A stretch of 64,000 nt of DNA from Stenotrophomonas aracearum (GTDB lineage: Bacteria; Pseudomonadota; Gammaproteobacteria; Xanthomonadales; Xanthomonadaceae): positions 2,677,001 through 2,741,000 of the forward strand of contig NZ_CP115543.1 of the NCBI RefSeq assembly GCF_031834615.1, written 5' to 3'. Both the position numbers and the translations under genes were made by a program. Shown piece after piece: positions 1-64,000 of this stretch; position 1 is the first letter of the stretch, and each line of letters starts with the position of its first letter. The notes beneath the pieces were generated by a model. It was not told the origin of the DNA. It worked only from the letters and a program-made list of their open reading frames with translations, and made no database searches.

Positions 1-17
1 GCGCGGCGTGTCGCTAC
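1..17. repeat. Tail of a GTAG-type REP element
   Basis: The window opens inside a palindromic repeat. The bases reading to CTAC at 14-17 match the closing half of the element at 20592-20674 (cgtgtcgctac). Only the tail is present, so the family assignment rests on that match. Confidence 0.4.
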
Positions 18-39
18 GCGGGTACGACGTAGCGCGCGG

Positions 40-849
40 TTACGCCGTAACCGTTTTTTTCTTCAGCAACATCTCCAGCGCCTTCCCCACCGCCGCGAAC
101 GCAAACGCGCCGGTGATATGCGTCGCCGCCCCCAATCCCGCCCCACAATCCAGCTTCAACGCCGCGTCCGCCCCCAACTGCGGACGCAGCCCACACACAG
201 TCCCATCGGCCTGCGGGTACTTCACGTTCTCCAGCGAGTACACCGCCGGCACGCCGAAGTAGCGCGAGGCGTTCTTCGGAAAGTTGAAGTCGCTGCGCAG
301 CTTCTTGCGGATCAGCGCCAGCATGGCGTCGTGCTCGGTGCGCGACACATCACGAATCCGCACCAGGGTCGGGTCGGTACGCCCACCGGCGGCGCCGACG
401 GTCAGGATCGGCAGCTTGCGGCGGCGGCACCAGGCGATGGTTTCCACCTTGACCCGGAAGCTGTCGCAGGCATCGATCACCAGGTCGAAGTCGCGGTCGA
501 GCAGTTCGACCATGTTGGACACGGTCAGGAACGAGGCGATCGCATCGACTTCGATGTCCGGGTTGATCGCGCGGCAGCGCTCGGCCATCGCCTCGGCCTT
601 GTTGCGGCCGTACTGCCCGGCCAGTGCCGGCAGCTGGCGGTTGGTGTTGGAGACGCAGATGTCGTCGGCATCGATCAGGGTCAGGTGGCCCACCGCCGTG
701 CGTGCCAGCGCTTCCACCACCCACGAGCCGACCCCGCCCATGCCGACCACCGCCACCCGGCGGCGCGACAGCTGGTCCACGGTGCCTGCCCCATACAACC
801 GGTCGATGCCGGCAAAGCGTTCGCGCAATACGTCGTTCATGGCGTCCAT
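40..849 (-). CDS. tcdA: tRNA threonylcarbamoyladenosine dehydratase TcdA
   Basis: This ThiF/E1-like enzyme uses ATP to cyclise t6A at position 37 of ANN-decoding tRNAs into ct6A, in the cytoplasm. The N-terminal nucleotide-binding fold shows the VVGMGGVGSWVVEALAR glycine-rich loop followed by LIDADDICVSNTNRQ, the family signature. The length of 269 residues from the chosen ATG matches E. coli TcdA (268). An upstream ATG at 918 stays in frame but adds 23 residues unlike the family and would almost touch the divergent cytochrome gene. An ATG three codons downstream (840) is equally possible. The gene appears to be monocistronic. Confidence 0.9.
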   Translation of the reverse strand: MDAMNDVLRERFAGIDRLYGAGTVDQLSRRRVAVVGMGGVGSWVVEALARTAVGHLTLIDADDICVSNTNRQLPALAGQYGRNKAEAMAERCRAINPDIEVDAIASFLTVSNMVELLDRDFDLVIDACDSFRVKVETIAWCRRRKLPILTVGAAGGRTDPTLVRIRDVSRTEHDAMLALIRKKLRSDFNFPKNASRYFGVPAVYSLENVKYPQADGTVCGLRPQLGADAALKLDCGAGLGAATHITGAFAFAAVGKALEMLLKKKTVTA

Positions 850-932
850 TTTAGACGGCCCGGGGTCGGCGATGTACGGGCGCCCTGCGCGGCGGGTAGG
901 ATGCAGCGAGCCACCCACAAGGACGCCACGCC

Positions 933-1364
933 ATGAACACCCCCACCCGCCGCCCGTCTGCCGCCTACCGCTACCTGTTCGTCGCCGGGCTGGGCCTGAT
1001 CGTGGGCATCGTCGCTACGGTGATGGTCTCGCGTGCGATCCAGGCGCGGCAGGACCCGTTCCCGGACAGCCTGATGCACGTGATGCAGCGCCAGGTCGAC
1101 CTGCTCGGCGACGCGCAGGCGCAGAACCGCTGCAGCCTGGCCGACAGCGTGCCGCGCCTGCAGACGCTGCGTTCGCTCTCCAACGACATGGACATCGCCT
1201 TCCCGGACATGCGCGACAACGCGCAGTTCCAGCAGCATGCCAGTGGCCTGCGCGCGACCCTCAACACTGCCCTGGCGAGCCCGCCCACCGACTGCGCGGC
1301 GATGGGCACGCTGGTGGAGAAGATCAAGACCAACTGCCAGGCCTGCCACCAGGATTTCCGCTGA
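933..1364 (+). CDS. Membrane-anchored c-type cytochrome (cytochrome c'-like)
   Basis: This is a 143-residue protein with one N-terminal membrane segment (about residues 13-33) and a helical periplasmic domain. A single heme-binding CQACH motif lies at residues 135-139, almost at the C terminus. That layout is typical of class II cytochromes (c'/c556), which carry the heme near the C terminus of a four-helix bundle. The uncleaved anchor suggests it stays in the inner membrane facing the periplasm and needs the Ccm system encoded at 57.8-64 kb. The electron partner is not evident from the neighbours. Confidence 0.72.
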   Translation: MNTPTRRPSAAYRYLFVAGLGLIVGIVATVMVSRAIQARQDPFPDSLMHVMQRQVDLLGDAQAQNRCSLADSVPRLQTLRSLSNDMDIAFPDMRDNAQFQQHASGLRATLNTALASPPTDCAAMGTLVEKIKTNCQACHQDFR

Positions 1365-1459
1365 TTCATCTGCCAGCCACGATGTGAGGGTCGGATTGGC
1401 GCCCTGTTCACGCAGGACCCGACAGGATCGGCGCCATGCGACCCACACGGAGTACCACC

Positions 1460-1954
1460 ATGAAGATCCAACTCATTGCTGCAGCTGCCATCGCGACCCT
1501 CGGCCTGGCCGGCTGCGCCACCTCGCCCGGCTATGGCGGGGGCGGCTACAACAGCGGTTACAACAACAGCGGCTACAACAACGGTGGCAACTACAACACC
1601 AACCGCTGCGCCGACTGCGGCATCGTGACCCGGATCAACCAGGTAGCCTCGGGCCGCAGCGCGCCGAGCGCGACCGGTGCGATCCTGGGCGGCATCGTGG
1701 GCGCGGTGGCCGGCCATGAGATCTCCGACCACACCGGCGGCAGCAAGGGCAACCAGAACGTCGCCGCCGCTGCAGGCGCCGTGGGTGGCGCGTTGGCCGG
1801 CAACCAGATCCAGAAGAACGTCACCAGCGACACCTTCGACATCACCGTGCGCATGGACGACGGCCGCACCGTGGTGGTCAACCAGCGCGACCTGGGCGGG
1901 ATCCGCGAGAACACCTACGTGCGCGTGGTCAACGGCCGGGTGGTCATCCGCTGA
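1460..1954 (+). CDS. Glycine-zipper 2TM outer-membrane lipoprotein (SlyB/Pcp-like)
   Basis: This is a 164-residue lipoprotein. The signal peptide ends in the lipobox LGLAGC. A Gly/Asn/Tyr-rich spacer follows (about residues 25-50, YNSGYNN repeats), then a glycine zipper (GAILGGIVGAVAGHEIS and GAVGGALAGNQ) as in the SlyB/Pcp/RcpB family of envelope lipoproteins. The C-terminal part (ITVRMDDGRTVVVNQ, YVRVVNGRVVIR) is the usual small beta domain. The ATG at 1460 was chosen over 1436 because the signal peptide begins there and an AG-rich ribosome site (acggag) precedes it. A terminator lies 28 bases after the stop. Confidence 0.82.
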   Translation: MKIQLIAAAAIATLGLAGCATSPGYGGGGYNSGYNNSGYNNGGNYNTNRCADCGIVTRINQVASGRSAPSATGAILGGIVGAVAGHEISDHTGGSKGNQNVAAAAGAVGGALAGNQIQKNVTSDTFDITVRMDDGRTVVVNQRDLGGIRENTYVRVVNGRVVIR

Positions 1955-1981
1955 GGCCTGGCGTCCGGCCCCTGCTGGAAA

Positions 1982-2011
1982 GAAGAAGGCCCGCTTGCGC
2001 GGGCCTTCTTC
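1982..2011. terminator. Bidirectional rho-independent terminator
   Basis: A perfect 13 bp stem (1982-1994 with 1999-2011) and a 4-base loop lie between the convergent lipoprotein and cold-shock genes. The stem has A/T-rich ends on both sides, so it can serve both transcripts. Confidence 0.8.
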
Positions 2012-2041
2012 GTTACCACGCGTGCGCGGTGGCCGGCCGGA

Positions 2042-2251
2042 TCAGACCGGCTGGACCTTGTCGGCCTGCAGGCCCTTCTGGCCCTGCACGACTTCGAAGC
2101 TCACCGACTGGCCTTCCTTGAGGCTCTTGAAACCCTGGGTTTCAATCGCGCGGAAGTGCACGAATACATCTTCACCGTTCTGGCGGCTGATGAAGCCAAA
2201 GCCCTTGGCGTCATTGAACCACTTCACAGTACCCTGCTCACGATCAGCCAT
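2042..2251 (-). CDS. Cold-shock protein, CspA family
   Basis: This 69-residue single cold-shock domain is an RNA and single-stranded DNA chaperone. RNP1 (KGFGFI) and RNP2 (VFVHF) are intact, and the length is standard for CspA-type proteins. The start is the ATG at 2251, preceded by gggagtaag; the longer in-frame ORF to 2380 would add sequence unlike the family. The 236 bp between it and the divergent DUF456 gene leaves room for the long untranslated leader common in csp genes, but I did not identify a cold-box motif. Confidence 0.93.
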
Positions 2252-2487
2252 CTCACTTACTCCCTGGTATCTCTGCTTTGTCGTTGGATACGCCTTTGCG
2301 GGCGGCTGACAGCAAGGGGGAAGCGAGGTGCATCGATGGAGCGGATCTGGAAGACCTACCATCATCAGGCCACGATCCACGGTGACCTTGCCAAGCTCAG
2401 CGACTGCAACTTAACCCGGGCAAAATCAAAAAGCAACTGGCATATTCCACAAATGTCAACCCAAATTCGGCAAACATACGGCACAGC

Positions 2488-2973
2488 ATGGACCCTTCAT
2501 TCATCTTTTACCTGATCGCGGTGCTGCTGGTCCTGGTCGGCATTGCCGGCATCGTGCTGCCTGCCCTGCCCGGCATTCCGCTGGTGTTCGCCGGGCTGCT
2601 GGTCGCGGCCTGGGGCGACGGCTTCGTGCATGTGGGCTGGGTGCCGCTGACGGTGCTGGGCCTGCTGACCCTGGCCTCGTTCGCGGTGGACGTGATCGCC
2701 ACCATGGTGGGCGCCAAGCGGGTCGGCGCCAGCAGCAAGGCGCTATGGGGGACCTTCATCGGCAGCATCGTCGGACTGTTCTTCATGCCGATCGGGCTGT
2801 TCGTCGGCCCGCTGGCCGGCGCCCTGCTCGGCGAGTACTGGCATACCCGCGAACTCGGCCGCTCGACCAAGGTCGGGCTGGCCACCTGGCTGGGCATCCT
2901 GCTCGGGCTTGCGCTGAAGCTGGCGCTGGTGATCACGATGCTGGGCATCTTCGCGTTTGCCTGGTGGTTCTGA
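2488..2973 (+). CDS. DUF456 family membrane protein
   Basis: This is a 161-residue, almost entirely hydrophobic inner-membrane protein. Glycine-rich membrane helices and the motif VLPALPGIPLVFAGLLVAA near the N terminus are characteristic of DUF456. A second conserved block contains GAKRVGASSKALWGT and IGLFVGPLAGALLGEY. The family function is unknown. It stands alone, divergent from the cold-shock gene. The ATG at 2488 begins immediately before the first helix. Confidence 0.85.
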   Translation: MDPSFIFYLIAVLLVLVGIAGIVLPALPGIPLVFAGLLVAAWGDGFVHVGWVPLTVLGLLTLASFAVDVIATMVGAKRVGASSKALWGTFIGSIVGLFFMPIGLFVGPLAGALLGEYWHTRELGRSTKVGLATWLGILLGLALKLALVITMLGIFAFAWWF

Positions 2974-3117
2974 TGTGCGGCGACTTCACGCCGCGCGCAC
3001 GGGGGGCACCGGCATAAACGCGCTGAAACCGTCACGCGCGTCGTTTCGTGCGCTGGCGGGAATCCGGGGCAGCCGCCACACTGTTCCGGCTCTCCCCTCA
3101 TTCATCGGCCCGTCCCC

Positions 3118-4275
3118 ATGACCCACCGCCCCCGTTCGGCCCTGTTCTCCGCCCTGGCCCTGGCAACCGCGAGCCTGCCCGTGGCCGCACAGGAGGCCTC
3201 GCCGACTCCGGCAACGCCGGAGGCCTGTTCGCAGGTGAGCACCGACGCGGCGCGCCTGGCCTGCTACGACAAACTGTTCCGGCCGACCGCGGAAACCACC
3301 CAGGCCGCCGACGCAGCCGCGATTGCCGCCAAGCAGGAGCGGCGCGAGGAACGCGCGGCGGCGCGCACGCCCGACGCCCCGGCCACCGAACGGGTCAAGC
3401 AGCGGGTCGGCGAGGTGTTCAAGAACGACGGCCACAACGCCGCGCTGGCCAACGCTGGCAAGGGCTCGCTGCTGGACAGCCGCTGGGAACTGGCGCAGGA
3501 CTCCAAGCTGGGCGCCTTCCAGCTGCGGGCCTACAAGCCGGTGTACCTGCTGCCCGCGTTCTGGACCAGCGACAAGAACCAGATGCCGCAGTCGCCGAAC
3601 CCGGACAATACGGTGACCACGCCGCAGCAGCTGGACAGCAACGAGCTGAAGTTCCAGCTGAGCTTCAAGACCAAGGTGTGGGAGAACGTGTTCGGGGACA
3701 ACGGCGACATCTGGGCCGGGTACACCCAGAGTTCGCGCTGGCAGGCCTACAACGCCGACAACTCGCGCCCGTTCCGCGAAACCAATTACGAGCCGGAAAT
3801 CATGATGATGTTCCGCAACGGCTACTCCATCGGTGGCTGGCGTGGGCGCATGAGCGGACTCAGCCTGACCCACATGTCCAACGGCCGCGCCGATCCGTTG
3901 TCGCGCAGCTGGAACCGGGTGATCGCCACCATAGGCCTGGACCGCGAGAACTGGGCGCTGGTGCTGCGCCCGTGGTACCGCCTGCCGGAAGACCGCGAAG
4001 ACGACAACAACCCGGACATCGAGGATTACATGGGCCGCGGCGACGCGACCCTGACCTGGAACCGCAACGGGCACGAAGTCTCGCTGATGGCGCGGCATTC
4101 GCTGCGCGGCGGCGACCGCTCGCATGGCGCGCTGCAGCTGGATTACGGCTTCCCGATCAGCAACCTGCTGCGCGGGCACGTGCAGGTCTTCGACGGGTAT
4201 GGCGAGAGCATGATCGATTACAACCACAAGGCCACGTATGTGGGCGTGGGCGTGTCGTTGCTGGAGTGGTATTGA
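3118..4275 (+). CDS. pldA: Outer-membrane phospholipase A
   Basis: This 385-residue precursor of a 12-strand beta-barrel phospholipase (A1/A2 and lysophospholipase activity) acts in the outer membrane on mislocalised phospholipids. The signal peptide ends near ALPVAAQ (residue 25). A linker of about 90 residues, rich in Ala/Glu/Arg, precedes the barrel and is longer than in E. coli. The catalytic triad is visible as His252, Ser254 (THMSNG) and Asn266 (LSRSWN). Its spacing equals that of E. coli His142-Ser144-Asn156. The C-terminal residue is aromatic (LEWY), as expected for Bam-assembled barrels. Confidence 0.9.
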   Translation: MTHRPRSALFSALALATASLPVAAQEASPTPATPEACSQVSTDAARLACYDKLFRPTAETTQAADAAAIAAKQERREERAAARTPDAPATERVKQRVGEVFKNDGHNAALANAGKGSLLDSRWELAQDSKLGAFQLRAYKPVYLLPAFWTSDKNQMPQSPNPDNTVTTPQQLDSNELKFQLSFKTKVWENVFGDNGDIWAGYTQSSRWQAYNADNSRPFRETNYEPEIMMMFRNGYSIGGWRGRMSGLSLTHMSNGRADPLSRSWNRVIATIGLDRENWALVLRPWYRLPEDREDDNNPDIEDYMGRGDATLTWNRNGHEVSLMARHSLRGGDRSHGALQLDYGFPISNLLRGHVQVFDGYGESMIDYNHKATYVGVGVSLLEWY

Positions 4276-4283
4276 GGTTACGG

Positions 4284-4309
4284 TGCAGCCACGCAGGGCG
4301 TGGCTCTAC
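4284..4309. repeat. GTAG-type REP monomer
   Basis: The palindrome agccacgc-agg-gcgtggct (4287-4305) is followed by CTAC, so the element reads GTAGAGCCACG on the minus strand. The same sequence recurs at 30238-30265. It lies between the convergent pldA and GST genes. Confidence 0.7.
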
Positions 4310-4316
4310 CGGGTGA

Positions 4317-4952
4317 TTATGTCCAGTCGCTGATCCCCTCGCGCCGATACACATCGGCAAAGGCCGACCGCGCCTTCATGTGGTCTGCAAACGCCTTCAA
4401 CACCGGCCACGAATCACTCGGTCGGGGCATGTTGCGCGACCAGCGCATCAGCATCACCAGCATGAAATCGACCACGCTCAGGCGCTCGCCCAGCACGTAC
4501 GGCCCGTTGTTCTCAAGGTGCTCGGCCATCTGCTGCCAGGCCGCCTCGAGCTGTTGTCGGGCCATGGCACGGGTGGCCTCGGTATTGGCCTCGCCGGCCG
4601 GCTCACTGGCGTAGAACCACGCCCGGTATGCCGGCTGCAGCGTATTGGCGCACCAGAACATCCAGCGATAGGCCTGGCCGCGTTCCGGCGTCCCCGGTGC
4701 CGGCAGCAGCCCGGCCTGCGGGTGCAGGTCGGCCAGGTGCAGGGCGATTGCCGCCGCTTCGGTGAATACCTGCCCATCGATGACCAGGGTCGGCACCCGC
4801 CCGGCCGGATTGAGCGCCAGGTAATCGGCGCCCTTCTGCTCGCGCGTATCGAAATCCAGCAGCACCAGTACGTGCTCGATGCCCAGCTCGATCAACAGCC
4901 AATGCACCACCAGCGAGGCGGTGCTGGACGATCCATACAGCGTGGTGGCCAT
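4317..4952 (-). CDS. Glutathione S-transferase family protein
   Basis: This 211-residue protein has the GST two-domain layout. The N-terminal thioredoxin-like domain (about 1-78) contains LNPAGRVPTLVIDGQVFTEAAAI, with the cis-proline (VPTL) and the glutathione gamma-glutamyl-binding Glu-Ala pair. The helical domain (about 88-205) has the N-capping motif LSVVDFML. Tyr/Ser residues at the start (LYGSSSTAS) could supply the activating hydroxyl. It is close to the YfcG/GstB-like bacterial proteins; the substrate cannot be told. No operon partners are present. Confidence 0.85.
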   Translation of the reverse strand: MATTLYGSSSTASLVVHWLLIELGIEHVLVLLDFDTREQKGADYLALNPAGRVPTLVIDGQVFTEAAAIALHLADLHPQAGLLPAPGTPERGQAYRWMFWCANTLQPAYRAWFYASEPAGEANTEATRAMARQQLEAAWQQMAEHLENNGPYVLGERLSVVDFMLVMLMRWSRNMPRPSDSWPVLKAFADHMKARSAFADVYRREGISDWT

Positions 4953-5016
4953 GTGCGGCGCCTGCAGTCGGGAAACCCCGATTATGCCTGCGCCGCAACG
5001 CTCCGCAGGGCGGACC

Positions 5017-6534
5017 TCAGGCCACGACCACCGGAATGGCGCCGATACGGGCCTGCCACTCGCGCGGGCCGGTGATGTGCACCGATTCGCCGGTGGAATC
5101 GACCGCCACGGTCACCGGCATGTCCTGCACGGTGAATTCGTAGATCGCTTCCATGCCGAGGTCGGCGAAACCCACCACCTTGGCCGCCTTGATCGCCTTG
5201 GAAACCAGGTAAGCCGAACCGCCGACCGCCATCAGGTAGGCCGACTTGTTGTCGCGGATCGCCTCGATCGCGGCCGGGCCGCGTTCGGCCTTGCCGACCA
5301 TGCCGAGCAGGCCGGTCTGTTCCAGCACCTGGCGGGTGAACTTGTCCATGCGGGTGGCGGTGGTCGGACCGGCCGGGCCCACCACTTCGTCGCGCACCGG
5401 ATCGACCGGGCCCACGTAGTAGATGAAGCGACCCTTCAGGTCGACCGGCAGCGGCTCGCCCTTGTTGAGCATGTCGACCATGCGCTTGTGCGCGGCGTCG
5501 CGGCCGGTGAGCAGCTTGCCGTTGAGCAGCAGGGTCTGGCCCGGCTTCCAGCTGGCCACGTCTTCCGGGGTGATGGTGTCCAGGTCGACCCGGGTGCCCT
5601 TGGAGGCGTCATAGGTGATCTGCGGCCAGTCTTCCAACGACGGCGGGTCCAGCATCACCGGGCCGCTGCCGTCCAGGGTGAAGTGGGCGTGGCGGGTGGC
5701 CGCGCAGTTGGGGATCATCGCCACCGGCAGGTTGGCGGCGTGGGTCGGGAAGTCCTTGACCTTGATGTCCAGCACCGTGGTCAGGCCGCCCAGGCCCTGC
5801 GCACCGATGCCCAGCGCGTTGACCTTGTCGTACAGCTCCAGGCGCAGTTCCTCGGCGCGGTTGGAGGCGCCGCGCGCCTTGAGTTCGTTGATGTCGATCG
5901 GCTCCATCAGCGATTCCTTCGCCAGCAGCATCGCCTTTTCGGCGGTGCCGCCGATGCCGATGCCAAGCATGCCCGGCGGGCACCAGCCGGCGCCCATGGT
6001 CGGCACGGTCTTGAGCACCCAGTCGACGATGGAGTCGGACGGGTTGAGCATGGCGAACTTGCTCTTGGCTTCGGAACCGCCGCCCTTGGCGGCGACGATC
6101 ACCTCGACGTGGTTGCCGGGCACCACCTTGACGTTGACCACGCCCGGGGTGTTGTCCCTGGTGTTGACGCGCTTGCCGGCCGGGTCGGCCAGCACCGAGG
6201 CGCGCAGCTTGTTGTCCGGGTGGTTGTAGGCGCGGCGCACGCCTTCATTGGCCATGTCTTCCACGCCCATGGTGGCGTCGTCCCAGCGGACGTTCATGCC
6301 GATTTCCAGGAACACGGTGACGATGCCGGTGTCCTGGCAGATCGGGCGGTGGCCCTCGGCGCACATCCGCGAATTGATCAGGATCTGGGCCATCGCTTCC
6401 TTCGCGGCCGGCGACTCCTCGCGCTCGTAGGCGGCGGTGAGGCTCTTGATGTAGTCGACCGGGTGGTAGTACGAGATGTACTGCAGCGCGTCGGCGATGG
6501 ACTGGATGAGGTCTTCCTGCTTGATCGATGTCAC
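5017..6534 (-). CDS. fumA: Fumarate hydratase, class I (iron-sulfur)
   Basis: This single-chain 505-residue 4Fe-4S hydrolyase interconverts fumarate and malate in the TCA cycle. The likely cluster cysteines sit in ICQDTG (Cys66), GWCPPGM and IPNCAATRH. The N-terminal alpha part (to about 285) and the C-terminal beta part (about 320-505, with GPVDPVRDEVVGPAGPTTATRMD) are fused as in FumA/FumB. Translation probably starts at GTG 6534. It is monocistronic, with a SMAG dimer between its start region and the divergent AhpD-like gene. Confidence 0.93.
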   Translation of the reverse strand: MTSIKQEDLIQSIADALQYISYYHPVDYIKSLTAAYEREESPAAKEAMAQILINSRMCAEGHRPICQDTGIVTVFLEIGMNVRWDDATMGVEDMANEGVRRAYNHPDNKLRASVLADPAGKRVNTRDNTPGVVNVKVVPGNHVEVIVAAKGGGSEAKSKFAMLNPSDSIVDWVLKTVPTMGAGWCPPGMLGIGIGGTAEKAMLLAKESLMEPIDINELKARGASNRAEELRLELYDKVNALGIGAQGLGGLTTVLDIKVKDFPTHAANLPVAMIPNCAATRHAHFTLDGSGPVMLDPPSLEDWPQITYDASKGTRVDLDTITPEDVASWKPGQTLLLNGKLLTGRDAAHKRMVDMLNKGEPLPVDLKGRFIYYVGPVDPVRDEVVGPAGPTTATRMDKFTRQVLEQTGLLGMVGKAERGPAAIEAIRDNKSAYLMAVGGSAYLVSKAIKAAKVVGFADLGMEAIYEFTVQDMPVTVAVDSTGESVHITGPREWQARIGAIPVVVA

Positions 6535-6596
6535 GTAATGCTCGCTTGCTCGGGGCTGGCGGGGGGTAAGCCGGCCATTTTACCCCCCGAAGCGCC

Positions 6597-6667
6597 GTAG
6601 TGCCGGCCGCCGGCCGGCTCCAGGCGGTGCCAGGCAGCACGGGGAGCCGGCCGCTGGCCGGCACGAC
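6597..6667. repeat. SMAG/REP dimer
   Basis: Two facing palindromic monomers, GTAGTGCCGGCC...GGCCGGCTCC and GGAGCCGGCC...GGCCGGCACGAC, are separated by about 20 bases. The layout is that of SMAG dimers in Stenotrophomonas intergenic DNA. Confidence 0.85.
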
Positions 6668-6735
6668 CTGTCACAGGCGACTACCCTGCCCCGTCTGAGT
6701 AGGTGAAGATCCCCCATTCCCCTTTGGAGAAACCC

Positions 6736-7179
6736 ATGTCCGCTTCCCCCCGCGTCCCCTATGCCCGCCTGGCCGCCGACGCCTTCAAGGGCCTGCTGGC
6801 CACCAGCAAGGCCGTGCATGACAGCTCGATCGACCCCACCCTGATGGAGCTGGTGTTCCTGCGCGTGTCGCAGATCAATGGCTGCGGCTACTGCATGGAC
6901 ATGCATGGCACCGCGCTGCGCAAGGGCGGGATCGAGCCGCGCAAGCTGGACACCCTGCCGGCCTGGCATGAGAGCCGGTTCTTCGACGCGCGCGAGAAGG
7001 CCGCCCTGGGCTGGGCGGAGGCCCTGACCCGGCTGAGCACGGCGGCGCCGTCGGACGCGGCGTTCGACGCACTGGCACCGCATTTCGATGAAAAGGGCAT
7101 CAGCGACCTGAGCATGGGCATCGCAGTGATCAATGCCTGGAACCGGCTCGGCGCGGGGTTGTTGCCGCCACTGCCGTAA
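6736..7179 (+). CDS. Carboxymuconolactone decarboxylase / AhpD family protein
   Basis: This 147-residue all-helical protein carries the AhpD core motif CGYCMDMH, a redox CxxC followed three residues later by histidine, as in alkylhydroperoxidase-like proteins that reduce peroxides through a cysteine pair. The start at 6736 follows ttggaga at the right distance; the upstream ATG at 6703 lacks a ribosome site. The absence of ahpC nearby leaves the physiological reductant open. Flanking SMAG dimers on both sides suggest an independent transcription unit. Confidence 0.85.
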   Translation: MSASPRVPYARLAADAFKGLLATSKAVHDSSIDPTLMELVFLRVSQINGCGYCMDMHGTALRKGGIEPRKLDTLPAWHESRFFDAREKAALGWAEALTRLSTAAPSDAAFDALAPHFDEKGISDLSMGIAVINAWNRLGAGLLPPLP

Positions 7180-7215
7180 AGCGGGCCACAACCGGCCAAA
7201 ACCGATCGACACGAC

Positions 7216-7286
7216 GTAGTGCCGGCCGCTGGCCGGCTCCACGCAATCGCCGGCAGCACCAGGAGCCGGCCGGCGGCCGGCACTAC
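7216..7286. repeat. SMAG/REP dimer
   Basis: The paired palindromes run from GTAGTGCCGGCC to GGCCGGCACTAC and are closely related to the copies at 6597 and 18789. The element lies between the AhpD-like gene and the ABC exporter. Confidence 0.87.
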
Positions 7287-7309
7287 GCGTCGACGGGGGC
7301 CGGTGCACA

Positions 7310-9175
7310 ATGCTCCGCATGCCTCCTGCGCCTCCCCAGAAAAACCCGAGCCTGCGCGAGCGCTTCAAGGCGATGCGCAACCTGCCACCGTTCCTGCGCC
7401 AGGTCTGGCAGACCAGCCCGGCGCTGACCATGGCCAGCCTGGGCCTGCGCGTGATCCGCGCGCTGCTGCCGGTGGCGATGCTGTACGTGGGCAAGCTCAT
7501 CATCGATGCCGCGCTGCTGCTGAGCCGGCACGACGCCGGCTTCCCACCGTTCGGGGAGGCGCTCTCCAGGGGGCTGCTCAATCCGCTGCTGGGCCTGCTG
7601 GCGCTGGAATTCGGCCTGGCGATCGCTTCGGACCTGCTCGGGCGCATCGTCAACTACGCCGACAGCCTGCTCTCGGAGCTGTTCACCAACGTCACCAGCG
7701 TGCGCCTGATGGAGCACGCCGCCGAGCTGGACCTGGAGGACTTCGAGGACCCGGACCTGCAGGACAAGCTGGACCGCGCCCGGCGCCAGACCATGGGCCG
7801 GATGAGCCTGATGAGCCAGCTGTTCGGCCAGGTGCAGGACGCGATCACCGTGGCCAGCCTGGCGGTCGGCCTGCTGGTGTACGCGCCGTGGCTGATCCTG
7901 CTGCTCGCGGTGGCGCTGGTGCCGGCGTTCATCGGCGAATCGCACTTCAACGCGGCCGGTTACAGCCTGAACTTCCAGTGGACCCCCGAGCGCCGCCAGC
8001 TCGACTACCTGCGCCAGATCGGCGCCAGCGTGGAAACGGCCAAGGAAGTGAAGATCTTCAACCTGCACCGGTTCCTGATCGACCGCTACCGGTTCCTGGC
8101 CGAGAAGTTCTTCCGCGCCAATCGCGCCCTCGCCCGCCGCCGCGCGTTCTGGGGTACGTTGCTGGCTGCACTGGGCACGCTGGGCTACTACACCGCCTAC
8201 GCCTACATCGCGTGGCGCACCGTCCGCGGCGACTTTTCGATCGGCGACCTGACCTTCCTGGCCGGCAGCTTCCTGCGCCTGCGCCAGCTGCTGGAAGGCC
8301 TGCTGATCGGGTTCTCGCAGGTGGCCAGCCAAGCGCTGTACCTGGACGACCTGTACTCGTTCTTCGAGATCGAACCGGAGATCCATTCGCGCGCCGACGC
8401 GGTGCCGGTGCCGCAACCGATCACCTGCGGCTTCGTGTTCGAGAACGTGGGGTTCCGCTACCCGGATGCCGAGGCGTGGGCGGTTCGGCACCTGGATTTC
8501 GAGCTGCGCGCTGGCGAAGTACTGGCCCTGGTCGGCGAGAACGGCGCCGGCAAGACAACGCTGGTGAAGCTGCTGGCGCGGCTGTACGACCCTGACGAAG
8601 GCCGCATCCTGCTCGATGGGCGCGACCTGCGCGAGTACGACCTGGACGACCTGCGCGCCAACATGGGGGTGATCTTCCAGGACTTCGTGCGCTACAACCT
8701 GACCGCCGGCGAGAACATCGGGGTGGGCCTGGTCGAGGCGATGACCGACGATGCGCGCATCCGTGACGCGGCCCGGCGCGGCATGGCCGATGAGGTGATC
8801 GAAGGACTGCCACAGGGCTACGAGCAGCTGATCGGGCGCCGGTTCAAGCAGGGCGTGGACCTGTCCGGCGGGCAGTGGCAGAAGATCGCCATCGCGCGCG
8901 CCTACATGCGCGACGCGCAGGTGATGATCCTGGACGAACCCACCGCCGCGCTGGACGCGCGCGCCGAGTTCGAGGTGTTCCAGCGCTTCAAGGAGCTGTC
9001 CGACAACCGTACGGCGGTACTGATCTCGCACCGGTTCTCGTCGGTGAGGATGGCCGACCGGATCCTGGTGCTGGCCGAGGGCCGGCTGGAGGCCAGCGGC
9101 ACCCACACAGAGCTGATGGCGCAGGGAGGGCGCTATGCCGAGCTGTTTGAACTACAGGCTGCCGGATACCGGTAA
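7310..9175 (+). CDS. ABC transporter, fused permease and ATPase
   Basis: This is a 621-residue half-transporter of the exporter type. About six membrane helices occupy residues 40-350, and the nucleotide-binding domain occupies about 375-610. It shows Walker A (GENGAGKTT), the Q-loop (VIFQDF), signature LSGGQ, Walker B (VMILDEP) and the switch His (LISHRFSS). It would work as a homodimer in the inner membrane. The N-terminal half (LEDFEDPDLQDKLDRAR) resembles lipid and multidrug exporters, but the substrate is unknown. An alternative ATG lies three codons downstream. No accessory membrane-fusion or outer-membrane gene is adjacent. Confidence 0.85.
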   Translation: MLRMPPAPPQKNPSLRERFKAMRNLPPFLRQVWQTSPALTMASLGLRVIRALLPVAMLYVGKLIIDAALLLSRHDAGFPPFGEALSRGLLNPLLGLLALEFGLAIASDLLGRIVNYADSLLSELFTNVTSVRLMEHAAELDLEDFEDPDLQDKLDRARRQTMGRMSLMSQLFGQVQDAITVASLAVGLLVYAPWLILLLAVALVPAFIGESHFNAAGYSLNFQWTPERRQLDYLRQIGASVETAKEVKIFNLHRFLIDRYRFLAEKFFRANRALARRRAFWGTLLAALGTLGYYTAYAYIAWRTVRGDFSIGDLTFLAGSFLRLRQLLEGLLIGFSQVASQALYLDDLYSFFEIEPEIHSRADAVPVPQPITCGFVFENVGFRYPDAEAWAVRHLDFELRAGEVLALVGENGAGKTTLVKLLARLYDPDEGRILLDGRDLREYDLDDLRANMGVIFQDFVRYNLTAGENIGVGLVEAMTDDARIRDAARRGMADEVIEGLPQGYEQLIGRRFKQGVDLSGGQWQKIAIARAYMRDAQVMILDEPTAALDARAEFEVFQRFKELSDNRTAVLISHRFSSVRMADRILVLAEGRLEASGTHTELMAQGGRYAELFELQAAGYR

Positions 9176-9196
9176 AAATGGCGTTTCGGGCCAGTC

Positions 9197-9215
9197 AATG
9201 AGAATTTATCTCATT
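9197..9215. promoter_or_regulatory. Fur-box-like palindrome before fpr
   Basis: A 19 bp imperfect palindrome with perfect ATGAGA/TCTCAT arms agrees with the AATGAGAAT-N-ATTCTCATT Fur pattern except for a transposed centre. A possible -10 (TAGAAT, 9221-9226) lies just downstream, so a bound repressor would block the fpr promoter. Assignment to Fur is an inference from the arms. Confidence 0.45.
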
Positions 9216-9258
9216 TGAGCTAGAATACCCTCGACAACACAGATCAGACCCCACCCCC

Positions 9259-10038
9259 ATGTCTTCCGCTTTTGGTGCCGAAACGGTGCTTGAAGTCCGT
9301 CACTGGACGGACGCCTACTTCAGCTTCACCACCACCCGCGACAGCGGTTTCCGCTTCGAGAATGGCCAGTTCGTCATGATCGGGCTGGAAACGGAGGCGC
9401 GGCCGCTGCTGCGTGCGTATTCCATCGCCAGCGCCAACTGGGAAGAGAACCTGGAGTTCTTCAGCATCAAGGTGCAGGACGGTCCGCTGACCTCGCGCCT
9501 GCAGGACATCAAGCCGGGCGACAAGGTGCTGGTCGGCAAGAAGCCCACCGGCACGCTGCTGATCAGCGACCTGCATCCGGGCAAGCACCTGTACCTGCTG
9601 GGCACCGGCACCGGCCTGGCGCCGTGGTTGTCGGTGATCAAGGACCCGGAAACCTACGAGCGCTTCGACAAGGTGATCCTCACCCACGGCGTGCGCTTCG
9701 AGAAGGACCTGGCCTACCGCGAGCTGTTCGAGAAGGAACTGCGCGAGCACGAGTTCCTGGGCGAGATGATCGGCGACAAGCTGCTGTACTACCCCGCCGT
9801 CACCCGTGAGCCGTTCCCGAACCAGGGCCGCCTGACCTCGCTGATGGAAAGCGGCGAGATGCAGCGCACGCTGGGCCTGCCGGAGCTGAACCCGGAAAAC
9901 GACCGCGCGATGATCTGCGGCAGCCCGCAGATGCTGGCCGACCTGCGCCACGTGCTGGACGCGCGGGGTTTCCAGACCTCGCCGCGCATCGGCACGCCGG
10001 GGCATTACGTGTTCGAACGCGCGTTTGTAGAGAAGTAA
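9259..10038 (+). CDS. fpr: Ferredoxin--NADP+ reductase, bacterial subclass
   Basis: This 259-residue FAD enzyme moves electrons between NADPH and ferredoxin or flavodoxin in the cytoplasm. The FAD-binding barrel (about 1-100) contains RAYSIAS, the RxYS flavin motif. The NADP domain (about 105-250) contains LLGTGTGLAPWLSVIKD and MICGSPQM. It ends in FERAFVEK, a C-terminal extension characteristic of subclass IA reductases of Azotobacter and Pseudomonas type. It lies downstream of a Fur-box-like palindrome (9197-9215) and is convergent, six bases apart, with glutathione peroxidase. Confidence 0.92.
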   Translation: MSSAFGAETVLEVRHWTDAYFSFTTTRDSGFRFENGQFVMIGLETEARPLLRAYSIASANWEENLEFFSIKVQDGPLTSRLQDIKPGDKVLVGKKPTGTLLISDLHPGKHLYLLGTGTGLAPWLSVIKDPETYERFDKVILTHGVRFEKDLAYRELFEKELREHEFLGEMIGDKLLYYPAVTREPFPNQGRLTSLMESGEMQRTLGLPELNPENDRAMICGSPQMLADLRHVLDARGFQTSPRIGTPGHYVFERAFVEK

Positions 10039-10044
10039 CCGGCG

Positions 10045-10527
10045 TTACCCCAATGCGGCCTCCACATCTCCGCGCAGGTTTTCCGGCTTGTCCGTAGGCG
10101 CGTAGCGTTCCAGCACGCGCCCATCGCGGCCGATCAGGAACTTGCTGAAGTTCCATTTGATCGCGCTCAGGCCAAGCAGGCCGTTTTTCTCCTTCTTGAG
10201 CCACGTCCACAGCGGGTGTGCGCCGTCGCCGTTCACCTCGATCTTCTCCGACAACGGGAAGTCCACTTCATAGGTCAGCGAGCAGAAGTTCCGAATCTCC
10301 TCGGCATTGCCCGGCTCCTGGTGGCCGAACTGGTCGCACGGGAAGCCGATCACCACCAGGCCGCGCTCGCGGTACTCCTTCCACAGGGTCTCCAGGCCTT
10401 CGTACTGTGGCGTGAAGCCGCACTTGCTGGCCACGTTCACCAGCAGCAGGGCTTTGCCGCGGTACTGCTCCAGCGGCTGCGGCTGGCCGTCCAGGTCCAC
10501 GAACGAGAAGTCGAATGCGGTGGTCAT
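10045..10527 (-). CDS. Glutathione peroxidase family protein
   Basis: This 160-residue thioredoxin-fold peroxidase reduces hydroperoxides. The peroxidatic cysteine is in NVASKCGFTPQ, where a selenoprotein would have Sec. The remaining catalytic tetrad is visible as FPCDQF (Gln) and KWNFSKFL (Trp, Asn). The second cysteine in FPCDQF could be the resolving residue of thioredoxin-dependent, BtuE-like enzymes, so the true donor may be thioredoxin. The ATG at 10527 has GGAG upstream; the longer reading to 10617 adds unrelated residues. It is convergent with fpr. Confidence 0.9.
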   Translation of the reverse strand: MTTAFDFSFVDLDGQPQPLEQYRGKALLLVNVASKCGFTPQYEGLETLWKEYRERGLVVIGFPCDQFGHQEPGNAEEIRNFCSLTYEVDFPLSEKIEVNGDGAHPLWTWLKKEKNGLLGLSAIKWNFSKFLIGRDGRVLERYAPTDKPENLRGDVEAALG

Positions 10528-10656
10528 GGTCGTGCTCCGGAAGGGGGATGGGGTGATTGTAGGTTCGAAACCCTCACCTACACATGCCTTTCGACACAAG
10601 CCCGGGGCCGTCACCACGGGTTAACCTCGGGCACTTGTCTGACCGGAGATTTCCCC

Positions 10657-12816
10657 TTGACCACCCGTCTTGCCCTCGCTGTCGCCGTGACCCTCGGCCT
10701 TGCCCTGCCCGCCTATTCCGCCGTTGCCGCCACCCCGGCCGCCAACGCCGCCCAGCAGGCCAACCCGTTCTTCGCCGACAGCCCGCTGCCGCTGCACTAC
10801 CCGCAGTTCGACAAGATCAAGGACAGCGACTTCGCTCCCGCCTTCGACGCCGGCATGGCCCAGCAGCTGAAGGAAGTGGAGGCCATCGCCAACAACAAGG
10901 CCAAGCCGACCTTCGAAAACACCCTCATCGCCCTGGAAAAGAGCGGTGACACCCTGGACCGCGCCACGACCGTGTTCTTCAGCCTGGTCGGCGCCGACAC
11001 CAACGACACCCGCAAGAAGCTGCAGGCCGACTACTCGGCGAAGTTCGCCGCGCACAGCGATGCGATCGCGCTGAACGGCAAGCTGTTCGACCGCATCCAG
11101 GCCCTGTATGACACCCGCACCCAGCTCGGCCTGGACGCCGAAGGCGTGCGCCTGGTCGAGAAGTACTACGAAAGCTACGTGCGCGCCGGTGCCAAGCTCA
11201 ATGAAGCCGACAAGACCAAGCTCAAGGCGATGAACGCCGAGCTGGCCAGCCTGGGCACGAAGTTCAGCCAGAACGTGCAGAACGAAGTGAATGCCTCGGC
11301 CGTGACCGTGGACGACGTCAAGCTGCTGGACGGCCTGTCGGACGAGCAGATCGCCGCCGCGTCGGAAGCCGCCAAGGCGCGCAAGCTCGACGGCAAGTAC
11401 GTCATCGCCCTGCTCAACACCACCGGCCAGCCGCCGCTGACCAACCTGACCAACCGCGACCTGCGCAAGAAGATCTACGACGCGTCGGTCACCCGCGGCA
11501 GCCGCGGTGGCGAGTTCGACAACACCGCGCTGGTCGCGCGCATCATGCAGCTGCGCGCCGACAAGGCCAAGCTGATGGGCTTCGAGAACTTCGCCGCTTA
11601 CAACCTGACCAACCAGACTGCCAAGACGCCCGAAGCGGTCAACGCGATGCTGGGCCAGCTGGCCCCGGCCGCGGTGGCCAACGCCAAGCGCGAAGCCGCC
11701 GACCTGCAGGCGATGATCGACAAGGAACAGAAGGCCGCCGGCAAGCCGACCTTCCAGCTCGAGGCGTGGGACTGGGCCTACTACAGCGAGAAGGTGCGCC
11801 AGGCCAAGTACAACTTCGACGAGTCCCAGCTCAAGCCGTACTTCGAGCTGAAGAACGTGCTGGAAAACGGCGTGTTCTTCGCCGCCAACCAGGAATACGG
11901 CCTGAGCTTCAAGCAGCGCACCGACCTGCCGGTCTACCACGACGACGTGACCGTGTACGACGTGTTCGACGCCGACGGCAGCCAGCTGGCGATCTTCATC
12001 TTCGACCCTTACGCGCGTGCGTCCAAGCGTGGCGGTGCGTGGATGAACTCCTACGTTTCGCAGTCCGCGCTGACCGGCTTCAAGCCGGTGGTGGCCAACC
12101 ACCTCAACATTCCCAAGCCGCCGGCCGGCCAGCCGACCCTGCTGACCTGGGATGAAGTGACCACCACCTTCCACGAATTCGGCCACGCCCTGCACGGCAT
12201 GTTCTCGAACGTGAAGTACCCGTACTTCTCGGGCACCTCGGTGCCGCGCGACTTCGTCGAGTTCCCCTCGCAAGTCAACGAGATGTGGGCCGACAACCCG
12301 CTGATCCTGAAGAACTACGCCAAGGACCACCGCAACGGCACGGCGATGCCGCAGGCGCTGCTGGACAAGGTGCTGGCCGCGTCGAAGTTCAACCAGGGCT
12401 TTGCCACCACCGAATACCTGGGCGCGGCCATGCTCGACCAGCGCTGGCACCAGATCGGTCCGGACCAGGTGCCGGCGGCCAAGGACGTGATGGCCTTCGA
12501 GCGCGCCGCGCTGGAGAAGGACGGGATCTACTACGCGCCGGTTCCGCCGCGCTACAAGACCCCGTACTTCAGCCACATCATGGGCGGCTACTCCGCCGGT
12601 TACTACGCCTACATCTGGTCGGAAGTGCTGGATGCCAACACCCAGAAGTGGTTCCGTGAAAACGGTGGCCTGAGCCGCAAGAACGGCGACCATTTCCGCC
12701 AGACCCTGCTGTCCAGGGGCGGCAGCGTGGATGCCATGCAGCTGTTCCAGGACTTCGCAGGTCATGCGCCGGAGATCGGTCCGCTGCTGGAAAAGCGTGG
12801 TTTGACCCAGCCGTAA
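10657..12816 (+). CDS. dcp: Peptidyl-dipeptidase Dcp (M3 metallopeptidase), exported
   Basis: This is a 719-residue zinc metallopeptidase of family M3 that removes C-terminal dipeptides. The HEFGH zinc motif is at residues 506-510, with the third ligand expected in the following FVEFPSQVNE block. A signal peptide (TTRLALAVAVTLGLALPAYS, then AVAA) indicates periplasmic export. The start is TTG at 10657, 8-9 bases after CCGGAG. No ATG gives a better fit, because the open frame upstream to 10216 reads through the antisense of glutathione peroxidase. A strong terminator follows at 12841. Confidence 0.9.
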   Translation: MTTRLALAVAVTLGLALPAYSAVAATPAANAAQQANPFFADSPLPLHYPQFDKIKDSDFAPAFDAGMAQQLKEVEAIANNKAKPTFENTLIALEKSGDTLDRATTVFFSLVGADTNDTRKKLQADYSAKFAAHSDAIALNGKLFDRIQALYDTRTQLGLDAEGVRLVEKYYESYVRAGAKLNEADKTKLKAMNAELASLGTKFSQNVQNEVNASAVTVDDVKLLDGLSDEQIAAASEAAKARKLDGKYVIALLNTTGQPPLTNLTNRDLRKKIYDASVTRGSRGGEFDNTALVARIMQLRADKAKLMGFENFAAYNLTNQTAKTPEAVNAMLGQLAPAAVANAKREAADLQAMIDKEQKAAGKPTFQLEAWDWAYYSEKVRQAKYNFDESQLKPYFELKNVLENGVFFAANQEYGLSFKQRTDLPVYHDDVTVYDVFDADGSQLAIFIFDPYARASKRGGAWMNSYVSQSALTGFKPVVANHLNIPKPPAGQPTLLTWDEVTTTFHEFGHALHGMFSNVKYPYFSGTSVPRDFVEFPSQVNEMWADNPLILKNYAKDHRNGTAMPQALLDKVLAASKFNQGFATTEYLGAAMLDQRWHQIGPDQVPAAKDVMAFERAALEKDGIYYAPVPPRYKTPYFSHIMGGYSAGYYAYIWSEVLDANTQKWFRENGGLSRKNGDHFRQTLLSRGGSVDAMQLFQDFAGHAPEIGPLLEKRGLTQP

Positions 12817-12840
12817 TCGGCTGAGCAGGCGCGATACCGA

Positions 12841-12871
12841 AACCGCCCGGCACTGCCGGGCGGTTTTTTTT
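12841..12871 (+). terminator. Rho-independent terminator of dcp
   Basis: An 11 bp GC-rich stem (12841-12851 with 12855-12865) and a three-base loop are followed by a run of eight T to 12871. It ends three bases before the convergent cfa stop. Confidence 0.9.
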
Positions 12872-12873
12872 GG

Positions 12874-13992
12874 TCATCGCGGTGCCAGATACCCGCCCGG
12901 AACCCCGTTCGGCGACAACACCAGCTGCCACAGCTGCGCATGCCGGCAGCGGAAACTCGCCATCGACCCGGCCAGATAAAACCGCCACATCCGCTTGAAC
13001 CGTTCGTCATACCGCGCCGGATCCAACTGCCCCCACGCCGCCTCCACATTCGCCCGCCACGCCTGCAGCGTGCGGTCGTAATACGGCCCGAAGCTGTGCC
13101 AGTCCTCCAGCACGAACAGCCCCTCGAACGCGGCGGTGATCTGCGCGGCCGACGGCAGCATCGAATTCGGGAAGATGTAGCGTGCGATCCACGGGTCGGT
13201 ACGGTGCCGCGAAATGTTGCTGCCGATGCTGTGCAACAGGAACAACCCGTCCGGCTTCAGGCAGCGCCGCGCCATCTCGAAATAACCGCGGTAGTTCTTG
13301 TCGCCTACGTGTTCGAACATGCCCACCGACAGGATCGCATCGAACGGCTCCTCCACGTCGTGGTAATCCTGCAGGCGGATCTCGATCGGCAGGCCGGCGC
13401 ACAGCTCGCGCGCGAACGCGGCCTGTTCCTGCGAAATGGTGATGCCGACGCCGGACACCCCGTAGCGCTCGGCCGCGAACTTCAGCGCTTCGCCCCAGCC
13501 GCAGCCGATGTCGAGCACGCGCTGGCCGGGGCGCAGTCCAAGCTTGCGACAGATCAGGTCAAGCTTGGCTTCCTGCGCCGCATCGAGGTCGCGTGCCTGG
13601 GCCCAGTACCCGCAGCTGTAGACCAGACGCCTGCCAAGCATGGCGTGGTACAGGTCGTTGCCCAGGTCGTAATGGCGACGGCCCACTTCCAGGCTGCCGC
13701 CGCCGGCCTGCAGGTTGAACAGGCGGGCCTTCAGGCCATCGGCCAGTTCGCGCCAGCCATGCACGCGTTCGTCCACGTGCGCCTGCATCAGGTGCAGCAG
13801 GAACCCGTCCAGCGAGGCGGCATCCCACTGCCCGTCCATGTAGCTTTCGCCCAGGCCCAGCGAGCCCTGGGCGATGACGCGGGTGTAGAAGTGTGGGTCG
13901 TGGACCTGGATGTCGTGCGGACGCCCCCCGTCAACGGTGACGTCCGCCTCGTGCAGCAACTCGATGACCCGCCGTTGCAGCCCCCCGTCCAT
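12874..13992 (-). CDS. cfa: Cyclopropane-fatty-acyl-phospholipid synthase
   Basis: This 372-residue enzyme uses S-adenosylmethionine to convert cis double bonds of membrane phospholipids to cyclopropane rings, usually in stationary phase or under acid stress. A small N-terminal domain (about 1-85) precedes the class I methyltransferase fold. The SAM motif I is VLDIGCGWGE, and YDLGNDLYHAML and YSCGYW are the CFA-synthase-specific blocks. A conserved SVGMFEHVG segment contains the bicarbonate-site glutamate-histidine pair. It lies 13 bases downstream of the RsiV-like lipoprotein gene and may be cotranscribed with it. Confidence 0.92.
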   Translation of the reverse strand: MDGGLQRRVIELLHEADVTVDGGRPHDIQVHDPHFYTRVIAQGSLGLGESYMDGQWDAASLDGFLLHLMQAHVDERVHGWRELADGLKARLFNLQAGGGSLEVGRRHYDLGNDLYHAMLGRRLVYSCGYWAQARDLDAAQEAKLDLICRKLGLRPGQRVLDIGCGWGEALKFAAERYGVSGVGITISQEQAAFARELCAGLPIEIRLQDYHDVEEPFDAILSVGMFEHVGDKNYRGYFEMARRCLKPDGLFLLHSIGSNISRHRTDPWIARYIFPNSMLPSAAQITAAFEGLFVLEDWHSFGPYYDRTLQAWRANVEAAWGQLDPARYDERFKRMWRFYLAGSMASFRCRHAQLWQLVLSPNGVPGGYLAPR

Positions 13993-14005
13993 GTCGCCGC
14001 CCCCG

Positions 14006-14866
14006 TCAGCCCTTGGCGAACAGGCCGGCGTAGGCCGGCGCCACGTGCGGCACCAGCACGGCGGCCGGCACGTCCACGGTCTGGGTGCCGTCCGAGTACG
14101 GCCCGACCTGGTACGGCGGGAACACGAAACGCACCGCAGTGATCAGGCCGTTGGGGTCGGTGATCGGCTGGAACTGGCTGAAGTTGTCGGCGCTGGCGCC
14201 GGTGCCGTCGGCAATCATCCGGCTGGCGCTGCGCAGCGCTTCCTGCTGCTGGCCGGGCTCCATGTCGTCGCTGCTCAGCCGGGTCGCCACGCGCTCGCGC
14301 AGCTGGTCGGCCACGTAATCGCTGACCGCGCCCCAGCCTTTGGTATCCGGAATCAGCGTCTCGGCGGTCAGCATCTGCTGCTGTTCGGGCAGCCACACGA
14401 AGCGGGCCACCAGCGGCTCGCCGTGGGCACCGCCGGTGTAGCGGCTGCCGTCGGCACTGATCACCACCATCTGCGGCGTTTCCAGCAATTTCTCGAAACT
14501 CAGCGACAGCTCGTACGGCATGGTCGGCTTGTCGTTGCCCAGTCCGTCCACCGCCTGCTGCAGCTCGCCGCGCGCAGCGGTGGCGTAGTCCGACAGCGCC
14601 TTGGCCAGGCCCGGATAGCGGTTCACGTCCGGCGGGTAGCTGATGCCGACCACGGCCTGCGGGGTGTTTTCGATGACATCGCGCAGTTCCAGCGGTGCGT
14701 CGACGGTCGCCTGCGGAGCGGTGGTGTCCGGCTGCGTGGTGGCCGGGCCTTCGGTGGGCGCGGCGGTAGTGTCCGGCTCGCGCCTGCAGCCGGCCAGCAG
14801 CACCAGCCCCACGGCCAACGCCAGCGCACCGGTACGCAGCGCGCGGCGGTTTCCTGCGATTTTCAT
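14006..14866 (-). CDS. RsiV-like / DUF3298 lipoprotein
   Basis: This 286-residue lipoprotein has a signal peptide ending in the lipobox VLLAGC (Cys27) and then a Thr/Pro/Ala linker to about residue 70. The C-terminal region resembles the DUF4163/DUF3298 (RsiV-like) pair: YTGGAHGEPLVARFVWLPE followed by a late FVFPPYQVGPYSDGTQTVDVPAAVL block is diagnostic. The family binds cell-wall or lysozyme-type ligands in some members, but the function here is unknown. The ATG at 14866 follows aaggggattgca; an in-frame ATG at 14893 with gaagga is also well placed. The gene precedes cfa by 13 bases. Confidence 0.78.
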   Translation of the reverse strand: MKIAGNRRALRTGALALAVGLVLLAGCRREPDTTAAPTEGPATTQPDTTAPQATVDAPLELRDVIENTPQAVVGISYPPDVNRYPGLAKALSDYATAARGELQQAVDGLGNDKPTMPYELSLSFEKLLETPQMVVISADGSRYTGGAHGEPLVARFVWLPEQQQMLTAETLIPDTKGWGAVSDYVADQLRERVATRLSSDDMEPGQQQEALRSASRMIADGTGASADNFSQFQPITDPNGLITAVRFVFPPYQVGPYSDGTQTVDVPAAVLVPHVAPAYAGLFAKG

Positions 14867-14928
14867 TGCAATCCCCTTGTTGAATCCCGTCATGATGTTC
14901 CTTCTTCCGTGAAAGGCACCTGTTTTTT

Positions 14929-15231
14929 TCAGGGCGCGAGCAGATCGTCGTACTCGGTGTGGTTCTCGAAGAAGTGCTGGGCGTACTCGCAGTCCGGCAC
15001 AACCGTGTAGTGATTGTCGCGGGCATGGCGAAGCGCCACTTTGGTCAGCTCCCCCGCGATGCCGCGGCCGGCGATGGCCTCGGGCACGCCGGTATGGGTA
15101 ATGACCATCTGACCGTCCTCGAGGGTGTAGTCCAGCACGGCGAGCTCCCCGCGAACGCGGGCCTGGAACCGGTGCTGATCCGGAAGGTGCTCCACCTCGT
15201 AAGCCAATCCCGGCGGGGTAACCGAAGCCAT
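14929..15231 (-). CDS. GNAT-like N-acetyltransferase (YjdJ type)
   Basis: This 100-residue minimal Gcn5-related acetyltransferase domain has the acetyl-CoA loop GRGIAGELTKVALRHAR and the ending VVPDCEYAQHFFENHTEY, typical of the short YjdJ/PF14542 family. The ATG at 15231 follows caggaga; the longer ORF to 15456 has no such site. Its substrate is unknown. It lies 62 bases upstream of the RsiV-like gene on the same strand. Confidence 0.85.
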   Translation of the reverse strand: MASVTPPGLAYEVEHLPDQHRFQARVRGELAVLDYTLEDGQMVITHTGVPEAIAGRGIAGELTKVALRHARDNHYTVVPDCEYAQHFFENHTEYDDLLAP

Positions 15232-15443
15232 GAGCGGTGTCTCCTGCGGCGACTGTCGCGATAGTGCGCAGCACCCCGCCATGATCGCGTGAAGCCTGAA
15301 CAGGGGCAACAGGCGACGCGTTGGGTCACATCTGGCCCTAAAGCTCCGCCGGCTCAAGCCGATATAGGGATCGGACAGGGCGTAAAAGCTGGCATGGCTT
15401 TTGCGACTCCTGCCTGCCCCATCCGTGTCCCAAGGAGCGTTAC

Positions 15444-15620
15444 ATGGACAATGCACCTGAAGTTGCCCTGCCCGGCGATGCCGACAGCTCGCTGCTCGAA
15501 GGCCTGTTCCAGCTGTCCCTGAACGGCCAGACCAACGGGTCGGACTTCGACCTGATCGACCACGAGGTCTACACCCGTCTGCTCAGCGCCTACGGCGTCG
15601 ACCAGCGCTTCGCTGCCTGA
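15444..15620 (+). CDS. Small acidic protein of 58 residues, function unknown
   Basis: An ATG at 15444 is preceded by an excellent ribosome site (aaggag, 7-8 bases away) and opens 58 codons ending at TGA 15618-15620, directly abutting the rhomboid stop on the other strand. The product is acidic, lacks a signal peptide or membrane segment, begins MDNAPEVALPGDADSSLLEG and ends SAYGVDQRFAA. The coding bias (GC-rich third positions) and the ribosome site support a real gene. I do not recognise the family. It sits alone between the divergent GNAT gene and the convergent rhomboid gene. Confidence 0.7.
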   Translation: MDNAPEVALPGDADSSLLEGLFQLSLNGQTNGSDFDLIDHEVYTRLLSAYGVDQRFAA

Positions 15621-16244
15621 TCAGCCGCCCAGGCTGAAGCGCGGGTTGCTCAACTCGGCCAGGAAGTGCCCGAAGATCTCCGGGCGCATGGCCAGCATGA
15701 AGATCACGCCGAATGCGGCACCGGCCAGGTGCGCGCTGTGGTTGATGCGGTCCCCGCCCCGGCGGTCCATCCAGATGCTGTAGCCGACGTAAAACGCGGC
15801 GAAGACGATCGCCGGGGCCGGGATGAAGAACACGAAAATTTTGCTCCACGGGCTAAGCAGGACGAAGGCAAACAAAACCGCCGACACCGCGCCCGAGGCG
15901 CCCAGACTCATGTAGTTGGGGTTCTTCTGGTTCTTCAGGTAGCTGGGCAGGATCGACACCACGAGCGCCGCCAGGTAGAACGCCGGGTAGGTAAGGTAAC
16001 TGCCAGTCAGGCTCACCATCACTGTTTCGATCTGGCCGCCGAAGAAGAACAGCGTGACCATGTTGAAGATCAGGTGCATCCAGTCCGCATGGATGAACCC
16101 ATAGGTCACCAGGCGGTCGTACTGGCGCTTGCGGTCCACCGCCGGCGGCCACAGGATCAGGCGGTCGGCCAGTGCGCGGTTGTTGAACGCCATCCACGAA
16201 ACAAGGGCGGTGATGGCGATCAGCAGCAGGTTTACGGGGGTCAT
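15621..16244 (-). CDS. Rhomboid family intramembrane serine protease
   Basis: This 207-residue polytopic membrane protein has about six helices. The rhomboid catalytic serine is in LGASGAVSAVL (GxSG) and the paired histidine is in NHSAHLAGAAFG. HADWMHLIFNM is the conserved second-helix histidine motif. It cleaves membrane-anchored substrates within the bilayer; targets are unknown. The ATG at 16244 starts just before the first helix, whereas the open frame to 16301 overlaps the upstream transporter. The gene begins 8 bases after the POT transporter stop, which suggests one transcript. Confidence 0.88.
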   Translation of the reverse strand: MTPVNLLLIAITALVSWMAFNNRALADRLILWPPAVDRKRQYDRLVTYGFIHADWMHLIFNMVTLFFFGGQIETVMVSLTGSYLTYPAFYLAALVVSILPSYLKNQKNPNYMSLGASGAVSAVLFAFVLLSPWSKIFVFFIPAPAIVFAAFYVGYSIWMDRRGGDRINHSAHLAGAAFGVIFMLAMRPEIFGHFLAELSNPRFSLGG

Positions 16245-16252
16245 GGCGGTAC

Positions 16253-17815
16253 TCAGGCAGCGCGGTAGTTGTCGACCATACGATAGCGCTTGGCATACCA
16301 ACCAAAGGCCAACGCCGCGACGAACGCGAAGCCGGCGAAGAAGAACATCAGGAAGGCGGCTTCGCTGAGCCCGGTACTGGCGATCTGGTGGGTCACCGTT
16401 TCATTGCGCACGGCGGCATTGGACAGCAGTACCCACAGGTTGCCGATGGTGGTGGTCAGGTTCCAGAAACTCATCACCACGCCCTTCATCGCCTGCGGCG
16501 CCTGGCTGTAGGCGAACTCAAGGCCGGTGGCCGAGACCAGCACCTCACCGAAGGTCAGCAGCGCATACGGCAGCATCTGCCAGAAGATCGACATGACGTT
16601 GCCGCCGTCCATCATCACCTGGATGCCGCCGACCACGATCCAGGCCAGGCCGCTGAAGGCGATGCCGGCGGTCATTCGGCGCAGCGCGGTCGGCTCGAAG
16701 CCGAAGCGGCGCAGTGCCGGGTACAGCACCAGGTTGTTGAACGGGATCAGGATCATCACCAGCAGCGGGTTCAGCGCCTGCATCTGCGAGGCGGTGAACC
16801 AGGACGGCATGGCCATCTGCTGGCCCTGCAGCACCCAGGTGGACGCCTTCTGGTCGAACAGCGAGAAGAACGGGGTGGTCAGCGCGAAGATCACCAGCAC
16901 GCGCAGCACCGAACGAACGCCTTCCACGGCTTCGGCCGGGTGCACGGCACGGGCGCGGTCGAGCTGGATCCAGGTGCCGCCGCCCACGCCGGCCAGCACC
17001 AGCACCAGCGCGATGCACAGGCAGATCACGATGCCGAGGCTGCCGACCAGGCCCATCGAGGCCACCGCCAGCACCGCGCCGAGAATGGCCAGGGTGCGGC
17101 CCGGACGGCCCTTGCCCGGCACCTGCGCCGACAGCGCGGTGCGCACCACGTTGCCGAACGAATGCGGGTCCTTCGGCGGCAGCGGCACCAGCACGTAGCG
17201 CTTGCGGCCCAGCCAGAACACGAAGGTGGCCACGAACATCAGGATGCCCGGGATGCCGAACGCCCACTGCGGGCCGAGGTTCTTCAGCGCCAGCGGGATC
17301 AGCAGCGAGGCGAACAGCGAGCCGAAGTTGATGATCCAGTAGAAGGCGTCGAACACGATCTTGGCCAGGTGCTTGTTGCTCTGATCGAACTGGTCGCCCA
17401 TGAACGAGGCCACCAGCGGCTTGATGCCGCCGGCGCCCAGCGCGATCAGGCCCAGGCCGAAGAAGAAGCCTTCGCGACTGTTCTCGAACAGCGCCAGGCA
17501 GGCGTGGCCGGCGCAGTAGATCAGGCTGAACCAGAGGATGGTGTGGTACTTGCCGAAGAACTTGTCGGCCAGCCAGCCGCCGAGCAGCGGGAAGAAGTAC
17601 ACGCCGATCATGAAGCTGTGCATGATGTCCTTGGCCTCGCCGGCCCGGCCATCGGCCGTGATCTCCTGCAGCAGCAGCGAGGTGATCAGGAACTGCACCA
17701 GGATGTTGCGCATCCCGTAGAAACTGAACCGTTCGCAGGCCTCGTTGCCGATGATGTACGGAATCTGGCGCGGCATCCTGCCCGTGCCAACGCTGGCGGC
17801 TGCGGTCGTGCTCAT
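16253..17815 (-). CDS. POT family proton-dependent oligopeptide transporter (MFS)
   Basis: This 520-residue inner-membrane symporter has about 14 hydrophobic segments. The POT family signatures are visible: an early ERFSFYGMRNILVQFL (ExxERFxYYG type) and GLGLIALGAGGIKPLVASFMGDQF, with FYWIINFGSLFA matching the FYxxINxG signature. It imports di- and tripeptides with protons. The ATG at 17815 begins the usual short cytoplasmic tail before that motif. The downstream rhomboid gene is 8 bases away. Confidence 0.9.
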   Translation of the reverse strand: MSTTAAASVGTGRMPRQIPYIIGNEACERFSFYGMRNILVQFLITSLLLQEITADGRAGEAKDIMHSFMIGVYFFPLLGGWLADKFFGKYHTILWFSLIYCAGHACLALFENSREGFFFGLGLIALGAGGIKPLVASFMGDQFDQSNKHLAKIVFDAFYWIINFGSLFASLLIPLALKNLGPQWAFGIPGILMFVATFVFWLGRKRYVLVPLPPKDPHSFGNVVRTALSAQVPGKGRPGRTLAILGAVLAVASMGLVGSLGIVICLCIALVLVLAGVGGGTWIQLDRARAVHPAEAVEGVRSVLRVLVIFALTTPFFSLFDQKASTWVLQGQQMAMPSWFTASQMQALNPLLVMILIPFNNLVLYPALRRFGFEPTALRRMTAGIAFSGLAWIVVGGIQVMMDGGNVMSIFWQMLPYALLTFGEVLVSATGLEFAYSQAPQAMKGVVMSFWNLTTTIGNLWVLLSNAAVRNETVTHQIASTGLSEAAFLMFFFAGFAFVAALAFGWYAKRYRMVDNYRAA

Positions 17816-17946
17816 GCTATGGGGCTGTCCTGCGGCTTCAAAGGGCGCAAGGTTACCGGAAGGTCCCCGGCCGCGCACGCTGCGGCCGAACGTGACATTT
17901 GACGGAAGTCACGGCACGTCCACGGCTCAAGCGTAAACTTATCGTT

Positions 17947-18792
17947 ATGCGCCTCCTCCCCACGGTTGTCGCAGGACACTGGCACGGCTGGCTCCTGCTC
18001 CTGATGTTGACCACCCCCATCCTGTCGGCCGATGCCCGCCAGGGCGAGCCTGCGCCGCGCCTGCTGAAGATCGCCACGCTGGAGCTGCCGGTGGGCGACG
18101 ACAGCGAGTGGGAACAGCGCCGCGACCAGCTGCTGCAGGTGCTGGAGGGGCTGCAGCCGGACGTGATCGCGGTGCAGCGGGTGCAGCAGTCGCAGGGCCG
18201 CAACCCGGCCTGCTGGCTGGCGACCCGGCTGCGCTACAGCTGCGACTTCGTCACCGCCGACCCGCCCAGCCAGCGCCTGCGCCATGGCAGTGCCATGCTC
18301 AGCCGGCTGCCGGTGTCCGAGGACGGGGTGACCCTGCTGCATCCGCCGGGCCAGTTCAGCACCGCCGGCATGCTGCGGGTGAAGCTGCAGGAAGCGCTGG
18401 TCAACATCTATGTGGCGCGGCTGCGTCCGGACCCGGACGAGCCGACGGTGCGCCAGCACCAGACCAGCGACCTGATGACCTGGATCGGGGCCACGTCCGA
18501 TGGGTTGCCGTCGCTGATCGCAGGCGACTTCTCCGCCGACACCGAAGAGCTGGTCAGCAGTTCGCCGGGCTTCCAGCCAGCGCGCAAGAATCCCGGGGAG
18601 CGGGTCGACCCGCCCTCGCTGGTCGGCGTGGCCGGCGGGCATGGCCTGGATGTGTTGTTCCAGGTATCCCATTTCGCCAGCCAGGGCCTGCAGCCGGTGA
18701 AGCTGCCCGCGCCGGAGGGGTCCGAAGGCGGCGGGGTTCGACTGGGGATCATCGCCACGCTGCGATTGCAGGACCAAGCAGCTACAAGGTAG
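17947..18792 (+). CDS. Degenerate endonuclease/exonuclease/phosphatase-fold protein, exported
   Basis: This 281-residue exported protein has a hydrophobic segment at residues 14-30. It is clearly a paralogue of the EEP enzyme at 31770-32612: the frame RRxQxLxxLExLQPDxIAxQ and the IAGDF block align. The catalytic positions have changed. The metal-binding Glu (QEV) is Arg78 (QRV), the ATHL histidine is lost (YVARL), GDFN reads GDFS, and the terminal SRIDHIF reads HGLDVLF. I infer a non-catalytic or altered function. The ATG at 17947 has no clear ribosome site; an in-frame start at 17899 is possible. Confidence 0.72.
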   Translation: MRLLPTVVAGHWHGWLLLLMLTTPILSADARQGEPAPRLLKIATLELPVGDDSEWEQRRDQLLQVLEGLQPDVIAVQRVQQSQGRNPACWLATRLRYSCDFVTADPPSQRLRHGSAMLSRLPVSEDGVTLLHPPGQFSTAGMLRVKLQEALVNIYVARLRPDPDEPTVRQHQTSDLMTWIGATSDGLPSLIAGDFSADTEELVSSSPGFQPARKNPGERVDPPSLVGVAGGHGLDVLFQVSHFASQGLQPVKLPAPEGSEGGGVRLGIIATLRLQDQAATR

Positions 18793-18859
18793 TGCCGGCC
18801 GCTCGCCGGCTCCAGGCTGTGCCTGGTATTGCGAGGAGCCGGCCAGCGGCCGGCACTAC
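18789..18859. repeat. SMAG/REP dimer
   Basis: A GTAG...CTAC palindromic pair with GCCGGCC cores overlaps the last bases of the EEP-like gene. It is related to the copies at 6597 and 7216. Confidence 0.87.
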
Positions 18860-18888
18860 GGTCTGCGACAATGCCAACAGCCCGCATA

Positions 18889-18917
18889 TGAAAACGCCGG
18901 GCTTGGGGCCCGGCGTT
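18889..18917 (-). terminator. Rho-independent terminator of sodA
   Basis: A 10 bp stem (18893-18902 with 18908-18917) has a 5-base loop. On the minus strand it is followed by TTTTC. It lies just after the sodA stop. Confidence 0.8.
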
Positions 18918-18923
18918 CTTTGA

Positions 18924-19535
18924 TCAGGCGATCGCTTCCTGGTAACGACGCTCGACTTCGTTCCAGTCGATGACGTTGAAGAACGCGCCGATGTATTCCG
19001 GGCGACGGTTCTGGTACTTCAGGTAGTACGCGTGTTCCCACACGTCCAGGCCCAGGATGGGGGTGTTGCCTTCCATCAGCGGGCTGTCCTGGTTGCCGGT
19101 GCTCTCAACCACGACCTTCTTGTCCGGGGTGACGCTCAGCCAGGCCCAGCCGCTGCCGAAACGGGTCAGCGCAGCCTTGGTGAAGGCTTCCTTGAACTTC
19201 TCGAAACCGCCCAGGTCCGCGTCGATCGCCTTGGCGACGTCGCCCTTCGGGTTGCCACCGGCGTTGGGCGCCATCACGGTCCAGAACAGGCTGTGGTTGG
19301 CGTGGCCGCCACCGTTGTTGCGCACCGGGCCCTGCAGGTTTTCCGGCAGCGACTTCAGCTTCTTGACCAGCTCTTCCACCGGCAGGTCGGCGTATTCGGT
19401 GCCTTCCAGTGCCGCATTGACGTTGTTGATGTAGGTCTGGTGATGCTTGGTGTGATGGATTTCCATCGTGGCCGCATCGATGTGCGGCTCAAGCGCGTCG
19501 TAGGCGTAGGACAGCTTGGGGAGGGTGTAGGCCAT
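18924..19535 (-). CDS. sodA: Superoxide dismutase, manganese type
   Basis: This 203-residue Mn/Fe superoxide dismutase converts superoxide to peroxide and oxygen. Metal ligands lie in the N-terminal HHTKHHQTY helix, in [11 protein letters not shown], and in [18 protein letters not shown]. The glycine-rich segment before the second ligand and the Gln in [10 protein letters not shown] favour manganese over iron. The ATG at 19535 follows accaggag; the longer ORF start at 19556 has none. The protein lacks a signal peptide, so it is cytoplasmic. A terminator follows at 18889-18917. Confidence 0.94.
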
Positions 19536-19666
19536 GTGGTTCTCCTGGTAGCTCACTCGCCCGGCGAAGACCGGGCGTTGCGAAGTCGATGATGGGGATG
19601 GATGTGAAGGTTACCAACCCCCCATGTAAGGGAATGTGCATCGCACCAGGAAATCAACGGGCTGCG

Positions 19667-19693
19667 GTAGTGCCAGGCCCTGCCTGGCAGTAG
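19667..19693. repeat. GTAG-type REP monomer
   Basis: The palindrome GTAGTGCCAGG-ccc-TGCCTGGCAGTAG lies ten bases before the start of the RNase gene. Its position in the leader means it could also form an mRNA hairpin near the ribosome site. Confidence 0.75.
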
Positions 19694-19702
19694 AGTACCC
19701 CC

Positions 19703-20182
19703 ATGCGCAAACCCCTACTCCTCCTGCTCGCCATCCTCCTGCTGGTCGGCGGCCTGGTCGGCATCAAACAGCTGCAGCGCGCGCCTGCGCCGCAGTTCGC
19801 CCCTTCGCTCACCCAACCCGACACCGGCACGGCACCCCCCGCCAGCGCCCCGGCCAACCCCGGTGCCACGGCGCAACGTTCCGCCGATGCCCTGCCCGCC
19901 TTCCTGCCACCGGAGGCGCGCCAGACCCTCGTGCTCATCCAGCGCGGCGGGCCGTATCCGCACCGCCAGGACGGCAGTGTTTTCAGCAACCGCGAACAGC
20001 GCCTGCCCGACCGGCCGCGCGGTTACTACCGCGAGTACACCGTGGACACGCCGGGCGCCGGCAACCGTGGCGCACGCCGTATCGTGACCGGCGGCACCCC
20101 GCCGACCGGTTGGTTCTACACCGACGACCATTACGAGACCTTCCGCAGTTTCGAGGTCCCACCTGCCGGGAGCTGGCAATGA
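19703..20182 (+). CDS. Secreted guanyl-specific ribonuclease (barnase / RNase N1-T1 fold)
   Basis: This 159-residue protein has an N-terminal hydrophobic segment (residues 4-20) that serves as signal peptide or anchor, a Pro/Ala/Thr linker to about 65, and a C-terminal microbial RNase domain. The expected catalytic residues are visible as Glu111 (YREYT), Arg125/126 (GARRIV) and His143 (TDDHYETF). It should cut RNA 3' of G outside the cytoplasm. The next gene overlaps by ATGA and encodes a barstar-like inhibitor that protects against premature folding inside the cell. A REP element sits in its leader. Confidence 0.86.
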   Translation: MRKPLLLLLAILLLVGGLVGIKQLQRAPAPQFAPSLTQPDTGTAPPASAPANPGATAQRSADALPAFLPPEARQTLVLIQRGGPYPHRQDGSVFSNREQRLPDRPRGYYREYTVDTPGAGNRGARRIVTGGTPPTGWFYTDDHYETFRSFEVPPAGSWQ

Positions 20183-20595
20183 ATCACGATGCATTCGAAC
20201 TGGGCCTGGACGACATCAACAATGCCGGCGTGTACGCGATCGGCAACGATGACATCGGGCCGTTGTCCGCGGCAATGCGCGATGCGGGGCTGCGCGTGGC
20301 CACCATCGACCTGGCCGGCTGCCACGACAAGCGCACGCTGCTGACGCGCATGGCGACGCAGCTGGATTTCCCCAGGACTTTTGGCGGAAATTGGGATGCG
20401 CTGCTCGACTGTCTTCGCGACCTGTCGTGGCTGAAGGCGAATGGCTATGCGCTGTTTTTCAGCGATGCCGATGGCCTGCGGGGCGATGCGGAGAAGGATT
20501 TCGATACGTTGCTGGACGTGCTGGATGAAGCCTGCCAGGCGTGGGCCGAACAGAACGTGCCGTTCTGGGCGTTCCTGGCGGTGACCGAGGCGTAG
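20179..20595 (+). CDS. Barstar family ribonuclease inhibitor
   Basis: This 138-residue protein has a barstar core in residues 39-125. The RNase-binding helix reads FPRTFGGNWDALLDCLRDL. Asp73 and Asp77 correspond to barstar Asp35 and Asp39, which contact the barnase active site, while barstar Trp38 is replaced by Leu. There is an N-terminal extension of about 35 residues and no signal peptide, so it is cytoplasmic. The start codon overlaps the RNase stop (ATGA), which indicates translational coupling. Its stop codon TAG is part of the GTAG that opens a REP dimer. Confidence 0.88.
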   Translation: MNHDAFELGLDDINNAGVYAIGNDDIGPLSAAMRDAGLRVATIDLAGCHDKRTLLTRMATQLDFPRTFGGNWDALLDCLRDLSWLKANGYALFFSDADGLRGDAEKDFDTLLDVLDEACQAWAEQNVPFWAFLAVTEA

Positions 20596-20674
20596 AGACA
20601 CGCCATGCGTGTCCTCGCGGTGCCGGACCGCGCGCGATGACGCAACCCGTGGGACACGCATGGCGTGTCGCTAC
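20592..20674. repeat. SMAG/REP dimer, GACACGC type
   Basis: The facing monomers GTAGAGACACGCC...GTGTCC and GGGACACGC...GTGTCGCTAC are separated by about 30 bases. The first base quartet supplies the barstar stop codon. Related pieces are at 1-17 and 25182-25204. Confidence 0.8.
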
Positions 20675-20685
20675 GCGGGTCGCCA

Positions 20686-22467
20686 TTACCGGGAGCCGTT
20701 GTCTTCCTGTAGTTCCTTCTTGAACGGCACATCCGGTGGCGGCCTGGCCACCGCCGGCTGGTCCTGCATGTTCGGGTCGGTCAGGCCGCAGCCGCCGCCG
20801 AACTGCAGGATCGAAATCACGCAGGAAATCTTCGAGCTGGTGCCGGGAATCGGAATCTCCACGGCCTTGATGCCCTTGCGCACCCATTCGGCCAGCAGCG
20901 ATTCGTTCGGTGCCCAGTATTTGTCGAACGAGGTGGGCGTGTAGTCGTATGGCGGGCGCTTGAGCCAAGTGCCGGACTGCGCGATGCGCTCCTTGCTCCA
21001 GCCGTCGTTCTCGCCGCCGGGGGCGCCGCGCTCACTGTCGCCACTGCCGTCCTGGCCGGGCACGCGCACGCTGCCGTCGGCATTGAACAATCCATCGCCG
21101 GTGCGGCCGGCGCCCTGGTTCGCCTGGGCACCGCTGCGCTCGCCGTCGCGGTTGCGGTTGGCCGCGCCCCAGTCGTCGCCCTTGGCCGGGGTGGACCAGT
21201 CACCGGGATTCGGCGCCGGGCGCGCGGCCGGTGCCGGCGAGGTCGAGGGCGTGGACGCCGTGCTGCGACTCGGCGCGGCCTGGCGGGCCGGGTTCGGGCT
21301 GGTGCTCGGCGTGGCCGAGGGCGTGCTCGCCGTTGCGCTTGGCGTGGCAGGCGCCGGACGCGGCGCGGCATTGGGCACGGTACGCTCGCGCACGCTGACC
21401 TCCAGGCTGCGCCCGGGCACGGTGATCTCACGCTGCGGCACTGGCGCTACGGTGACCGACACGGAGGGCGCCGGTGCAATTTCCCGCTCGCGCACCTGCA
21501 GGTCGCGTTGCGGCACCCGGATCTCCACCTGCGGCCCGGCGGTGGGCACCGGCGGGGTGGGCGCGGTGACGGTGGTGACTTCGCGCTCGCGCACGGCCAG
21601 CTCGGGGGTGCGCAGCTGCGGTTCAACCGGACGCAGCGTCGGGGTGACCGGGGTCGGGGTCGGCGCCTGGACCACTTCGACAGTGCGCTCGCGCACCTGC
21701 ACCTCGGGGGCCTCGCGCGGAATCACGCGGACTTCGGTACGCGGCACGCTGGTCGGCGGCACCACGAAATCGGTGGTGGCCTCGGCCACGTCGGTGGCCT
21801 GGACCGGTTGTTCGACCGGCGTGGGCGCGGGAGTCGGCGGGGCCGGTTCTGCGGTCGCGGTGGGCTGCGGAGGCGGCGGCGTGGGTTCGGCGTCGCTGGT
21901 GGACGGGGGTGTGGGCGGCTGTGGGGCGGTGGCCGCTGGCGTGCGGGCGGACGCGCGCGAACGTGCCTGCGCGGCGGCGGCGGCGGCTGCAGCACTGCTG
22001 GCCTCGGCGGGATCGCCGCCGCCGCTGTCCTGCGGGGTGCCGCTGCCGAGGAACTCGACCTGGATGCGGCCGCCATCGCCGCCCTGCTCCGGCGTTACCG
22101 GCGGGCGGATCAGCGCGACCCACAGCAGCAGTGCGGCGAACAGCAGGTGCAGCAGCAGGCTGACCACGCCGGAGGTCCAGCGCATCCAGCGCTGGTCGCG
22201 CGGGGCCGGGTCCCAGGTCTGCCAGAGCAGCCGGCGCATGGCCTGCACGGTACCCAGCGCCGGCAGGCGGCCGGGCGAACCGGGCAGCGGGCGCTGGATC
22301 AGTTCGGCAATGACTTCGGAGGAGCGGAACGGGCGCGGCAGCGGCGTCATCGAACGCAGCCACAGGCCCCACCCGTAAGGGAGGCCGGTGGTTTTTTCAA
22401 CGATGCGTTTTTCCGGCTGGCGAGCCAGCAGCGCGTGGAGGATCTCGTCAGCCCGGCGCAGTGTCAC
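20686..22467 (-). CDS. Proline-rich 'transmembrane repetitive' protein with TonB-like layout
   Basis: This is a 593-residue protein with a cytoplasmic N terminus (about 1-97), one membrane helix (VVSLLLHLLFAALLLWVAL, about 101-119) and a very long periplasmic Pro/Ala/Thr region (about 150-420). That region holds at least four spaced copies of a segment centred on VRERxV (for example VQVRERTVEVVQ and LAVREREVTTV). The C-terminal portion (about 490-593) contains cysteines (KISCVISILQFGGGCGL) and may be a globular end. The layout recalls TonB/TolA, but I see no TonB C-terminal motif. The gene starts (GTG) 9 bases after nfuA on the same strand. Confidence 0.75.
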   Translation of the reverse strand: MTLRRADEILHALLARQPEKRIVEKTTGLPYGWGLWLRSMTPLPRPFRSSEVIAELIQRPLPGSPGRLPALGTVQAMRRLLWQTWDPAPRDQRWMRWTSGVVSLLLHLLFAALLLWVALIRPPVTPEQGGDGGRIQVEFLGSGTPQDSGGGDPAEASSAAAAAAAAQARSRASARTPAATAPQPPTPPSTSDAEPTPPPPQPTATAEPAPPTPAPTPVEQPVQATDVAEATTDFVVPPTSVPRTEVRVIPREAPEVQVRERTVEVVQAPTPTPVTPTLRPVEPQLRTPELAVREREVTTVTAPTPPVPTAGPQVEIRVPQRDLQVREREIAPAPSVSVTVAPVPQREITVPGRSLEVSVRERTVPNAAPRPAPATPSATASTPSATPSTSPNPARQAAPSRSTASTPSTSPAPAARPAPNPGDWSTPAKGDDWGAANRNRDGERSGAQANQGAGRTGDGLFNADGSVRVPGQDGSGDSERGAPGGENDGWSKERIAQSGTWLKRPPYDYTPTSFDKYWAPNESLLAEWVRKGIKAVEIPIPGTSSKISCVISILQFGGGCGLTDPNMQDQPAVARPPPDVPFKKELQEDNGSR

Positions 22468-22476
22468 GCAGGACGA

Positions 22477-23076
22477 TCAGGCAGCCGTGCCGCGGGGAAT
22501 GTACGGCGCGTGCCCGCTGTCATGGTCGGTCGCGTCACGCACGGCGGTGATGCCGGGCACGCGGCCCATGAGCGTTTTTTCGATGCCCTGCTTGAGGGTG
22601 ACGTCAGCCATGCCGCAGCCCTGGCAGCCGCCGCCGAAACGCAGCAGTACCACGCCGTCGGAGGAGACTTCCTGCACGGCGACCTTGCCACCGTGCGAGG
22701 CCAGCTGCGGGTTGACTTCGTTTTCCACGACCCAGCGCACGCGCTCGACCAGCGAGGCGGACTCGGCCGGCACTTCGCCCTTGATCTTGGGCGCCTTGAT
22801 GGTGAGCTGCTGGCCGCCGGTGCCGTTGGTGACGATGTCGATGTCGGCACCGTCCATCCAGGCGACGCTGGTGGCGGCGACGTAGAGGGTGAAGCCGTCG
22901 CAGTCCACGGCCCACTCGTCGCCGAGCAGGTCGGACGGTTCGGCGAACTCCAGCCGGGCGTCGGCGCGCGGGGTACCGGCGTCGACGGCGCTGAGGCGCA
23001 CGCCCATGCCGGGCACGGCTTCGCGCTCGATGAGCTTGCGGAAATAGGTCTGGGCAGTGTCGGAGATCTGGATCAT
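22477..23076 (-). CDS. nfuA: Fe-S biogenesis protein NfuA
   Basis: This 199-residue iron-sulfur carrier delivers 4Fe-4S clusters to apo-proteins, especially under oxidative or iron stress. The N-terminal half (about 1-95) is a degenerate A-type domain without the cluster cysteines. The C-terminal Nfu domain (about 105-185) has the cluster motif [17 protein letters not shown] with Cys151 and Cys154. Layout and length match E. coli NfuA (191). It is the first gene of a likely two-gene unit with the repetitive membrane protein. Confidence 0.94.
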
Positions 23077-23167
23077 GCGGCTATTCTAGCGGCTTACATG
23101 TTATGCGCTCATTCGGTTTATACACTGTCCGGCGCATTGTTCAGGCATACACGAGGTGGAGGATTCC

Positions 23168-23509
23168 ATGGCCGACCTGATTCCGCTGGCCCAGGCGCAC
23201 TGCGTGCCCCGCAAGGGCAGCGACCACAAGCTGGGCGAGGCCCGGGTAGCGGAGCTGCTGCCGCAGATCCCGGGCTGGGAACTGGCCGAACAGGGCCAGG
23301 CGCTGACCCGGACGTTCCGCTTCAAGGACTACTACCGGACCATGGCGTTCGTGAACGCCCTGGCCTTCATCGCCCATGCGGAGGACCACCACCCGGACCT
23401 GGGGGTGCATTACGACCGGGCGGTGGTGCGCTTTTCGACCCACGACGTGGGTGGGCTGAGCGAGAACGACTTCATCTGTGCAGCCAAGGCTTCGGGCCTG
23501 ACGGAGTGA
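23168..23509 (+). CDS. phhB: Pterin-4a-carbinolamine dehydratase
   Basis: This 113-residue enzyme dehydrates 4a-hydroxytetrahydrobiopterin, regenerating the cofactor of phenylalanine hydroxylase. The active-site block [18 protein letters not shown] and the following [14 protein letters not shown] are the family signatures. The ATG at 23168 has GGAGG six bases upstream and is preferred over 23156. No phhA is in the window. The next gene starts 5 bases after its stop. Confidence 0.92.
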
Positions 23510-23514
23510 GTGAT

Positions 23515-23940
23515 ATGACGATGCGTATCGGAATGCGCGCCGGACTTGCGGGCGCGGTGTTGGTGGGACTGGTTGCCTGTGGCGGGCCGTCGACGCCGGC
23601 CACGCCGGTGGCGCCGCCGACCGAGGTGGCGGCGGTGAAGACGCCGCCGCCGGTGTACCCGATCGAGCTGGCCTGCCAGTCGGTGGGCGGTACGACGACG
23701 CTCAAGGTAGTGGTCGGCACCGACGGCAAGCCGGGGCAGATGCAGGTGGTGGCGGGCAGCGGCAACGCGCAGCTGGACGAGCAGGCACGGAAGGCGGTGG
23801 AAGGCTGGCAGTTCAAGGCGGCCACGCGCGCGGGCCAGGCGGTGCCGACGACGATCCAGGTGCCGGTAAGCTTCAACCCGCCGCAGCCGAAGCCGGACGA
23901 GTGCTTCGCGGTGGAAGAACGACTGCGTCGCGGCGGCTGA
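23515..23940 (+). CDS. Lipoprotein with TonB C-terminal-like domain
   Basis: This is a 141-residue lipoprotein with signal peptide and lipobox LVGLVAC and a Pro/Thr/Ala linker. The TonB-C-like domain (about 45-128) has the features TPPPVYPIELACQSVGG, VVVGTDGKPG and LDEQARKAVEGWQFKAAT, which match the energy-transducer TonB C-terminal fold. Being lipid-anchored rather than spanning the inner membrane, it cannot transduce energy like TonB itself, so its role is open. It begins 5 bases after phhB and probably shares its transcript. Confidence 0.78.
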   Translation: MTMRIGMRAGLAGAVLVGLVACGGPSTPATPVAPPTEVAAVKTPPPVYPIELACQSVGGTTTLKVVVGTDGKPGQMQVVAGSGNAQLDEQARKAVEGWQFKAATRAGQAVPTTIQVPVSFNPPQPKPDECFAVEERLRRGG

Positions 23941-23961
23941 TCAGGGACGGACCCGGAACGG

Positions 23962-24771
23962 ATGCTGGATATTTCTTCTGAGAACGTATGGGTCGCGCTG
24001 CTGGTGACCCTGGCTGCGGGGCTGGCGACCGGCCTGGGCAGTCTGATGGTGTTGTTCTCGCGCCGCCCGAACCCGCGCCTGCTGGCGTTCGGGCTGGCGT
24101 TTGCGGGCGGTGCGATGGTGTTCGTGTCGCTGACCGAGATCCTGACCAAGGCGATCGATTCGTTCACGCTGGCCTACGATGCGCGGATCGGGTACGCGTA
24201 TGCGACCGGTGCGTTCCTGTGCGGGGTGGTGTTGATCGTGCTGATCGACCATCTGATCCCGAACCCGCACGAGAGCCTGGACAAGCAGGACCCGATGTTC
24301 CGGGAGAACAACAAGGCGTACATCAAGCGGGTGGGCCTGCTGACGGCGGTGGCGATCACGGCGCACAACTTCCCGGAGGGGCTGGCGACGTTCTTTGCGA
24401 CGCTGGAAAGTCCGTCGGTGGGGATGCCGCTGGCGTTCGCGATTGCGATCCACAACATTCCGGAGGGCATCGCGATTGCGGTGCCGGTGTATTTCGCTAC
24501 GCAGAACAAGTTCTATGCGTTCGGGGCGAGCCTTTTGTCGGGGCTGGCGGAGCCTATCGGGGCGGCCATAGGGTACGTGCTGCTGTCAGGGGTCTTGAAT
24601 CACGCCACCTTCGGCTGGGTGTTCGGGCTGATTTCCGGGGTGATGGTGTTCCTGGCACTGGACGAGCTGCTGCCGGCGGCCAAGCGGTACGCGAAGGGCC
24701 ACGAGACCGTGTATGGCCTGGTGGCGGGCATGGCGAGCCTGGCGATCAGCCTGGTGTTGTTCAAGTGGTGA
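23962..24771 (+). CDS. zupT: ZIP family zinc transporter
   Basis: This 269-residue inner-membrane protein has about eight helices. It is a ZupT-type divalent-metal importer (zinc, with possible iron, manganese or cobalt). The metal-site motifs HNFPEG (helix 4) and HNIPEG (helix 5) are intact, and a charged loop (NPHESLDKQDPMFRENNK) lies between helices 3 and 4. It begins 21 bases after the TonB-like lipoprotein gene and is the last gene of that plus-strand cluster. No Zur-like operator was recognised upstream. Confidence 0.9.
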   Translation: MLDISSENVWVALLVTLAAGLATGLGSLMVLFSRRPNPRLLAFGLAFAGGAMVFVSLTEILTKAIDSFTLAYDARIGYAYATGAFLCGVVLIVLIDHLIPNPHESLDKQDPMFRENNKAYIKRVGLLTAVAITAHNFPEGLATFFATLESPSVGMPLAFAIAIHNIPEGIAIAVPVYFATQNKFYAFGASLLSGLAEPIGAAIGYVLLSGVLNHATFGWVFGLISGVMVFLALDELLPAAKRYAKGHETVYGLVAGMASLAISLVLFKW

Positions 24772-24799
24772 TGCGCTGTTCGTCGGTGTTCGCCGGCAT

Positions 24800-24881
24800 C
24801 CGGTAGAGCCGGGCCCTGCCCGGCTGCTGTTGGTGTCAGGCCGGTAGAGCCGGGCCCTGCCCGGCTGCTGTTGGATTCAGG
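24800..24881. repeat. Two 41 bp tandem units containing a GTAG palindrome
   Basis: Units 24800-24840 and 24841-24881 differ at only two positions. Each has GTAGAGCCGGGC-cct-GCCCGGCT. A related palindrome is embedded in scpB at 47263. Confidence 0.85.
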
Positions 24882-24921
24882 CGAACAGCCGTGGAGTGCG
24901 CGGGTCCCCTGGCTTGGGCCG

Positions 24922-25015
24922 CCCGGTGCCGGTTTGCGGGGTCGCCGTAAACCCATCCATGGGGGCTACGCGGACGCCATCCATGGCGCCGAGTCCCCCG
25001 CAAACCGACACCGGG
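24922..25015. repeat. Large interrupted palindrome with 20 bp arms
   Basis: Arms 24922-24941 and 24996-25015 are complementary at 19 of 20 positions (cccggtg-c/t-cggtttgcgggg). The 54-base interior contains two further CATCCATGG small palindromes, so the whole can fold as a branched cruciform. Confidence 0.75.
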
Positions 25016-25181
25016 CGACCCTTCGACAGTTGGCCGGTGGCCACGGGAAACGCGGGTGTCGGTCGTTGGCCGACCCTGCGATCCCGATCATTTCCATGCG
25101 TTACCGGGCGCGGATGATTTCACGGCGGTCGTTTGGGAAGCGACCCTACCAAAGCAGGCCAGCGCACGGTCTCGAACCCGC

Positions 25182-25204
25182 GTAGAGACACGCCACGCGT
25201 GTCC
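25182..25204. repeat. GTAG-type REP monomer, GACACGC type
   Basis: GTAGAGACACGCCACGCGTGTCC is a single copy related to the first monomer of the dimer at 20592. Confidence 0.65.
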
Positions 25205-25235
25205 GCTCTTGAAGTCGCCGTAGAGCTGTCTGGAG

Positions 25236-25262
25236 AAAAGCCCCCTTCTTGTTGAAGGGGGC
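25236..25262 (-). terminator. Rho-independent terminator of rluC
   Basis: A perfect 9 bp stem (25240-25248 with 25254-25262) with a TTGTT/AACAA loop is followed on the minus strand by CTTTTC. It lies about 145 bases beyond the rluC stop, leaving a structured 3' untranslated region. Confidence 0.78.
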
Positions 25263-25292
25263 GCGCCGAAGGCGCGGGGTTAAGGTGGAATG

Positions 25293-25329
25293 CCCGGATA
25301 ACGCGGGCCGAAGGCCCGTCTTATCCCGG
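25293..25329. other. Two-tier GC-rich hairpin in the rluC 3' region
   Basis: The outer stem cccggataa/ttatcccgg (25293-25301 with 25321-25329) encloses an inner stem cgggcc/ggcccg (25304-25309 with 25313-25318) and a GAA loop. No T-run follows, so it is more likely an RNA-stability or repeat element than a terminator. Confidence 0.55.
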
Positions 25330-25406
25330 AGCGGGGCTGCCCGGCGACCGCCCCTGCACGTACAAATTGAGGCGCTGCTTTGGGCGACCAAACGACTCCC
25401 GCCCAG

Positions 25407-26384
25407 TCACCCCAACCGGTTCAACACCTCGACCAGCTCATCCGCCAGCGGCGCATTCAGCGTGTACGGGGTCTTGCCGTTGTCGAGAGCGAACTCCAGC
25501 GAGGCGGCGTGCAGGAACAGGCGTTTCAGGCCGATCTGCTCACGAAGGCGCTTGTTGACGTCCGGATCGCCGTATTTGTCGTCACCGGCGACCGGGTGGC
25601 CGAGGTGCTGGGCGTGTACGCGGATCTGGTGGGTGCGGCCGGTTTCGATGCGGACTTCGCAGTAGGAATGGCCGCCGCGGCGTTCCAGCACCTTGAAATG
25701 GCTCACCGATTCTTTGCCGATGGCGTTGACCTGCACATGGCGCTCGCCGCCCTGGCGCAGACCCACGTGCAGCGGGGCGTCCACGGTCATGGTGCCGTCG
25801 GGCATGCGGCCGACCAGCAACGTCAGGTAACGCTTGCGGATGCCGGCGCCATGGTCTTCACGCAGCAGGGCCTGCAGCTCGCTCAGGGCGGAGCGCTTCT
25901 TGGCCACGATGAGCAGGCCGGAGGTGTCGCGGTCCAGGCGGTGCACCAGCTCGAGGGTCTTGCCCGGGCGCAGAGCGCGCAGGGTCTCGATGGCGCCGAA
26001 GCTGATCCCGCTGCCGCCGTGGCTGGCCACGCCGGAGGGCTTGTTCAGGGCGAGCAGGCGCTCGTCTTCGTAGACGATGGCGTCTTCCAGGCGTTTCATG
26101 AACGCGGCGGGCGGGCCGGCCTTGTCTCCTTCTTCGGTGAGACGGACGGGCGGGACGCGGACTTCGTCGCCGGCTTCGAGCTTGCGCTCGGCCTTGGCGC
26201 GGCCGCCGTTGACGCGGACCTGGCCGCTGCGCACCAGCTTGTAGACCAGGCTGCGCGGCGCGCCCTTGAGCTGCCCCAGCAGGAAGTTGTCCAAGCGCTG
26301 GCCGGCACGGTCCTCCGGCACGGTCAGGAGACGGACGCTGGTCTTGCCTTCAGCGGGTTTGGCGGGCGGTGCGGTGTCGGTCAT
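25407..26384 (-). CDS. rluC: 23S rRNA pseudouridine synthase, RluC type
   Basis: This 325-residue RluA-family enzyme makes pseudouridines at 23S rRNA positions 955, 2504 and 2580 in E. coli. An N-terminal S4 RNA-binding domain (about 20-85) is followed by the catalytic domain. The catalytic Asp is in HRLDRDTSGLL, and IETGRTHQIRVHAQHLGHPV is the second family motif. The divergent position relative to rne is the same as in E. coli and supports RluC rather than RluD. The 402 bp between the two starts holds both promoters. Confidence 0.9.
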   Translation of the reverse strand: MTDTAPPAKPAEGKTSVRLLTVPEDRAGQRLDNFLLGQLKGAPRSLVYKLVRSGQVRVNGGRAKAERKLEAGDEVRVPPVRLTEEGDKAGPPAAFMKRLEDAIVYEDERLLALNKPSGVASHGGSGISFGAIETLRALRPGKTLELVHRLDRDTSGLLIVAKKRSALSELQALLREDHGAGIRKRYLTLLVGRMPDGTMTVDAPLHVGLRQGGERHVQVNAIGKESVSHFKVLERRGGHSYCEVRIETGRTHQIRVHAQHLGHPVAGDDKYGDPDVNKRLREQIGLKRLFLHAASLEFALDNGKTPYTLNAPLADELVEVLNRLG

Positions 26385-26786
26385 TGGCCTTTTATTCTGT
26401 TACACTCGGCGGGCGAGATAAGGGATTGATTTCGTTGGAAGTTGCTCTGGGCCAGAAGCCCGACTTCCCTCGATTCCGGCACAGTGCGCAGCCACCGCCC
26501 CCGGGGCGGCCATGTTAGCGGCTCACCGGCAGTCCCGGCCATCGCCGGATGCCTGACACGCGTCTGCGCTGAAAAAATGTCCCTGTGGCGCTCCAGCCTG
26601 GCTGAAAGCTGCCTCCGGCCCGTAATACCCAAACCAAGAAAATGTAGCGCTCCCGCGGCCTGCCGTGGTGTCGTAGCGCTGGAAGCCCAAGCCGCCCTCC
26701 CCGCGCATGCGCGATGGGCGTCGAAGCGTGACCAGAAGCGAAACCCCATGGCGTTCCGCGCGGTAGCAGCGCGCGAGGAACGCACT
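26385..26786 (+). promoter_or_regulatory. rne 5' leader and divergent rluC/rne promoter region
   Basis: The 402 bp between rluC and rne contain no supported gene. A long rne 5' untranslated region is known in E. coli, where RNase E binds it and destabilises its own mRNA; the length here is compatible. I could not assign -35/-10 boxes confidently or demonstrate the conserved hairpin. Confidence 0.45.
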
Positions 26787-29700
26787 ATGAAGCGAATGCT
26801 GATCAACGCCACGCAGGCTGAAGAGCTGCGGGTTGCCATCGTGGATGGCCAGACGCTGTACGACATCGACATCGAACAGCCGTCCAAGGAACAGAAGAAG
26901 TCGAACATCTACAAGGGCCGCATCACGCGCCTTGAACCGTCGCTGGAAGCGGCCTTCGTCGAATACGGTGGCGAACGCCACGGCTTCCTGCCGCTGAAGG
27001 AAATCTCCCGCGATTACTTCCAGGCCGGGGTCGACCACAACAAGGCGACCATCCGCGAACTGCTGCGTGAAGGGCAGGAAGTGGTGGTCCAGGTCGACAA
27101 GGAAGAGCGTGGCAACAAGGGCGCCGCCCTGACCACGTTCATCTCGCTGGCCGGCCGCTACATGGTGCTGATGCCGAACTCGCCCACCGCCGGTGGCGTC
27201 TCGCGTCGCATCGAGGGCGAAGACCGCGCCGCGCTGAAGGAAGCGCTGGACAAGCTGAACATCCCCGACGACATGGGCGTGATCATCCGCACCGCCGGCG
27301 TCGGCCGCGATGCCGAAGAGCTGCAGTGGGACCTGGACTACCTGCTGCAGGTCTGGAAGTCGATCGCCGAAGCGGCGCTGACCAAGCCGGCCCCGTTCCT
27401 GATCTACCAGGAATCGCGCCTGATCGTGCGCGCCCTGCGCGACTACCTGCGCGCCGATGTCGGCGAGATCCTGGTGGACACCGAGGAACTCTACGAGACC
27501 GCCCGCGAATTCATGCAGCAGGTGATGCCGCAGACTCTGCGCAAGCTGAAGCATTACAAGGACGACATCCCGCTGTTCAACCGCTTCCAGATCGAATCGC
27601 AGATCGAAGGCGCGTATGAACGCAACGTGCGCCTGCCGTCCGGCGGCTCGATCGTGGTCGACCAGACCGAAGCGCTGACCGCCATCGACGTGAACTCCTC
27701 GCGCGCCACCAAGGGCAGCGACATCGAGGACACCGCGTTCCAGACCAACCTGGAAGCGGCCGAGGAAGTGGCCCGCCAGCTGCGCCTGCGCGACCTGGGC
27801 GGCCTGGTGGTGATCGACTTCATCGACATGTCGTCGAACAAGCACCAGCGCGAAGTGGAAAACCGCCTGCAGAACGCGCTCAAGTACGACCGCGCGCGCG
27901 TCCAGCTGGGCCGCATCTCGCGCTTCGGCCTGATGGAAATGAGCCGCCAGCGCCTGCGTCCGAGCCTGGGCGAGTCCAGCCAGATCGTCTGCCCGCGCTG
28001 CGACGGCCATGGCCGCATGCGCAGCGTGGAGTCGCTGTCGCTGTCGATCATCCGCGTCGCCGAAGAGCATGCGATGAAGGAGAACACCGGGCAGGTGCTG
28101 GTCCAGGCCCCGGTCGAGATCGCCAACTACCTGCTCAACGAAAAGCGCAACGCGCTGCGTGAGATCGAACAGCGCCACGACGCGCCGATCGTGATCGTCG
28201 CCGACGAGCAGCTGCACACCCCGCATTACGAAGTGACCCGCCTGCGTGAAAACGAGCTGGGCGAAGACAGCGGCCGTCCGAGCTACCAGCGCGGCACCCC
28301 GCGCAAGCTGCCGGTGCACGCCCTGACCAAGGCGCAGCTGAACATTCCGGCCGCCCCGGCGGTGACCAACGTCAAGCACAGCTCGCCGGCGCCGGTGCGC
28401 GAAGTGGCCGAACCGGTCGCTGCACCGGCACCGGTCGCCCCCGCCCCGGTCGCTGCACCCGCCGCTACCGGCGTGGTCGGCTGGCTCAAGCGCATCTTCG
28501 GTGGCGAACCGGCACCGGCCGCCGCCCCGGCGCCGGCTGCACGCCCGGCCCAGGACGGCAACCGCAACGGTCGCAACAAGGACCGCAACGGCAAGGACCG
28601 CAATGGCCGTCGCGATGAGCGTGGCGAGCGCGGCGAGCGGTCCGCCGGCCAGGGCCAGAACCAGGGCCGTGGCAAGGACCGCCGCGACGACCGTGGCGAG
28701 CGCGGTGGCAAGGGCGAGCGCCGTGAAGGCGAGCGCCGCGACGAGCGCCGCCAGGACGCGACCGTCCAGGCGACCGCCCCGAACGCCGGCCAGCCGCAGC
28801 AGGGCAAGCAGCGCAATGAGCAGCAGCCCAAGGCGCCGCGCAACGAACAGCAGCCCAAGCTGAACCAGAACCAGGGCCAGAAGCAGAAGCAGCCGCGCCA
28901 GCAGAATGAGGGCGACAAGCCGCAGCGTCAGCCGCAGGCCGAAAACGCCAAGCCGGTGCAGAACGACGCCACCGTCGCCGATGCCGCGCTGGTCGCCGCC
29001 GCTGCGGTGACCGTGGCCGACGCCGCCACCCCGGCACCGGCTGCGCCGGTCGCCACTCCGGTGGCAACCCCGGCCGCTGCGGACGACACCCAGGCCGCCG
29101 TGGTCGAAGGCGACGCCGGCGAGCACGGTGAAGCACCGGGCACCGCCGATGACGCTGCGGGCGAAGGCGCCTCGCGCCGTCGTCGTGGCCGTCGCGGTGG
29201 CCGTCGCCGCCGTCGTGGCAATGGCGAGCAGGCTGCCGGCAGCGAAGGTTCGATCGACGATGCAGGTCTGGATGACGACGCCGAGAGCGACGAGCAGGAC
29301 AACGACCAGGACGGCGACACCGCCGCCCCGGCCGCACGTCCGGCCGTGACCCAAGGCCAGCCGCAGCCGGAGTTCGACTTCGACGATGAAGGCGCTGCAG
29401 CCTCCGCTCCTGCTGCTGCTCCGGCTCCGGCTGCACCTGCGCCGGCACCGGTCCAGGCCCCGCGCCCGGCCCCGGTCGCCGCCGTGGCTGCCGCCGCGCC
29501 GCTGGCCGTGGTCAGCAGCCCGGTGGTGACCGCTGGTCACGCCGAGCCGACCCCGGCACCGGCCCCGAAGGCCGAGCCGGTGGCCGAACGTGCGCCGTCC
29601 TACACCGACCGCGTGCCGTTCGTGGAGTCGCCGATGCCGGTGGCTGCCCCCGTGGCTGCGCCGGTGGACGCTGCACCGCAGGCGGAAAAGCCGGTGGCTG

Positions 29701-30224
29701 CTGAAGCGCCGAAGGCCGTTGAAGCCGCAGTCGTGACCGAGGCGCCGAAGGCTGTCGAAGCGCCGGTCGTTGCCGAAGCACCGAAGGCGGTCGAGGCTCC
29801 GATCGTGACCGAGGCACCGAAGGCGGTTGAAGCTCCGGTCGTGACCGAGGCTCCGAAGGCTGCCGAAGCTCCGGTTGTGGCCGAAGCACCGAAGGCTGTC
29901 GAAGCGCCGGCCGTGACGGATGCGCCGAAGGCAGTCGAGGCCCCGGTGGCGGTCGACGCACCGAAGGCCGCAGACGCCATCGACGCCCAGCCCGAGCGCA
30001 AGGGTCCGACCGAAGTCGGTCGTCCGGTCCAGACCCGCATGCTGGAGCCAACCCCGGTGGCGCAGACCGGCCAGCTGTTCGGCAGCGTCCAGAGCGACGC
30101 CGCCCCGACCGACGCCGCCGCCCAGGCCGCGCACGCCGAAGCCCGCGAAGACATCCCGACCGATGAACTCGCCCCGGCCGAAGCCGCCGCCAAGGAAGAA
30201 CAGGACAAGGCCGACAAGCCCTGA
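26787..30224 (+). CDS. rne: Ribonuclease E
   Basis: This 1145-residue essential endoribonuclease and degradosome scaffold has a conserved N-terminal catalytic half (about 1-530). The S1 domain begins [21 protein letters not shown], the DNase I-like catalytic region has [19 protein letters not shown] and [11 protein letters not shown] (the two metal aspartates), and the zinc-link is CPRCDGHG. After about residue 560 the sequence is disordered. [11 protein letters not shown] looks like the amphipathic membrane-binding helix, followed by an Arg/Asn/Gly/Gln-rich RNA-binding region, acidic and Ala/Pro-rich stretches and a tail of 12-residue repeats. The ATG at 26787 follows gagg; the open frame upstream is untranslated leader. 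Confidence 0.96.
29706..29975 (+). repeat. Tandem 36 bp repeats in rne ([12 protein letters not shown] units)
   Basis: Seven full units and one partial 12-codon unit of consensus [12 protein letters not shown] occur in frame near the rne 3' end. Nucleotide divergence between units is mostly silent or Val/Ile/Ala changes, showing selection for the peptide. Such arrays expand and contract by slippage. Confidence 0.85.
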
Positions 30225-30237
30225 CCCCTTCCCGGAG

Positions 30238-30265
30238 GTAGAGCCACGCCCTGCGTGGCTCCTAC
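30238..30265. repeat. GTAG-type REP monomer
   Basis: GTAGAGCCACGCC-ctg-CGTGGCTCCTAC lies 14 bases after rne. It is the same sequence class as 4284-4309, in inverse orientation. Confidence 0.75.
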
Positions 30266-30274
30266 GCAGAACCC

Positions 30275-30300
30275 AGACAGCGGCCGAAAGGCCGCTGTCT
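30275..30300 (+). terminator. Stem-loop after rne, probable terminator or mRNA 3' end
   Basis: A perfect 11 bp stem (30275-30285 with 30290-30300) is closed by a GAAA tetraloop. There is no T-run after it, so it may be an mRNA-stabilising 3' end instead of an intrinsic terminator. Confidence 0.55.
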
Positions 30301-30388
30301 GCATGTGCGGGGCCCGGAAAACTCGACAACCCGTTAACGCAACAGGGCGCATCGTCCTGCACGCGGGGGCGCACGTTGAGAGACTGCC

Positions 30389-31747
30389 ATGGCTTCTCCC
30401 TCCGGCGCACTTAATGCGCCCGCCCGCTATCGCTATGACGCCGAGAATGTGCTGGTCTCTACCGGCACTGCCAGTCGACCCCAGTGGCGTTACTGGCGTG
30501 ACAAGACGGTGGTTAATGCCGCAGGGGAAGGCCGCGAACTAAGCTGGGCGTACTGCGCGGGCCAGCGGATTGCCACCAAACGCAGTGGGATCGGCGGCGG
30601 CCCGATCGCGACCCTTCTGGCAACGGATCCATCGGGCTCCGTGTTGATGGAGGCTGATCTTGGCGTGCGCAGCCAGCGCTATACACCTTCTGGCTACCTG
30701 CCCTCGGAGAGAACCGAGCTTCATCCCGCCTACAACGGCGAACTGCTGGACAATCCGAGCGGTTGCTATCTGTTGGGTGCGGGCCACCATCGCCCTTACA
30801 GCCCAACCCTGCAGTATTTCCTTGCGCCGGATGCGCTCAGCCCGTTCGGCAAAGGCGGTACGAACGCGTACGCGTATTGCGCGGGCGATCCGATCAACCG
30901 CACTGACCCGACAGGTAACTTCTGGAAATGGGTACTGGCCGCAGCCAGTGTTGCCCTGGCCGTCGTGAGCGCTGGCACACTCATAGCGCCCTTGCTTGCA
31001 GGCACCGCCGCACTAACGGTTTCCTCAGCTGTTGGAATTGGGGCGGCTCTAGTGGGGGTAGCGGCCGAAGCGGGCTCGCTGATTGCGGAAGGTCTCGGAG
31101 ATCACACCACGGCAGGAATTCTTGGTGTCATGGGCATGTTCGTCAACGTCTCCCAAGTGGCCATTGCAATACCATCCGCCGCGAAGAAGGCCGCCATGTT
31201 TGTTTCAGAACTACGCGAGCACGGCTACAAGATTGCCGATGCGATGAATCCTTCGGGCGGCTGGCACACGGGAGGCTACCTGAAGCTGCGTGATGCGTCC
31301 CCTTACTCGCCACGGCCGCCGGCATCGACCAAGCCACACGTGTATTACATGCCGGGAAAGAAGAGCAAGACAAAGTGGTCATCACCGGTAGCTATAGCAC
31401 CAAGCGGACCTACGGTTCCCCCGGTCGACTACAGCGTCATTGGGACTGAAGCGCAGACCATCCTTCGGATGATCCATAGCGGCGCTCCGATGAAGTATCC
31501 GCAACACGATGGTATGCCGTTCCAGAATTATGAGAAGTTCCTTCCGCGTGCCCAGCCAGGCGATTACCTGGAATACACCGTTCCCACGGCCGGCGTGTAC
31601 GGTCGGGGCCAACAGAGATTGGTATTGGGCGACTATGTACCGAATGGGCCGGCGGGGCCAAGGGTCGTGTATCACACAACCGATCACTACAAGACGTTCT
31701 TCGAGGTGAAGTTCCCGATGACGATGGACCCCTGGTATCCCCGCTGA
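30389..31747 (+). CDS. Short Rhs-core protein with C-terminal guanyl-specific RNase toxin
   Basis: This 452-residue protein has an N-terminal remnant of YD/Rhs repeats (about 10-115) and the RHS core motif (LLDNPSGCYLLGAGHHRPYSP through LAPDALSPFGKGGTNAYAYCAGDPINRTDPTG, 119-176). A hydrophobic glycine/alanine stretch follows (about 181-265). The variable C terminus ends in a microbial RNase domain (about 345-452) with Glu395, Arg410 and His433 in the barnase-like arrangement (DYLEYT, GQQRLV, TTDHYKTF). It lacks the large Rhs beta-shell, a signal peptide and neighbours for delivery. No immunity gene lies in the 22 bases to the next gene. AT-richer codons than its flanks suggest transfer. Confidence 0.8.
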   Translation: MASPSGALNAPARYRYDAENVLVSTGTASRPQWRYWRDKTVVNAAGEGRELSWAYCAGQRIATKRSGIGGGPIATLLATDPSGSVLMEADLGVRSQRYTPSGYLPSERTELHPAYNGELLDNPSGCYLLGAGHHRPYSPTLQYFLAPDALSPFGKGGTNAYAYCAGDPINRTDPTGNFWKWVLAAASVALAVVSAGTLIAPLLAGTAALTVSSAVGIGAALVGVAAEAGSLIAEGLGDHTTAGILGVMGMFVNVSQVAIAIPSAAKKAAMFVSELREHGYKIADAMNPSGGWHTGGYLKLRDASPYSPRPPASTKPHVYYMPGKKSKTKWSSPVAIAPSGPTVPPVDYSVIGTEAQTILRMIHSGAPMKYPQHDGMPFQNYEKFLPRAQPGDYLEYTVPTAGVYGRGQQRLVLGDYVPNGPAGPRVVYHTTDHYKTFFEVKFPMTMDPWYPR

Positions 31748-31769
31748 CGCCTTCCGGCGTGCACCCAAC

Positions 31770-32612
31770 CTACGGCGCGAACTGCAACCTTGCCCACACG
31801 CCGTAATGGTCCGACGCCCAGCGGCCTTCTGCATACGGCTGGTCGAACAGCAGGCGCGCCTCGCGCGCGACCAGCTGGTCCTGCTGGAAGAAGATGTGGT
31901 CGATGCGCGAGGGTGCTTCGTAGTAGTGCCGGTTGAGCGTGCTCACCTGCGCCAGCTGGTTGTTCACGTGCACGCTGCCGTAGCTGTCGCCGTAGCGCTG
32001 GCGCAAGGCGCTCAGATCGCCGGCATCCACCAGCGCGTTGAAGTCGCCGGCGATCACCACCGGCGCGTCGCCGGACGTGGCGGCAATGTATTGCAACAGA
32101 TCCGCCACCTGCTCGCCCCGGATACGTCCGCCGTTCTCGTCCGAACGTTCGTTGAGGTGCGTGGCGTACACGTTCACCGGCTGGCCGTCGACATCGATGC
32201 GCAGGTGCGCCACGGTGCGGTAGTCGGTGCGCGGCGCCAGCAGGTGCTCGCCACGCGCCAGCACCGGACGACGGGTCAACAGCGCATTGCCGTAGCGCTT
32301 GAAGCGCCCCGGCGGATCGGTCGACACGAACTGGTAGTCGTAGCCCAGCTTGCCTGCCAGCCACGCCGCCTGGTTGCGCACGTACGGCTTCTGGATCACT
32401 TCCTGCAGCGCGATCGCGTCGGGCTGCAGCGCCTCCAGTTCGCGCAGGATCACCTGCCGACGCTGTGGCCAGTCTTCGCGGTCATGGTGCAGGTTGAAGG
32501 TCACCATGCTCATGCCCGGCGCCTGCGGTTCGGCCGCGCGCGCCGGCAGGATCGCCAGCGCGCACGCGACCAGCATGCACCGCATGCCGGCCGCTACCCA
32601 CCGCGCGCTCAT
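31770..32612 (-). CDS. Exported endonuclease/exonuclease/phosphatase (EEP) family enzyme
   Basis: This 280-residue exported protein has a signal peptide at residues 8-26 (ILPARA) and a canonical EEP catalytic set: Asn40 (VTFNLHHD), Glu71 (ALQEV), the His in YATHLNE, GDFN, and the terminal SRIDHIFF. Family members hydrolyse phosphodiesters or phosphate monoesters, including sphingomyelin, DNA and inositol phosphates. The substrate here is unknown. Its ATG overlaps the glycosidase-like gene stop by four bases, so it is the last gene of the glycan operon. That position suggests removal of a phosphate or phosphoglycerol substituent from the imported glycan, but this is inference. Confidence 0.85.
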   Translation of the reverse strand: MSARWVAAGMRCMLVACALAILPARAAEPQAPGMSMVTFNLHHDREDWPQRRQVILRELEALQPDAIALQEVIQKPYVRNQAAWLAGKLGYDYQFVSTDPPGRFKRYGNALLTRRPVLARGEHLLAPRTDYRTVAHLRIDVDGQPVNVYATHLNERSDENGGRIRGEQVADLLQYIAATSGDAPVVIAGDFNALVDAGDLSALRQRYGDSYGSVHVNNQLAQVSTLNRHYYEAPSRIDHIFFQQDQLVAREARLLFDQPYAEGRWASDHYGVWARLQFAP

Positions 32613-35600
32613 GGCGCCTTGCGTTCGGCGCGACGCACCGAGGCGGGAATCTGCACGTCGACCTTGGCCGGCACCTGGGTGATGCGCAGCTCGCCGTTGA
32701 TCCACTGCGCGGGTTCACCGTTGATGGTGGCCTCGCCCGGCTCACCGCTGTACGGCCACGGCAGCACCAGCCCACCCTGCGGTACCACCAGGCCCGGCTG
32801 CACCTGCAGGGTCAGCAGCTTGTCGCTGCGGCTGAGCGAATAGCCCAGCTGGCCATACGGCGTGCGCAGACCCTTGATGGCTACGCCCTGCCCTTCAAAC
32901 CAGCGGACCGGAACGCCCGCCGCCAGCACCAGGCTGTCGTCAACGTCGCGGGTGTAGGCGAACATGTCCAGCGCCGAGCGCACGAAGTCCGAGGCCACCC
33001 ATGCATGCGGCAGGTCGCCGACGAAGAACGGCTTGCGCGGCGTATGCGAGACCACCTCGGCCCACTGGTTCCACGCCTGCGGCGCGCGGTCCTTGAAGAA
33101 GAACTCGGTGGCCTGCCAGGCGCGGTCGCGCCAGCCCAGGCGCACGAACGCGGCCACATTGCGCCACTCGTACGGGGTGTAGTCCTTCCATTCGCGCTTG
33201 CCGTCGCGGCGCGCTTCGAACTCCTTCCAGTACCGCTCGAAGGTGTTGTTCAAATAAGGCTGCGGCAACCTGCCCTGCTCGCCGGCCGGGGCCAGCGCGA
33301 TGGTGGTCGAGGTTGCATCGAAATCGCCGAGCTCGGCCGAACCTGGCAGGAAATCGATCCTGTGCAGCGCGGTGGCCGCCAGCAGCGAAGCCTGCAGGTC
33401 GTCACGGAACTGGTCGCGCGACTCGGCGATCTGCATCGCCTCGACCTTGCCCAGCGTGCTGGCGATCACCGCCGCGTCCTTGTAGCCGCGCAGCGCCCAG
33501 AAGTTGTCCCAGTACGAATGCATCGGCTTGGCCGAATAGCCTTCGTGGCTGATCGACACCGGCATCATTCCGTAGAAGGCCGCGTTGCGCGCGCGGTTCT
33601 CTTCGGTGCGTTCGCTCAGGCGCAGCTGCTCCATGTACTGGTACGCGCCCTGCACATGCGGCCACATCAGCTCCAGGAAGGTGCTGTCGCCGGTGTAGCG
33701 CCAGTACTCGGCGATGTTGAAGATCAGTTCGCCGTGGCTGTCGTTCTCCGGCACCGGGTCGGCGCCGCGCGGGTCCACGCAGCACGGCACCTTGCCGTTG
33801 TCGAACTGGTACGGCGCGTACCAGTTCACGTACTCGCGCACTGCGTCGCTGCGGCCCATGCGCAGCAGGCCTTCGGAAATCATCGCGCCGTCGCGGATCC
33901 AGCTGCGCGAGTACGAGCGCGTGCCCGGCTGCAGGCTGGGCCCGATCCGCGAGATCAGCATGTGCGCCAGCGCGGTGCGCAGGGTGTCGGCCAGCGGCTT
34001 GCCCGCCGTCGGTACCTGCAGCGAGACCTGGTCCAGCTTGGTGCGCCACATCGAGGCGACCTGCTGCTGCGCCTTGTTGGCGTCGAAGTCCTTGGGCGTG
34101 GTCCAGCTGCCGGTCTGCGGCAGCACGATGGCGACCTCGCGCGTCTGGCCCGGTTCGAGCCGCCACTTGTACAGAAGCGCGCCCGAGGCCAGCCCGGTGG
34201 GATCTCGCACTTCGGTGGCGGTCGGCAGGTTGCCTGCGGCCAGATGAGTCACTTCCAGCTTGCCGTCGAACGGGCTGGCGAAGGCCGCATCCGGGGCCTG
34301 CACCGGGAACACGCGCGGCGTGCCGTTGACCTCGACCCGGCCCGGTTCGATATCGAGCCGGTCGATCCGGCTTACCCCGCCCACGGTGTTGAGGAACTGA
34401 CGCGGCGGATTCACCTGCCACGGCCGCACCGCCAGCGCCAGAGTGTAGTCGTGCGCGACCTTGTCCGGGTTGTGCAGCGTGTAACGACCGACCAGCTGCG
34501 CCTTGTCCGGGGTGCCCTGCACGAAGCCGGTCACCTTCAGCGCTGCCTGTGGGTGGCTCCAGTCGACGCTGGCGATCGGCAGGTAATCGTCCTGCAGCGA
34601 TTGCCTGCTGTCCACGTCGGCCCAGCTCAGCAGCTTCTTGTCGACCAGCACGAACGGTTCAACGCTGAAGCTGGCCTTGGCCGGTTCCAGCGCGCCGTCT
34701 TCACCGATCAGCGCCTGCTCCTTGCCGCCGTCCAGGCCCAGCAGGGTCCAGTACGGCTGCTCACCGCTGAAGCCGCGCGGCACGAAGCCTCGGGTCAGGT
34801 CGGCGCCGACCGATTCGACGAAGTCATTCGGGGTGGCGGCAAAGTCCAGCGGCTTGATCGAAATGTCGCGGATGCCGTAGCGCCAGCTGCGGCCGCTTTC
34901 CAGGTCGAAGCGCAGGTAGCGCGCTTCGGTATCGGGCAGCGCCAGCCAGTCGCGGTCGCCGCCGCCACCGGCAGTGATCTCGCGCAGCGTCTTCCAGTCG
35001 CGGCCGTCCACCGAGGAACGCACCACGTAACGGGTGGCTTCCAGGCCCGGCAGCCACTGGATCACCGCGCCGCCGAACTCGCGCACCTTGTGCAGGTCCA
35101 GGCTGATGGTCTGGTCGGGCACGCCGCCGCTGATCCACACCGTGTCGGGCTTGCCATCTGCAATCCGACTCTGCAGCGCGGTGGCGGTGTCGGCGATCAC
35201 CGACGGTGCCAGCGCCGAGGTATCGGCCGGCGGCAGCGGCTGCAGCGTGAGCCGGTCGAAGCAGACCGTACCGCGCCCGCCGACCTTGCTGTAAATGGTG
35301 AACTCGACCGCCGCGCTCTTGCGCAGGGTCTTGTCCGGGTCCGGGCCCCAGGCCTTGTCGATCTGGCGCTGGCGGTACTGCACCGGGCTCCAGGTCTTGG
35401 GGAAGGTGTAGCCGGGCCGGTTGACCCACCACACGTTGTCGCCGCTGGCGTCGATCAGCTTGAACTGCAGGTCGTTGCCGGGCGAATCGCCACGGATCTG
35501 GAAGCCCACCTGGTAGTTGTCCGGCCAGGTGACCGGCAGCTCGCGGCGGATCGCCACGTAGCCGGAGACCTCGTGGAAGTCGTAGTCCACGCACAGCGCA

Positions 35601-35794
35601 CGGCCGCCGTTGGCGCCGGCCACGCTGCGCAGCGAGCCGCTGACCTGGTCGGACACCACCAGCTTCCACGGCGCCATGTCGTCGAAGCTGTCCAGGACCT
35701 TGGGCGCCGCCGGCACTGCCGGGGGCGCGGCAGGCGCCGCCAACGACCACACCATACCCAACCCCAGAACCCCCGCGACGACGGCACGCTTCAC
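32609..35794 (-). CDS. Large exported protein: CBM-like + discoidin + six-hairpin glycosidase-like domains
   Basis: This is a 1061-residue protein with a signal peptide (to about 23, AAPA). A jelly-roll carbohydrate-binding-like domain (about 33-190, VLDSFDDMAPWKLVVSDQ) is followed by a discoidin/F5-8C domain (about 205-320, ending YLRFDLESGRSW). After a beta-rich segment (about 330-590) comes an (alpha/alpha)6-type region (about 600-960) with SRSWIRDGAMISEGLLRMG and NDSHGELIFNIAEYWRYTGD, as in glucoamylase or amylo-1,6-glucosidase-like enzymes. Candidate acids are the Asp/Glu of these blocks. Translation starts at GTG 35794, overlapping the permease stop (GTGA). I infer a periplasmic exo-acting enzyme; no CAZy family is assigned. 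Confidence 0.78.
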   Translation of the reverse strand: MKRAVVAGVLGLGMVWSLAAPAAPPAVPAAPKVLDSFDDMAPWKLVVSDQVSGSLRSVAGANGGRALCVDYDFHEVSGYVAIRRELPVTWPDNYQVGFQIRGDSPGNDLQFKLIDASGDNVWWVNRPGYTFPKTWSPVQYRQRQIDKAWGPDPDKTLRKSAAVEFTIYSKVGGRGTVCFDRLTLQPLPPADTSALAPSVIADTATALQSRIADGKPDTVWISGGVPDQTISLDLHKVREFGGAVIQWLPGLEATRYVVRSSVDGRDWKTLREITAGGGGDRDWLALPDTEARYLRFDLESGRSWRYGIRDISIKPLDFAATPNDFVESVGADLTRGFVPRGFSGEQPYWTLLGLDGGKEQALIGEDGALEPAKASFSVEPFVLVDKKLLSWADVDSRQSLQDDYLPIASVDWSHPQAALKVTGFVQGTPDKAQLVGRYTLHNPDKVAHDYTLALAVRPWQVNPPRQFLNTVGGVSRIDRLDIEPGRVEVNGTPRVFPVQAPDAAFASPFDGKLEVTHLAAGNLPTATEVRDPTGLASGALLYKWRLEPGQTREVAIVLPQTGSWTTPKDFDANKAQQQVASMWRTKLDQVSLQVPTAGKPLADTLRTALAHMLISRIGPSLQPGTRSYSRSWIRDGAMISEGLLRMGRSDAVREYVNWYAPYQFDNGKVPCCVDPRGADPVPENDSHGELIFNIAEYWRYTGDSTFLELMWPHVQGAYQYMEQLRLSERTEENRARNAAFYGMMPVSISHEGYSAKPMHSYWDNFWALRGYKDAAVIASTLGKVEAMQIAESRDQFRDDLQASLLAATALHRIDFLPGSAELGDFDATSTTIALAPAGEQGRLPQPYLNNTFERYWKEFEARRDGKREWKDYTPYEWRNVAAFVRLGWRDRAWQATEFFFKDRAPQAWNQWAEVVSHTPRKPFFVGDLPHAWVASDFVRSALDMFAYTRDVDDSLVLAAGVPVRWFEGQGVAIKGLRTPYGQLGYSLSRSDKLLTLQVQPGLVVPQGGLVLPWPYSGEPGEATINGEPAQWINGELRITQVPAKVDVQIPASVRRAERKAP

Positions 35795-36627
35795 CCTTTC
35801 ACACTCCCCAGCAACAGACCTTGGATGTAGTAGCGCTGCAGCACCAGGAACAGTGCCAGCACCGGAACCACCGTGACCACCGCGCCGGCCATCATCATTT
35901 CAACGTCCATGATGTGTTCGCGCGACAACGTGGCCAGGGCAACCGGCAGAGTGTAGTGCTCCTGGTCGGTCAGCACGATCAACGGCCACATGAAATCGTT
36001 CCACGCGCCCATGAAGGTAAAGATCGACAGGGTCACCAGCACCGGCTTGAGCATCGGCAGCACGATCTGGAAGAAGATTCGCAGCTCCCCTGCCCCGTCG
36101 ATCCGCGCCGCTTCCAGCAGTTCGTCGGGAATCGAGCGCGCGTACTGGCGCACCAGGAAGATGCCGAACACGCTGGCCAGGGCCGGCACGATCACGCCGC
36201 CGAAGCTGTTGACCAGGCCCAGCTGCTTCATCAGCAGGAACAGCGGCAGCATCGCCACCTGGGCCGGGATCACCAGCGCCGCCAGCAGCACCTGGAAGAT
36301 CCGCTCGCGGCCGACGAAGCGCAGCTTGGCGAACGCATAGCCGGCCATGGTGTTGAGCAGCAGCGAGCCCAGCGTGATCGCCAGCGAGACGAACAGGCTG
36401 TTGACGAAGTTGTTGCCCATGCCGGTGCGGGCGAACAGCTCGTGGTAGTTGGCGGTGGTCACCGACGAAGGCAGCAGCGGTGGCGGGAAATGCGCCGCTT
36501 CGCCGGTAGGCATGAACGACACCGACAGCATCCACAGCAGCGGCGCCAGGCTGACCGCAGCCAGCACCAGCAACCCACCGTTCACCCACCACGCATGCCA
36601 GCGCGACTGGCCGATCTCACGACTCAT
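35791..36627 (-). CDS. Carbohydrate ABC transporter permease, MalG type
   Basis: This 278-residue inner-membrane permease of the CUT1 class has six helices. The EAA loop reads ELLEAARIDGAGELRIFFQIVLPMLKP, the ATPase docking motif. The ATG at 36627 overlaps the stop of the other permease by four bases and removes the 35-residue upstream open frame. Together with the SBP and MalF-type permease it forms a complete membrane unit. No ATPase is encoded here, so a shared MsmX/UgpC-like ATPase elsewhere is expected. Confidence 0.92.
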   Translation of the reverse strand: MSREIGQSRWHAWWVNGGLLVLAAVSLAPLLWMLSVSFMPTGEAAHFPPPLLPSSVTTANYHELFARTGMGNNFVNSLFVSLAITLGSLLLNTMAGYAFAKLRFVGRERIFQVLLAALVIPAQVAMLPLFLLMKQLGLVNSFGGVIVPALASVFGIFLVRQYARSIPDELLEAARIDGAGELRIFFQIVLPMLKPVLVTLSIFTFMGAWNDFMWPLIVLTDQEHYTLPVALATLSREHIMDVEMMMAGAVVTVVPVLALFLVLQRYYIQGLLLGSVKG

Positions 36628-37505
36628 ACCAACTGCCTCTTGCGGCCGAAACGCAGCATCAGGCTGGTGACAGCGAGGATGATCAGGAACAGCAGGAACG
36701 CCACCGCCGACGCGCGGCCCAGGTTCCACCACTTGAAGCCTTCCTCGAACATGAAGTAGAGGACGCTCACGGTGCTCTGCAATGGGTCGCCGCGGGTCAT
36801 CACGTAGGGCTCGGCGAACAGCTGGAAGTAGCCGGACACCGTGATTACCCCGACCACCAGCAGCACCGGGCCGAGCATCGGCAGGGTGATGTGCAGGAAC
36901 TGCTTCCAGCGCGAGGCGCCGTCGATGCGCGCGGCCTCGTACAGGTCATGCGGGATTGCCTGCAGGCCGGCCAGGAAGATCACCATGTTGTAGCCGAAGT
37001 TCTTCCACACCGCGAACAGCATGATGGTCGGCATGGCCCAGTTCGGGTCGCCCAGCCAGTCGATCGGGCTGATGCCCAGATGGCCCAGCCCGTAGTTCAC
37101 CAAGCCGTAGCTGGTGTGGAACAGGTAGCGCCAGATCACCGCCACCGCCACCAGCGTGGTCACCACCGGGGCGAACAACGCGGTGCGGAACAGCGCCTTG
37201 AAGCGCGCGGCCGGCGCGTTGAGCAGCATGGCCGCGCCCAGCGACACGCCAATGGACATTGGCACGCCCACGATCACGAAGTACGTGGTGTTCCACAGCG
37301 ACTTCCAGAACATCGGGGTCTGCAGCAGGTCGATGTAGTTGCCCAGCCCGACGAAGCGCAGGTTGCCGCCATCGGCCAGCGCATACAGGTCGAAGTCGGT
37401 GATGCTCAGCGCCAGCGCCGAGAACACCGGCAGGCCGAAGAACACGCCAATCACCAACAGCGAAGGGCCGGCGAAGATCCAGCCGGCAAGCGAACGCTGC
37501 TTCAC
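36624..37505 (-). CDS. Carbohydrate ABC transporter permease, MalF type
   Basis: This 293-residue inner-membrane permease has six helices and the EAA motif DLYEAARIDGASRWKQFLHITLPML. The N terminus (QRSLAGWIFAGPSLLVIGVFFGLP) is typical of the MalF/UgpA family without the large extra periplasmic loop. Translation begins at GTG 37505, overlapping the binding-protein stop (GTGA). It pairs with the 35791-36627 permease. Confidence 0.92.
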   Translation of the reverse strand: MKQRSLAGWIFAGPSLLVIGVFFGLPVFSALALSITDFDLYALADGGNLRFVGLGNYIDLLQTPMFWKSLWNTTYFVIVGVPMSIGVSLGAAMLLNAPAARFKALFRTALFAPVVTTLVAVAVIWRYLFHTSYGLVNYGLGHLGISPIDWLGDPNWAMPTIMLFAVWKNFGYNMVIFLAGLQAIPHDLYEAARIDGASRWKQFLHITLPMLGPVLLVVGVITVSGYFQLFAEPYVMTRGDPLQSTVSVLYFMFEEGFKWWNLGRASAVAFLLFLIILAVTSLMLRFGRKRQLV

Positions 37506-38812
37506 GGGGTCACCTCCGCGCCTTCTGCCTGGGTCCGCTGCTCATGCATCCAGCGGCGCTTGGCCAGTACCTTGTCCACGCGTTCGTCCAATCGGTTCAC
37601 TGCCACATCCTGGTCCAATCCACCGCGCACCACCTGTTCGGTGACGATGCGCATTTCCTGCACGATCCGCTCCCACTCCAGCACCTTCGGCGTAGGCCGC
37701 ACGCGTTCGAGCTGGTCGCGGAACGGCTGCGCCAGCGGGTCGTTGGCCAGCGAGGCGAACTCCCACGTGCTGCGCCGGGGCGGCAGGTCACCGATGATGG
37801 AATGGAAGCGTTCCTGGATCGCCGGCCGCGACAGGAACTCGATCAGCTTCCACGACGCTTCCTTCTGCTGCGAGTTGCGCGAGATCACCAGGCTGGTGCC
37901 CCCGGCAATGCCGGCGCCGGGGCCTTCCGGGCCCGGCAATGCAGCGGTGCCCCACTGCCCTTCCAGTTCCTTCGGCTGCAGCTTCTTGAACTCGCGGATG
38001 TTCCAGGGGCCCGAGAGATAGAACACGTTGAAGCCGCGGAAGAATTCATCCCACACGTTCGAGATCTGGGTCTCGGACATGCGCGGCGCCCAGCCCTGGG
38101 CAAACATGTTTTCGTAGAACGCCAGCGTGCGGCGGAACCCGGGGCTGCGGAAGTTGCCGCGGGTGTCGTGGTCGCGCAGCAGCGGGTCGGGCTGCTGCAG
38201 CGCGAACGACAGCTGCTGCTCGAACTCGTTGATCGGCATCAGGATCGCGTAGCGGTCCGGACCCTGCATCGTCTTGATCGCCGCCATCATGGTGTTCCAC
38301 TCGTCCCAGGTGCGGGGCGGGTGGTCGAAGCCGGCCTTGTCCAGCAGGTCCTTGCGGTAGTACAGCAGGCGGGTGTCCACGTACCACGGAATGCCGACCA
38401 GCTGGTCGTGGATGACGTTGGTGTCCCAGATGCCCTGGAAATAGTCGGCCGGGTCCACCACCTTCGACTGCGCCACGAACGGCGCCAGCGGGGTCAGTGT
38501 GTCGAGCTCGGCGAACTCGGGGATCCAGGTATTGCCGAGCTGGAACACGTCCGGCAGGCCATCGGCGGCGAACGCGGTCAGCAGCTTCTCATGCGCTGCG
38601 GTCCAGGGGATGTTCTGCACGTCCACGTGGATGCCGGGATTCTCCGCTTCGAACTCACGGATCAGCTCGGTGACCACCTCGGCTTCGCGGCCCATCGCCC
38701 AGAAGCGCACGGTCACCCCTTCCGGTTCCTTGCGGCAGGCACTCAACAACAGGCTGCCGGCAACCAGCAGCACCACACTCACCCACAGCTTGGGGCGCGA
38801 CGACAAAAACAC
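37502..38812 (-). CDS. ABC transporter sugar-binding lipoprotein
   Basis: This 436-residue extracellular solute-binding protein of family 1 (MalE-like) is lipid-anchored at Cys26 (LLLSAC). The opening VTVRFWAMGREAEVVTELIREFEAENPGI and the mid motif DRYAILMP are typical, and aromatic residues in the lobes (WDTNVIHDQLVGIPWYVDTRLLYYRKDLL) are expected to stack on sugar rings. The GTG start at 38812 lies three bases beyond the GH144 stop, with ggggaag as ribosome site inside the upstream gene. It delivers oligosaccharides to the two downstream permeases. Confidence 0.92.
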   Translation of the reverse strand: MFLSSRPKLWVSVVLLVAGSLLLSACRKEPEGVTVRFWAMGREAEVVTELIREFEAENPGIHVDVQNIPWTAAHEKLLTAFAADGLPDVFQLGNTWIPEFAELDTLTPLAPFVAQSKVVDPADYFQGIWDTNVIHDQLVGIPWYVDTRLLYYRKDLLDKAGFDHPPRTWDEWNTMMAAIKTMQGPDRYAILMPINEFEQQLSFALQQPDPLLRDHDTRGNFRSPGFRRTLAFYENMFAQGWAPRMSETQISNVWDEFFRGFNVFYLSGPWNIREFKKLQPKELEGQWGTAALPGPEGPGAGIAGGTSLVISRNSQQKEASWKLIEFLSRPAIQERFHSIIGDLPPRRSTWEFASLANDPLAQPFRDQLERVRPTPKVLEWERIVQEMRIVTEQVVRGGLDQDVAVNRLDERVDKVLAKRRWMHEQRTQAEGAEVTP

Positions 38813-38815
38813 TGC

Positions 38816-40429
38816 TTACTTCCCCTGGGGCTGGTTGCGGTTCGAATTGGCGTTGTTCTTCTGTTCCTGCGCGGCGGCCGCACGCGACTCGGCGATGCCC
38901 ATGGAACGCGCGGCAGCGGCCTTTTCATCCTTCTGCAGTTCCATCGGCTGGTCCTCGCCTTCCGGGGTCAGCCAGCCGCCACTGAAACCGGCGCGCTCCA
39001 GGCCGCGACGGATGTGCGGGTTCTTCTTCATCGTGTCCCACACGAAATCGTTGCGGTAGTTGGCGATCATGGTCAGGATCGGGCCCTGGTCGATGCCGAT
39101 GTAATCGCTGGCCACCCAGCCGCGATCCGGCACGATGCGCCCGGTCTTGAGCGGAATGTCGAAGTTGAAGCTGGGGTTGAACGAATCCAGGAAGCCGTAG
39201 CTGGAATACAGGTAGTCGCCGTAGCGCTTGTGCATTTCCAGCGTGGCCGGGATCACTTCTTCCGGCGCGAACACCACCGAAGCAATGGCGGCGGTCGGCG
39301 CGATGGTGCCGTCGTCGAAGTTTTCGCGCAGGCCGGCGCCGCGCGAGGAGTAATGGCGGAACTGGCGCTGCTCGCCGCGGAACTCCTGGGTGGTGTTCTG
39401 CGGGCCGTCGCTGGCGGTCAGGCCCCACACGTTCTCGCCGTAGTCCTTCCACTGCGCCGGGTTGGCGATGGCGTACTCGCGCTGGGCCAGCGCGGCCGAG
39501 CGGCTGTTGAGGAAGTAGGTGCTGCCGCGCTCGCGCATGTACGCGTCCTGGATGTCGCGGAAGTCGATCCAGACGTGGCTGTACTGGTGCCCGAACAGCG
39601 GGCCGAAGGACAGGTATTCCTGGCCCTGGAACACGCCCCAGTCGTTGTCGTAGGTGCGAGTCCACACGGTCCACGCGTCCGGGCTGACCGGATGGGTCGG
39701 CGAGCCGAGCGCGAGGATGTAGACCATCATCGCCTCGTTGTAGCCCATCCAGTCATGGTCGATGAAGCCGCTTTCCGGGAACCAGCCCATCGAGATCAGC
39801 GGGGCGCGCTGCTGCAGCCACGGCCAGTCGACGCGCTTGTACAGCGTATCGGCGATGGCGCGGATCTCTTTCTCGCGCGCGTCGTCGCCGGTGTAATAGG
39901 ACTGCGCGAACAGCACGCCCATCATCAGCAGTGCGGTATCCACGCTGGACAGTTCCACCCAGCTGTCATAGCGGTGGCCCTGCTGCATGTCCAGGAAGTG
40001 GTAGTAGAAGCCCTTGTAGCCACCCTTGCCGGTGCGCTGCGGGCCCATCGGCATGTCGCGGAAGAACTTCAGGGTGGTCAGCGTACGGTCGACCGCCTGG
40101 GTGCGGCTGACCCAGCCGTTCTCCACGCCGATCGGGTATGCGGTCAACGCGTAGCCCACCGAGGCGATGCTGGCGAACGGACGCGAGGGATAGCGGTCCG
40201 GGCTGAGCCCGTTGACCTCGTTGGTGGTGTCCCAGAAGAACTGGAAGGTGCGGCGTTCGATATCGTCGAACAGCGGCGGCAGCTCGGGTTTCATCGGGCG
40301 CGGCGGAACGTCGGCCTCCACCAGGATGACCGGCGGCTTGGGCTTGGCGGGCTGTTCTTCTGCCTGCGGCTTGCAGCCCACGATCGCTGCAGCCAACACG
40401 GCCAGAGCCAGAACACGACGTGCCTTCAT
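38816..40429 (-). CDS. GH144-type (glycoamylase-like) glycoside hydrolase lipoprotein
   Basis: This 537-residue lipoprotein has lipobox AAIVGC and a linker to about 45. A PF10091 glycoamylase-like (alpha/alpha)6 domain (about 48-480) begins FDDIERRTFQFFWDTTNEVNGLSPDR. It includes the acidic block GWFPESGFIDHDWMGYNEAMM and the HYSSRGAGLRENFDDGTIAPTAAI segment. Characterised GH144 members are endo-beta-1,2-glucanases; that specificity is inferred, not shown. The Gln/Asn/Ala-rich C-terminal tail (about 495-537) is probably disordered. The ATG at 40429 follows gaggtggtggtcg; the ATG at 40444 belongs to that ribosome site. It is the first gene of the operon below the LacI operator at 40483. Confidence 0.85.
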   Translation of the reverse strand: MKARRVLALAVLAAAIVGCKPQAEEQPAKPKPPVILVEADVPPRPMKPELPPLFDDIERRTFQFFWDTTNEVNGLSPDRYPSRPFASIASVGYALTAYPIGVENGWVSRTQAVDRTLTTLKFFRDMPMGPQRTGKGGYKGFYYHFLDMQQGHRYDSWVELSSVDTALLMMGVLFAQSYYTGDDAREKEIRAIADTLYKRVDWPWLQQRAPLISMGWFPESGFIDHDWMGYNEAMMVYILALGSPTHPVSPDAWTVWTRTYDNDWGVFQGQEYLSFGPLFGHQYSHVWIDFRDIQDAYMRERGSTYFLNSRSAALAQREYAIANPAQWKDYGENVWGLTASDGPQNTTQEFRGEQRQFRHYSSRGAGLRENFDDGTIAPTAAIASVVFAPEEVIPATLEMHKRYGDYLYSSYGFLDSFNPSFNFDIPLKTGRIVPDRGWVASDYIGIDQGPILTMIANYRNDFVWDTMKKNPHIRRGLERAGFSGGWLTPEGEDQPMELQKDEKAAAARSMGIAESRAAAAQEQKNNANSNRNQPQGK

Positions 40430-40482
40430 CGACCACCACCTCATTTACGTGTGCGTTTCAGGGAGGATAACGTCCCTGCAAC

Positions 40483-40496
40483 TGAAATCGTTTACA
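40483..40496. promoter_or_regulatory. LacI-family operator upstream of the GH144 operon
   Basis: The 14-mer tgaaatcgtttaca fits the LacI-family palindrome TGNAANCGNTTNCA at every fixed position. It lies 53 bases before the GH144 start, between the receptor terminator and the coding region, where it can repress the operon promoter. Confidence 0.72.
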
Positions 40497-40507
40497 AACC
40501 ATGTTCC

Positions 40508-40540
40508 AAAAAAACCGGCGCCACCCTCAGGCGGCGCCGG
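40508..40540 (-). terminator. Rho-independent terminator of the TonB-dependent receptor
   Basis: An 11 bp stem with one mismatch (40515-40525 with 40530-40540) is followed on the minus strand by seven T (A-run 40508-40514). It separates the receptor transcript from the downstream GH144 operon. Confidence 0.85.
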
Positions 40541-40549
40541 CTGTTGCGA

Positions 40550-43500
40550 TCAGAAGCGGAAGCCGACTTCTGCCTTCACCTGGCGCGGCGTACCGACGAT
40601 ATCGCCGGTCTCGTTGTAGCTGGCCAGCAGCTTGCCGTTGGACTTGGTGTAGTTGTAGTTGGAGAAGTTGTCGAAGTTGAACACGTTGATGATGTCGATG
40701 CGCGCGTACAGCTCGGTATCGCCCGGCATCTTGAACGTCTTCGTGGCCTGCAGGTCGACCGAACGATAGCCCCAGATCTTGCCACCGAGCAGGAAGCGAC
40801 CGTTGCCGTCCGGCACGGCGGCGCCCGGGGTCGGCAGGTCGAAACCGCTGGCCTGGGTGACCGGGTACCAGTCATTGACCGCCGTCGGCGTGGCCAGGGT
40901 GATCTTGCCGCCGAAGGTGATGTCCCAGAAGCCGGCATACGAACCGGTCAGCACGATGCGGTGACGCGGCGCACCGTTGGAACGGATGGTCGGGTAGTCG
41001 GTGATCAGGCCGCGGTCGAACGCGTAATGTTCATTGATGTCGCGGTTGTGGCGGGCCGTGGTCCAGGTGTAGGCGATCGAGGTGCCCCAGCCGCTTTCCT
41101 TGGTGAACGGCTTCTGCGCCGACAGCAGCACCTGCGTGGCACGGGTCTTGATGCCCTGCTGGCCGATGATCAGGCTGCCGAAGCCCGGGATGTTGCAGCT
41201 CCAGGCCTGGCTCAGGCCCGGCGAGGTGCCACCGCACAGGCGCGGGTCGTCGAAGAACTGGCCGGTCGGGTAACGGTTGCCCAGGGTGAACGCGAAGCCG
41301 TCATAGGTCAGCGTACGCGCCACGGTGGCGTCGGTCAGCCACTCGCCGATCTGGTTGGACATGCCCAGGCTGAACTGGTCGGCGTACGGCGCCTTCAGGT
41401 TGTTGTTGAGCAGGTCCACTTCCAGGCCGGCATTGCTGGTCGAACCGACCAGGGCCTGCAGGTTCTGGATGCCGTTGAGCAGGTTCGGATCCCAGTCGTA
41501 GCACGCGGCCTGGCCGTTGAGGCAGGCGCCGGTGGCCGGGTTGCGGAAGTAGATCGTCGGCTGCGGCAGGGCCAGCTTGGTGGTTTCCAGCTGCAGGTAG
41601 TCGAACAGGTCGCGGTCGTAGGAACGGCCGGCGCCACCGTGCACGACGTGCATCTCGTCGGCGTTGATGTCATACGAGAAGCCCAGGCGCGGCTGCCAGG
41701 CGTTCTTGAACGCCTTGCGGTTGTGGCCGGTGCTGATGTAGTCGTTGATGTTCAACCCGCTCAATGCCAGCGACTGCGCATAGGTCTGGCCAGCGGCCGC
41801 GCGCGGATCCTGGCTGTACAGCGCCGCCACCACTTCCGGCGGGGTCACGAAGTCCAGGTAGCTCGGGTTCTTTTCGTAGTCCCAGCGCAGGCCCAGGTTC
41901 AACTGCAGGTGGTCGTTGACCTGCCAGTCGTCCTGGATGAACAGGCCGATCTGCTTGACCTTCGAACGCACTTCACCGGTCACGCCGGTCACGCCGGTCA
42001 CCGGCTTGACGAACTGCGCCTTGTACGGGATCGAATCCGGGAAGTCCGGGTCGCCCAGGGTATAGGTGAACTGCGGGTTGATCTCCTGCGCGTCGGACGC
42101 GTACAGGTCGATTTCCTTGTACTTGGCGCCCATCTTGATGGTGTGGTCGCCCTGCCACTCGATGCCGTCCAGGGTCAGGTTGTCTTCGATCGACCAGCCC
42201 TTCTGGCCCTTCACCTGCGAATCCAGCGCCGAAGCGCCGCCGATCTGCACCAGGGTGCGGTCGTCGGTGCCGTCCGGGGCGGTGTACACATAGCCGTTGC
42301 CGATGGTCAGCGGCACCGGGTTGTTGAACGAATCTTCGTGGGTGAGCATCAGCTCGTTGTAGAAGCGCTCACCGCTGTGGTTCCAGCGCAGCGCGTAGCG
42401 ACGGTCGGTGTTCTCGGTTTCCTTGCCGTGCGACGGCGCGGTCTGCCCGCTGAACTGCTGCTGGGTTTCGTCGCGGTCCTGGAAGGTCAGCTCGATGCGG
42501 TCGTTGTCGGTCGGCTCGACGTCGATCTTGGCGAAGATCAGGTCCTGCTCGAACGGCTGGCTGGCCGGGCCCAGCTGGGCGGCGGCATCGGCCGGCAGCA
42601 GGCCGACGCGGTTGGTCACCGAACCTTCCGGGGCGATGGTTACCGGCAGGTCGAAGCGTTTGGCTTCATAGGTCACGAAGAAATGCGCCTTGTCCTGCAC
42701 GATCGGGCCGCCCAGGGCGAAGCCGTATTCCTTCTCGGCCGAGACTTCCTTGCTCTTGCCTTCCTGGCGCTCGGCCGGGGTCTTGGCGCGCATGTCTTCG
42801 TCGGTGTAGCGGTAGAACGCTTCACCCTTGAATTCGTTGGTACCGGACTTGGTCGCCGCGGTCACGGCCGCGCTGGAGACCTGGCCGTACTCGGCCTTGT
42901 AGTTGCCGCTGATGACCTTGTATTCGCCAATGGCCAGCTGCGGGAACGGGTTGCCGGCACTGCCGGACTGGCCGGCGACGCCGCCGCCCTTGACGTAGCT
43001 CTTCTGGCCCACGCCGTCGATGTAGACGTTGGTGCCGTCGGCATTGGTGGCACCGCCGCGCAGCGAGGTGTTGCCCTTCGCATCACGGGTGAAGATCATG
43101 CCCGGCACCGCGTCGGCGAATTCCAGGAAGTTGCGCGAGACCTGCGGGGTGGTCTGGATCTGCTGCAGGCTGACCGTCTTGCCCACTTCAGAGGTACGCA
43201 CTTCCTGCAGCAGGGTCGGCGCGACCACGTTGACGGTGTCGAGGTTGGTGGCGTTGGCCGTGGAACCGTTGGCGGGAGCGCCGCTGAAGTTCAGCGTCGC
43301 GGTCGATGCCACGGTCACGGTGACCTTCTGGGTCTGGCCGTTGGCGACCACGTCATAGGTGCCCGGGTCCAGGCCCATCAGCGAGTAGCTGCCGTCGGCG
43401 CGGGTGGTGGCGCGGCGCACGCTGCCGCTGGCCACGTTGGTGGCGGTGACTTCGGTACCGGCTTCGGCCTGGGCGACCTGGCCGCGCAGCGACGAGGTGG

Positions 43501-43609
43501 CGGACTGGGCCATCACGGCCGGCGCAGCACCCAGCAACAGGCAGCTGACCAGGGCACTGCTGAGCAGGCGGCGGGCCGGCATGCGGGTGCGGTTATTGAA
43601 ATACGTCAT
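40550..43609 (-). CDS. TonB-dependent receptor, Oar-like, with N-terminal carboxypeptidase-regulatory domain
   Basis: This 1019-residue outer-membrane transporter has a signal peptide to about 35 (PAVMAQ). A carboxypeptidase-regulatory-like beta sandwich (about 38-115, TTRADGSYSLMGLDPGTYDV) is followed by a TonB-box-like DTVNVVAP (about 124-131) and a plug (about 135-260, containing SLRGGATNADGTNVYIDGVGQ). The remainder is a 22-strand barrel that ends in the aromatic VGFRF. It probably imports an oligosaccharide for the binding protein and enzymes encoded downstream. The leader between it and lacI is only 54 bases, so it may be read from the lacI promoter. It has its own terminator. Confidence 0.9.
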   Translation of the reverse strand: MTYFNNRTRMPARRLLSSALVSCLLLGAAPAVMAQSATSSLRGQVAQAEAGTEVTATNVASGSVRRATTRADGSYSLMGLDPGTYDVVANGQTQKVTVTVASTATLNFSGAPANGSTANATNLDTVNVVAPTLLQEVRTSEVGKTVSLQQIQTTPQVSRNFLEFADAVPGMIFTRDAKGNTSLRGGATNADGTNVYIDGVGQKSYVKGGGVAGQSGSAGNPFPQLAIGEYKVISGNYKAEYGQVSSAAVTAATKSGTNEFKGEAFYRYTDEDMRAKTPAERQEGKSKEVSAEKEYGFALGGPIVQDKAHFFVTYEAKRFDLPVTIAPEGSVTNRVGLLPADAAAQLGPASQPFEQDLIFAKIDVEPTDNDRIELTFQDRDETQQQFSGQTAPSHGKETENTDRRYALRWNHSGERFYNELMLTHEDSFNNPVPLTIGNGYVYTAPDGTDDRTLVQIGGASALDSQVKGQKGWSIEDNLTLDGIEWQGDHTIKMGAKYKEIDLYASDAQEINPQFTYTLGDPDFPDSIPYKAQFVKPVTGVTGVTGEVRSKVKQIGLFIQDDWQVNDHLQLNLGLRWDYEKNPSYLDFVTPPEVVAALYSQDPRAAAGQTYAQSLALSGLNINDYISTGHNRKAFKNAWQPRLGFSYDINADEMHVVHGGAGRSYDRDLFDYLQLETTKLALPQPTIYFRNPATGACLNGQAACYDWDPNLLNGIQNLQALVGSTSNAGLEVDLLNNNLKAPYADQFSLGMSNQIGEWLTDATVARTLTYDGFAFTLGNRYPTGQFFDDPRLCGGTSPGLSQAWSCNIPGFGSLIIGQQGIKTRATQVLLSAQKPFTKESGWGTSIAYTWTTARHNRDINEHYAFDRGLITDYPTIRSNGAPRHRIVLTGSYAGFWDITFGGKITLATPTAVNDWYPVTQASGFDLPTPGAAVPDGNGRFLLGGKIWGYRSVDLQATKTFKMPGDTELYARIDIINVFNFDNFSNYNYTKSNGKLLASYNETGDIVGTPRQVKAEVGFRF

Positions 43610-43663
43610 GTAAATCTCCGGGTGGTGGAAGCCGTCATCGCGGCTGCCTGTCTTTTTTTGAAG

Positions 43664-44686
43664 TTACGGCGTTACGCTTTTCTTGCTTGAATCACGCACG
43701 ATCAGGGTGGGTACAAGCGTCTGCTTGTCGCCTTCCGTCTCCGTGTTGTTGCCATCCATCAACTGCAGCAGGCGCGTCGCCGCCTTGTCGCCCAACTCGG
43801 CGATACTCACCTGCATCGTCGTCAACGAGGGGTGAACGAAACGCGCCAGCGGAATGTCATCGAAGCCGGCCAGGGCCACATCGGCGGGCACGCGCACGCC
43901 GGCCTGCGCGAATGCATACAGGCAGCCGAGCGCCATCATGTCGTTGGCTGCGAACACCGCATCGGGCAATGCGCCGGCGGCCAGCAGCTCCTGCCCGGCA
44001 CGGTGGCCGGAGGCTTCGTCGAAGTCGCCTGGCAGCTCGATACCGTGCGCTTCGCCACCGAACGCGGCCAGCGCGTCGCGGAATCCGCGCAGGCGTTCGC
44101 GCGCATCGAAATTCAGATCGGGGCCGGCGATGAAGGCAATGCGCCGATGCCCGGCATCCAGCAGGTGGCGGGTCATCGCCATCGCGCCAGCGTGGTCGTC
44201 GATGCTCAGGACCGGGTGGTCCTGGTCCGGCAGATACGTGTTGATCAGCACCGTGGGCAGCGACTGCGGCAGGTTGTCGGTCAGGAAACCCGGGCTTTCC
44301 GCATACGGCGAGAGCACCAGTAGCCCGTCGACCCGGCCGCGCATGGCGCGCAGGGCCGCGCCCTGCTGCTCCTGGTCGCCGTGGTAGCTGGACACCAGCA
44401 GGTGCTGGCGGCGCGCGCGTGCCACCCCGTCGATGCCGCGCATCAGTTCGGAGAAGAATTCGCCATACAGGTCGGGCAGCACCACACCGATGGTGTTGGT
44501 GCGCCGGCTGCTCAGGCTGCGGGCGGCCGCGTGCGGGGTGTAGCGCAGGCGCGCTGCCACCTCGAGCACCAGCTTGCGCACGGGCTCGGCGACGTTTTCA
44601 TGGCCGTTGAGCGCACGCGAGACCGTTGCCACGCTGACGCGGGCTTCGCGGGCTACATCTTTGATGGTGATGGCTGCCTTGTTCAC
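43664..44686 (-). CDS. LacI family transcriptional regulator of the glycan locus
   Basis: This 340-residue repressor has an N-terminal helix-turn-helix (ITIKDVAREARVSVATVSRALNG, about 5-28) and hinge helix (AARSLSSRRTNTIGVVLP). A periplasmic-binding-protein-like sensor domain (about 62-335) ends GFDDIPLARFVHPSLTTM. GTG 44686 was chosen because GGAGGG lies 8 bases upstream; GTG 44701 would put that site inside the gene. A perfect LacI-type palindrome at 44730-44743 suggests autoregulation, and a second at 40483-40496 suggests control of the downstream operon. The inducer should be the imported sugar. Confidence 0.92.
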   Translation of the reverse strand: MNKAAITIKDVAREARVSVATVSRALNGHENVAEPVRKLVLEVAARLRYTPHAAARSLSSRRTNTIGVVLPDLYGEFFSELMRGIDGVARARRQHLLVSSYHGDQEQQGAALRAMRGRVDGLLVLSPYAESPGFLTDNLPQSLPTVLINTYLPDQDHPVLSIDDHAGAMAMTRHLLDAGHRRIAFIAGPDLNFDARERLRGFRDALAAFGGEAHGIELPGDFDEASGHRAGQELLAAGALPDAVFAANDMMALGCLYAFAQAGVRVPADVALAGFDDIPLARFVHPSLTTMQVSIAELGDKAATRLLQLMDGNNTETEGDKQTLVPTLIVRDSSKKSVTP

Positions 44687-44729
44687 TTCGCCGCCCTCCA
44701 CGGCTTAGAGATCTGGGCTTGGCGCGGAA

Positions 44730-44743
44730 TGTAAGCGTTTTCA
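44730..44743. promoter_or_regulatory. LacI-family operator upstream of lacI
   Basis: tgtaagcgttttca matches TGNAANCGNTTNCA at all fixed positions and lies 43 bases before the GTG start. A lone half-site-like tgtaaac is at 44752-44758. It probably mediates autorepression and, by readthrough, control of the receptor gene. Confidence 0.75.
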
Positions 44744-44849
44744 TTCCCAGATGTAAACAGTCCGTTAGGCGAATGTCTCACGGCGGTAACCTCGAGATGT
44801 CTTGAAGAGGTCGCCCCGGGACTTGCCGGGACAAGGCAGGACAAGGGTT

Positions 44850-45119
44850 TCAGCCCTGTTCTGGCGGGGTCTGGGCGTCGATGGACAGCGCGTGGATATC
44901 GGTCTCCATCATCGTGCCCACGGCCGCATAGACCATGCGGTGGCGCGCAAGCGGCAGCTTGCCCTTGAACGCGGCGCTGACCACGCGCACGTTGAAATGC
45001 CCGCGCCCGTCGCGCGCGCCTTCATGGCCGGCATGGCGGTGGCTGTCGTCTTCCACCTCCAGCAGCACCGGGTCCAGCGCGGCCTGCAGGGCCGCGCGGA
45101 TGCGCTCGACCCGGTTCAC
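44850..45119 (-). CDS. BolA family protein
   Basis: This 89-residue protein has a BolA fold (class II KH-like) with the conserved [28 protein letters not shown] block. The histidines can co-ligate an Fe-S cluster with monothiol glutaredoxins, and the helix [11 protein letters not shown] completes the signature. BolA proteins act in Fe-S trafficking and, in E. coli, morphology control. The GTG start overlaps the yciI stop (GTGA), so the two genes are translationally coupled. Confidence 0.9.
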
Positions 45120-45415
45120 GGCAGCACCTTACGGAACGGGCGCACCTGCACCCGGGTGTACACGCCGGCCTCCACGTAGGGATCTTCGGCGCCCCAGGCC
45201 TGCGCCTGTTCCAGCGAATCGAACGCGGCAATCACCACGCTGCCGCTGAAGCCGGCCGGACCCGGGTCTTCGCTGTCGATGGCCGGGCACGGGCCGGCCA
45301 GCAGCAGCCGGCCCTCGTCGCGCAGGGCTTCCAGGCGGGCCAGGTGGGCCGGGCGGGCCGCCAGCCGGGCGGGCAGCACATCGGTGCCGTCATAGCCTTC
45401 AATCACATACCACAC
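45116..45415 (-). CDS. yciI: YciI family protein
   Basis: This 99-residue protein resembles E. coli YciI closely in length and in [25 protein letters not shown] and [21 protein letters not shown]. The fold is ferredoxin-like with a conserved His/Asp pair suspected of catalysis; the biochemical role is unknown. GTG 45415 (giving [10 protein letters not shown]) has GGAG six bases upstream and matches E. coli; TTG at 45421 is the only longer option. It is the first gene of the yciI-bolA pair. Confidence 0.92.
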
Positions 45416-45717
45416 GGGCAACTCCAGGGTTCAGCTAAACAAACCCCGCGATTCTAGCCCGCCTCGCTGGACACTGCCGTTGTGAAGCCGTACTCTTGTC
45501 CACATTGCACGTGGCTGGACGCAGCAACCCGGTCGGTACCGGGCCCCCTGCCCCACACCAGCACACGTAGACGACCTCCTGTAGTTCTGCCGCTGCACGT
45601 TCGCAGCGCGTCCTGCTGCTGTTTGAAATGTGGAACCACGCCGGCACAGGCGTGTCATGGCTTGCGGCCGGGTCCGGCGCAGCAAACTGGTCCGTTGCAA
45701 TACCGACGTCAATCTTG
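45416..45717. promoter_or_regulatory. Divergent promoter region of yciI-bolA and scpA
   Basis: About 300 bp separates the two transcription units. An in-frame ATG at 45628 could extend ScpA by 30 residues, but those are not ScpA-like. I see no palindrome, RNA gene or convincing regulator site here. Confidence 0.4.
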
Positions 45718-46623
45718 ATGACTTCCGAACTCGCGCTCGACGCGAACCCGCAAACCCGGCCGACCGCCCCGCAGCAGCAGGAAATGCCGCTGGCCGTGGT
45801 GCATGGTCAACCGGTCCTGCAGATCCCGCAGGACCTGTACATCCCGCCGGATGCGCTGGAAGTCATCCTGGACGCGTTTGAAGGTCCGCTGGACCTGCTG
45901 CTGTACCTGATCCGCCGGCAGAACCTGGACATCCTGGACATCCCCGTCGCCGAAATCACCCGGCAGTACGTGGACTACATCAATGTCATGCAGGAGCTGC
46001 GCTTCGAACTGGCCGCCGAGTATCTGGTGATGGCCGCGATCCTGGCCGAGGTGAAGTCGCGGATGCTGCTGCCGCGCCCGCCGAGCATCGAAGGCGAGGA
46101 AGGCGACCCGCGTGCGGAACTGGTGCGCCGGCTGCAGGAGTACGAACGTTTCAAGCAGGCTGCCGAAGACATCGACGCCCTGCCCCGCCAGGACCGCGAC
46201 ACCAGCCTGGCGCATGCCTTCGTGCCCGACCGCGCGGCGATCAAGCTGCCGCCGCCGGTGGACCTGAAGGAAATGCTGCTGGCGCTGCACGACGTGCTCA
46301 AGCGCGCCGAGCTGTTCACCGGCCACGCGATCAAGCGCGAGGCCCTGAGCGTGCGCCAGCGCATGGGCGACGTGCTGGGCCGTCTGGAAGACGGCAAGTT
46401 CTACCGTTTTGAAACGCTGTTCACCGCCGAAGAAGGCAAGCTGGGGGTACTGGTCACCTTCCTGGCCCTGCTCGAACTGGCCAAGGAACAGCTGCTGGAC
46501 ATCGTGCAGGAGGCGCCGCTGGCGCCGATCTACGTCAAATCCCTGGCCGCCGGCAACACCAACGAACCGCTGCAGTTCAACAGCGAATTCGACGATGCCG
46601 ACGCCGCCAACGAATCCGACTGA
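45718..46623 (+). CDS. scpA: Segregation and condensation protein A
   Basis: This 301-residue kleisin bridges the SMC heads in the Smc-ScpAB condensin. The N-terminal kleisin helix region reads FEGPLDLLLYLIRRQNLDILDIPVAEITRQYVDYI (about 52-86). The C-terminal winged-helix part ends near LEDGKFYRFETLFTAEEGKLGVLVTFLALLELAKEQ. A leader of about 35 Pro/Thr/Gln-rich residues precedes the core, and in-frame ATGs at 45784 and 45628 are alternative starts. scpB follows after 15 bases and rluB directly after that, the usual order in proteobacteria. Confidence 0.92.
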   Translation: MTSELALDANPQTRPTAPQQQEMPLAVVHGQPVLQIPQDLYIPPDALEVILDAFEGPLDLLLYLIRRQNLDILDIPVAEITRQYVDYINVMQELRFELAAEYLVMAAILAEVKSRMLLPRPPSIEGEEGDPRAELVRRLQEYERFKQAAEDIDALPRQDRDTSLAHAFVPDRAAIKLPPPVDLKEMLLALHDVLKRAELFTGHAIKREALSVRQRMGDVLGRLEDGKFYRFETLFTAEEGKLGVLVTFLALLELAKEQLLDIVQEAPLAPIYVKSLAAGNTNEPLQFNSEFDDADAANESD

Positions 46624-46638
46624 GCACCCGACCCACGC

Positions 46639-47616
46639 ATGGATCAACCGCTGATCAACCGTATTGTCGAAGGGGCGCTGCTGGCCTCGAGCCAGCCGCT
46701 GACCCTGGCCCAGCTGCAGGGCCTGTTCCCGGAAGAGGAACCGGCGCCGCCGGGCAGCATCGAACGGGCACTGGAACTGCTGCGCGAAGGCTGCGCCGAG
46801 CGTGGCGTGGAGCTGGTCGAGGTCGCCTCCGGCTTCCGCTTCCAGGTCACCAACGAGGTCCACGGCTTCATCACCCGGCTGTGGACCGAGCGCAAGACCC
46901 GCTACACCCGCGCCACCCTGGAAACCCTGGCGCTGATCGCCTACCGCCAGCCGATCACCCGCGGCGAGATCGAACAGGTCCGTGGCGTGGCGGTCAGCAG
47001 CAATATCATCCAGGCTCTGGAAGAACGCGAATGGATCCGCGTGATCGGCCACCGCGACGTACCCGGCAAGCCGGCCCTGTTCGGTACCACCAAGGGCTTC
47101 CTGGATTACTTCGGGCTCAAGCGCCTGGACGAACTGCCGCCGTTGTCGGAACTGCGCGACCTGGGCGAACTGGAACCGCAGCTGCCGCTGGACACCGACG
47201 GCCAGCCGGCCGGCCGGATCACCGCAGGTGCAGCGACTCCAGACGCCGAAGGTGACACCGACGTAGAGCCGGGCTCTTCCCGGCTGCCGGACGCCGACCA
47301 ACCTTCCGACGCCGATTCCGAACCGGAACCGCCGCTGGACCCCAACGCGGCCCGTGCCGCCGCCCGTGCCGCCCTGATGTCGGCCCGACTGGCGGAACAG
47401 GACGACACGCAGGACAATAGCGACGCGCCCGCACCTGCGGAAGTCGCCGACCATGCTTCACCCGCCAGCGATGGCGAGCCCGATTCCGTGCCGGTAGACC
47501 GCACGGCGCACCATCCAGAAACCGAAGACAACGCCGTCGCGACGACGACCGTGGCTGTTGACGAAGCCGATCCCGAACCAGAGGCCGACGAAACGTCGCC
47601 GGCCGGAGCCAAGTAG
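46639..47616 (+). CDS. scpB: Segregation and condensation protein B
   Basis: This 325-residue protein has two winged-helix domains in residues 1-180. Conserved LETLALIAYRQPITRGEIEQVRGVAVSSNIIQALEEREWI and TTKGFLDYFGLKRLDELPPL define the family. As an ScpA partner it joins chromosome condensation. The C-terminal 140 residues are an acidic Asp/Glu/Pro/Ala extension absent from typical ScpB (about 200 residues). The extension contains an in-frame GTAG palindrome (47263-47285) encoding VEPGSSRL. rluB begins on the base after the scpB stop. Confidence 0.92.
   Translation: MDQPLINRIVEGALLASSQPLTLAQLQGLFPEEEPAPPGSIERALELLREGCAERGVELVEVASGFRFQVTNEVHGFITRLWTERKTRYTRATLETLALIAYRQPITRGEIEQVRGVAVSSNIIQALEEREWIRVIGHRDVPGKPALFGTTKGFLDYFGLKRLDELPPLSELRDLGELEPQLPLDTDGQPAGRITAGAATPDAEGDTDVEPGSSRLPDADQPSDADSEPEPPLDPNAARAAARAALMSARLAEQDDTQDNSDAPAPAEVADHASPASDGEPDSVPVDRTAHHPETEDNAVATTTVAVDEADPEPEADETSPAGAK
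47263..47285. repeat. GTAG palindrome inside scpB
   Basis: GTAGAGCCGGGC-tct-TCCCGGCT is close to the 41 bp units at 24800 but is read in frame as part of the ScpB tail. It indicates that a REP-like element was captured into a disordered coding region. Confidence 0.6.
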
Positions 47617-49347
47617 ATGAGTGACACCCCCCGCAAGCTGTCGTTGAACAAGCTTTCGCTCAAGCGCGAAACCGCCACCGAACAGCCCAAGCTCGAAGAG
47701 CGCCTGCACAAGGTGCTGGCCCAGGCCGGCCTCGGTTCGCGCCGCGCGCTGGAACAGCGCATCGCCGACGGCCTGGTCAAGGTCAATGGCGAAGTGGCCA
47801 AGACCGGCCAGTCGATCAAGAGCGGCGACAAGGTCGACCTGGACGGCCGTGGCTTCGTTGCCACCGCGCTGACCGAGACCTCGCGCGTGCTGGCCTACAA
47901 CAAGCCCGAAGGCGAAGTGACCACGCGCGAAGATCCCGAAGGTCGCCCGACCGTGTTCGAAGCGCTGCCGGCCCTGAAGGGCGCGCGCTGGATCGCGATC
48001 GGCCGCCTGGACATCAACACCACCGGCCTGCTGCTGGCGACCACCGACGGTGAGCTGGCCAACGCGATGATGCACCCCTCCTACGAGGTCGAACGCGAAT
48101 ACGTGGTGCGCGTGCGCGCCCCGGAAGGCGAAGAGAAGGTGCCCGACAACATCGTCGACCGCCTCGCCCGTGGCGTGGCGCTGGAAGACGGCCCGGCCAA
48201 GTTCGACGAGATCGAACGCATTGGCGGCACCGATTCGCACGACTGGTTCCGCGTGGTGGTCAAGGAAGGCCGCAACCGCGAAGTGCGCCGCCTGTGGGAA
48301 TCGCAGGGCTGCCAGGTCAGCCGCCTGAAGCGTACCCGCTACGGCAAGATCACCCTGCCGCGCGAACTGCTGCGCGGTCAGTCGCAGGAACTCACCGCCA
48401 AGCAGGTCGAGCAGCTGCGCGCCGAACTCAAGCTGGAAGAAGGCGCGCCGTCGGCGCTGACCCTGCAGCCGGTGATCGGCCAGCGCCGCGCCGCCAAGAC
48501 GACCGTGCGCGTTTCGCGCGAAGGTGGCCGTGGCAATGCCTACGTCAACGGCCACAACCAGGCCGATGAAGGCCGCGAGCTGCGTCGTTTCGACAACGTG
48601 CGCGAAGAGCGCGGCCGCGGTCGCGGTGGCAAGGGCGGCGGTTTCAAGGGTGGCCTGACGGTCACCGGCGAAGCGGCGGCCAAGCAGTCGCAGCGTCCGT
48701 TCAAGCAGCGTCCCGATAAGGGCAACCGCGCGCTTCCCGAAGGCAACCCGGCCGCGTTCCGCAGCTGGTACGTGCCCGATGGCGTGAGCACTGGCCCGAG
48801 CAACCACCGCAATGCCGGTCCGGGCGCTGCCCGTGGCCCGGGCGCGCGCGGTCCGGGTGCCGGCGCCGGCGGCCAGGGGCGTCCGTACGGCAAGCCGAAG
48901 GGTCCGGGCGGCGCAGGCGGCCAGGGCCGTGGTGCGTACGGTGAGCGCAGCGGCGGCGGTTTCGGTGGCGAAGGCCGTGGCGGCGAAGGTCGCGGCGGCT
49001 TCGGCGGCCAGGGTCGTCCGGCCCGTGCTGGCGCGGGCAACCGCGGTGGCCAGGGCGCACAGCGCCATCCCTACGGTCACCCGGGCAATGCCCCGAGCTT
49101 CCCGTCCGACCATGCCAACCCGGGCGCCAACCCCTACGGCAATGCGCGCCCGAGCGGCCGTCCTGCGGGCAACCGCGGTCCGGGCGGCCCGGGTGGCAAC
49201 CGTGGCCCGGGTGGTCCCGGCGGCAATCGCGGCCCCGGTGGTCCGGGTGCGCGCGGTCCGGGCGGTCGCCCCGGCGGCGCCCGTCCGGGCGGCAACCGCG
49301 GCCCCGGCGGCGGTGGCCATCGTGGCGGCGGTCCGCGTGGCGGCTGA
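47617..49347 (+). CDS. rluB: 23S rRNA pseudouridine synthase RluB with long RGG/Pro-Gly tail
   Basis: This is a 576-residue RsuA/RluB-family enzyme modifying U2605 of 23S rRNA (E. coli numbering). An S4 domain (about 27-85, RLHKVLAQAGLGSRRALEQRI) precedes the catalytic domain with Asp in IGRLDINTTGLLL and the KEGRNREVRRLWE motif. After about residue 300 it continues as a low-complexity tail of some 270 residues rich in Gly, Arg, Pro and Asn. The tail includes GNRGPGGPG tandem copies near the end, and E. coli RluB lacks such a tail at this size. It is the last gene of scpA-scpB-rluB and is followed by a strong terminator. Confidence 0.93.
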   Translation: MSDTPRKLSLNKLSLKRETATEQPKLEERLHKVLAQAGLGSRRALEQRIADGLVKVNGEVAKTGQSIKSGDKVDLDGRGFVATALTETSRVLAYNKPEGEVTTREDPEGRPTVFEALPALKGARWIAIGRLDINTTGLLLATTDGELANAMMHPSYEVEREYVVRVRAPEGEEKVPDNIVDRLARGVALEDGPAKFDEIERIGGTDSHDWFRVVVKEGRNREVRRLWESQGCQVSRLKRTRYGKITLPRELLRGQSQELTAKQVEQLRAELKLEEGAPSALTLQPVIGQRRAAKTTVRVSREGGRGNAYVNGHNQADEGRELRRFDNVREERGRGRGGKGGGFKGGLTVTGEAAAKQSQRPFKQRPDKGNRALPEGNPAAFRSWYVPDGVSTGPSNHRNAGPGAARGPGARGPGAGAGGQGRPYGKPKGPGGAGGQGRGAYGERSGGGFGGEGRGGEGRGGFGGQGRPARAGAGNRGGQGAQRHPYGHPGNAPSFPSDHANPGANPYGNARPSGRPAGNRGPGGPGGNRGPGGPGGNRGPGGPGARGPGGRPGGARPGGNRGPGGGGHRGGGPRGG

Positions 49348-49355
49348 GTGAAGTG

Positions 49356-49386
49356 AAAAAACCCGGTCATTGATCGGGTTTTTTCG
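49356..49386. terminator. Bidirectional rho-independent terminator
   Basis: AAAAAACCCG...CGGGTTTTTT forms a long A/T-flanked stem (49356-49369 with 49371-49384) between rluB and the convergent 49407 gene. U-runs are available on both strands. Confidence 0.88.
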
Positions 49387-49406
49387 TTTGGAACATGCGT
49401 TTTTCG

Positions 49407-49841
49407 TTATCGGCGTTCGATCGTGAATCGGCTGCCGGCCACGCCCAGGTCCCACCCTTTACCGGTGCCGGCCAGGGCCAGTGAGACGTCGCCCTTGGTG
49501 ACGACCTGCGCGCTGCTGGATTTGTCGGCGCCGGCATGCGCCTCCACCGACGCGTACGAGCCGATCAGGTCGTTGAGCGAATAGGCGCCACTGAATCTGC
49601 CCTTGCCGTCGGTGATCTTCGACTTGCCCACGGTGAGGCCGCCGCCCTTGACGGTGATCTTGACCGGAATACGCGCGCCGTTGTCGCAGGTGATGGTGCC
49701 GGTGCCGGAGGCGGTCTTGTAGAACACCGACCACCCGGCCAGGTTGTACTGCAGTTCGCAGTCGATGTTGCCGGCCGCCTGGGCGGCCGGAACCGCGCCC
49801 AGGCTGGCCAGCCCGATCAGAACCAGGAAACGCTTCTTCAT
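49407..49841 (-). CDS. Periplasmic protein of unknown function
   Basis: This 144-residue precursor has a clear Sec signal peptide (MKKRFLVLIGLASLGAVPAAQA). The mature protein contains two cysteines (IDCELQ and ITCDNG) that could form a disulfide and alternating beta-type sequence with GKGRFSGAYSLNDLIGSYAS. I do not recognise the family. The gene stands alone downstream of the split DUF1592 gene and convergent with rluB, sharing a bidirectional terminator. Confidence 0.7.
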   Translation of the reverse strand: MKKRFLVLIGLASLGAVPAAQAAGNIDCELQYNLAGWSVFYKTASGTGTITCDNGARIPVKITVKGGGLTVGKSKITDGKGRFSGAYSLNDLIGSYASVEAHAGADKSSSAQVVTKGDVSLALAGTGKGWDLGVAGSRFTIERR

Positions 49842-49883
49842 TGCGGTGACCCCATGCCGGTGGATGATGAGGGCGAATCTAGC

Positions 49884-50816
49884 TCATTTGGCGGGCTCCT
49901 CGTCCAGGCGGCGGTTCATCGTTTCAGCGGTCAGCAAGGTAGACGCCAGCTTGCGCACGTCGCCATCCGTCAGCAGCGTGTCGCGCGCCTTCGACACCGT
50001 CTTCAGGCTGGACTTGTCCGGCCGCGCGCCCATCGCGTAGCGATAGAAGCCGCTGGCCAGGCACATCATCGCCTCCCGGTTGTCGGCGACGTGCTCGGCA
50101 ATGCCGCGCACATCGTCGATGTGGTCCACCCAGTTGCCACCGGAGGTGTCGATGAACTCTCCGGAGGCGTCGATGGGCACCTCCTGGTCGGTGTAGCCCT
50201 CATTGATGCCCAGCTCGGTATCGCGAAGCTTCGCAAGCTGGTCGAAGTGCTCCATCGACGCGCCGGTGTCGTTGAAGAACTTATGGCAGGTCCAGCAGGT
50301 GCCTTCCGATGCGGTTGGGCCGGTGTTGATATGCCACTTTTCGCGCTCGCCGATCGGCCGGTCCGGGTACGGATCCGGGTCGGGACGAATGGCGTTGGAT
50401 GCAAAGGTCTGGCAGAAGAGGCTGTTGCGGATCACGAAGCCGCGCATCACCAGCGCGGTGGAATGGTTGTTGGCATATTTGACCGGGAATAGAGCGGCGT
50501 TGAGCACGCCACCGCGCCAATGCGCCTGCTCGGCCGTCAGCGGGATCTTTTTCAACGCGCTGCCGGTGACCCCGCCGATTTCATAGTGGCTGGCCAGCGC
50601 CTCGTTGAGGTACGTGTAGCCCGGGTTGAACGCCTCGCGCACGGTGCCGGAACCTTCGCGGAAATTGTCTTCCAGGGTCATCCGGAACTCATCGCGCATC
50701 GCCGCGATCATCGTTGCGTCCAGGCCGGGGCGCGGCGATACCGGAATACCCGGGGCCAGGCCCGCGTAGAACGAGATGAATCGCGTCAGCTGCTGCGCCG
50801 ATCGCGGGTCGGCCAC
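49884..50816 (-). CDS. C-terminal fragment of a DUF1592/DUF1588/DUF1585 protein (after frameshift)
   Basis: This 310-residue open frame starts at GTG 50816 inside the preceding gene. Its first residues (ADPRSAQQLTRFISFYAGL) are the middle of the PSD4/DUF1592 domain, whose first half ends the preceding frame (ALLDKAGNGELETAPQVQAVIDSM). The DUF1588 segment (RGGVLNAALFPVKYANNHSTALVMRG) with a heme-like CWTCH motif follows, then a DUF1585-like end. Inserting one base near 50815/50816 would fuse both frames. It is either a pseudogene fragment or a sequencing error; independent translation by restart is possible. Confidence 0.7.
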   Translation of the reverse strand: MADPRSAQQLTRFISFYAGLAPGIPVSPRPGLDATMIAAMRDEFRMTLEDNFREGSGTVREAFNPGYTYLNEALASHYEIGGVTGSALKKIPLTAEQAHWRGGVLNAALFPVKYANNHSTALVMRGFVIRNSLFCQTFASNAIRPDPDPYPDRPIGEREKWHINTGPTASEGTCWTCHKFFNDTGASMEHFDQLAKLRDTELGINEGYTDQEVPIDASGEFIDTSGGNWVDHIDDVRGIAEHVADNREAMMCLASGFYRYAMGARPDKSSLKTVSKARDTLLTDGDVRKLASTLLTAETMNRRLDEEPAK

Positions 50817-53800
50817 ATGCTGTCGATCACCGCCTGCACCTGCGGCGCCGTTTCCAGTTCGCCATTGCCCGCCTTGTCCAGCAGCGCCGCATCCGGCGTG
50901 GTGCCCAGCAGCGTGAACGACAACGCGGTGGCCCGCTCATACGGGGTCAGGGTGAACAGCGCATCGTCCGCGTCCTTGGTGCCCATCTCCGAGCGGTACA
51001 GGAAATACGGCGAGGCCAGCATCGCCAGCGCCACGCCCCGTGCGCCACCCTCCGGCTCGCCGTACACGGTTTCGTAGCGGGTTTTCTCGGTGGCGGACAA
51101 CGGGCGCCGGAACAGCTCGCGCCCGAGGTTCGCCACGAAATCGGCCGCCGTGCTGCCAAAGCGCGTGGCCAGCGCGGCCTCGTCGATCGCGCCGCCCACC
51201 TTCAACGAGGTGTCGTAGTACTTGCGCACGTCCTCGGCGGTGAAGGTGCTGGCAATGGCCTCGACCGGGTAGATGAAGTCCGGGCCGTCGGCCTTGTTGT
51301 CGGGCAGGTCTTCCGGATCCACCGTCACCCCCAGCACGTCGTGCACCGCGTTCGCATACTCGGTGCGGGCCAGCATGCGCAGCTGGCGCGGACCGGCCTG
51401 CGGACCGGGATTGCTGTATTCGCGCCACACCGTGTTCATCAGGTAATCCGAAATTTCAGACGCGCAGATGCCATCGCAGTGGGTGCCGTTGGCGGTCATG
51501 TTGGTGCTCATGCCGATGATCTTCTCTTTCAGCGCATCGACGTTCTCCACCCAGCGCATCGCCTTGACCGGGTCGTTCCAGCTGGTGGCGGAGTGGCAGC
51601 CCACGCAGCCGTTGGGGTCGTCCAGCAGCACCTGCTTGCCCAGGTCCTCCACCACCGTGTAGGCGGTCGTGCGGGTCATCGGCGCGGTGTCGTAGTCCAC
51701 CTGGATGCGTTCGCGCATCGGCTCGGGATACGCTGTTTCGGTATACGGGTAATGCACCACGTAATCCCCATACTCCAGCGCCACCTTGGCCTCCCCACCC
51801 CAGGCCACGTCCACCGGCACCCAGCCCTGGTTGCCCTTGCGCAGCTGCACCTGCCAGGTCTCGGCCAGCGCGCCGGCCGGCTTGGCCGGGGCCTGCAGGG
51901 TGAGCTCGACGTTGACCTCGGGCCGTTCGATATAGGCGGCAGCGACCTCGGCGTCCGGCGCCCCTGCGCCGAGCGTGGCCTGCATCTCACGCTGTTCGGG
52001 CACCCACTCGTCGAACGGCTTCCATTCCACCTTGTAGTCGCCGTGTGGCAGGCCGGTGAGCACCAGCCTCTTGCCCCAGGCGAGGCCGAAATCGCGACGA
52101 TCCCCGTCCGGGCCGGTCAGGAAGCCGACCACCTGCTGGCCGGCAACGTCCGCCGAAGGCGCGGCCGGCGCCCTCAGCGTCAGCGTGGTGGCCGGCAATC
52201 CGTCGGTGACATACGTGAGCCGATAGATGTTGCCCGAGATGTCGTCGCTGACCAGCAGTGAGCCGTCCGGCATCGGCAGGAACTCCACCGGGCTGCCGAT
52301 ACAGCCGTTCTCCTGCATGCAGCCCGAGGGCGTGGTCGGGCCGGTGCCACGCCAGCCCTGCACCAGCGGAATGGACGCTTCCACGGTGTCGCCCTCCAGC
52401 GTGAACACCGTGATGTTCATGCCCGGGCGCTCGTCGCTGCCCTTGCTGTGCACGGCGGCCAGCAGGTACTGGCGTCCGCGCTGCGGCGCGTAGGTCTTCC
52501 AGAAGCGGATACCCAGCGGCGCGAAGTTGCTGCCGAAATCGAAGGCGGGCGGCGAGAAGTGCAGCGTATTGATGTCCGAAGGCGCCTTGTCGCTGAGGAT
52601 GGCGCCCTGTGGAATCCGCAGCGCATCCAGCTCCTCGCGGCGCTCCCACTCCGAGTCGGTGATGCCGACGGTGTCGCGGCCGAAGACGTAGGGTGCCCCG
52701 TAGTGCCGCGGCGCGCGCATCATGTTGAACACGTTCAACTCATCGGGATTGTCGTAGCCGTCGCGGTTGTTGTCGCCCGACCAGACCGTGCCGGTGGCCG
52801 GCTGCCAGTCCATGCCGACCGCGTTGCGTATGCCGCGCGCCAGCACTTCGGACGCGCCGGTGGCCGGGTTGACGCGCAGGATGGTGCCGTAGCGCGTGTC
52901 CTTGGTGGTGATGCACACGTTGCACGGAATGCCCACGTCCGTGTAGATCCACTCGTCGGTGGGGTCGAAGGTGTTGAAGTGCAGCGAGTGCTTCTGGTGG
53001 TACCACCGCCACGGCGGTACGTCCGGCATCGGGAAGGCGGTGTCGTCGGCAGGGAATTTCCAGACCTCGGTGCCGATCAGCGCACCCGTGCGGTACTTGC
53101 TGTCGATGTCGTCGATGCGCCGCAGGCTGCCGCTGGTCGCGTAGTACAGCGTGCCGTTGCGATAGGCGACGCCGTGCGGCTCCTCCAGTCCGGTACCGAT
53201 CACGTAGGTGGCCGAGGTCCCGGTCTTCTGTGCGTTCAATTCCAGCGCGTACAGCACCTGGGCGCGACGATTGGCGGTACTGCCCTCGCCCACCGGCACG
53301 TCCGCCCAGTGCGGAATGGCACTGCTGCCGACGTACACCACGGTGCCCGCGTCGTTGAGCGCCATCTGCCGCGGCTGATCCAGGCCCGAGGCGAACAGTT
53401 CGACCTTGATCCCCGGTAGTCCTTTGAGGCGGGTCACGTCGGGCAGCCGGCGGAAGCGCGGTTTGAAGATGACGTTCTGGCCGGACGGCTCGGTGATGCG
53501 GAGGATGCGGCCGGTATCCATCGACGCGCCGGTGCTGTTGCTGTCGAGGATCAGCACGTAGTTGCACTGCTTCAGCTCCTCGATGGCGACGGTCCGGCCC
53601 CAGCTGCCCTGGATCGGGTGGACGTCCTCGCCGCACTGGAGCTTGCCGGTGATCTCACCGGTGGCCTCGCCGCTGCCGTATTCGATGTTCGACGGCAGTT
53701 CGAGGGTGATGCGGTTTCCCTGCGGGTCAGGATCGGGATCGGGGCCCATGCAGGCGCCCAAATGTTCCCAGGTTTCCTCCCAGGGGCCGCCACTCACCCC

Positions 53801-54022
53801 ATTGGGTTCGTAGGCAGCCTGGTTGCACCAGCCAGCCGCCTTGAAACATTGGTACCGCTGGCCCAGGTTCTGCACCGTGTCCCCGATCGCGTAGCCGCTG
53901 TCGGCCGCCCACTGAGGGTCATCGCAGGCCATCCTGACGGAACCGGACCCGTCTTCCTCCCGGCGGCATCCACCCAATGCAAGCGCCATCATCAGCGCAA
54001 CCACCGCGATCCCGGCTTTCAT
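50786..54022 (-). CDS. Lipoprotein: chitin-binding-like, sugar-dehydrogenase propeller, cytochrome c, PSD domains (truncated by frameshift)
   Basis: This 1078-residue lipoprotein (lipobox LALGGC) opens with a CBM5/12-like domain (about 30-95, CDDPQWAADSGYAIGDTV, with paired cysteines and tryptophans). A sorbosone/glucose-dehydrogenase-like beta-propeller (about 180-600, GLDQPRQMALNDAGTVVYVGSS) and carboxypeptidase-regulatory-like segments follow. Then comes a heme motif CVGCH, a DUF1587 block (LRMLARTEYANAVHDVLGV), DUF1595 (GRELFRRPLSATEKTRYE) and the start of DUF1592. The last ten residues (WPTRDRRSS) are out of frame. It pairs with the upstream DUF1552 gene, as such proteins do widely in bacteria; the function is unknown. 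The ATG at 54022 is preceded by the repeated leader. Confidence 0.75.
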   Translation of the reverse strand: MKAGIAVVALMMALALGGCRREEDGSGSVRMACDDPQWAADSGYAIGDTVQNLGQRYQCFKAAGWCNQAAYEPNGVSGGPWEETWEHLGACMGPDPDPDPQGNRITLELPSNIEYGSGEATGEITGKLQCGEDVHPIQGSWGRTVAIEELKQCNYVLILDSNSTGASMDTGRILRITEPSGQNVIFKPRFRRLPDVTRLKGLPGIKVELFASGLDQPRQMALNDAGTVVYVGSSAIPHWADVPVGEGSTANRRAQVLYALELNAQKTGTSATYVIGTGLEEPHGVAYRNGTLYYATSGSLRRIDDIDSKYRTGALIGTEVWKFPADDTAFPMPDVPPWRWYHQKHSLHFNTFDPTDEWIYTDVGIPCNVCITTKDTRYGTILRVNPATGASEVLARGIRNAVGMDWQPATGTVWSGDNNRDGYDNPDELNVFNMMRAPRHYGAPYVFGRDTVGITDSEWERREELDALRIPQGAILSDKAPSDINTLHFSPPAFDFGSNFAPLGIRFWKTYAPQRGRQYLLAAVHSKGSDERPGMNITVFTLEGDTVEASIPLVQGWRGTGPTTPSGCMQENGCIGSPVEFLPMPDGSLLVSDDISGNIYRLTYVTDGLPATTLTLRAPAAPSADVAGQQVVGFLTGPDGDRRDFGLAWGKRLVLTGLPHGDYKVEWKPFDEWVPEQREMQATLGAGAPDAEVAAAYIERPEVNVELTLQAPAKPAGALAETWQVQLRKGNQGWVPVDVAWGGEAKVALEYGDYVVHYPYTETAYPEPMRERIQVDYDTAPMTRTTAYTVVEDLGKQVLLDDPNGCVGCHSATSWNDPVKAMRWVENVDALKEKIIGMSTNMTANGTHCDGICASEISDYLMNTVWREYSNPGPQAGPRQLRMLARTEYANAVHDVLGVTVDPEDLPDNKADGPDFIYPVEAIASTFTAEDVRKYYDTSLKVGGAIDEAALATRFGSTAADFVANLGRELFRRPLSATEKTRYETVYGEPEGGARGVALAMLASPYFLYRSEMGTKDADDALFTLTPYERATALSFTLLGTTPDAALLDKAGNGELETAPQVQAVIDSMWPTRDRRSS

Positions 54023-54063
54023 CGGAGGTCCCCAATGTGTGAATTCGACCCCCGTTGAATTCA
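54023..54063 (-). promoter_or_regulatory. Repeated 40 bp leader, copy A
   Basis: The block directly before the ATG of the DUF1592-type gene nearly matches copy B at 55687-55725. It contains an inverted repeat TGAATTC-N10-GAATTCA (54040-54046 with 54057-54063). It may be a protein-binding site or RNA structure in the 5' leader. Confidence 0.55.
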
Positions 54064-54115
54064 TGCTGCAAGCCGCACCCGCACCCGCACCCGCACCCGC
54101 AGCCTGTCACAGCAC

Positions 54116-55594
54116 TCAGCCGATGCCTCTGAAAATCCCACTGATCGGCGTGTTGAGCCCGTAATCGCACTGCACGCCCATCGACTGCGCCACCGTCGCC
54201 CATATCCGCTCGATACTGACCTTCTTGCCCATATAGTCCTCTCTGTCGCCTTGATCCCCGGCATGCAGGAAGCGACCGGTGTTGCTGTTGCCTACGTTCA
54301 AGCCATGCGACTTGGTGCCACCGATCATCACCATCGGCAGGTCATGACTCGTCTCGGGCCGGCCGTCGGCCAACTCACTGGTGACCACTACCAGGGTATG
54401 GTCAAGCAGCGAATCTTCCGGAACGTCCGGATCCTGGTGGCGCGCCAGATCGTCCAGCAGCGCCTTCAGACGATTCACATACCAGATCCGCGACTGCTGC
54501 CACAGGATTCGCTTTTCCACCGGACCGCTGCCGCGATTCAGATGCGCAGCCTCATGCGCGTTGTCGGTGAACTTCGGTCCGGTGCCGTCGCCGTAAGGGT
54601 CGAAGTAGATTGCCTGGTTTTCCGAACTGGCACCGATCTGGAAGGTCGCCACCCGCGTCGCACCGCAGGCCAATGCCGTCGCCAGTACGCTTGACGTGGC
54701 AGCCAGCACGTCGGCCCTTCGGCTGTAATCCGGGAGCCACGCCTCATCGAACTCGGGCAGTGTGGGATCGCAGCCGGGACCCGGCTCCACCGGGCCGCTG
54801 TCCAGATCGTTCTGCACCTGCTCGATGGCATCCAGATGCGACTCCAGCTTCTGCCGCTCGCGTGGAGACATGCCTTCCCTCAGTTCGCGCAGATCGGCCA
54901 GCGCCGGGTCGAACACGTGCTTTCCACCGCTTCTGCTTCGGCCGGCCTGGTCTGGGAACAAGCTCGCGAACAGCCGGTGCGGATTACTCTGCATGTCCCT
55001 GATCGACGTGCCTCCACCGGAGTAGGAGACCCGAAAATTGGGGTTATGCGTGATATGGCCACAGAACACCGCCTTCTGCGTGGCCGTATAGTTCGGAAGG
55101 CCCTGCCCGATGATGTGGTCGATGCTGGCGTGTTTCATCTGGCCATCGCGCAGAATGCTGGTCCACCCGTTATGCGCGATGAAGTTCGCGCTCAGCGCAG
55201 CACTGCGGATGTACAGCGAACGCGAACGATAGGCCTCCAGTTCGCTGCTTACCATCGCCAGCAATGGGTTCTCAACGTCCAGCCCCGGAAAACCGTAGCT
55301 TTCCTTGCCGACTTCTTCATGCCATGGATGCCAGAGCTGTCGGTCGGCTGGATCGGCGGCGTCGTGGCCCGGTTCTTCGCCAGTGGTTTTCATCGTTCCC
55401 AGCCCATCGGCCAGGATCGCAAACACCACCTTGGGCTTTCCGCCCTGCAGCGCACCCTTCAACTCGCGACCGTCCACCGCCCAGCGCGCCAACGATGCAC
55501 GATTGAGGTAATACGCGCCTGCGCCCAAGGCGCCCAGGCCGCCTGCGGCAGCAAGCCCCAGCAATAATCTACGGCGGGAAATTGAGATGCTCAT
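54116..55594 (-). CDS. DUF1552 domain protein, Tat-exported
   Basis: This 492-residue protein has a twin-arginine leader (SRRRLLLGLAAAGGLGALGAG). The DUF1552 body contains LADGLGTMKTTGEE, HNGWTSILRDGQMKHASIDHII and the late LVVVTSELADGRPETSHDLPMVMIGG. The family resembles alkaline-phosphatase-like hydrolases but has no established reaction, and it nearly always sits beside DUF1592/DUF1588 proteins, as here. Tat export suggests folding with a metal in the cytoplasm. The start overlaps a 31-codon leader ORF (ATGA), and a repeated 40 bp block lies upstream. Confidence 0.85.
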   Translation of the reverse strand: MSISISRRRLLLGLAAAGGLGALGAGAYYLNRASLARWAVDGRELKGALQGGKPKVVFAILADGLGTMKTTGEEPGHDAADPADRQLWHPWHEEVGKESYGFPGLDVENPLLAMVSSELEAYRSRSLYIRSAALSANFIAHNGWTSILRDGQMKHASIDHIIGQGLPNYTATQKAVFCGHITHNPNFRVSYSGGGTSIRDMQSNPHRLFASLFPDQAGRSRSGGKHVFDPALADLRELREGMSPRERQKLESHLDAIEQVQNDLDSGPVEPGPGCDPTLPEFDEAWLPDYSRRADVLAATSSVLATALACGATRVATFQIGASSENQAIYFDPYGDGTGPKFTDNAHEAAHLNRGSGPVEKRILWQQSRIWYVNRLKALLDDLARHQDPDVPEDSLLDHTLVVVTSELADGRPETSHDLPMVMIGGTKSHGLNVGNSNTGRFLHAGDQGDREDYMGKKVSIERIWATVAQSMGVQCDYGLNTPISGIFRGIG

Positions 55595-55686
55595 CGGGCG
55601 TTCTCCTGCTCCACCCTGCAGGAAATAACCACTGCGGTGTACAGGTTCTCAAACGCCGACGGAATGGCCGCTGCGCAGGTCTTCAT
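55591..55686 (-). CDS. Possible 31-residue leader peptide upstream of the DUF1552 gene
   Basis: An ATG at 55686 sits at the same position in leader copy B as the lipoprotein ATG in copy A. It opens 31 codons (MKTCAAAIPSAFENLYTAVV...) that end in TGA overlapping the DUF1552 start. It could be a coupled leader peptide or the stub of a decayed gene. No homologue is recognised and the ribosome site is weak. Confidence 0.3.
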   Translation of the reverse strand: MKTCAAAIPSAFENLYTAVVISCRVEQENAR

Positions 55687-55725
55687 GGGAGGTCCCCAAC
55701 GTGAATTCGACCCCCGTTGAATTCA
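55687..55725 (-). promoter_or_regulatory. Repeated 40 bp leader, copy B
   Basis: This is the same sequence as copy A apart from one substitution near the ATG and a small indel. The inverted repeat TGAATTC-N10-GAATTCA is at 55702-55708 and 55719-55725. It precedes the 31-codon leader ORF and the DUF1552 gene. Confidence 0.55.
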
Positions 55726-55759
55726 AATTCCACTGGCCGTGCACCGGCGCAGTGGAATT
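55726..55759. other. Inverted repeat AATTCCACTG / CAGTGGAATT
   Basis: Perfect 10 bp arms (55726-55735 with 55750-55759) and a 14-base spacer lie directly next to leader copy B. The element is a candidate operator or hairpin for the DUF1552 transcript. Confidence 0.45.
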
Positions 55760-55773
55760 GGCCGCAGGTTGCG

Positions 55774-55794
55774 CCCGGTCCTATTAAGACCGGG
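55774..55794 (-). terminator. Stem-loop after the omega-amidase gene
   Basis: A 7 bp GC stem (cccggtc/gaccggg) with a 7-base AT-rich loop lies just past the stop of the omega-amidase gene on its strand. No T-run follows, so termination is uncertain. Confidence 0.4.
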
Positions 55795-55799
55795 TGAAG

Positions 55800-56630
55800 T
55801 CAGCCCTGCAGGTTGGGACCACCCAGGGTGAACGCATCGGCATCCAGCATCGCCGGGAAGCGTGCGCGGTGCGCGGCCAGTGCTGCAGCAGACACCGTAG
55901 TGGTCACCACCTGCTCGGTGCTGCGCACTTCGAGCTGCGGCTGGCCCAGGAAGTCGATCACCGCGCTGTCGCCGTCGTAGTGCAGCTCGTTGCCGTCCAC
56001 GCCCACGCGGTTCACCGCTGCGACGTAGCACAGGTTTTCGATGGCGCGCGCACGCAGCAGCGTGCGCCACGGATACGCACGCGCCGAGGGCCAGTTGGCC
56101 ACGAAGATCTGCAGGTCGAAGTCCAGGTCGTCGGCGCGTTCGACGTTGTAGCGATTGCGGCAGAACACCGGGAAGCGCAGGTCGTAGCAGACCAGCGGAT
56201 TGATCCGCCAGCCTTTCCATTCCACGGTTAGGCGTTCGCTGCCGGCGGCGTAGCGCAGGTGCTCGTCGCCGTAGCGGAACAGGTGGCGCTTGTCGTAGTA
56301 CTGCAGTTCGCCGTCCGGGGTCGCCCACAGCAGGCGGTTGTACACGCCCTCGCCTACCCGCAGCTGCACGCTGCCGGTCACTGCGGCGCCCAGCCGCGCG
56401 GCCTGCTCTCGGATCCAGGCCACGGTGGGGCCGTCCATGCCTTCGGCACGGAAGATGGCGTCGTTGGAGAACCCACTGGTGAAGGTCTCCGGCAGGATCA
56501 CCACATCGGTTTGGCCTGCCAGCGGCGCCAGCAACGCGGCGTAGTGTTCGCGGTTGCCTTCCGGGTCGTGCCAGCGCGTGTTGCCCTGGACCAGGGTGAT
56601 GCGCAGGTCGGGGCGGAGCTCGGCGGTCAT
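55800..56630 (-). CDS. Omega-amidase / carbon-nitrogen hydrolase (YafV-like)
   Basis: This 276-residue nitrilase-superfamily enzyme shows the Glu-Lys-Cys triad: Glu48 (LPETFTSGF), Lys114 (YYDKRHLF) and Cys148 ([11 protein letters not shown]). The latter two motifs are those of YafV/Nit2-type omega-amidases, which hydrolyse alpha-ketoglutaramate and alpha-ketosuccinamate. The ATG at 56630 overlaps the aminotransferase stop by one base (TGATG). The pairing with a YbdL-like glutamine transaminase supports the omega-amidase assignment. Confidence 0.88.
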
Positions 56631-57778
56631 CAGAGCACCTTCAGGCGTTCGATCGCCGCGTCCATGGTGGCATCGTTCTTGGCAAAGCACAGTCGCACGA
56701 TGCGCTGGCCCTGCGGCGGCGTTTCATAGAACGGCGACAGCGGAATCGCGGCCACGCCCTTTTCGATGGTCAGCCACTTCACGAACTCATGGTCCGGCAG
56801 GTCGCTGACGTCCGAATAATCGACCAGCTGGAAGTATCCGCCCGGCACCGGCAACGGTTTCAGCCGGGTGCCCAGCAGCTGCTCGCGGAAGCGGTCGCGC
56901 TTGGCCTGGTAGAACGCGCCCAGCTCGAGATGGTGTTCCGGTTCGTCGCGGATCATTGCGGCGAACCCGTACTGGGCCGGGCCGAAGCTGGTGAAGGTGT
57001 TGTACTGGTGCACCTTGCGGAACTCGGCGCTCAGCGCCGGCGGCGCCACCGCGTAGCCGATCTTCCAGCCGGTGCAGTGGTAGGTCTTGCCGAAGCTGGA
57101 GATGACGAAGGTGCGCTCGCGCAGTTCCGGGTAGCGCAGCGCCGACTCGTGGCGGCGGCCGTCGTAGATGATGTGTTCGTACACTTCATCGGAGATCAGG
57201 TAGATGCCGGTGCCGCGCAGCAGGTCGATGATGGCCTGCATGTCGTCGGCGTCGAGCATCGCGCCGGACGGGTTGTGCGGGGTGTTGACCATCAGCAGGC
57301 GGGTCTTCGGGGTGATCGCCGCGCGCACGCGGTCCCAGTCGACGCGGAAGCTCTGCGGGTCCAGCGGCACGTGCACGGCACGCGCGCCGGCCAGGTCGAT
57401 GGCCGGCTCGTAGCAGTCGTAGGCCGGGTCCAGCACGATCACTTCCTCGCCCGGGCGCACCACGGCGTGGATGGCGTTGAAGATCGCTTCGGTGGCGCCG
57501 CTGGTGACGGTGATTTCGGTGTCCGGATCGACCTGCGCGCCGTACAGGTCCAGCGACTTCTGCGCGATGGCCTGGCGCAGTGGGGCCACCCCGGTCATCG
57601 GCGGATACTGGTTCAGCCCGCCCTGCATGGCCTTGATGGTTTCATCGATGAGCCGCTGCGGCGCGGAAAAGTCCGGGAAGCCCTGGCCCAGGTTCACGGC
57701 GCCGTGCTCGGCGGCCAGCTGGGACATCACGGTGAAAATGGTGGTGCCCACCTTGGGCAGCTTGGTCTGGATGGTCAT
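56630..57778 (-). CDS. PLP-dependent methionine/glutamine aminotransferase (YbdL-like)
   Basis: This 382-residue fold-type I class I/II aminotransferase has PLP lysine Lys231 ([16 protein letters not shown]), Asp198 (ISDEVYEH) and the substrate-carboxylate-binding region [10 protein letters not shown]. Its sequence is closest to E. coli YbdL and kynurenine aminotransferase/glutamine transaminase K. It would transaminate ketomethiobutyrate with glutamine in methionine salvage. The product alpha-ketoglutaramate is then removed by the overlapping omega-amidase, making the reaction irreversible. It is divergent from ccmA by 30 bases. Confidence 0.9.
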
Positions 57779-57808
57779 TCGGACAGTCTAAACCGTACAC
57801 TGGCGGGC

Positions 57809-58504
57809 ATGCTCAATTCCCCGAATACCCCGCCGTTGCTGGTTGCCTCCGGCCTCGCCTTCAGCCGCAACGATGAACCGGTGTTCGGACCGCTCGACCT
57901 GCAGGTCGATGCGGGCGAGGCGCTGCTGGTGCAGGGCGACAACGGCGCCGGCAAGACCACCCTGCTGCGGGTGCTGGCCGGGCTGCTGCGGCCCGGCAGC
58001 GGGCAGATCCAGATCGACGGGCGCCCGGCCGGGCGTGCCGAGCGGGCCCGGTTCGTGGCCTACCTGAGCCACCTGCCCGGCCTGAAGCCGGACCTGGACA
58101 CGCTGGAGAACCTGAACTTCCTGTGCGGCCTGCATGGCCGCCGCGCGCGGCAGATGCCGGGCAACGCGCTGGCCATCGTGGGCCTGGCCGGGTACGAGAA
58201 CACCTTGGTCCGGCAACTGTCGGCGGGTCAGAAGCGACGTCTGGCGCTGGCCCGGATCTGGCTGTCGCCGGCCCCGTTGTGGCTGCTGGACGAGCCGTAC
58301 GCCAATCTCGACCTGGATGGGATCAACCTGGTGAACCGGATGATTTCCGCGCACCTGCGCGGTGGTGGGGCGGCGCTGGTGACCACCCATGGGGCGTATG
58401 CGGCGCCGCCGGTGCGGACGCGCTTGCTCCAGCTGGGAGTGGCCGGGCAGCTTGCGGGCGATGACACGGCCGGGCAGAGCCCGGCGCCACGGGGGAATGC
58501 ATGA
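57809..58504 (+). CDS. ccmA: Heme exporter ATPase CcmA
   Basis: This 231-residue ABC ATPase belongs to the CcmABCD complex, which releases heme-charged CcmE in cytochrome c maturation. It has Walker A (GDNGAGKTT), signature LSAGQKRR and Walker [13 protein letters not shown]. The ATG at 57809 follows a GC-rich 30 bp gap from the divergent aminotransferase. ccmB overlaps its end by four bases (ATGA). It is the first gene of the ccm operon. Confidence 0.93.
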
Positions 58505-59196
58505 TCGCACCGGGTACCCAGCCGGGCCTGTGGCAGACCGCGCGCGCCTTGGCCGTGCGCGACCTGCGCCTGCTGTGGCGGCGCCGTGGCGATGCGCTGC
58601 AGCCATTGCTGTTCGCGCTGCTGGTGGTGGTGCTGTTCGCACTCGCGCTGGGCCGCGACCCGCCGCTGATGGCCAAGGTGGCCGCCGCCGTGCTGTGGCT
58701 GGCCGTGCTGCTGGCCGGGCAGCTCGCGCTGGACAGCCTGTTCCGCAGCGATGCCGAAGACGGCTCGCTCGAACAGTGGCTGCTGGCGCCGGTGCCGCTG
58801 GCCTGGCTGGTGCTGGTACGGGTGCTGGTGCACTGGGCCACCACCGCCCTGCCGATGATCGTGGTGAGCCCGCTTCTTGCCGAAATGCTGCATCTGCCAC
58901 ATGACCAATTGCCGATACTGCTGGCATCGTTGCTGCTCGGCACGCCGCTGCTCAGCCTGATCGGCGGCGTGGTTGCGGGGCTGACGGTGAGCATTCGGCG
59001 CTCTGGTATTCTCGTTGCGCTGCTTGCATTGCCGCTGTTCGTACCGGTGCTGGTGTTTGGTGCAGGCAGCGTGGCCGCCGCCGCGCGCGGACAGGATCCG
59101 GTCGGCGCGCTGCTGCTGCTCGGCGCCGGGCTGGTGGTCGCGCTGGTGCTGGCCCCGTTGGCCACCGCCGCTGCGATACGGATTTCGTTGAGTTGA
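58501..59196 (+). CDS. ccmB: Heme exporter permease CcmB
   Basis: This 231-residue inner-membrane protein has six helices and partners CcmA. The cytoplasmic start ([23 protein letters not shown]) and [18 protein letters not shown] are the CcmB signatures. It overlaps ccmA by ATGA and precedes ccmC by 46 bases. Confidence 0.93.
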
Positions 59197-59242
59197 GTTG
59201 TGTTTGCCGGTTCATAGCCCTCCGCTGGATAGCCATCGCCGC

Positions 59243-60019
59243 ATGAATGCCCTCGTTCGCTGGTTCCATCAACTCGGTTCGCCGCCCACCTTCGACCGCT
59301 TCGCCTCGCGCTGGTCGCGGGTGTTCTACCTCGCTGCGATCCCGGTGCTGCTGATCGGCATGTGGCAGGGGCTGTGGGTGGTACCGGCCGAGCAGAACCA
59401 GAACGACGCCTTCCGCATCATCTACATCCATGTGCCCAGCGCGTGGATGAGCCTGTTCGTGTTCGCGCTGATGGCGCTGTATTCGGCCATCGCACTGGTC
59501 TGGCGGATCAAGATCTGCGAGATCCTGGCGATGGCGTGCGCGCCGATGGGCGCCGGGTTCACCCTGATCACCCTGCTCACCGGCAGCATCTGGGGCAAGG
59601 GCACCTGGGGCACCTGGTGGGACTGGGACCCGCGCATGACCAGCGAGCTGATCCTGCTGTTCCTGTACCTGGGCGTGATCGGCCTGTACCACGCCATTGA
59701 AGACCGCCGCAGCGCCGCGCGCGCGGCCGGCCTGCTGGCCATCGTCGGCGTGGGCCTGCTGCCGATCATCCGCTACTCGGTGGACTGGTGGGGCGGCCTG
59801 CACCAGCGCCAGTCGATCAACGTGTTCGGCGACAACGCGGTGCGCTCGGAACTGATCGCGCCCCTGTGGTGGATGGTGGTGGCTACCAAACTGTGGTTCG
59901 TCGGCTCGCTGCTGGGCAAGGCCCGCGCCGACAACCTCGCACGCGAGGCCGGCAAGGCCTGGGTGGCCGAACGCCTCGGCACTGCCGAAGGCACCGCACT
60001 GCAGGAGCCGTCCCGATGA
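59243..60019 (+). CDS. ccmC: Heme handling protein CcmC
   Basis: This 258-residue inner-membrane protein has six helices and the tryptophan-rich WWD motif [18 protein letters not shown], with flanking histidines (IHVPSAW and an invariant His in the later loop). It loads heme onto CcmE. The ATG at 59243 starts the conserved N terminus; the longer frame to 59198 has no homology. The ccmD start overlaps its stop. Confidence 0.93.
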
Positions 60020-60201
60020 CCCATGTGCCCTTCCTGATCGCCGCCTATGCGGTGTTCGTGCTGGTCCTGGCCGCCGACCTGCTGGGTTCGCGGCTGCGCC
60101 TGCACGCGGCGCGCAAGCAGGCCCTGCAACGCCAGCAGCGGCAGCAGGCGCGCGACAGTCGCGGTACGACCGCCCCGTTGGGCACGGAGCTGAGCCGATG
60201 A
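60016..60201 (+). CDS. ccmD: Heme exporter protein CcmD
   Basis: This 61-residue protein has one membrane helix ([19 protein letters not shown]) followed by a basic, Gln/Arg-rich cytoplasmic tail, the CcmD layout. It helps release holo-CcmE from the CcmABC complex. It overlaps ccmC and ccmE by ATGA at both ends. Confidence 0.9.
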
Positions 60202-60659
60202 CCCCCGTGCAACGGCGCCGGCTGGTGTGGGTGCTGCTGGTGCTGCTCGCCTCCGGGCTGGCTACCACGCTGGTGGCCTTCGCGCTCCAGCGCAACATCG
60301 CCTACCTGTACACGCCCTCGGAAGTGCTGCGCGGCGAGCATGGTACGCAGTCCAACTTCCGCCTTGGCGGCATGGTGGTCAAGGGATCGTTCCAGCGCGC
60401 GGAAGGCTCGTTGGACGCGCACTTCGTGGTCACCGACGGCGACGCCACCCTGCCGGTGAGCACCTCGCGGATCCTGCCGGACATGTTCCGCGAAGATTCT
60501 GCCGTGGTGGCCTTGGGTCGCCTGCAGGACGGCGTGTTCGTCGCTGACGAAGTGCTGGCCAAGCACGACGAGAACTACATTCCCAAGGAAGTGGCCGACA
60601 AGATGGGCAAGGCGCACACCAAGCACGACGTACCGATGCCCGCCGTGGAGACCCGCTGA
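60198..60659 (+). CDS. ccmE: Periplasmic heme chaperone CcmE
   Basis: This 153-residue protein has one N-terminal membrane anchor (about 9-29) and an OB-fold periplasmic domain. The heme-binding histidine is His123 in [14 protein letters not shown], with the nearby tyrosine as axial ligand. It carries heme from CcmC to CcmF/H. ATGA overlaps ccmD; ccmF begins on the base after its stop. Confidence 0.94.
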
Positions 60660-62579
60660 GTGCTGCCGGAACTGGGGCAGGTATTGCTGCTGTGCGCACT
60701 GCTGGCCGCCCTGCTGCAGGCGGTACTGCCGCTGTGGGGCGCGCAGCGCGGGCAGGCGGCGTGGATGGCGGTGGCCCGCCCGGCCGCCTTCGCCCAGCTG
60801 GTGCTGATCGCCGGCGCGTTCGTGCTGCTCACCGTCGCCTTCGTGCAGCAGGACTTCTCGGTGGCCTACGTGGCCGAGAATTCCAACAGCCTGCTGCCGC
60901 TGGCCTATCGCTATTCGGCGGTGTGGGGCGCGCACGAAGGCTCGCTGCTGCTGTGGGTGCTGGTGTTGGCGCTGTGGGGCGGCGCGGTCGCGCTGTGGTC
61001 CAAGCGCCTGCCCGACACCGTGCGCGCGCGCGTGCTAGGGGTGATGGGCGTCATCAGCCTGGGCTTCATCGCGTTCCTGTTCTTCACCTCCAACCCGTTC
61101 GCGCGCCTGCTGCCGGCACCGCTGGAAGGGCGTGACCTCAACCCGCTGCTGCAGGACCCCGGGCTGATCATCCACCCGCCAATGCTGTACGTGGGTTACG
61201 TGGGCTTTGCGGTGCCGTTCGCGTTCGCCATCGCCGCGCTGCTCGACGGCCGCGTGGATGCACGCTGGCTGCGCTGGACCCGGCCGTGGACAAACGTGGC
61301 CTGGGGCTTTCTCACCCTCGGCATCGCACTGGGCAGCTGGTGGGCGTATTACGAACTGGGCTGGGGCGGCTGGTGGTTCTGGGACCCGGTTGAGAACGCG
61401 AGCTTCATGCCGTGGCTGGCCGGTGCGGCATTGATCCATTCGCAGGCGGTCACCGAAAAGCGCGGCAGCTTCGCCAGCTGGACCCTGCTGCTGGCCATCG
61501 CCGCGTTCGCGCTGTCGCTTCTCGGCGCGTTCCTGGTGCGCTCGGGCGTGCTGACCAGCGTGCATTCGTTCGCGGCCGATCCCTCGCGCGGTGCTTTCAT
61601 CCTGGTGTTCCTTGCCCTGGTGGTCGGCGCGGCGCTGCTGCTGTACGCGTTGCGCGCCGGTGCACTGGGCAGCGACGATCCGCGCAGCGGCTTCATGCCC
61701 ACCTCGCGCGAAACCCTGCTGCTGGCCAACAACCTGCTGCTGGCCGGCGCCTGCGCGATGGTGCTGCTGGGCACCCTGTACCCGCTGCTGGCCGACGCGC
61801 TGGGACTGGGCAAGGTTTCGGTGGGACCGCCCTACTTCGGCACGCTGTTCATCGTATTGATGGCGCCGCTGGTGGCGCTGCTGCCGTTCGGGCCGCTGGT
61901 CAGCTGGCAGCGCGACCAGGCCTCGAAACGACTGGCGCTGCTCGCGCCGTGGGCCGTGTTTGCCCTGCTGCTCGGCGTGCTGGCCTGGTTCATGGCCCCG
62001 CAGGGCAAGCTGAAAGCCGCTGCAGGTGTTGCGGCGGCGGCCTGGGTTGCATTCGGCACTGCACGCTTTGTGTGGACGCGCCTGCGCGGCAATGGCCGCT
62101 TCAATGCGGAAATGGTCGGCATGCTGCTCGCGCACAGCGGCGTGGCGGTGTTCCTGGTCGGCGCGTTGCTGGTGGAAGCATTGAACGTGCAGCGCGAAGT
62201 CGCGCTGGCGCCCGGCCAGACCCTGGAAGTGAGTGGCTACACCCTGCGCTTCGAGGGCGTGGACCACCAGCAGGGCCCCAACTACGTCGCCGACCGTGGC
62301 CATGTGCGCGTACTGCACGGCGGCCGCGAGCTGGCGCTGTTGCATCCGGAAAAGCGCGCGTATGCCAGCGGCGGCCAGGTGATGACCGAGGCCGGCATCC
62401 ATGCACGTGTGCGCGGCGACGTCTACGTAGCGCTGGGCGAGCCACTGGGCAACAATGCCTGGGCCGTCCGCGTCCATGTCAAACCGTTCGTGCGCTGGGT
62501 CTGGTTCGGTGCCCTGCTGATGGCACTGGGTGGCTTCGTCACCGCCGCCGACCGCCGCTTCCGTCGTTTCCAGGAGTAG
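60660..62579 (+). CDS. ccmF: Cytochrome c heme lyase subunit CcmF
   Basis: This 639-residue inner-membrane protein has about 15 helices. The WWD heme-handling motif is WGGWWFWDPVENASFMPWL, and conserved histidines lie in periplasmic loops (IHPPMLYVGYVG). It performs heme ligation to apocytochromes with CcmH and CcmI. Translation starts at GTG 60660 directly after ccmE. Confidence 0.93.
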   Translation: MLPELGQVLLLCALLAALLQAVLPLWGAQRGQAAWMAVARPAAFAQLVLIAGAFVLLTVAFVQQDFSVAYVAENSNSLLPLAYRYSAVWGAHEGSLLLWVLVLALWGGAVALWSKRLPDTVRARVLGVMGVISLGFIAFLFFTSNPFARLLPAPLEGRDLNPLLQDPGLIIHPPMLYVGYVGFAVPFAFAIAALLDGRVDARWLRWTRPWTNVAWGFLTLGIALGSWWAYYELGWGGWWFWDPVENASFMPWLAGAALIHSQAVTEKRGSFASWTLLLAIAAFALSLLGAFLVRSGVLTSVHSFAADPSRGAFILVFLALVVGAALLLYALRAGALGSDDPRSGFMPTSRETLLLANNLLLAGACAMVLLGTLYPLLADALGLGKVSVGPPYFGTLFIVLMAPLVALLPFGPLVSWQRDQASKRLALLAPWAVFALLLGVLAWFMAPQGKLKAAAGVAAAAWVAFGTARFVWTRLRGNGRFNAEMVGMLLAHSGVAVFLVGALLVEALNVQREVALAPGQTLEVSGYTLRFEGVDHQQGPNYVADRGHVRVLHGGRELALLHPEKRAYASGGQVMTEAGIHARVRGDVYVALGEPLGNNAWAVRVHVKPFVRWVWFGALLMALGGFVTAADRRFRRFQE

Positions 62580-62583
62580 TTCC

Positions 62584-63195
62584 GTGTCCGATCCCCGCCC
62601 CGCCTCCCGCCCGCTGCCGCCCGTGGCCATAGTCATCGGCGTGCTGTTCTTCTTCGGGCTGCTCGGGTTGATGGTGTACGGGGTGATGAAGTCCGGCGCG
62701 CCGGACCGCGACATCCTGCCTTCGGCGTTGATCGGAAAGCCGGCCCCTGCCTTCGATCTGCCGGTACTGCACGATCCCGACATCAAGGTCAGCAGCAACG
62801 AACTGCGCGGCGCGCCGTACGTGCTCAACGTGTGGGGCAGCTGGTGCGCGGCCTGCCGGGAAGAACACCCGATCCTGACCCGCTTCGCCGAAACCAAACG
62901 CGTGCGCGTGATCGGCTACAACTGGAAGGACGAACCGGCCGACGCGCTGCGCTGGCTGGAACAGCTGGGCAACCCGTTCGTGCTGGTGCTGACCGACATC
63001 GAAGGCCGCACTGCGATCGACTGGGGCGTGACCGCCGCGCCGGAGACTTTCCTGGTCGATGCCAGCGGCGTGGTGCGCTGGAAGTACAGCGGCGCGCTGA
63101 GCCAGCGCGTGATCGATACGCAGTTGTTGCCGGAACTGGACAAACTGGAGCGAGCGCATGCTCAGCCGCGTACTACGCCGCCGCCTGCGGAGTGA
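62584..63195 (+). CDS. ccmG: Thiol:disulfide oxidoreductase CcmG/DsbE
   Basis: This 203-residue membrane-anchored thioredoxin-like protein keeps apocytochrome CxxCH cysteines reduced. It has an anchor at about 14-36 and active site WGSWCAACREEHP; the WCAAC dipeptide differs from the WCPTC of E. coli CcmG. The cis-proline region (GVTAAPETFLVD) is intact. Start is GTG 62584, with aggag seven bases upstream, four bases after ccmF. The end overlaps ccmH by 38 bases. Confidence 0.9.
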   Translation: MSDPRPASRPLPPVAIVIGVLFFFGLLGLMVYGVMKSGAPDRDILPSALIGKPAPAFDLPVLHDPDIKVSSNELRGAPYVLNVWGSWCAACREEHPILTRFAETKRVRVIGYNWKDEPADALRWLEQLGNPFVLVLTDIEGRTAIDWGVTAAPETFLVDASGVVRWKYSGALSQRVIDTQLLPELDKLERAHAQPRTTPPPAE

Positions 63196-63667
63196 TTCCG
63201 ACGCTGCGTGCCGCACGACCAGCGGTCGTGCGCTACCGGTGTGGGTTGTCGCATTTTTCTTGATGGCGCCGCTGTTGGCGCTGGCGCAGGCCGTGTCCGA
63301 CCCGACCCCGCTGCAATACCGCGATGCCGCGGAGGAAGCGCGCTTCCATGCGCTGGCCGCCGAGCTGCGCTGCGTGCAGTGCCAGAACCAGTCGCTGGCC
63401 GACTCCAACGCGCAGATCGCGCACGACCTGCGTCGTGAAGTGCTGACGCTGATGCAGCAGGGCCGGAGCGACGCAGAGATCAAGCAGTTCCTGGTGGATC
63501 GCTACGGCGAGTTCGTGCTGTACCGCCCGTTGATGGACACCCGCAACAGCGTGCTGTGGTTCGGGCCACTCGTGCTGGTGCTGGCCGGTGCCGGCGTGCT
63601 GTTCTGGGTGGTGCGGCGTCGCAGCCGCCAGGTACAACCGATGGGCGACAGCGAGGAACGCTGGTGA
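63158..63667 (+). CDS. ccmH: Cytochrome c-type biogenesis protein CcmH (CycL)
   Basis: This is a 169-residue protein. A basic N terminus and signal/anchor (about 28-44) are followed by the helical domain with redox motif LRCVQCQNQSLADSNA and a C-terminal membrane helix (about 130-150). It reduces apocytochrome and docks with CcmF. The ATG at 63158 overlaps ccmG by 38 bases; a GTG near 63239 that starts just before the signal peptide is an alternative. Confidence 0.88.
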   Translation: MLSRVLRRRLRSDSDAACRTTSGRALPVWVVAFFLMAPLLALAQAVSDPTPLQYRDAAEEARFHALAAELRCVQCQNQSLADSNAQIAHDLRREVLTLMQQGRSDAEIKQFLVDRYGEFVLYRPLMDTRNSVLWFGPLVLVLAGAGVLFWVVRRRSRQVQPMGDSEERW

Positions 63668-64000
63668 GCGCGTGGATGCAGGTGATTGCCGGGCTGTGCG
63701 CCGCAGTGGTGGCCATGGTGGTGCTGTGGCCGTTGCGCCGCAGTGGTCGGCGTGGACCGTTCCTGGCCGCGGTGATCGCCCTCGGCGTGGCCGGGGTGGC
63801 GCTGTACATGCTGGTGGGCACGCCGAAGGCGATGGATGCCGTGGCCGAACCGGGCCCCGCATCGCTGGAACAGGGCGTGCGCGAGCTGGAAGCCGCGTTG
63901 GCGCGCGAACCGCAGCGTGCCGATGGCTGGGCCCTGCTGGGTCGCTCGGAACTGGCGCTGGGCAACACGGAAAAGGCCAACCAGGCGTTCGCGCGTGCGG
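63664..64000 (+). CDS. ccmI: Cytochrome c biogenesis protein CcmI/CycH (partial)
   Basis: GTG 63664 overlaps the ccmH stop (GTGA) and the frame stays open to the window end (112 codons). Two N-terminal membrane helices (MQVIAGLCAAVVAMVVLW and FLAAVIALGVAGVALYMLV) are followed by the first TPR units (LEQGVRELEAALAREPQRADGWALLGRSELALGN). CcmI holds the C terminus of apocytochromes for the heme lyase. The C-terminal part lies outside the window. Confidence 0.88.
   Translation, partial: MSAWMQVIAGLCAAVVAMVVLWPLRRSGRRGPFLAAVIALGVAGVALYMLVGTPKAMDAVAEPGPASLEQGVRELEAALAREPQRADGWALLGRSELALGNTEKANQAFARA

What the first reader, a model, noticed from the sequence alone, without database searches (positions are those of the whole stretch)
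30389..31747. Orphan Rhs-core RNase toxin without an adjacent immunity gene
The protein keeps only a short Rhs core and a C-terminal guanyl-specific RNase domain with intact Glu395/Arg410/His433. It has no shell, no delivery genes and no immunity gene: only 22 bases separate it from the next, convergent gene. Its RNase domain is of the same family as the chromosomal RNase at 19703-20182, whose barstar-like inhibitor lies 10 kb away. I infer the barstar may protect against both, or that the Rhs tip is a captured and inactive remnant. AT-richer codons suggest transfer.
Basis: partly seen in the sequence, partly recalled or inferred. Interest (0 to 1): 0.72.

Follow-up and report, generated by a model that had tools for sequence, protein, structure and literature searches.

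The report
Stranded cargo half of two-part Rhs
This gene looks like the cargo half of a two-part toxin capsule: related bacteria encode the capsule's shell and several interchangeable toxic plugs as separate genes, and this strain appears to keep one RNA-cutting plug but to lack the shell.

Summary
30389-31747 encodes 452 aa: 176 aa of Rhs core region, a hydrophobic stretch and a guanyl-RNase domain with Glu395, Arg406, Arg410 and His433 intact. It is the only Rhs gene found in a complete 4.33-Mb genome; no immunity gene adjoins it.

The interpretation changes. Five other Stenotrophomonas genomes carry, between nuoN and nusA, a shell gene (about 1,220 aa, no core) plus separate short genes like this one. 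Shells and shorts tile end to end onto fused Rhs proteins of Burkholderia and Rhizobium. Pantoea, Rahnella and Vibrio plasmids have the same two-part layout, cut elsewhere. I read the window gene as an interchangeable plug (autoprotease plus RNase cargo) whose shell is absent here. Assembly in trans is inferred.

In the arrays examined, shorts follow each other without immunity genes; nine of 25 short proteins carry PPxY motifs (not the window's), suggesting eukaryotic targets. Barstar cross-protection stays possible but is weakened: a key barstar-contacting Arg is invariant in 23 chromosomal RNase sequences examined and lost in five of five plugs. 'Inactive remnant' is not supported: catalytic residues and leader are conserved, and three relatives' RNase tips show purifying selection.

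The parts
30389..31747 (+). short Rhs gene (plug): 452 aa, orphan in this genome
30389..30916 (+). aa 1-176: last Rhs strands plus autoprotease core ending DPTG; the dyad Asp148/Asp173 (by alignment to solved Rhs proteins) is invariant in 18 of 18 aligned rows
   Evidence: catalytic role from PMC8765631 (passages)
30917..31435 (+). hydrophobic stretch and linker after the predicted cleavage point
   Evidence: reading of the sequence
31439..31708 (+). guanyl-specific RNase domain (aa 351-440) with Glu395, Arg406, Arg410, His433; Tyr381 stands where the barstar-contacting Arg is in the chromosomal RNases
30321..30388 (+). 5' leader conserved in all five site-sharing genomes, with a GAG(A/G) ribosome-binding-like stretch
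   Evidence: not found in the array loci
26787..30224 (+). left flank: rne (RNase E)
31770..32705 (-). right flank: endonuclease/exonuclease/phosphatase-family protein, convergent
19703..20182 (+). chromosomal RNase with a hydrophobic N-terminus; keeps the barstar-contacting Arg
20179..20595 (+). barstar-family inhibitor; homologue found in 88 of 91 genus genomes

Best explanation
The gene encodes one interchangeable plug of a two-part (split) Rhs toxin. In relatives a large shell protein without the Rhs core is made from one gene, and several short proteins, each holding the last Rhs strands, the aspartyl autoprotease and its own cargo, from others. A plug would close the shell in trans, cleave after DPxG and leave its cargo inside. 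Shown: the two halves tile onto fused Rhs proteins; the split recurs in other genera; the autoprotease dyad and RNase residues are intact; the gene has its own start and a conserved leader; no shell was found in this genome. Inferred: assembly, cleavage, delivery and eukaryotic targeting. In this strain the plug is stranded, a spare cargo with no shell; it stays harmless because it is poorly expressed or folded without the shell, or because barstar still holds it (not tested).
For: Shells align to Burkholderia fused-Rhs residues up to 1194 in 5 of 5 genomes; the window gene aligns from 1202, 12 of 16 array shorts from 1198-1204 and the other four from 1179-1184. The shell gene stops before the core in 5 of 5 Stenotrophomonas arrays; in 3 of 5 the first short lies in another frame, so it cannot be reached by stop read-through alone. 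Same layout in Pantoea stewartii, P. agglomerans, Rahnella and Vibrio plasmids and in G1050. The plug profile matches the last 163 residues before the end of a solved Rhs cocoon. All four other genomes with the plug at this site carry the split shell. The window genome's array site holds neither shell nor short gene.
Against: No complex shown; the structure model failed (pLDDT 32). In 2 of 5 Stenotrophomonas arrays (G005, G027) the first short follows the shell in the same frame, 3 bases after its stop, so occasional read-through into a fused protein cannot be excluded there. Two other genus genomes with short core genes (G057, G052) also have no shell hit, so shorts persist without shells. 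G029 has fused shells alongside shorts, as the displaced-tip model expects. No delivery apparatus found. The leader motif was not found in the array loci, so co-regulation is unsupported.
Confidence: 0.6

Rival explanations
1. Barstar of the chromosomal RNase operon is the immunity protein for this toxin too, so no local immunity gene is needed.
For: Barstar homologue in 88 of 91 genomes and in all five that carry the RNase plug at this site; the residues equivalent to barnase R83, R87 and H102 are kept in 5 of 5 plugs and the barstar keeps an Asp-x3-Asp pair.
Against: The residue equivalent to barnase R59 is Arg in 23 of 23 chromosomal sequences and Tyr, Gly, Gly, Asp, Lys in the plugs; in barnase, R59A raises the off-rate by two orders of magnitude (PMC11408511, passages). 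Barstars of G000 and G004 are 98% identical while their plugs are about 51% identical, so no co-adaptation is seen.
Confidence: 0.3
2. It is a dissociated tip left by C-terminal displacement: a silent donor cassette for recombination, not a subunit.
For: Displaced core-plus-tip fragments are a described fate of Rhs tips (PMC2935791, passages); G029 has fused Rhs plus shorts.
Against: In the five split genomes the shell gene carries no core and one search listed no longer core-bearing gene for tips to move into, apart from one G027 frame that the tool reads through a stop; start codon and leader conserved in 5 of 5; the 12 array cores aligned are 43-53% identical to the window's, unlike the near-identical repeats described for displacement; no immunity genes lie between the shorts.
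Confidence: 0.2
3. Captured, inactive remnant.
For: Shell absent here; RNase tip divergent and GC-poorer.
Against: Intact frame and catalytic residues; RNase-tip dN/dS well under 1 in the three relative pairs that are not saturated: 0.044/0.348, 0.144/0.77, 0.132/0.923. These do not involve the window copy, whose own tip comparisons are near or beyond saturation.
Confidence: 0.1
4. An internal toxin-antitoxin-like RNase with barstar as its antitoxin, as proposed for orphan rhs toxins in Salmonella.
For: Precedent PMC7043789 (passages).
Against: Antitoxin not adjacent; the plug keeps Rhs core and autoprotease dyad, which a purely internal toxin would not need; barstar contact residue lost.
Confidence: 0.06

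Closest known systems
Orphan TcC protein YenC3 of the Yersinia entomophaga ABC toxin (PMC11067744; passages read)
   Same: core-plus-cargo protein encoded away from its partner, completing a shell in trans; several cargo proteins per shell partner
   Different: TcC proteins there share about 680 N-terminal residues before the cargo and work with TcB and TcA; here the short protein has about 176 residues before the cargo, and SpvB (a TcB domain) was found in 0 of 9 Stenotrophomonas genomes
T6SS Rhs effectors such as RhsA of Pseudomonas protegens (7q97), and the 8h8a Rhs protein
   Same: Rhs cocoon and C-terminal aspartyl autoprotease region by sequence
   Different: RhsA is one fused protein with a PAAR domain (passages); here the protein is split and VipB was found in 0 of 9 genomes
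Short Rhs genes of bee-gut Snodgrassella alvi (PMC5727410; passages) and displaced tips (PMC2935791; passages)
   Same: arrays of short genes with core and differing tips
   Different: there a complete main gene heads the array; in S. alvi the toxins come with immunity genes
RNase Sa and barnase family (PF00545)
   Same: family by sequence, catalytic and, in the window copy, guanine-loop Phe, Asn, Glu residues
   Different: barstar-contacting Arg replaced; cargo of an Rhs plug

Membership tests
Rhs polymorphic toxins | Rhs core (TIGR03696) followed by a variable toxin tip | tested here: met
Rhs polymorphic toxins | Rhs-repeat shell in the same polypeptide | tested here: not met
   452 aa starting near the core; shell is a separate gene in relatives
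Rhs polymorphic toxins | adjacent immunity gene | tested here: not met
   likewise none between the array shorts
T6SS Rhs effectors | T6SS in the genome | tested here: not met
   VipB 0 of 9 genomes, control rang in E. coli
Tc toxin TcC subunit | 851-1,050 aa (97.2% of TcC, PMC7861908) | tested here: not met
   452 aa; criterion seen in passages
Tc toxin TcC subunit | TcB present | tested here: not met
   SpvB 0 of 9 Stenotrophomonas genomes; the control rang in one genome and the search found it in G1082
Tc toxin TcC subunit | TcA present | tested here: inconclusive
   PF18276 0 of 9, but the control was silent
Rhs aspartyl autoprotease | two catalytic Asp, the second in DPxG | tested here: met
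   D148 and D173 invariant in 18 of 18 rows, aligned to solved Rhs; cleavage itself not tested
Guanyl-specific RNase PF00545 | score over cut-off; catalytic Glu, Arg, Arg, His | tested here: met
Guanyl-specific RNase PF00545 | RNase activity | not testable with these tools
   needs purified protein
Displaced Rhs tips | core near-identical to an adjacent main gene; often without a start codon | tested here: not met
   43-53% identity to 12 array cores of relatives; ATG and leader conserved; no main gene here
Type II toxin-antitoxin | adjacent antitoxin gene | tested here: not met

The most novel reading that the evidence does not exclude
Rhs toxins have split more than once into a core-less shell gene and a set of separately encoded, exchangeable plugs (autoprotease plus cargo), so one shell can be loaded with any of several effectors, including plugs encoded far away or arriving by transfer. 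These systems carry no adjacent immunity genes because they act on eukaryotic hosts (PPxY and F-box-like tips). The window gene is a plug that has outlived its shell, and its RNase has drifted away from barstar control.
Probability: 0.42. Interest if true: 0.76.

Novelty: new variant of a known kind. Interest (0 to 1): 0.6.

Why it matters
If shell and plug assemble in trans, cargo choice in Rhs capsules becomes a matter of protein pairing, not recombination, and some 'orphan' short Rhs genes in databases are subunits and not debris. It also offers a natural test of how an RNase cargo is tolerated without a dedicated immunity gene: by barstar, by keeping the plug unfolded without a shell, or not at all.

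Tried and rejected
Structure prediction of the whole plug with a two-row alignment failed (mean pLDDT 32); nothing was drawn from it and no fold search was run. The class-level search (369 genomes, E <= 1e-15) matched only the window genome, and the family search (395 genomes, E <= 1e-12) matched four genomes, all Stenotrophomonas; both sample thinly and score a capped number of candidates. The phylum search with the shell matched 4 of 398 genomes. A leader motif shared with the array was looked for and not found. TcA absence is undecided (silent control). Barstar-RNase complex modelling was not possible with single-chain prediction. A T6SS-effector reading was dropped for lack of VipB. The idea that the two small ORFs before the plug in G005 are immunity genes was dropped, since the same pair sits in G077 without any plug.

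Full report
The observation. The open frame at 30389-31747 encodes 452 residues. NCBIfam finds the Rhs-associated core at residues 98-176 and Pfam a ribonuclease at 351-440, 47.6 bits against a cut-off of 24. Solved relatives of the domain are RNase Sa3 and Sa. The catalytic residues Glu395, Arg406, Arg410 and His433 are present. The stop lies 22 bp from that of the convergent nuclease gene. In the complete 4.33-Mb genome the only matches to the protein at E <= 1e-3 are itself and the chromosomal RNase.

The site. I compared the rne-nuclease junction in 70 genomes: the window and 69 stretches fetched, chosen because their nuclease orthologue scored over 400 bits; the other 21 of 91 genus genomes were not examined at this site. 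The plug is present in 5 of 70 (window, G004, G005, G027, G028). Of the 69 stretches, 66 reach rne; of these, 63 lack the plug, with gaps of 102 to 1930 bp, 51 of them 400 bp or less. Larger gaps that I inspected hold other genes or repeats. The plug-less genome whose nuclease is closest, G057, has a gap of 102 bp. With the same-species genome G004 the plug is about 51% identical while the nuclease is 97% identical, so the plug allele was most likely exchanged.

The relatives. In five genomes (G004, G005, G027, G028, G077) another locus carries a gene of about 345 aa (found in 5 of 5, 41-100% identical), a shell gene of 1217-1297 aa as called (some values include upstream in-frame sequence) and short core-plus-tip genes. 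nusA flanks it in 5 of 5 and nuoN in 4 of 5 stretches (the G027 contig ends first); tRNA-Met(CAT) genes lie there in the three of these stretches scanned. My ORF picker listed 16 shorts; one search shows 17 and a fragment in G005. As called, gaps between neighbouring same-strand shorts run from a 4-bp overlap to 36 bp, without an immunity-like ORF between them. One 404-aa gene follows the last short in G077 and has no Pfam match. The shell is found in 6 of 91 genus genomes at E <= 1e-20: split in those five, fused (two copies) in G029; not in the window genome, whose array site holds neither shell nor short. Core matches at E <= 1e-15 occur in 9 of 91 genomes; G000, G057 and G052 have short genes without a shell hit.

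The split. Shells align to residues up to 1194 of the 1607-aa fused Burkholderia Rhs in 5 of 5, and up to 1169-1171 (four) or 1189 (one) of the 1614-aa Rhizobium one. On the Burkholderia protein the window gene aligns from 1202, 12 of 16 array shorts from 1198-1204 and four from 1179-1184. Between shell and first short the frame differs in 3 of 5 Stenotrophomonas arrays and is the same in 2 (G005, G027), where 3 bases separate stop and start; over ten split loci it is the same in 3. Read-through into a fused first plug is thus not excluded in a minority, but it cannot supply the later plugs or the remote one. Pantoea stewartii, P. agglomerans and Rahnella plasmids carry a shell ending about 40 residues later (Burkholderia residue 1236; the Rahnella shell is broken into two frames) followed by three, two and two shorts; Vibrio cyclitrophicus has one short; G1050 is also split. 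The different break points suggest separate splits. Of the 17 shell loci I looked at, ten are split and seven fused; they were chosen by similarity, and most plasmid hits were not opened, so this is not a survey.

What the plug is. A profile of 18 plug N-parts (the window, 12 of the 16 picked array shorts, two fused proteins, three from other genera) matches the last stretch of solved Rhs cocoons, for example 8h8a residues 989-1151 of 1152. The two Asp residues that align with the catalytic dyad reported for RhsA (PMC8765631, passages) are invariant in 18 of 18. So the short protein holds the closing strands, the protease and the cargo.

Activity and constraint. In all five site plugs the catalytic Glu, Arg, Arg, His are kept; the guanine-loop Glu is Gln in G027. 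dN/dS of the RNase part in G005-G004, G005-G027 and G004-G027 is 0.044/0.348, 0.144/0.77 and 0.132/0.923; the other seven pairs, including all with the window copy, have a dS of about 1.9 or more, or saturated, and say little. The leader is conserved in 5 of 5.

Immunity. Barstar homologues were found in 88 of 91 genomes. Barnase Arg59 contacts barstar Asp35 and Glu76, and its loss raises the off-rate by two orders of magnitude (PMC11408511, passages; see also PMC6385678, passages). The equivalent residue is Arg in 23 of 23 chromosomal sequences I aligned (the window copy was counted twice, so 22 genomes of the 91) and Tyr, Gly, Gly, Asp and Lys in the plugs. The contacts of barstar Asp39 remain. 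Barstar could therefore bind more weakly; whether it protects is open. A survey of Tc toxins also reports no immunity genes and links this to eukaryotic targets (PMC7861908, passages). Here PPxY motifs occur in 9 of 25 short proteins (16 array, the window, eight from other genera), in six of them in two or more copies, above shuffled tails, and one P. stewartii tip has a weak F-box match, E = 2e-4, below the curated cut-off. The window tip has neither; an RNase could act on any cell.

Delivery. VipB was found in 0 of 9 genomes with short genes, with a working control; SpvB in 0 of those 9; TcA undecided. The route is unknown.

Literature. Searches covered open-licence papers only; the phrase 'split Rhs' has no occurrence in the 20 papers listed of 35 found. 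Closest is YenC3, an orphan TcC that works in trans (PMC11067744, passages). I read passages, not whole papers.

Verdict. A stranded plug of a split Rhs toxin is the best reading: the tiling is solid, the trans-assembly inferred, the fate of the plug in this strain open.

Noticed in passing
L033:1238-2297 (G005), and G077 at the same site (L046, 2756-3818 after reverse complement): A two-gene cassette (177 + 177 aa; 178 + 178 aa); the second protein looks HEPN-like by eye (R-x5-H type motif, not tested). It shares the window's insertion site and occurs with or without the plug.
   Followed up: no
L117:4858-6183 (G057): Another short Rhs gene with a weak RNase-family tip (21 bits, cut-off 24) in which the catalytic Glu seems replaced by eye; the picked neighbour (rluB-like) is convergent 43 bp away.
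   Followed up: partly
L102, L103, L104, L105, L106, L139: Short Rhs tips with PPxY motifs, 9 of 25 proteins examined.
   Followed up: partly
L138:3240-4268 and L139:3007-3871: Genes annotated as holin and lysozyme-like just upstream of split Rhs operons on Pantoea plasmids, a possible release route.
   Followed up: no
L102:6056-7090; L130:1472-2329; L131:1340-2308: A family without Pfam match (285-344 aa) sits upstream of both fused and split Rhs genes (25-56% identity).
   Followed up: partly
window 17899-18792 and 31770-32705: Two paralogous exo/endonuclease-phosphatase genes, one about 0.9 kb before the chromosomal RNase and one beside the plug.
   Followed up: no
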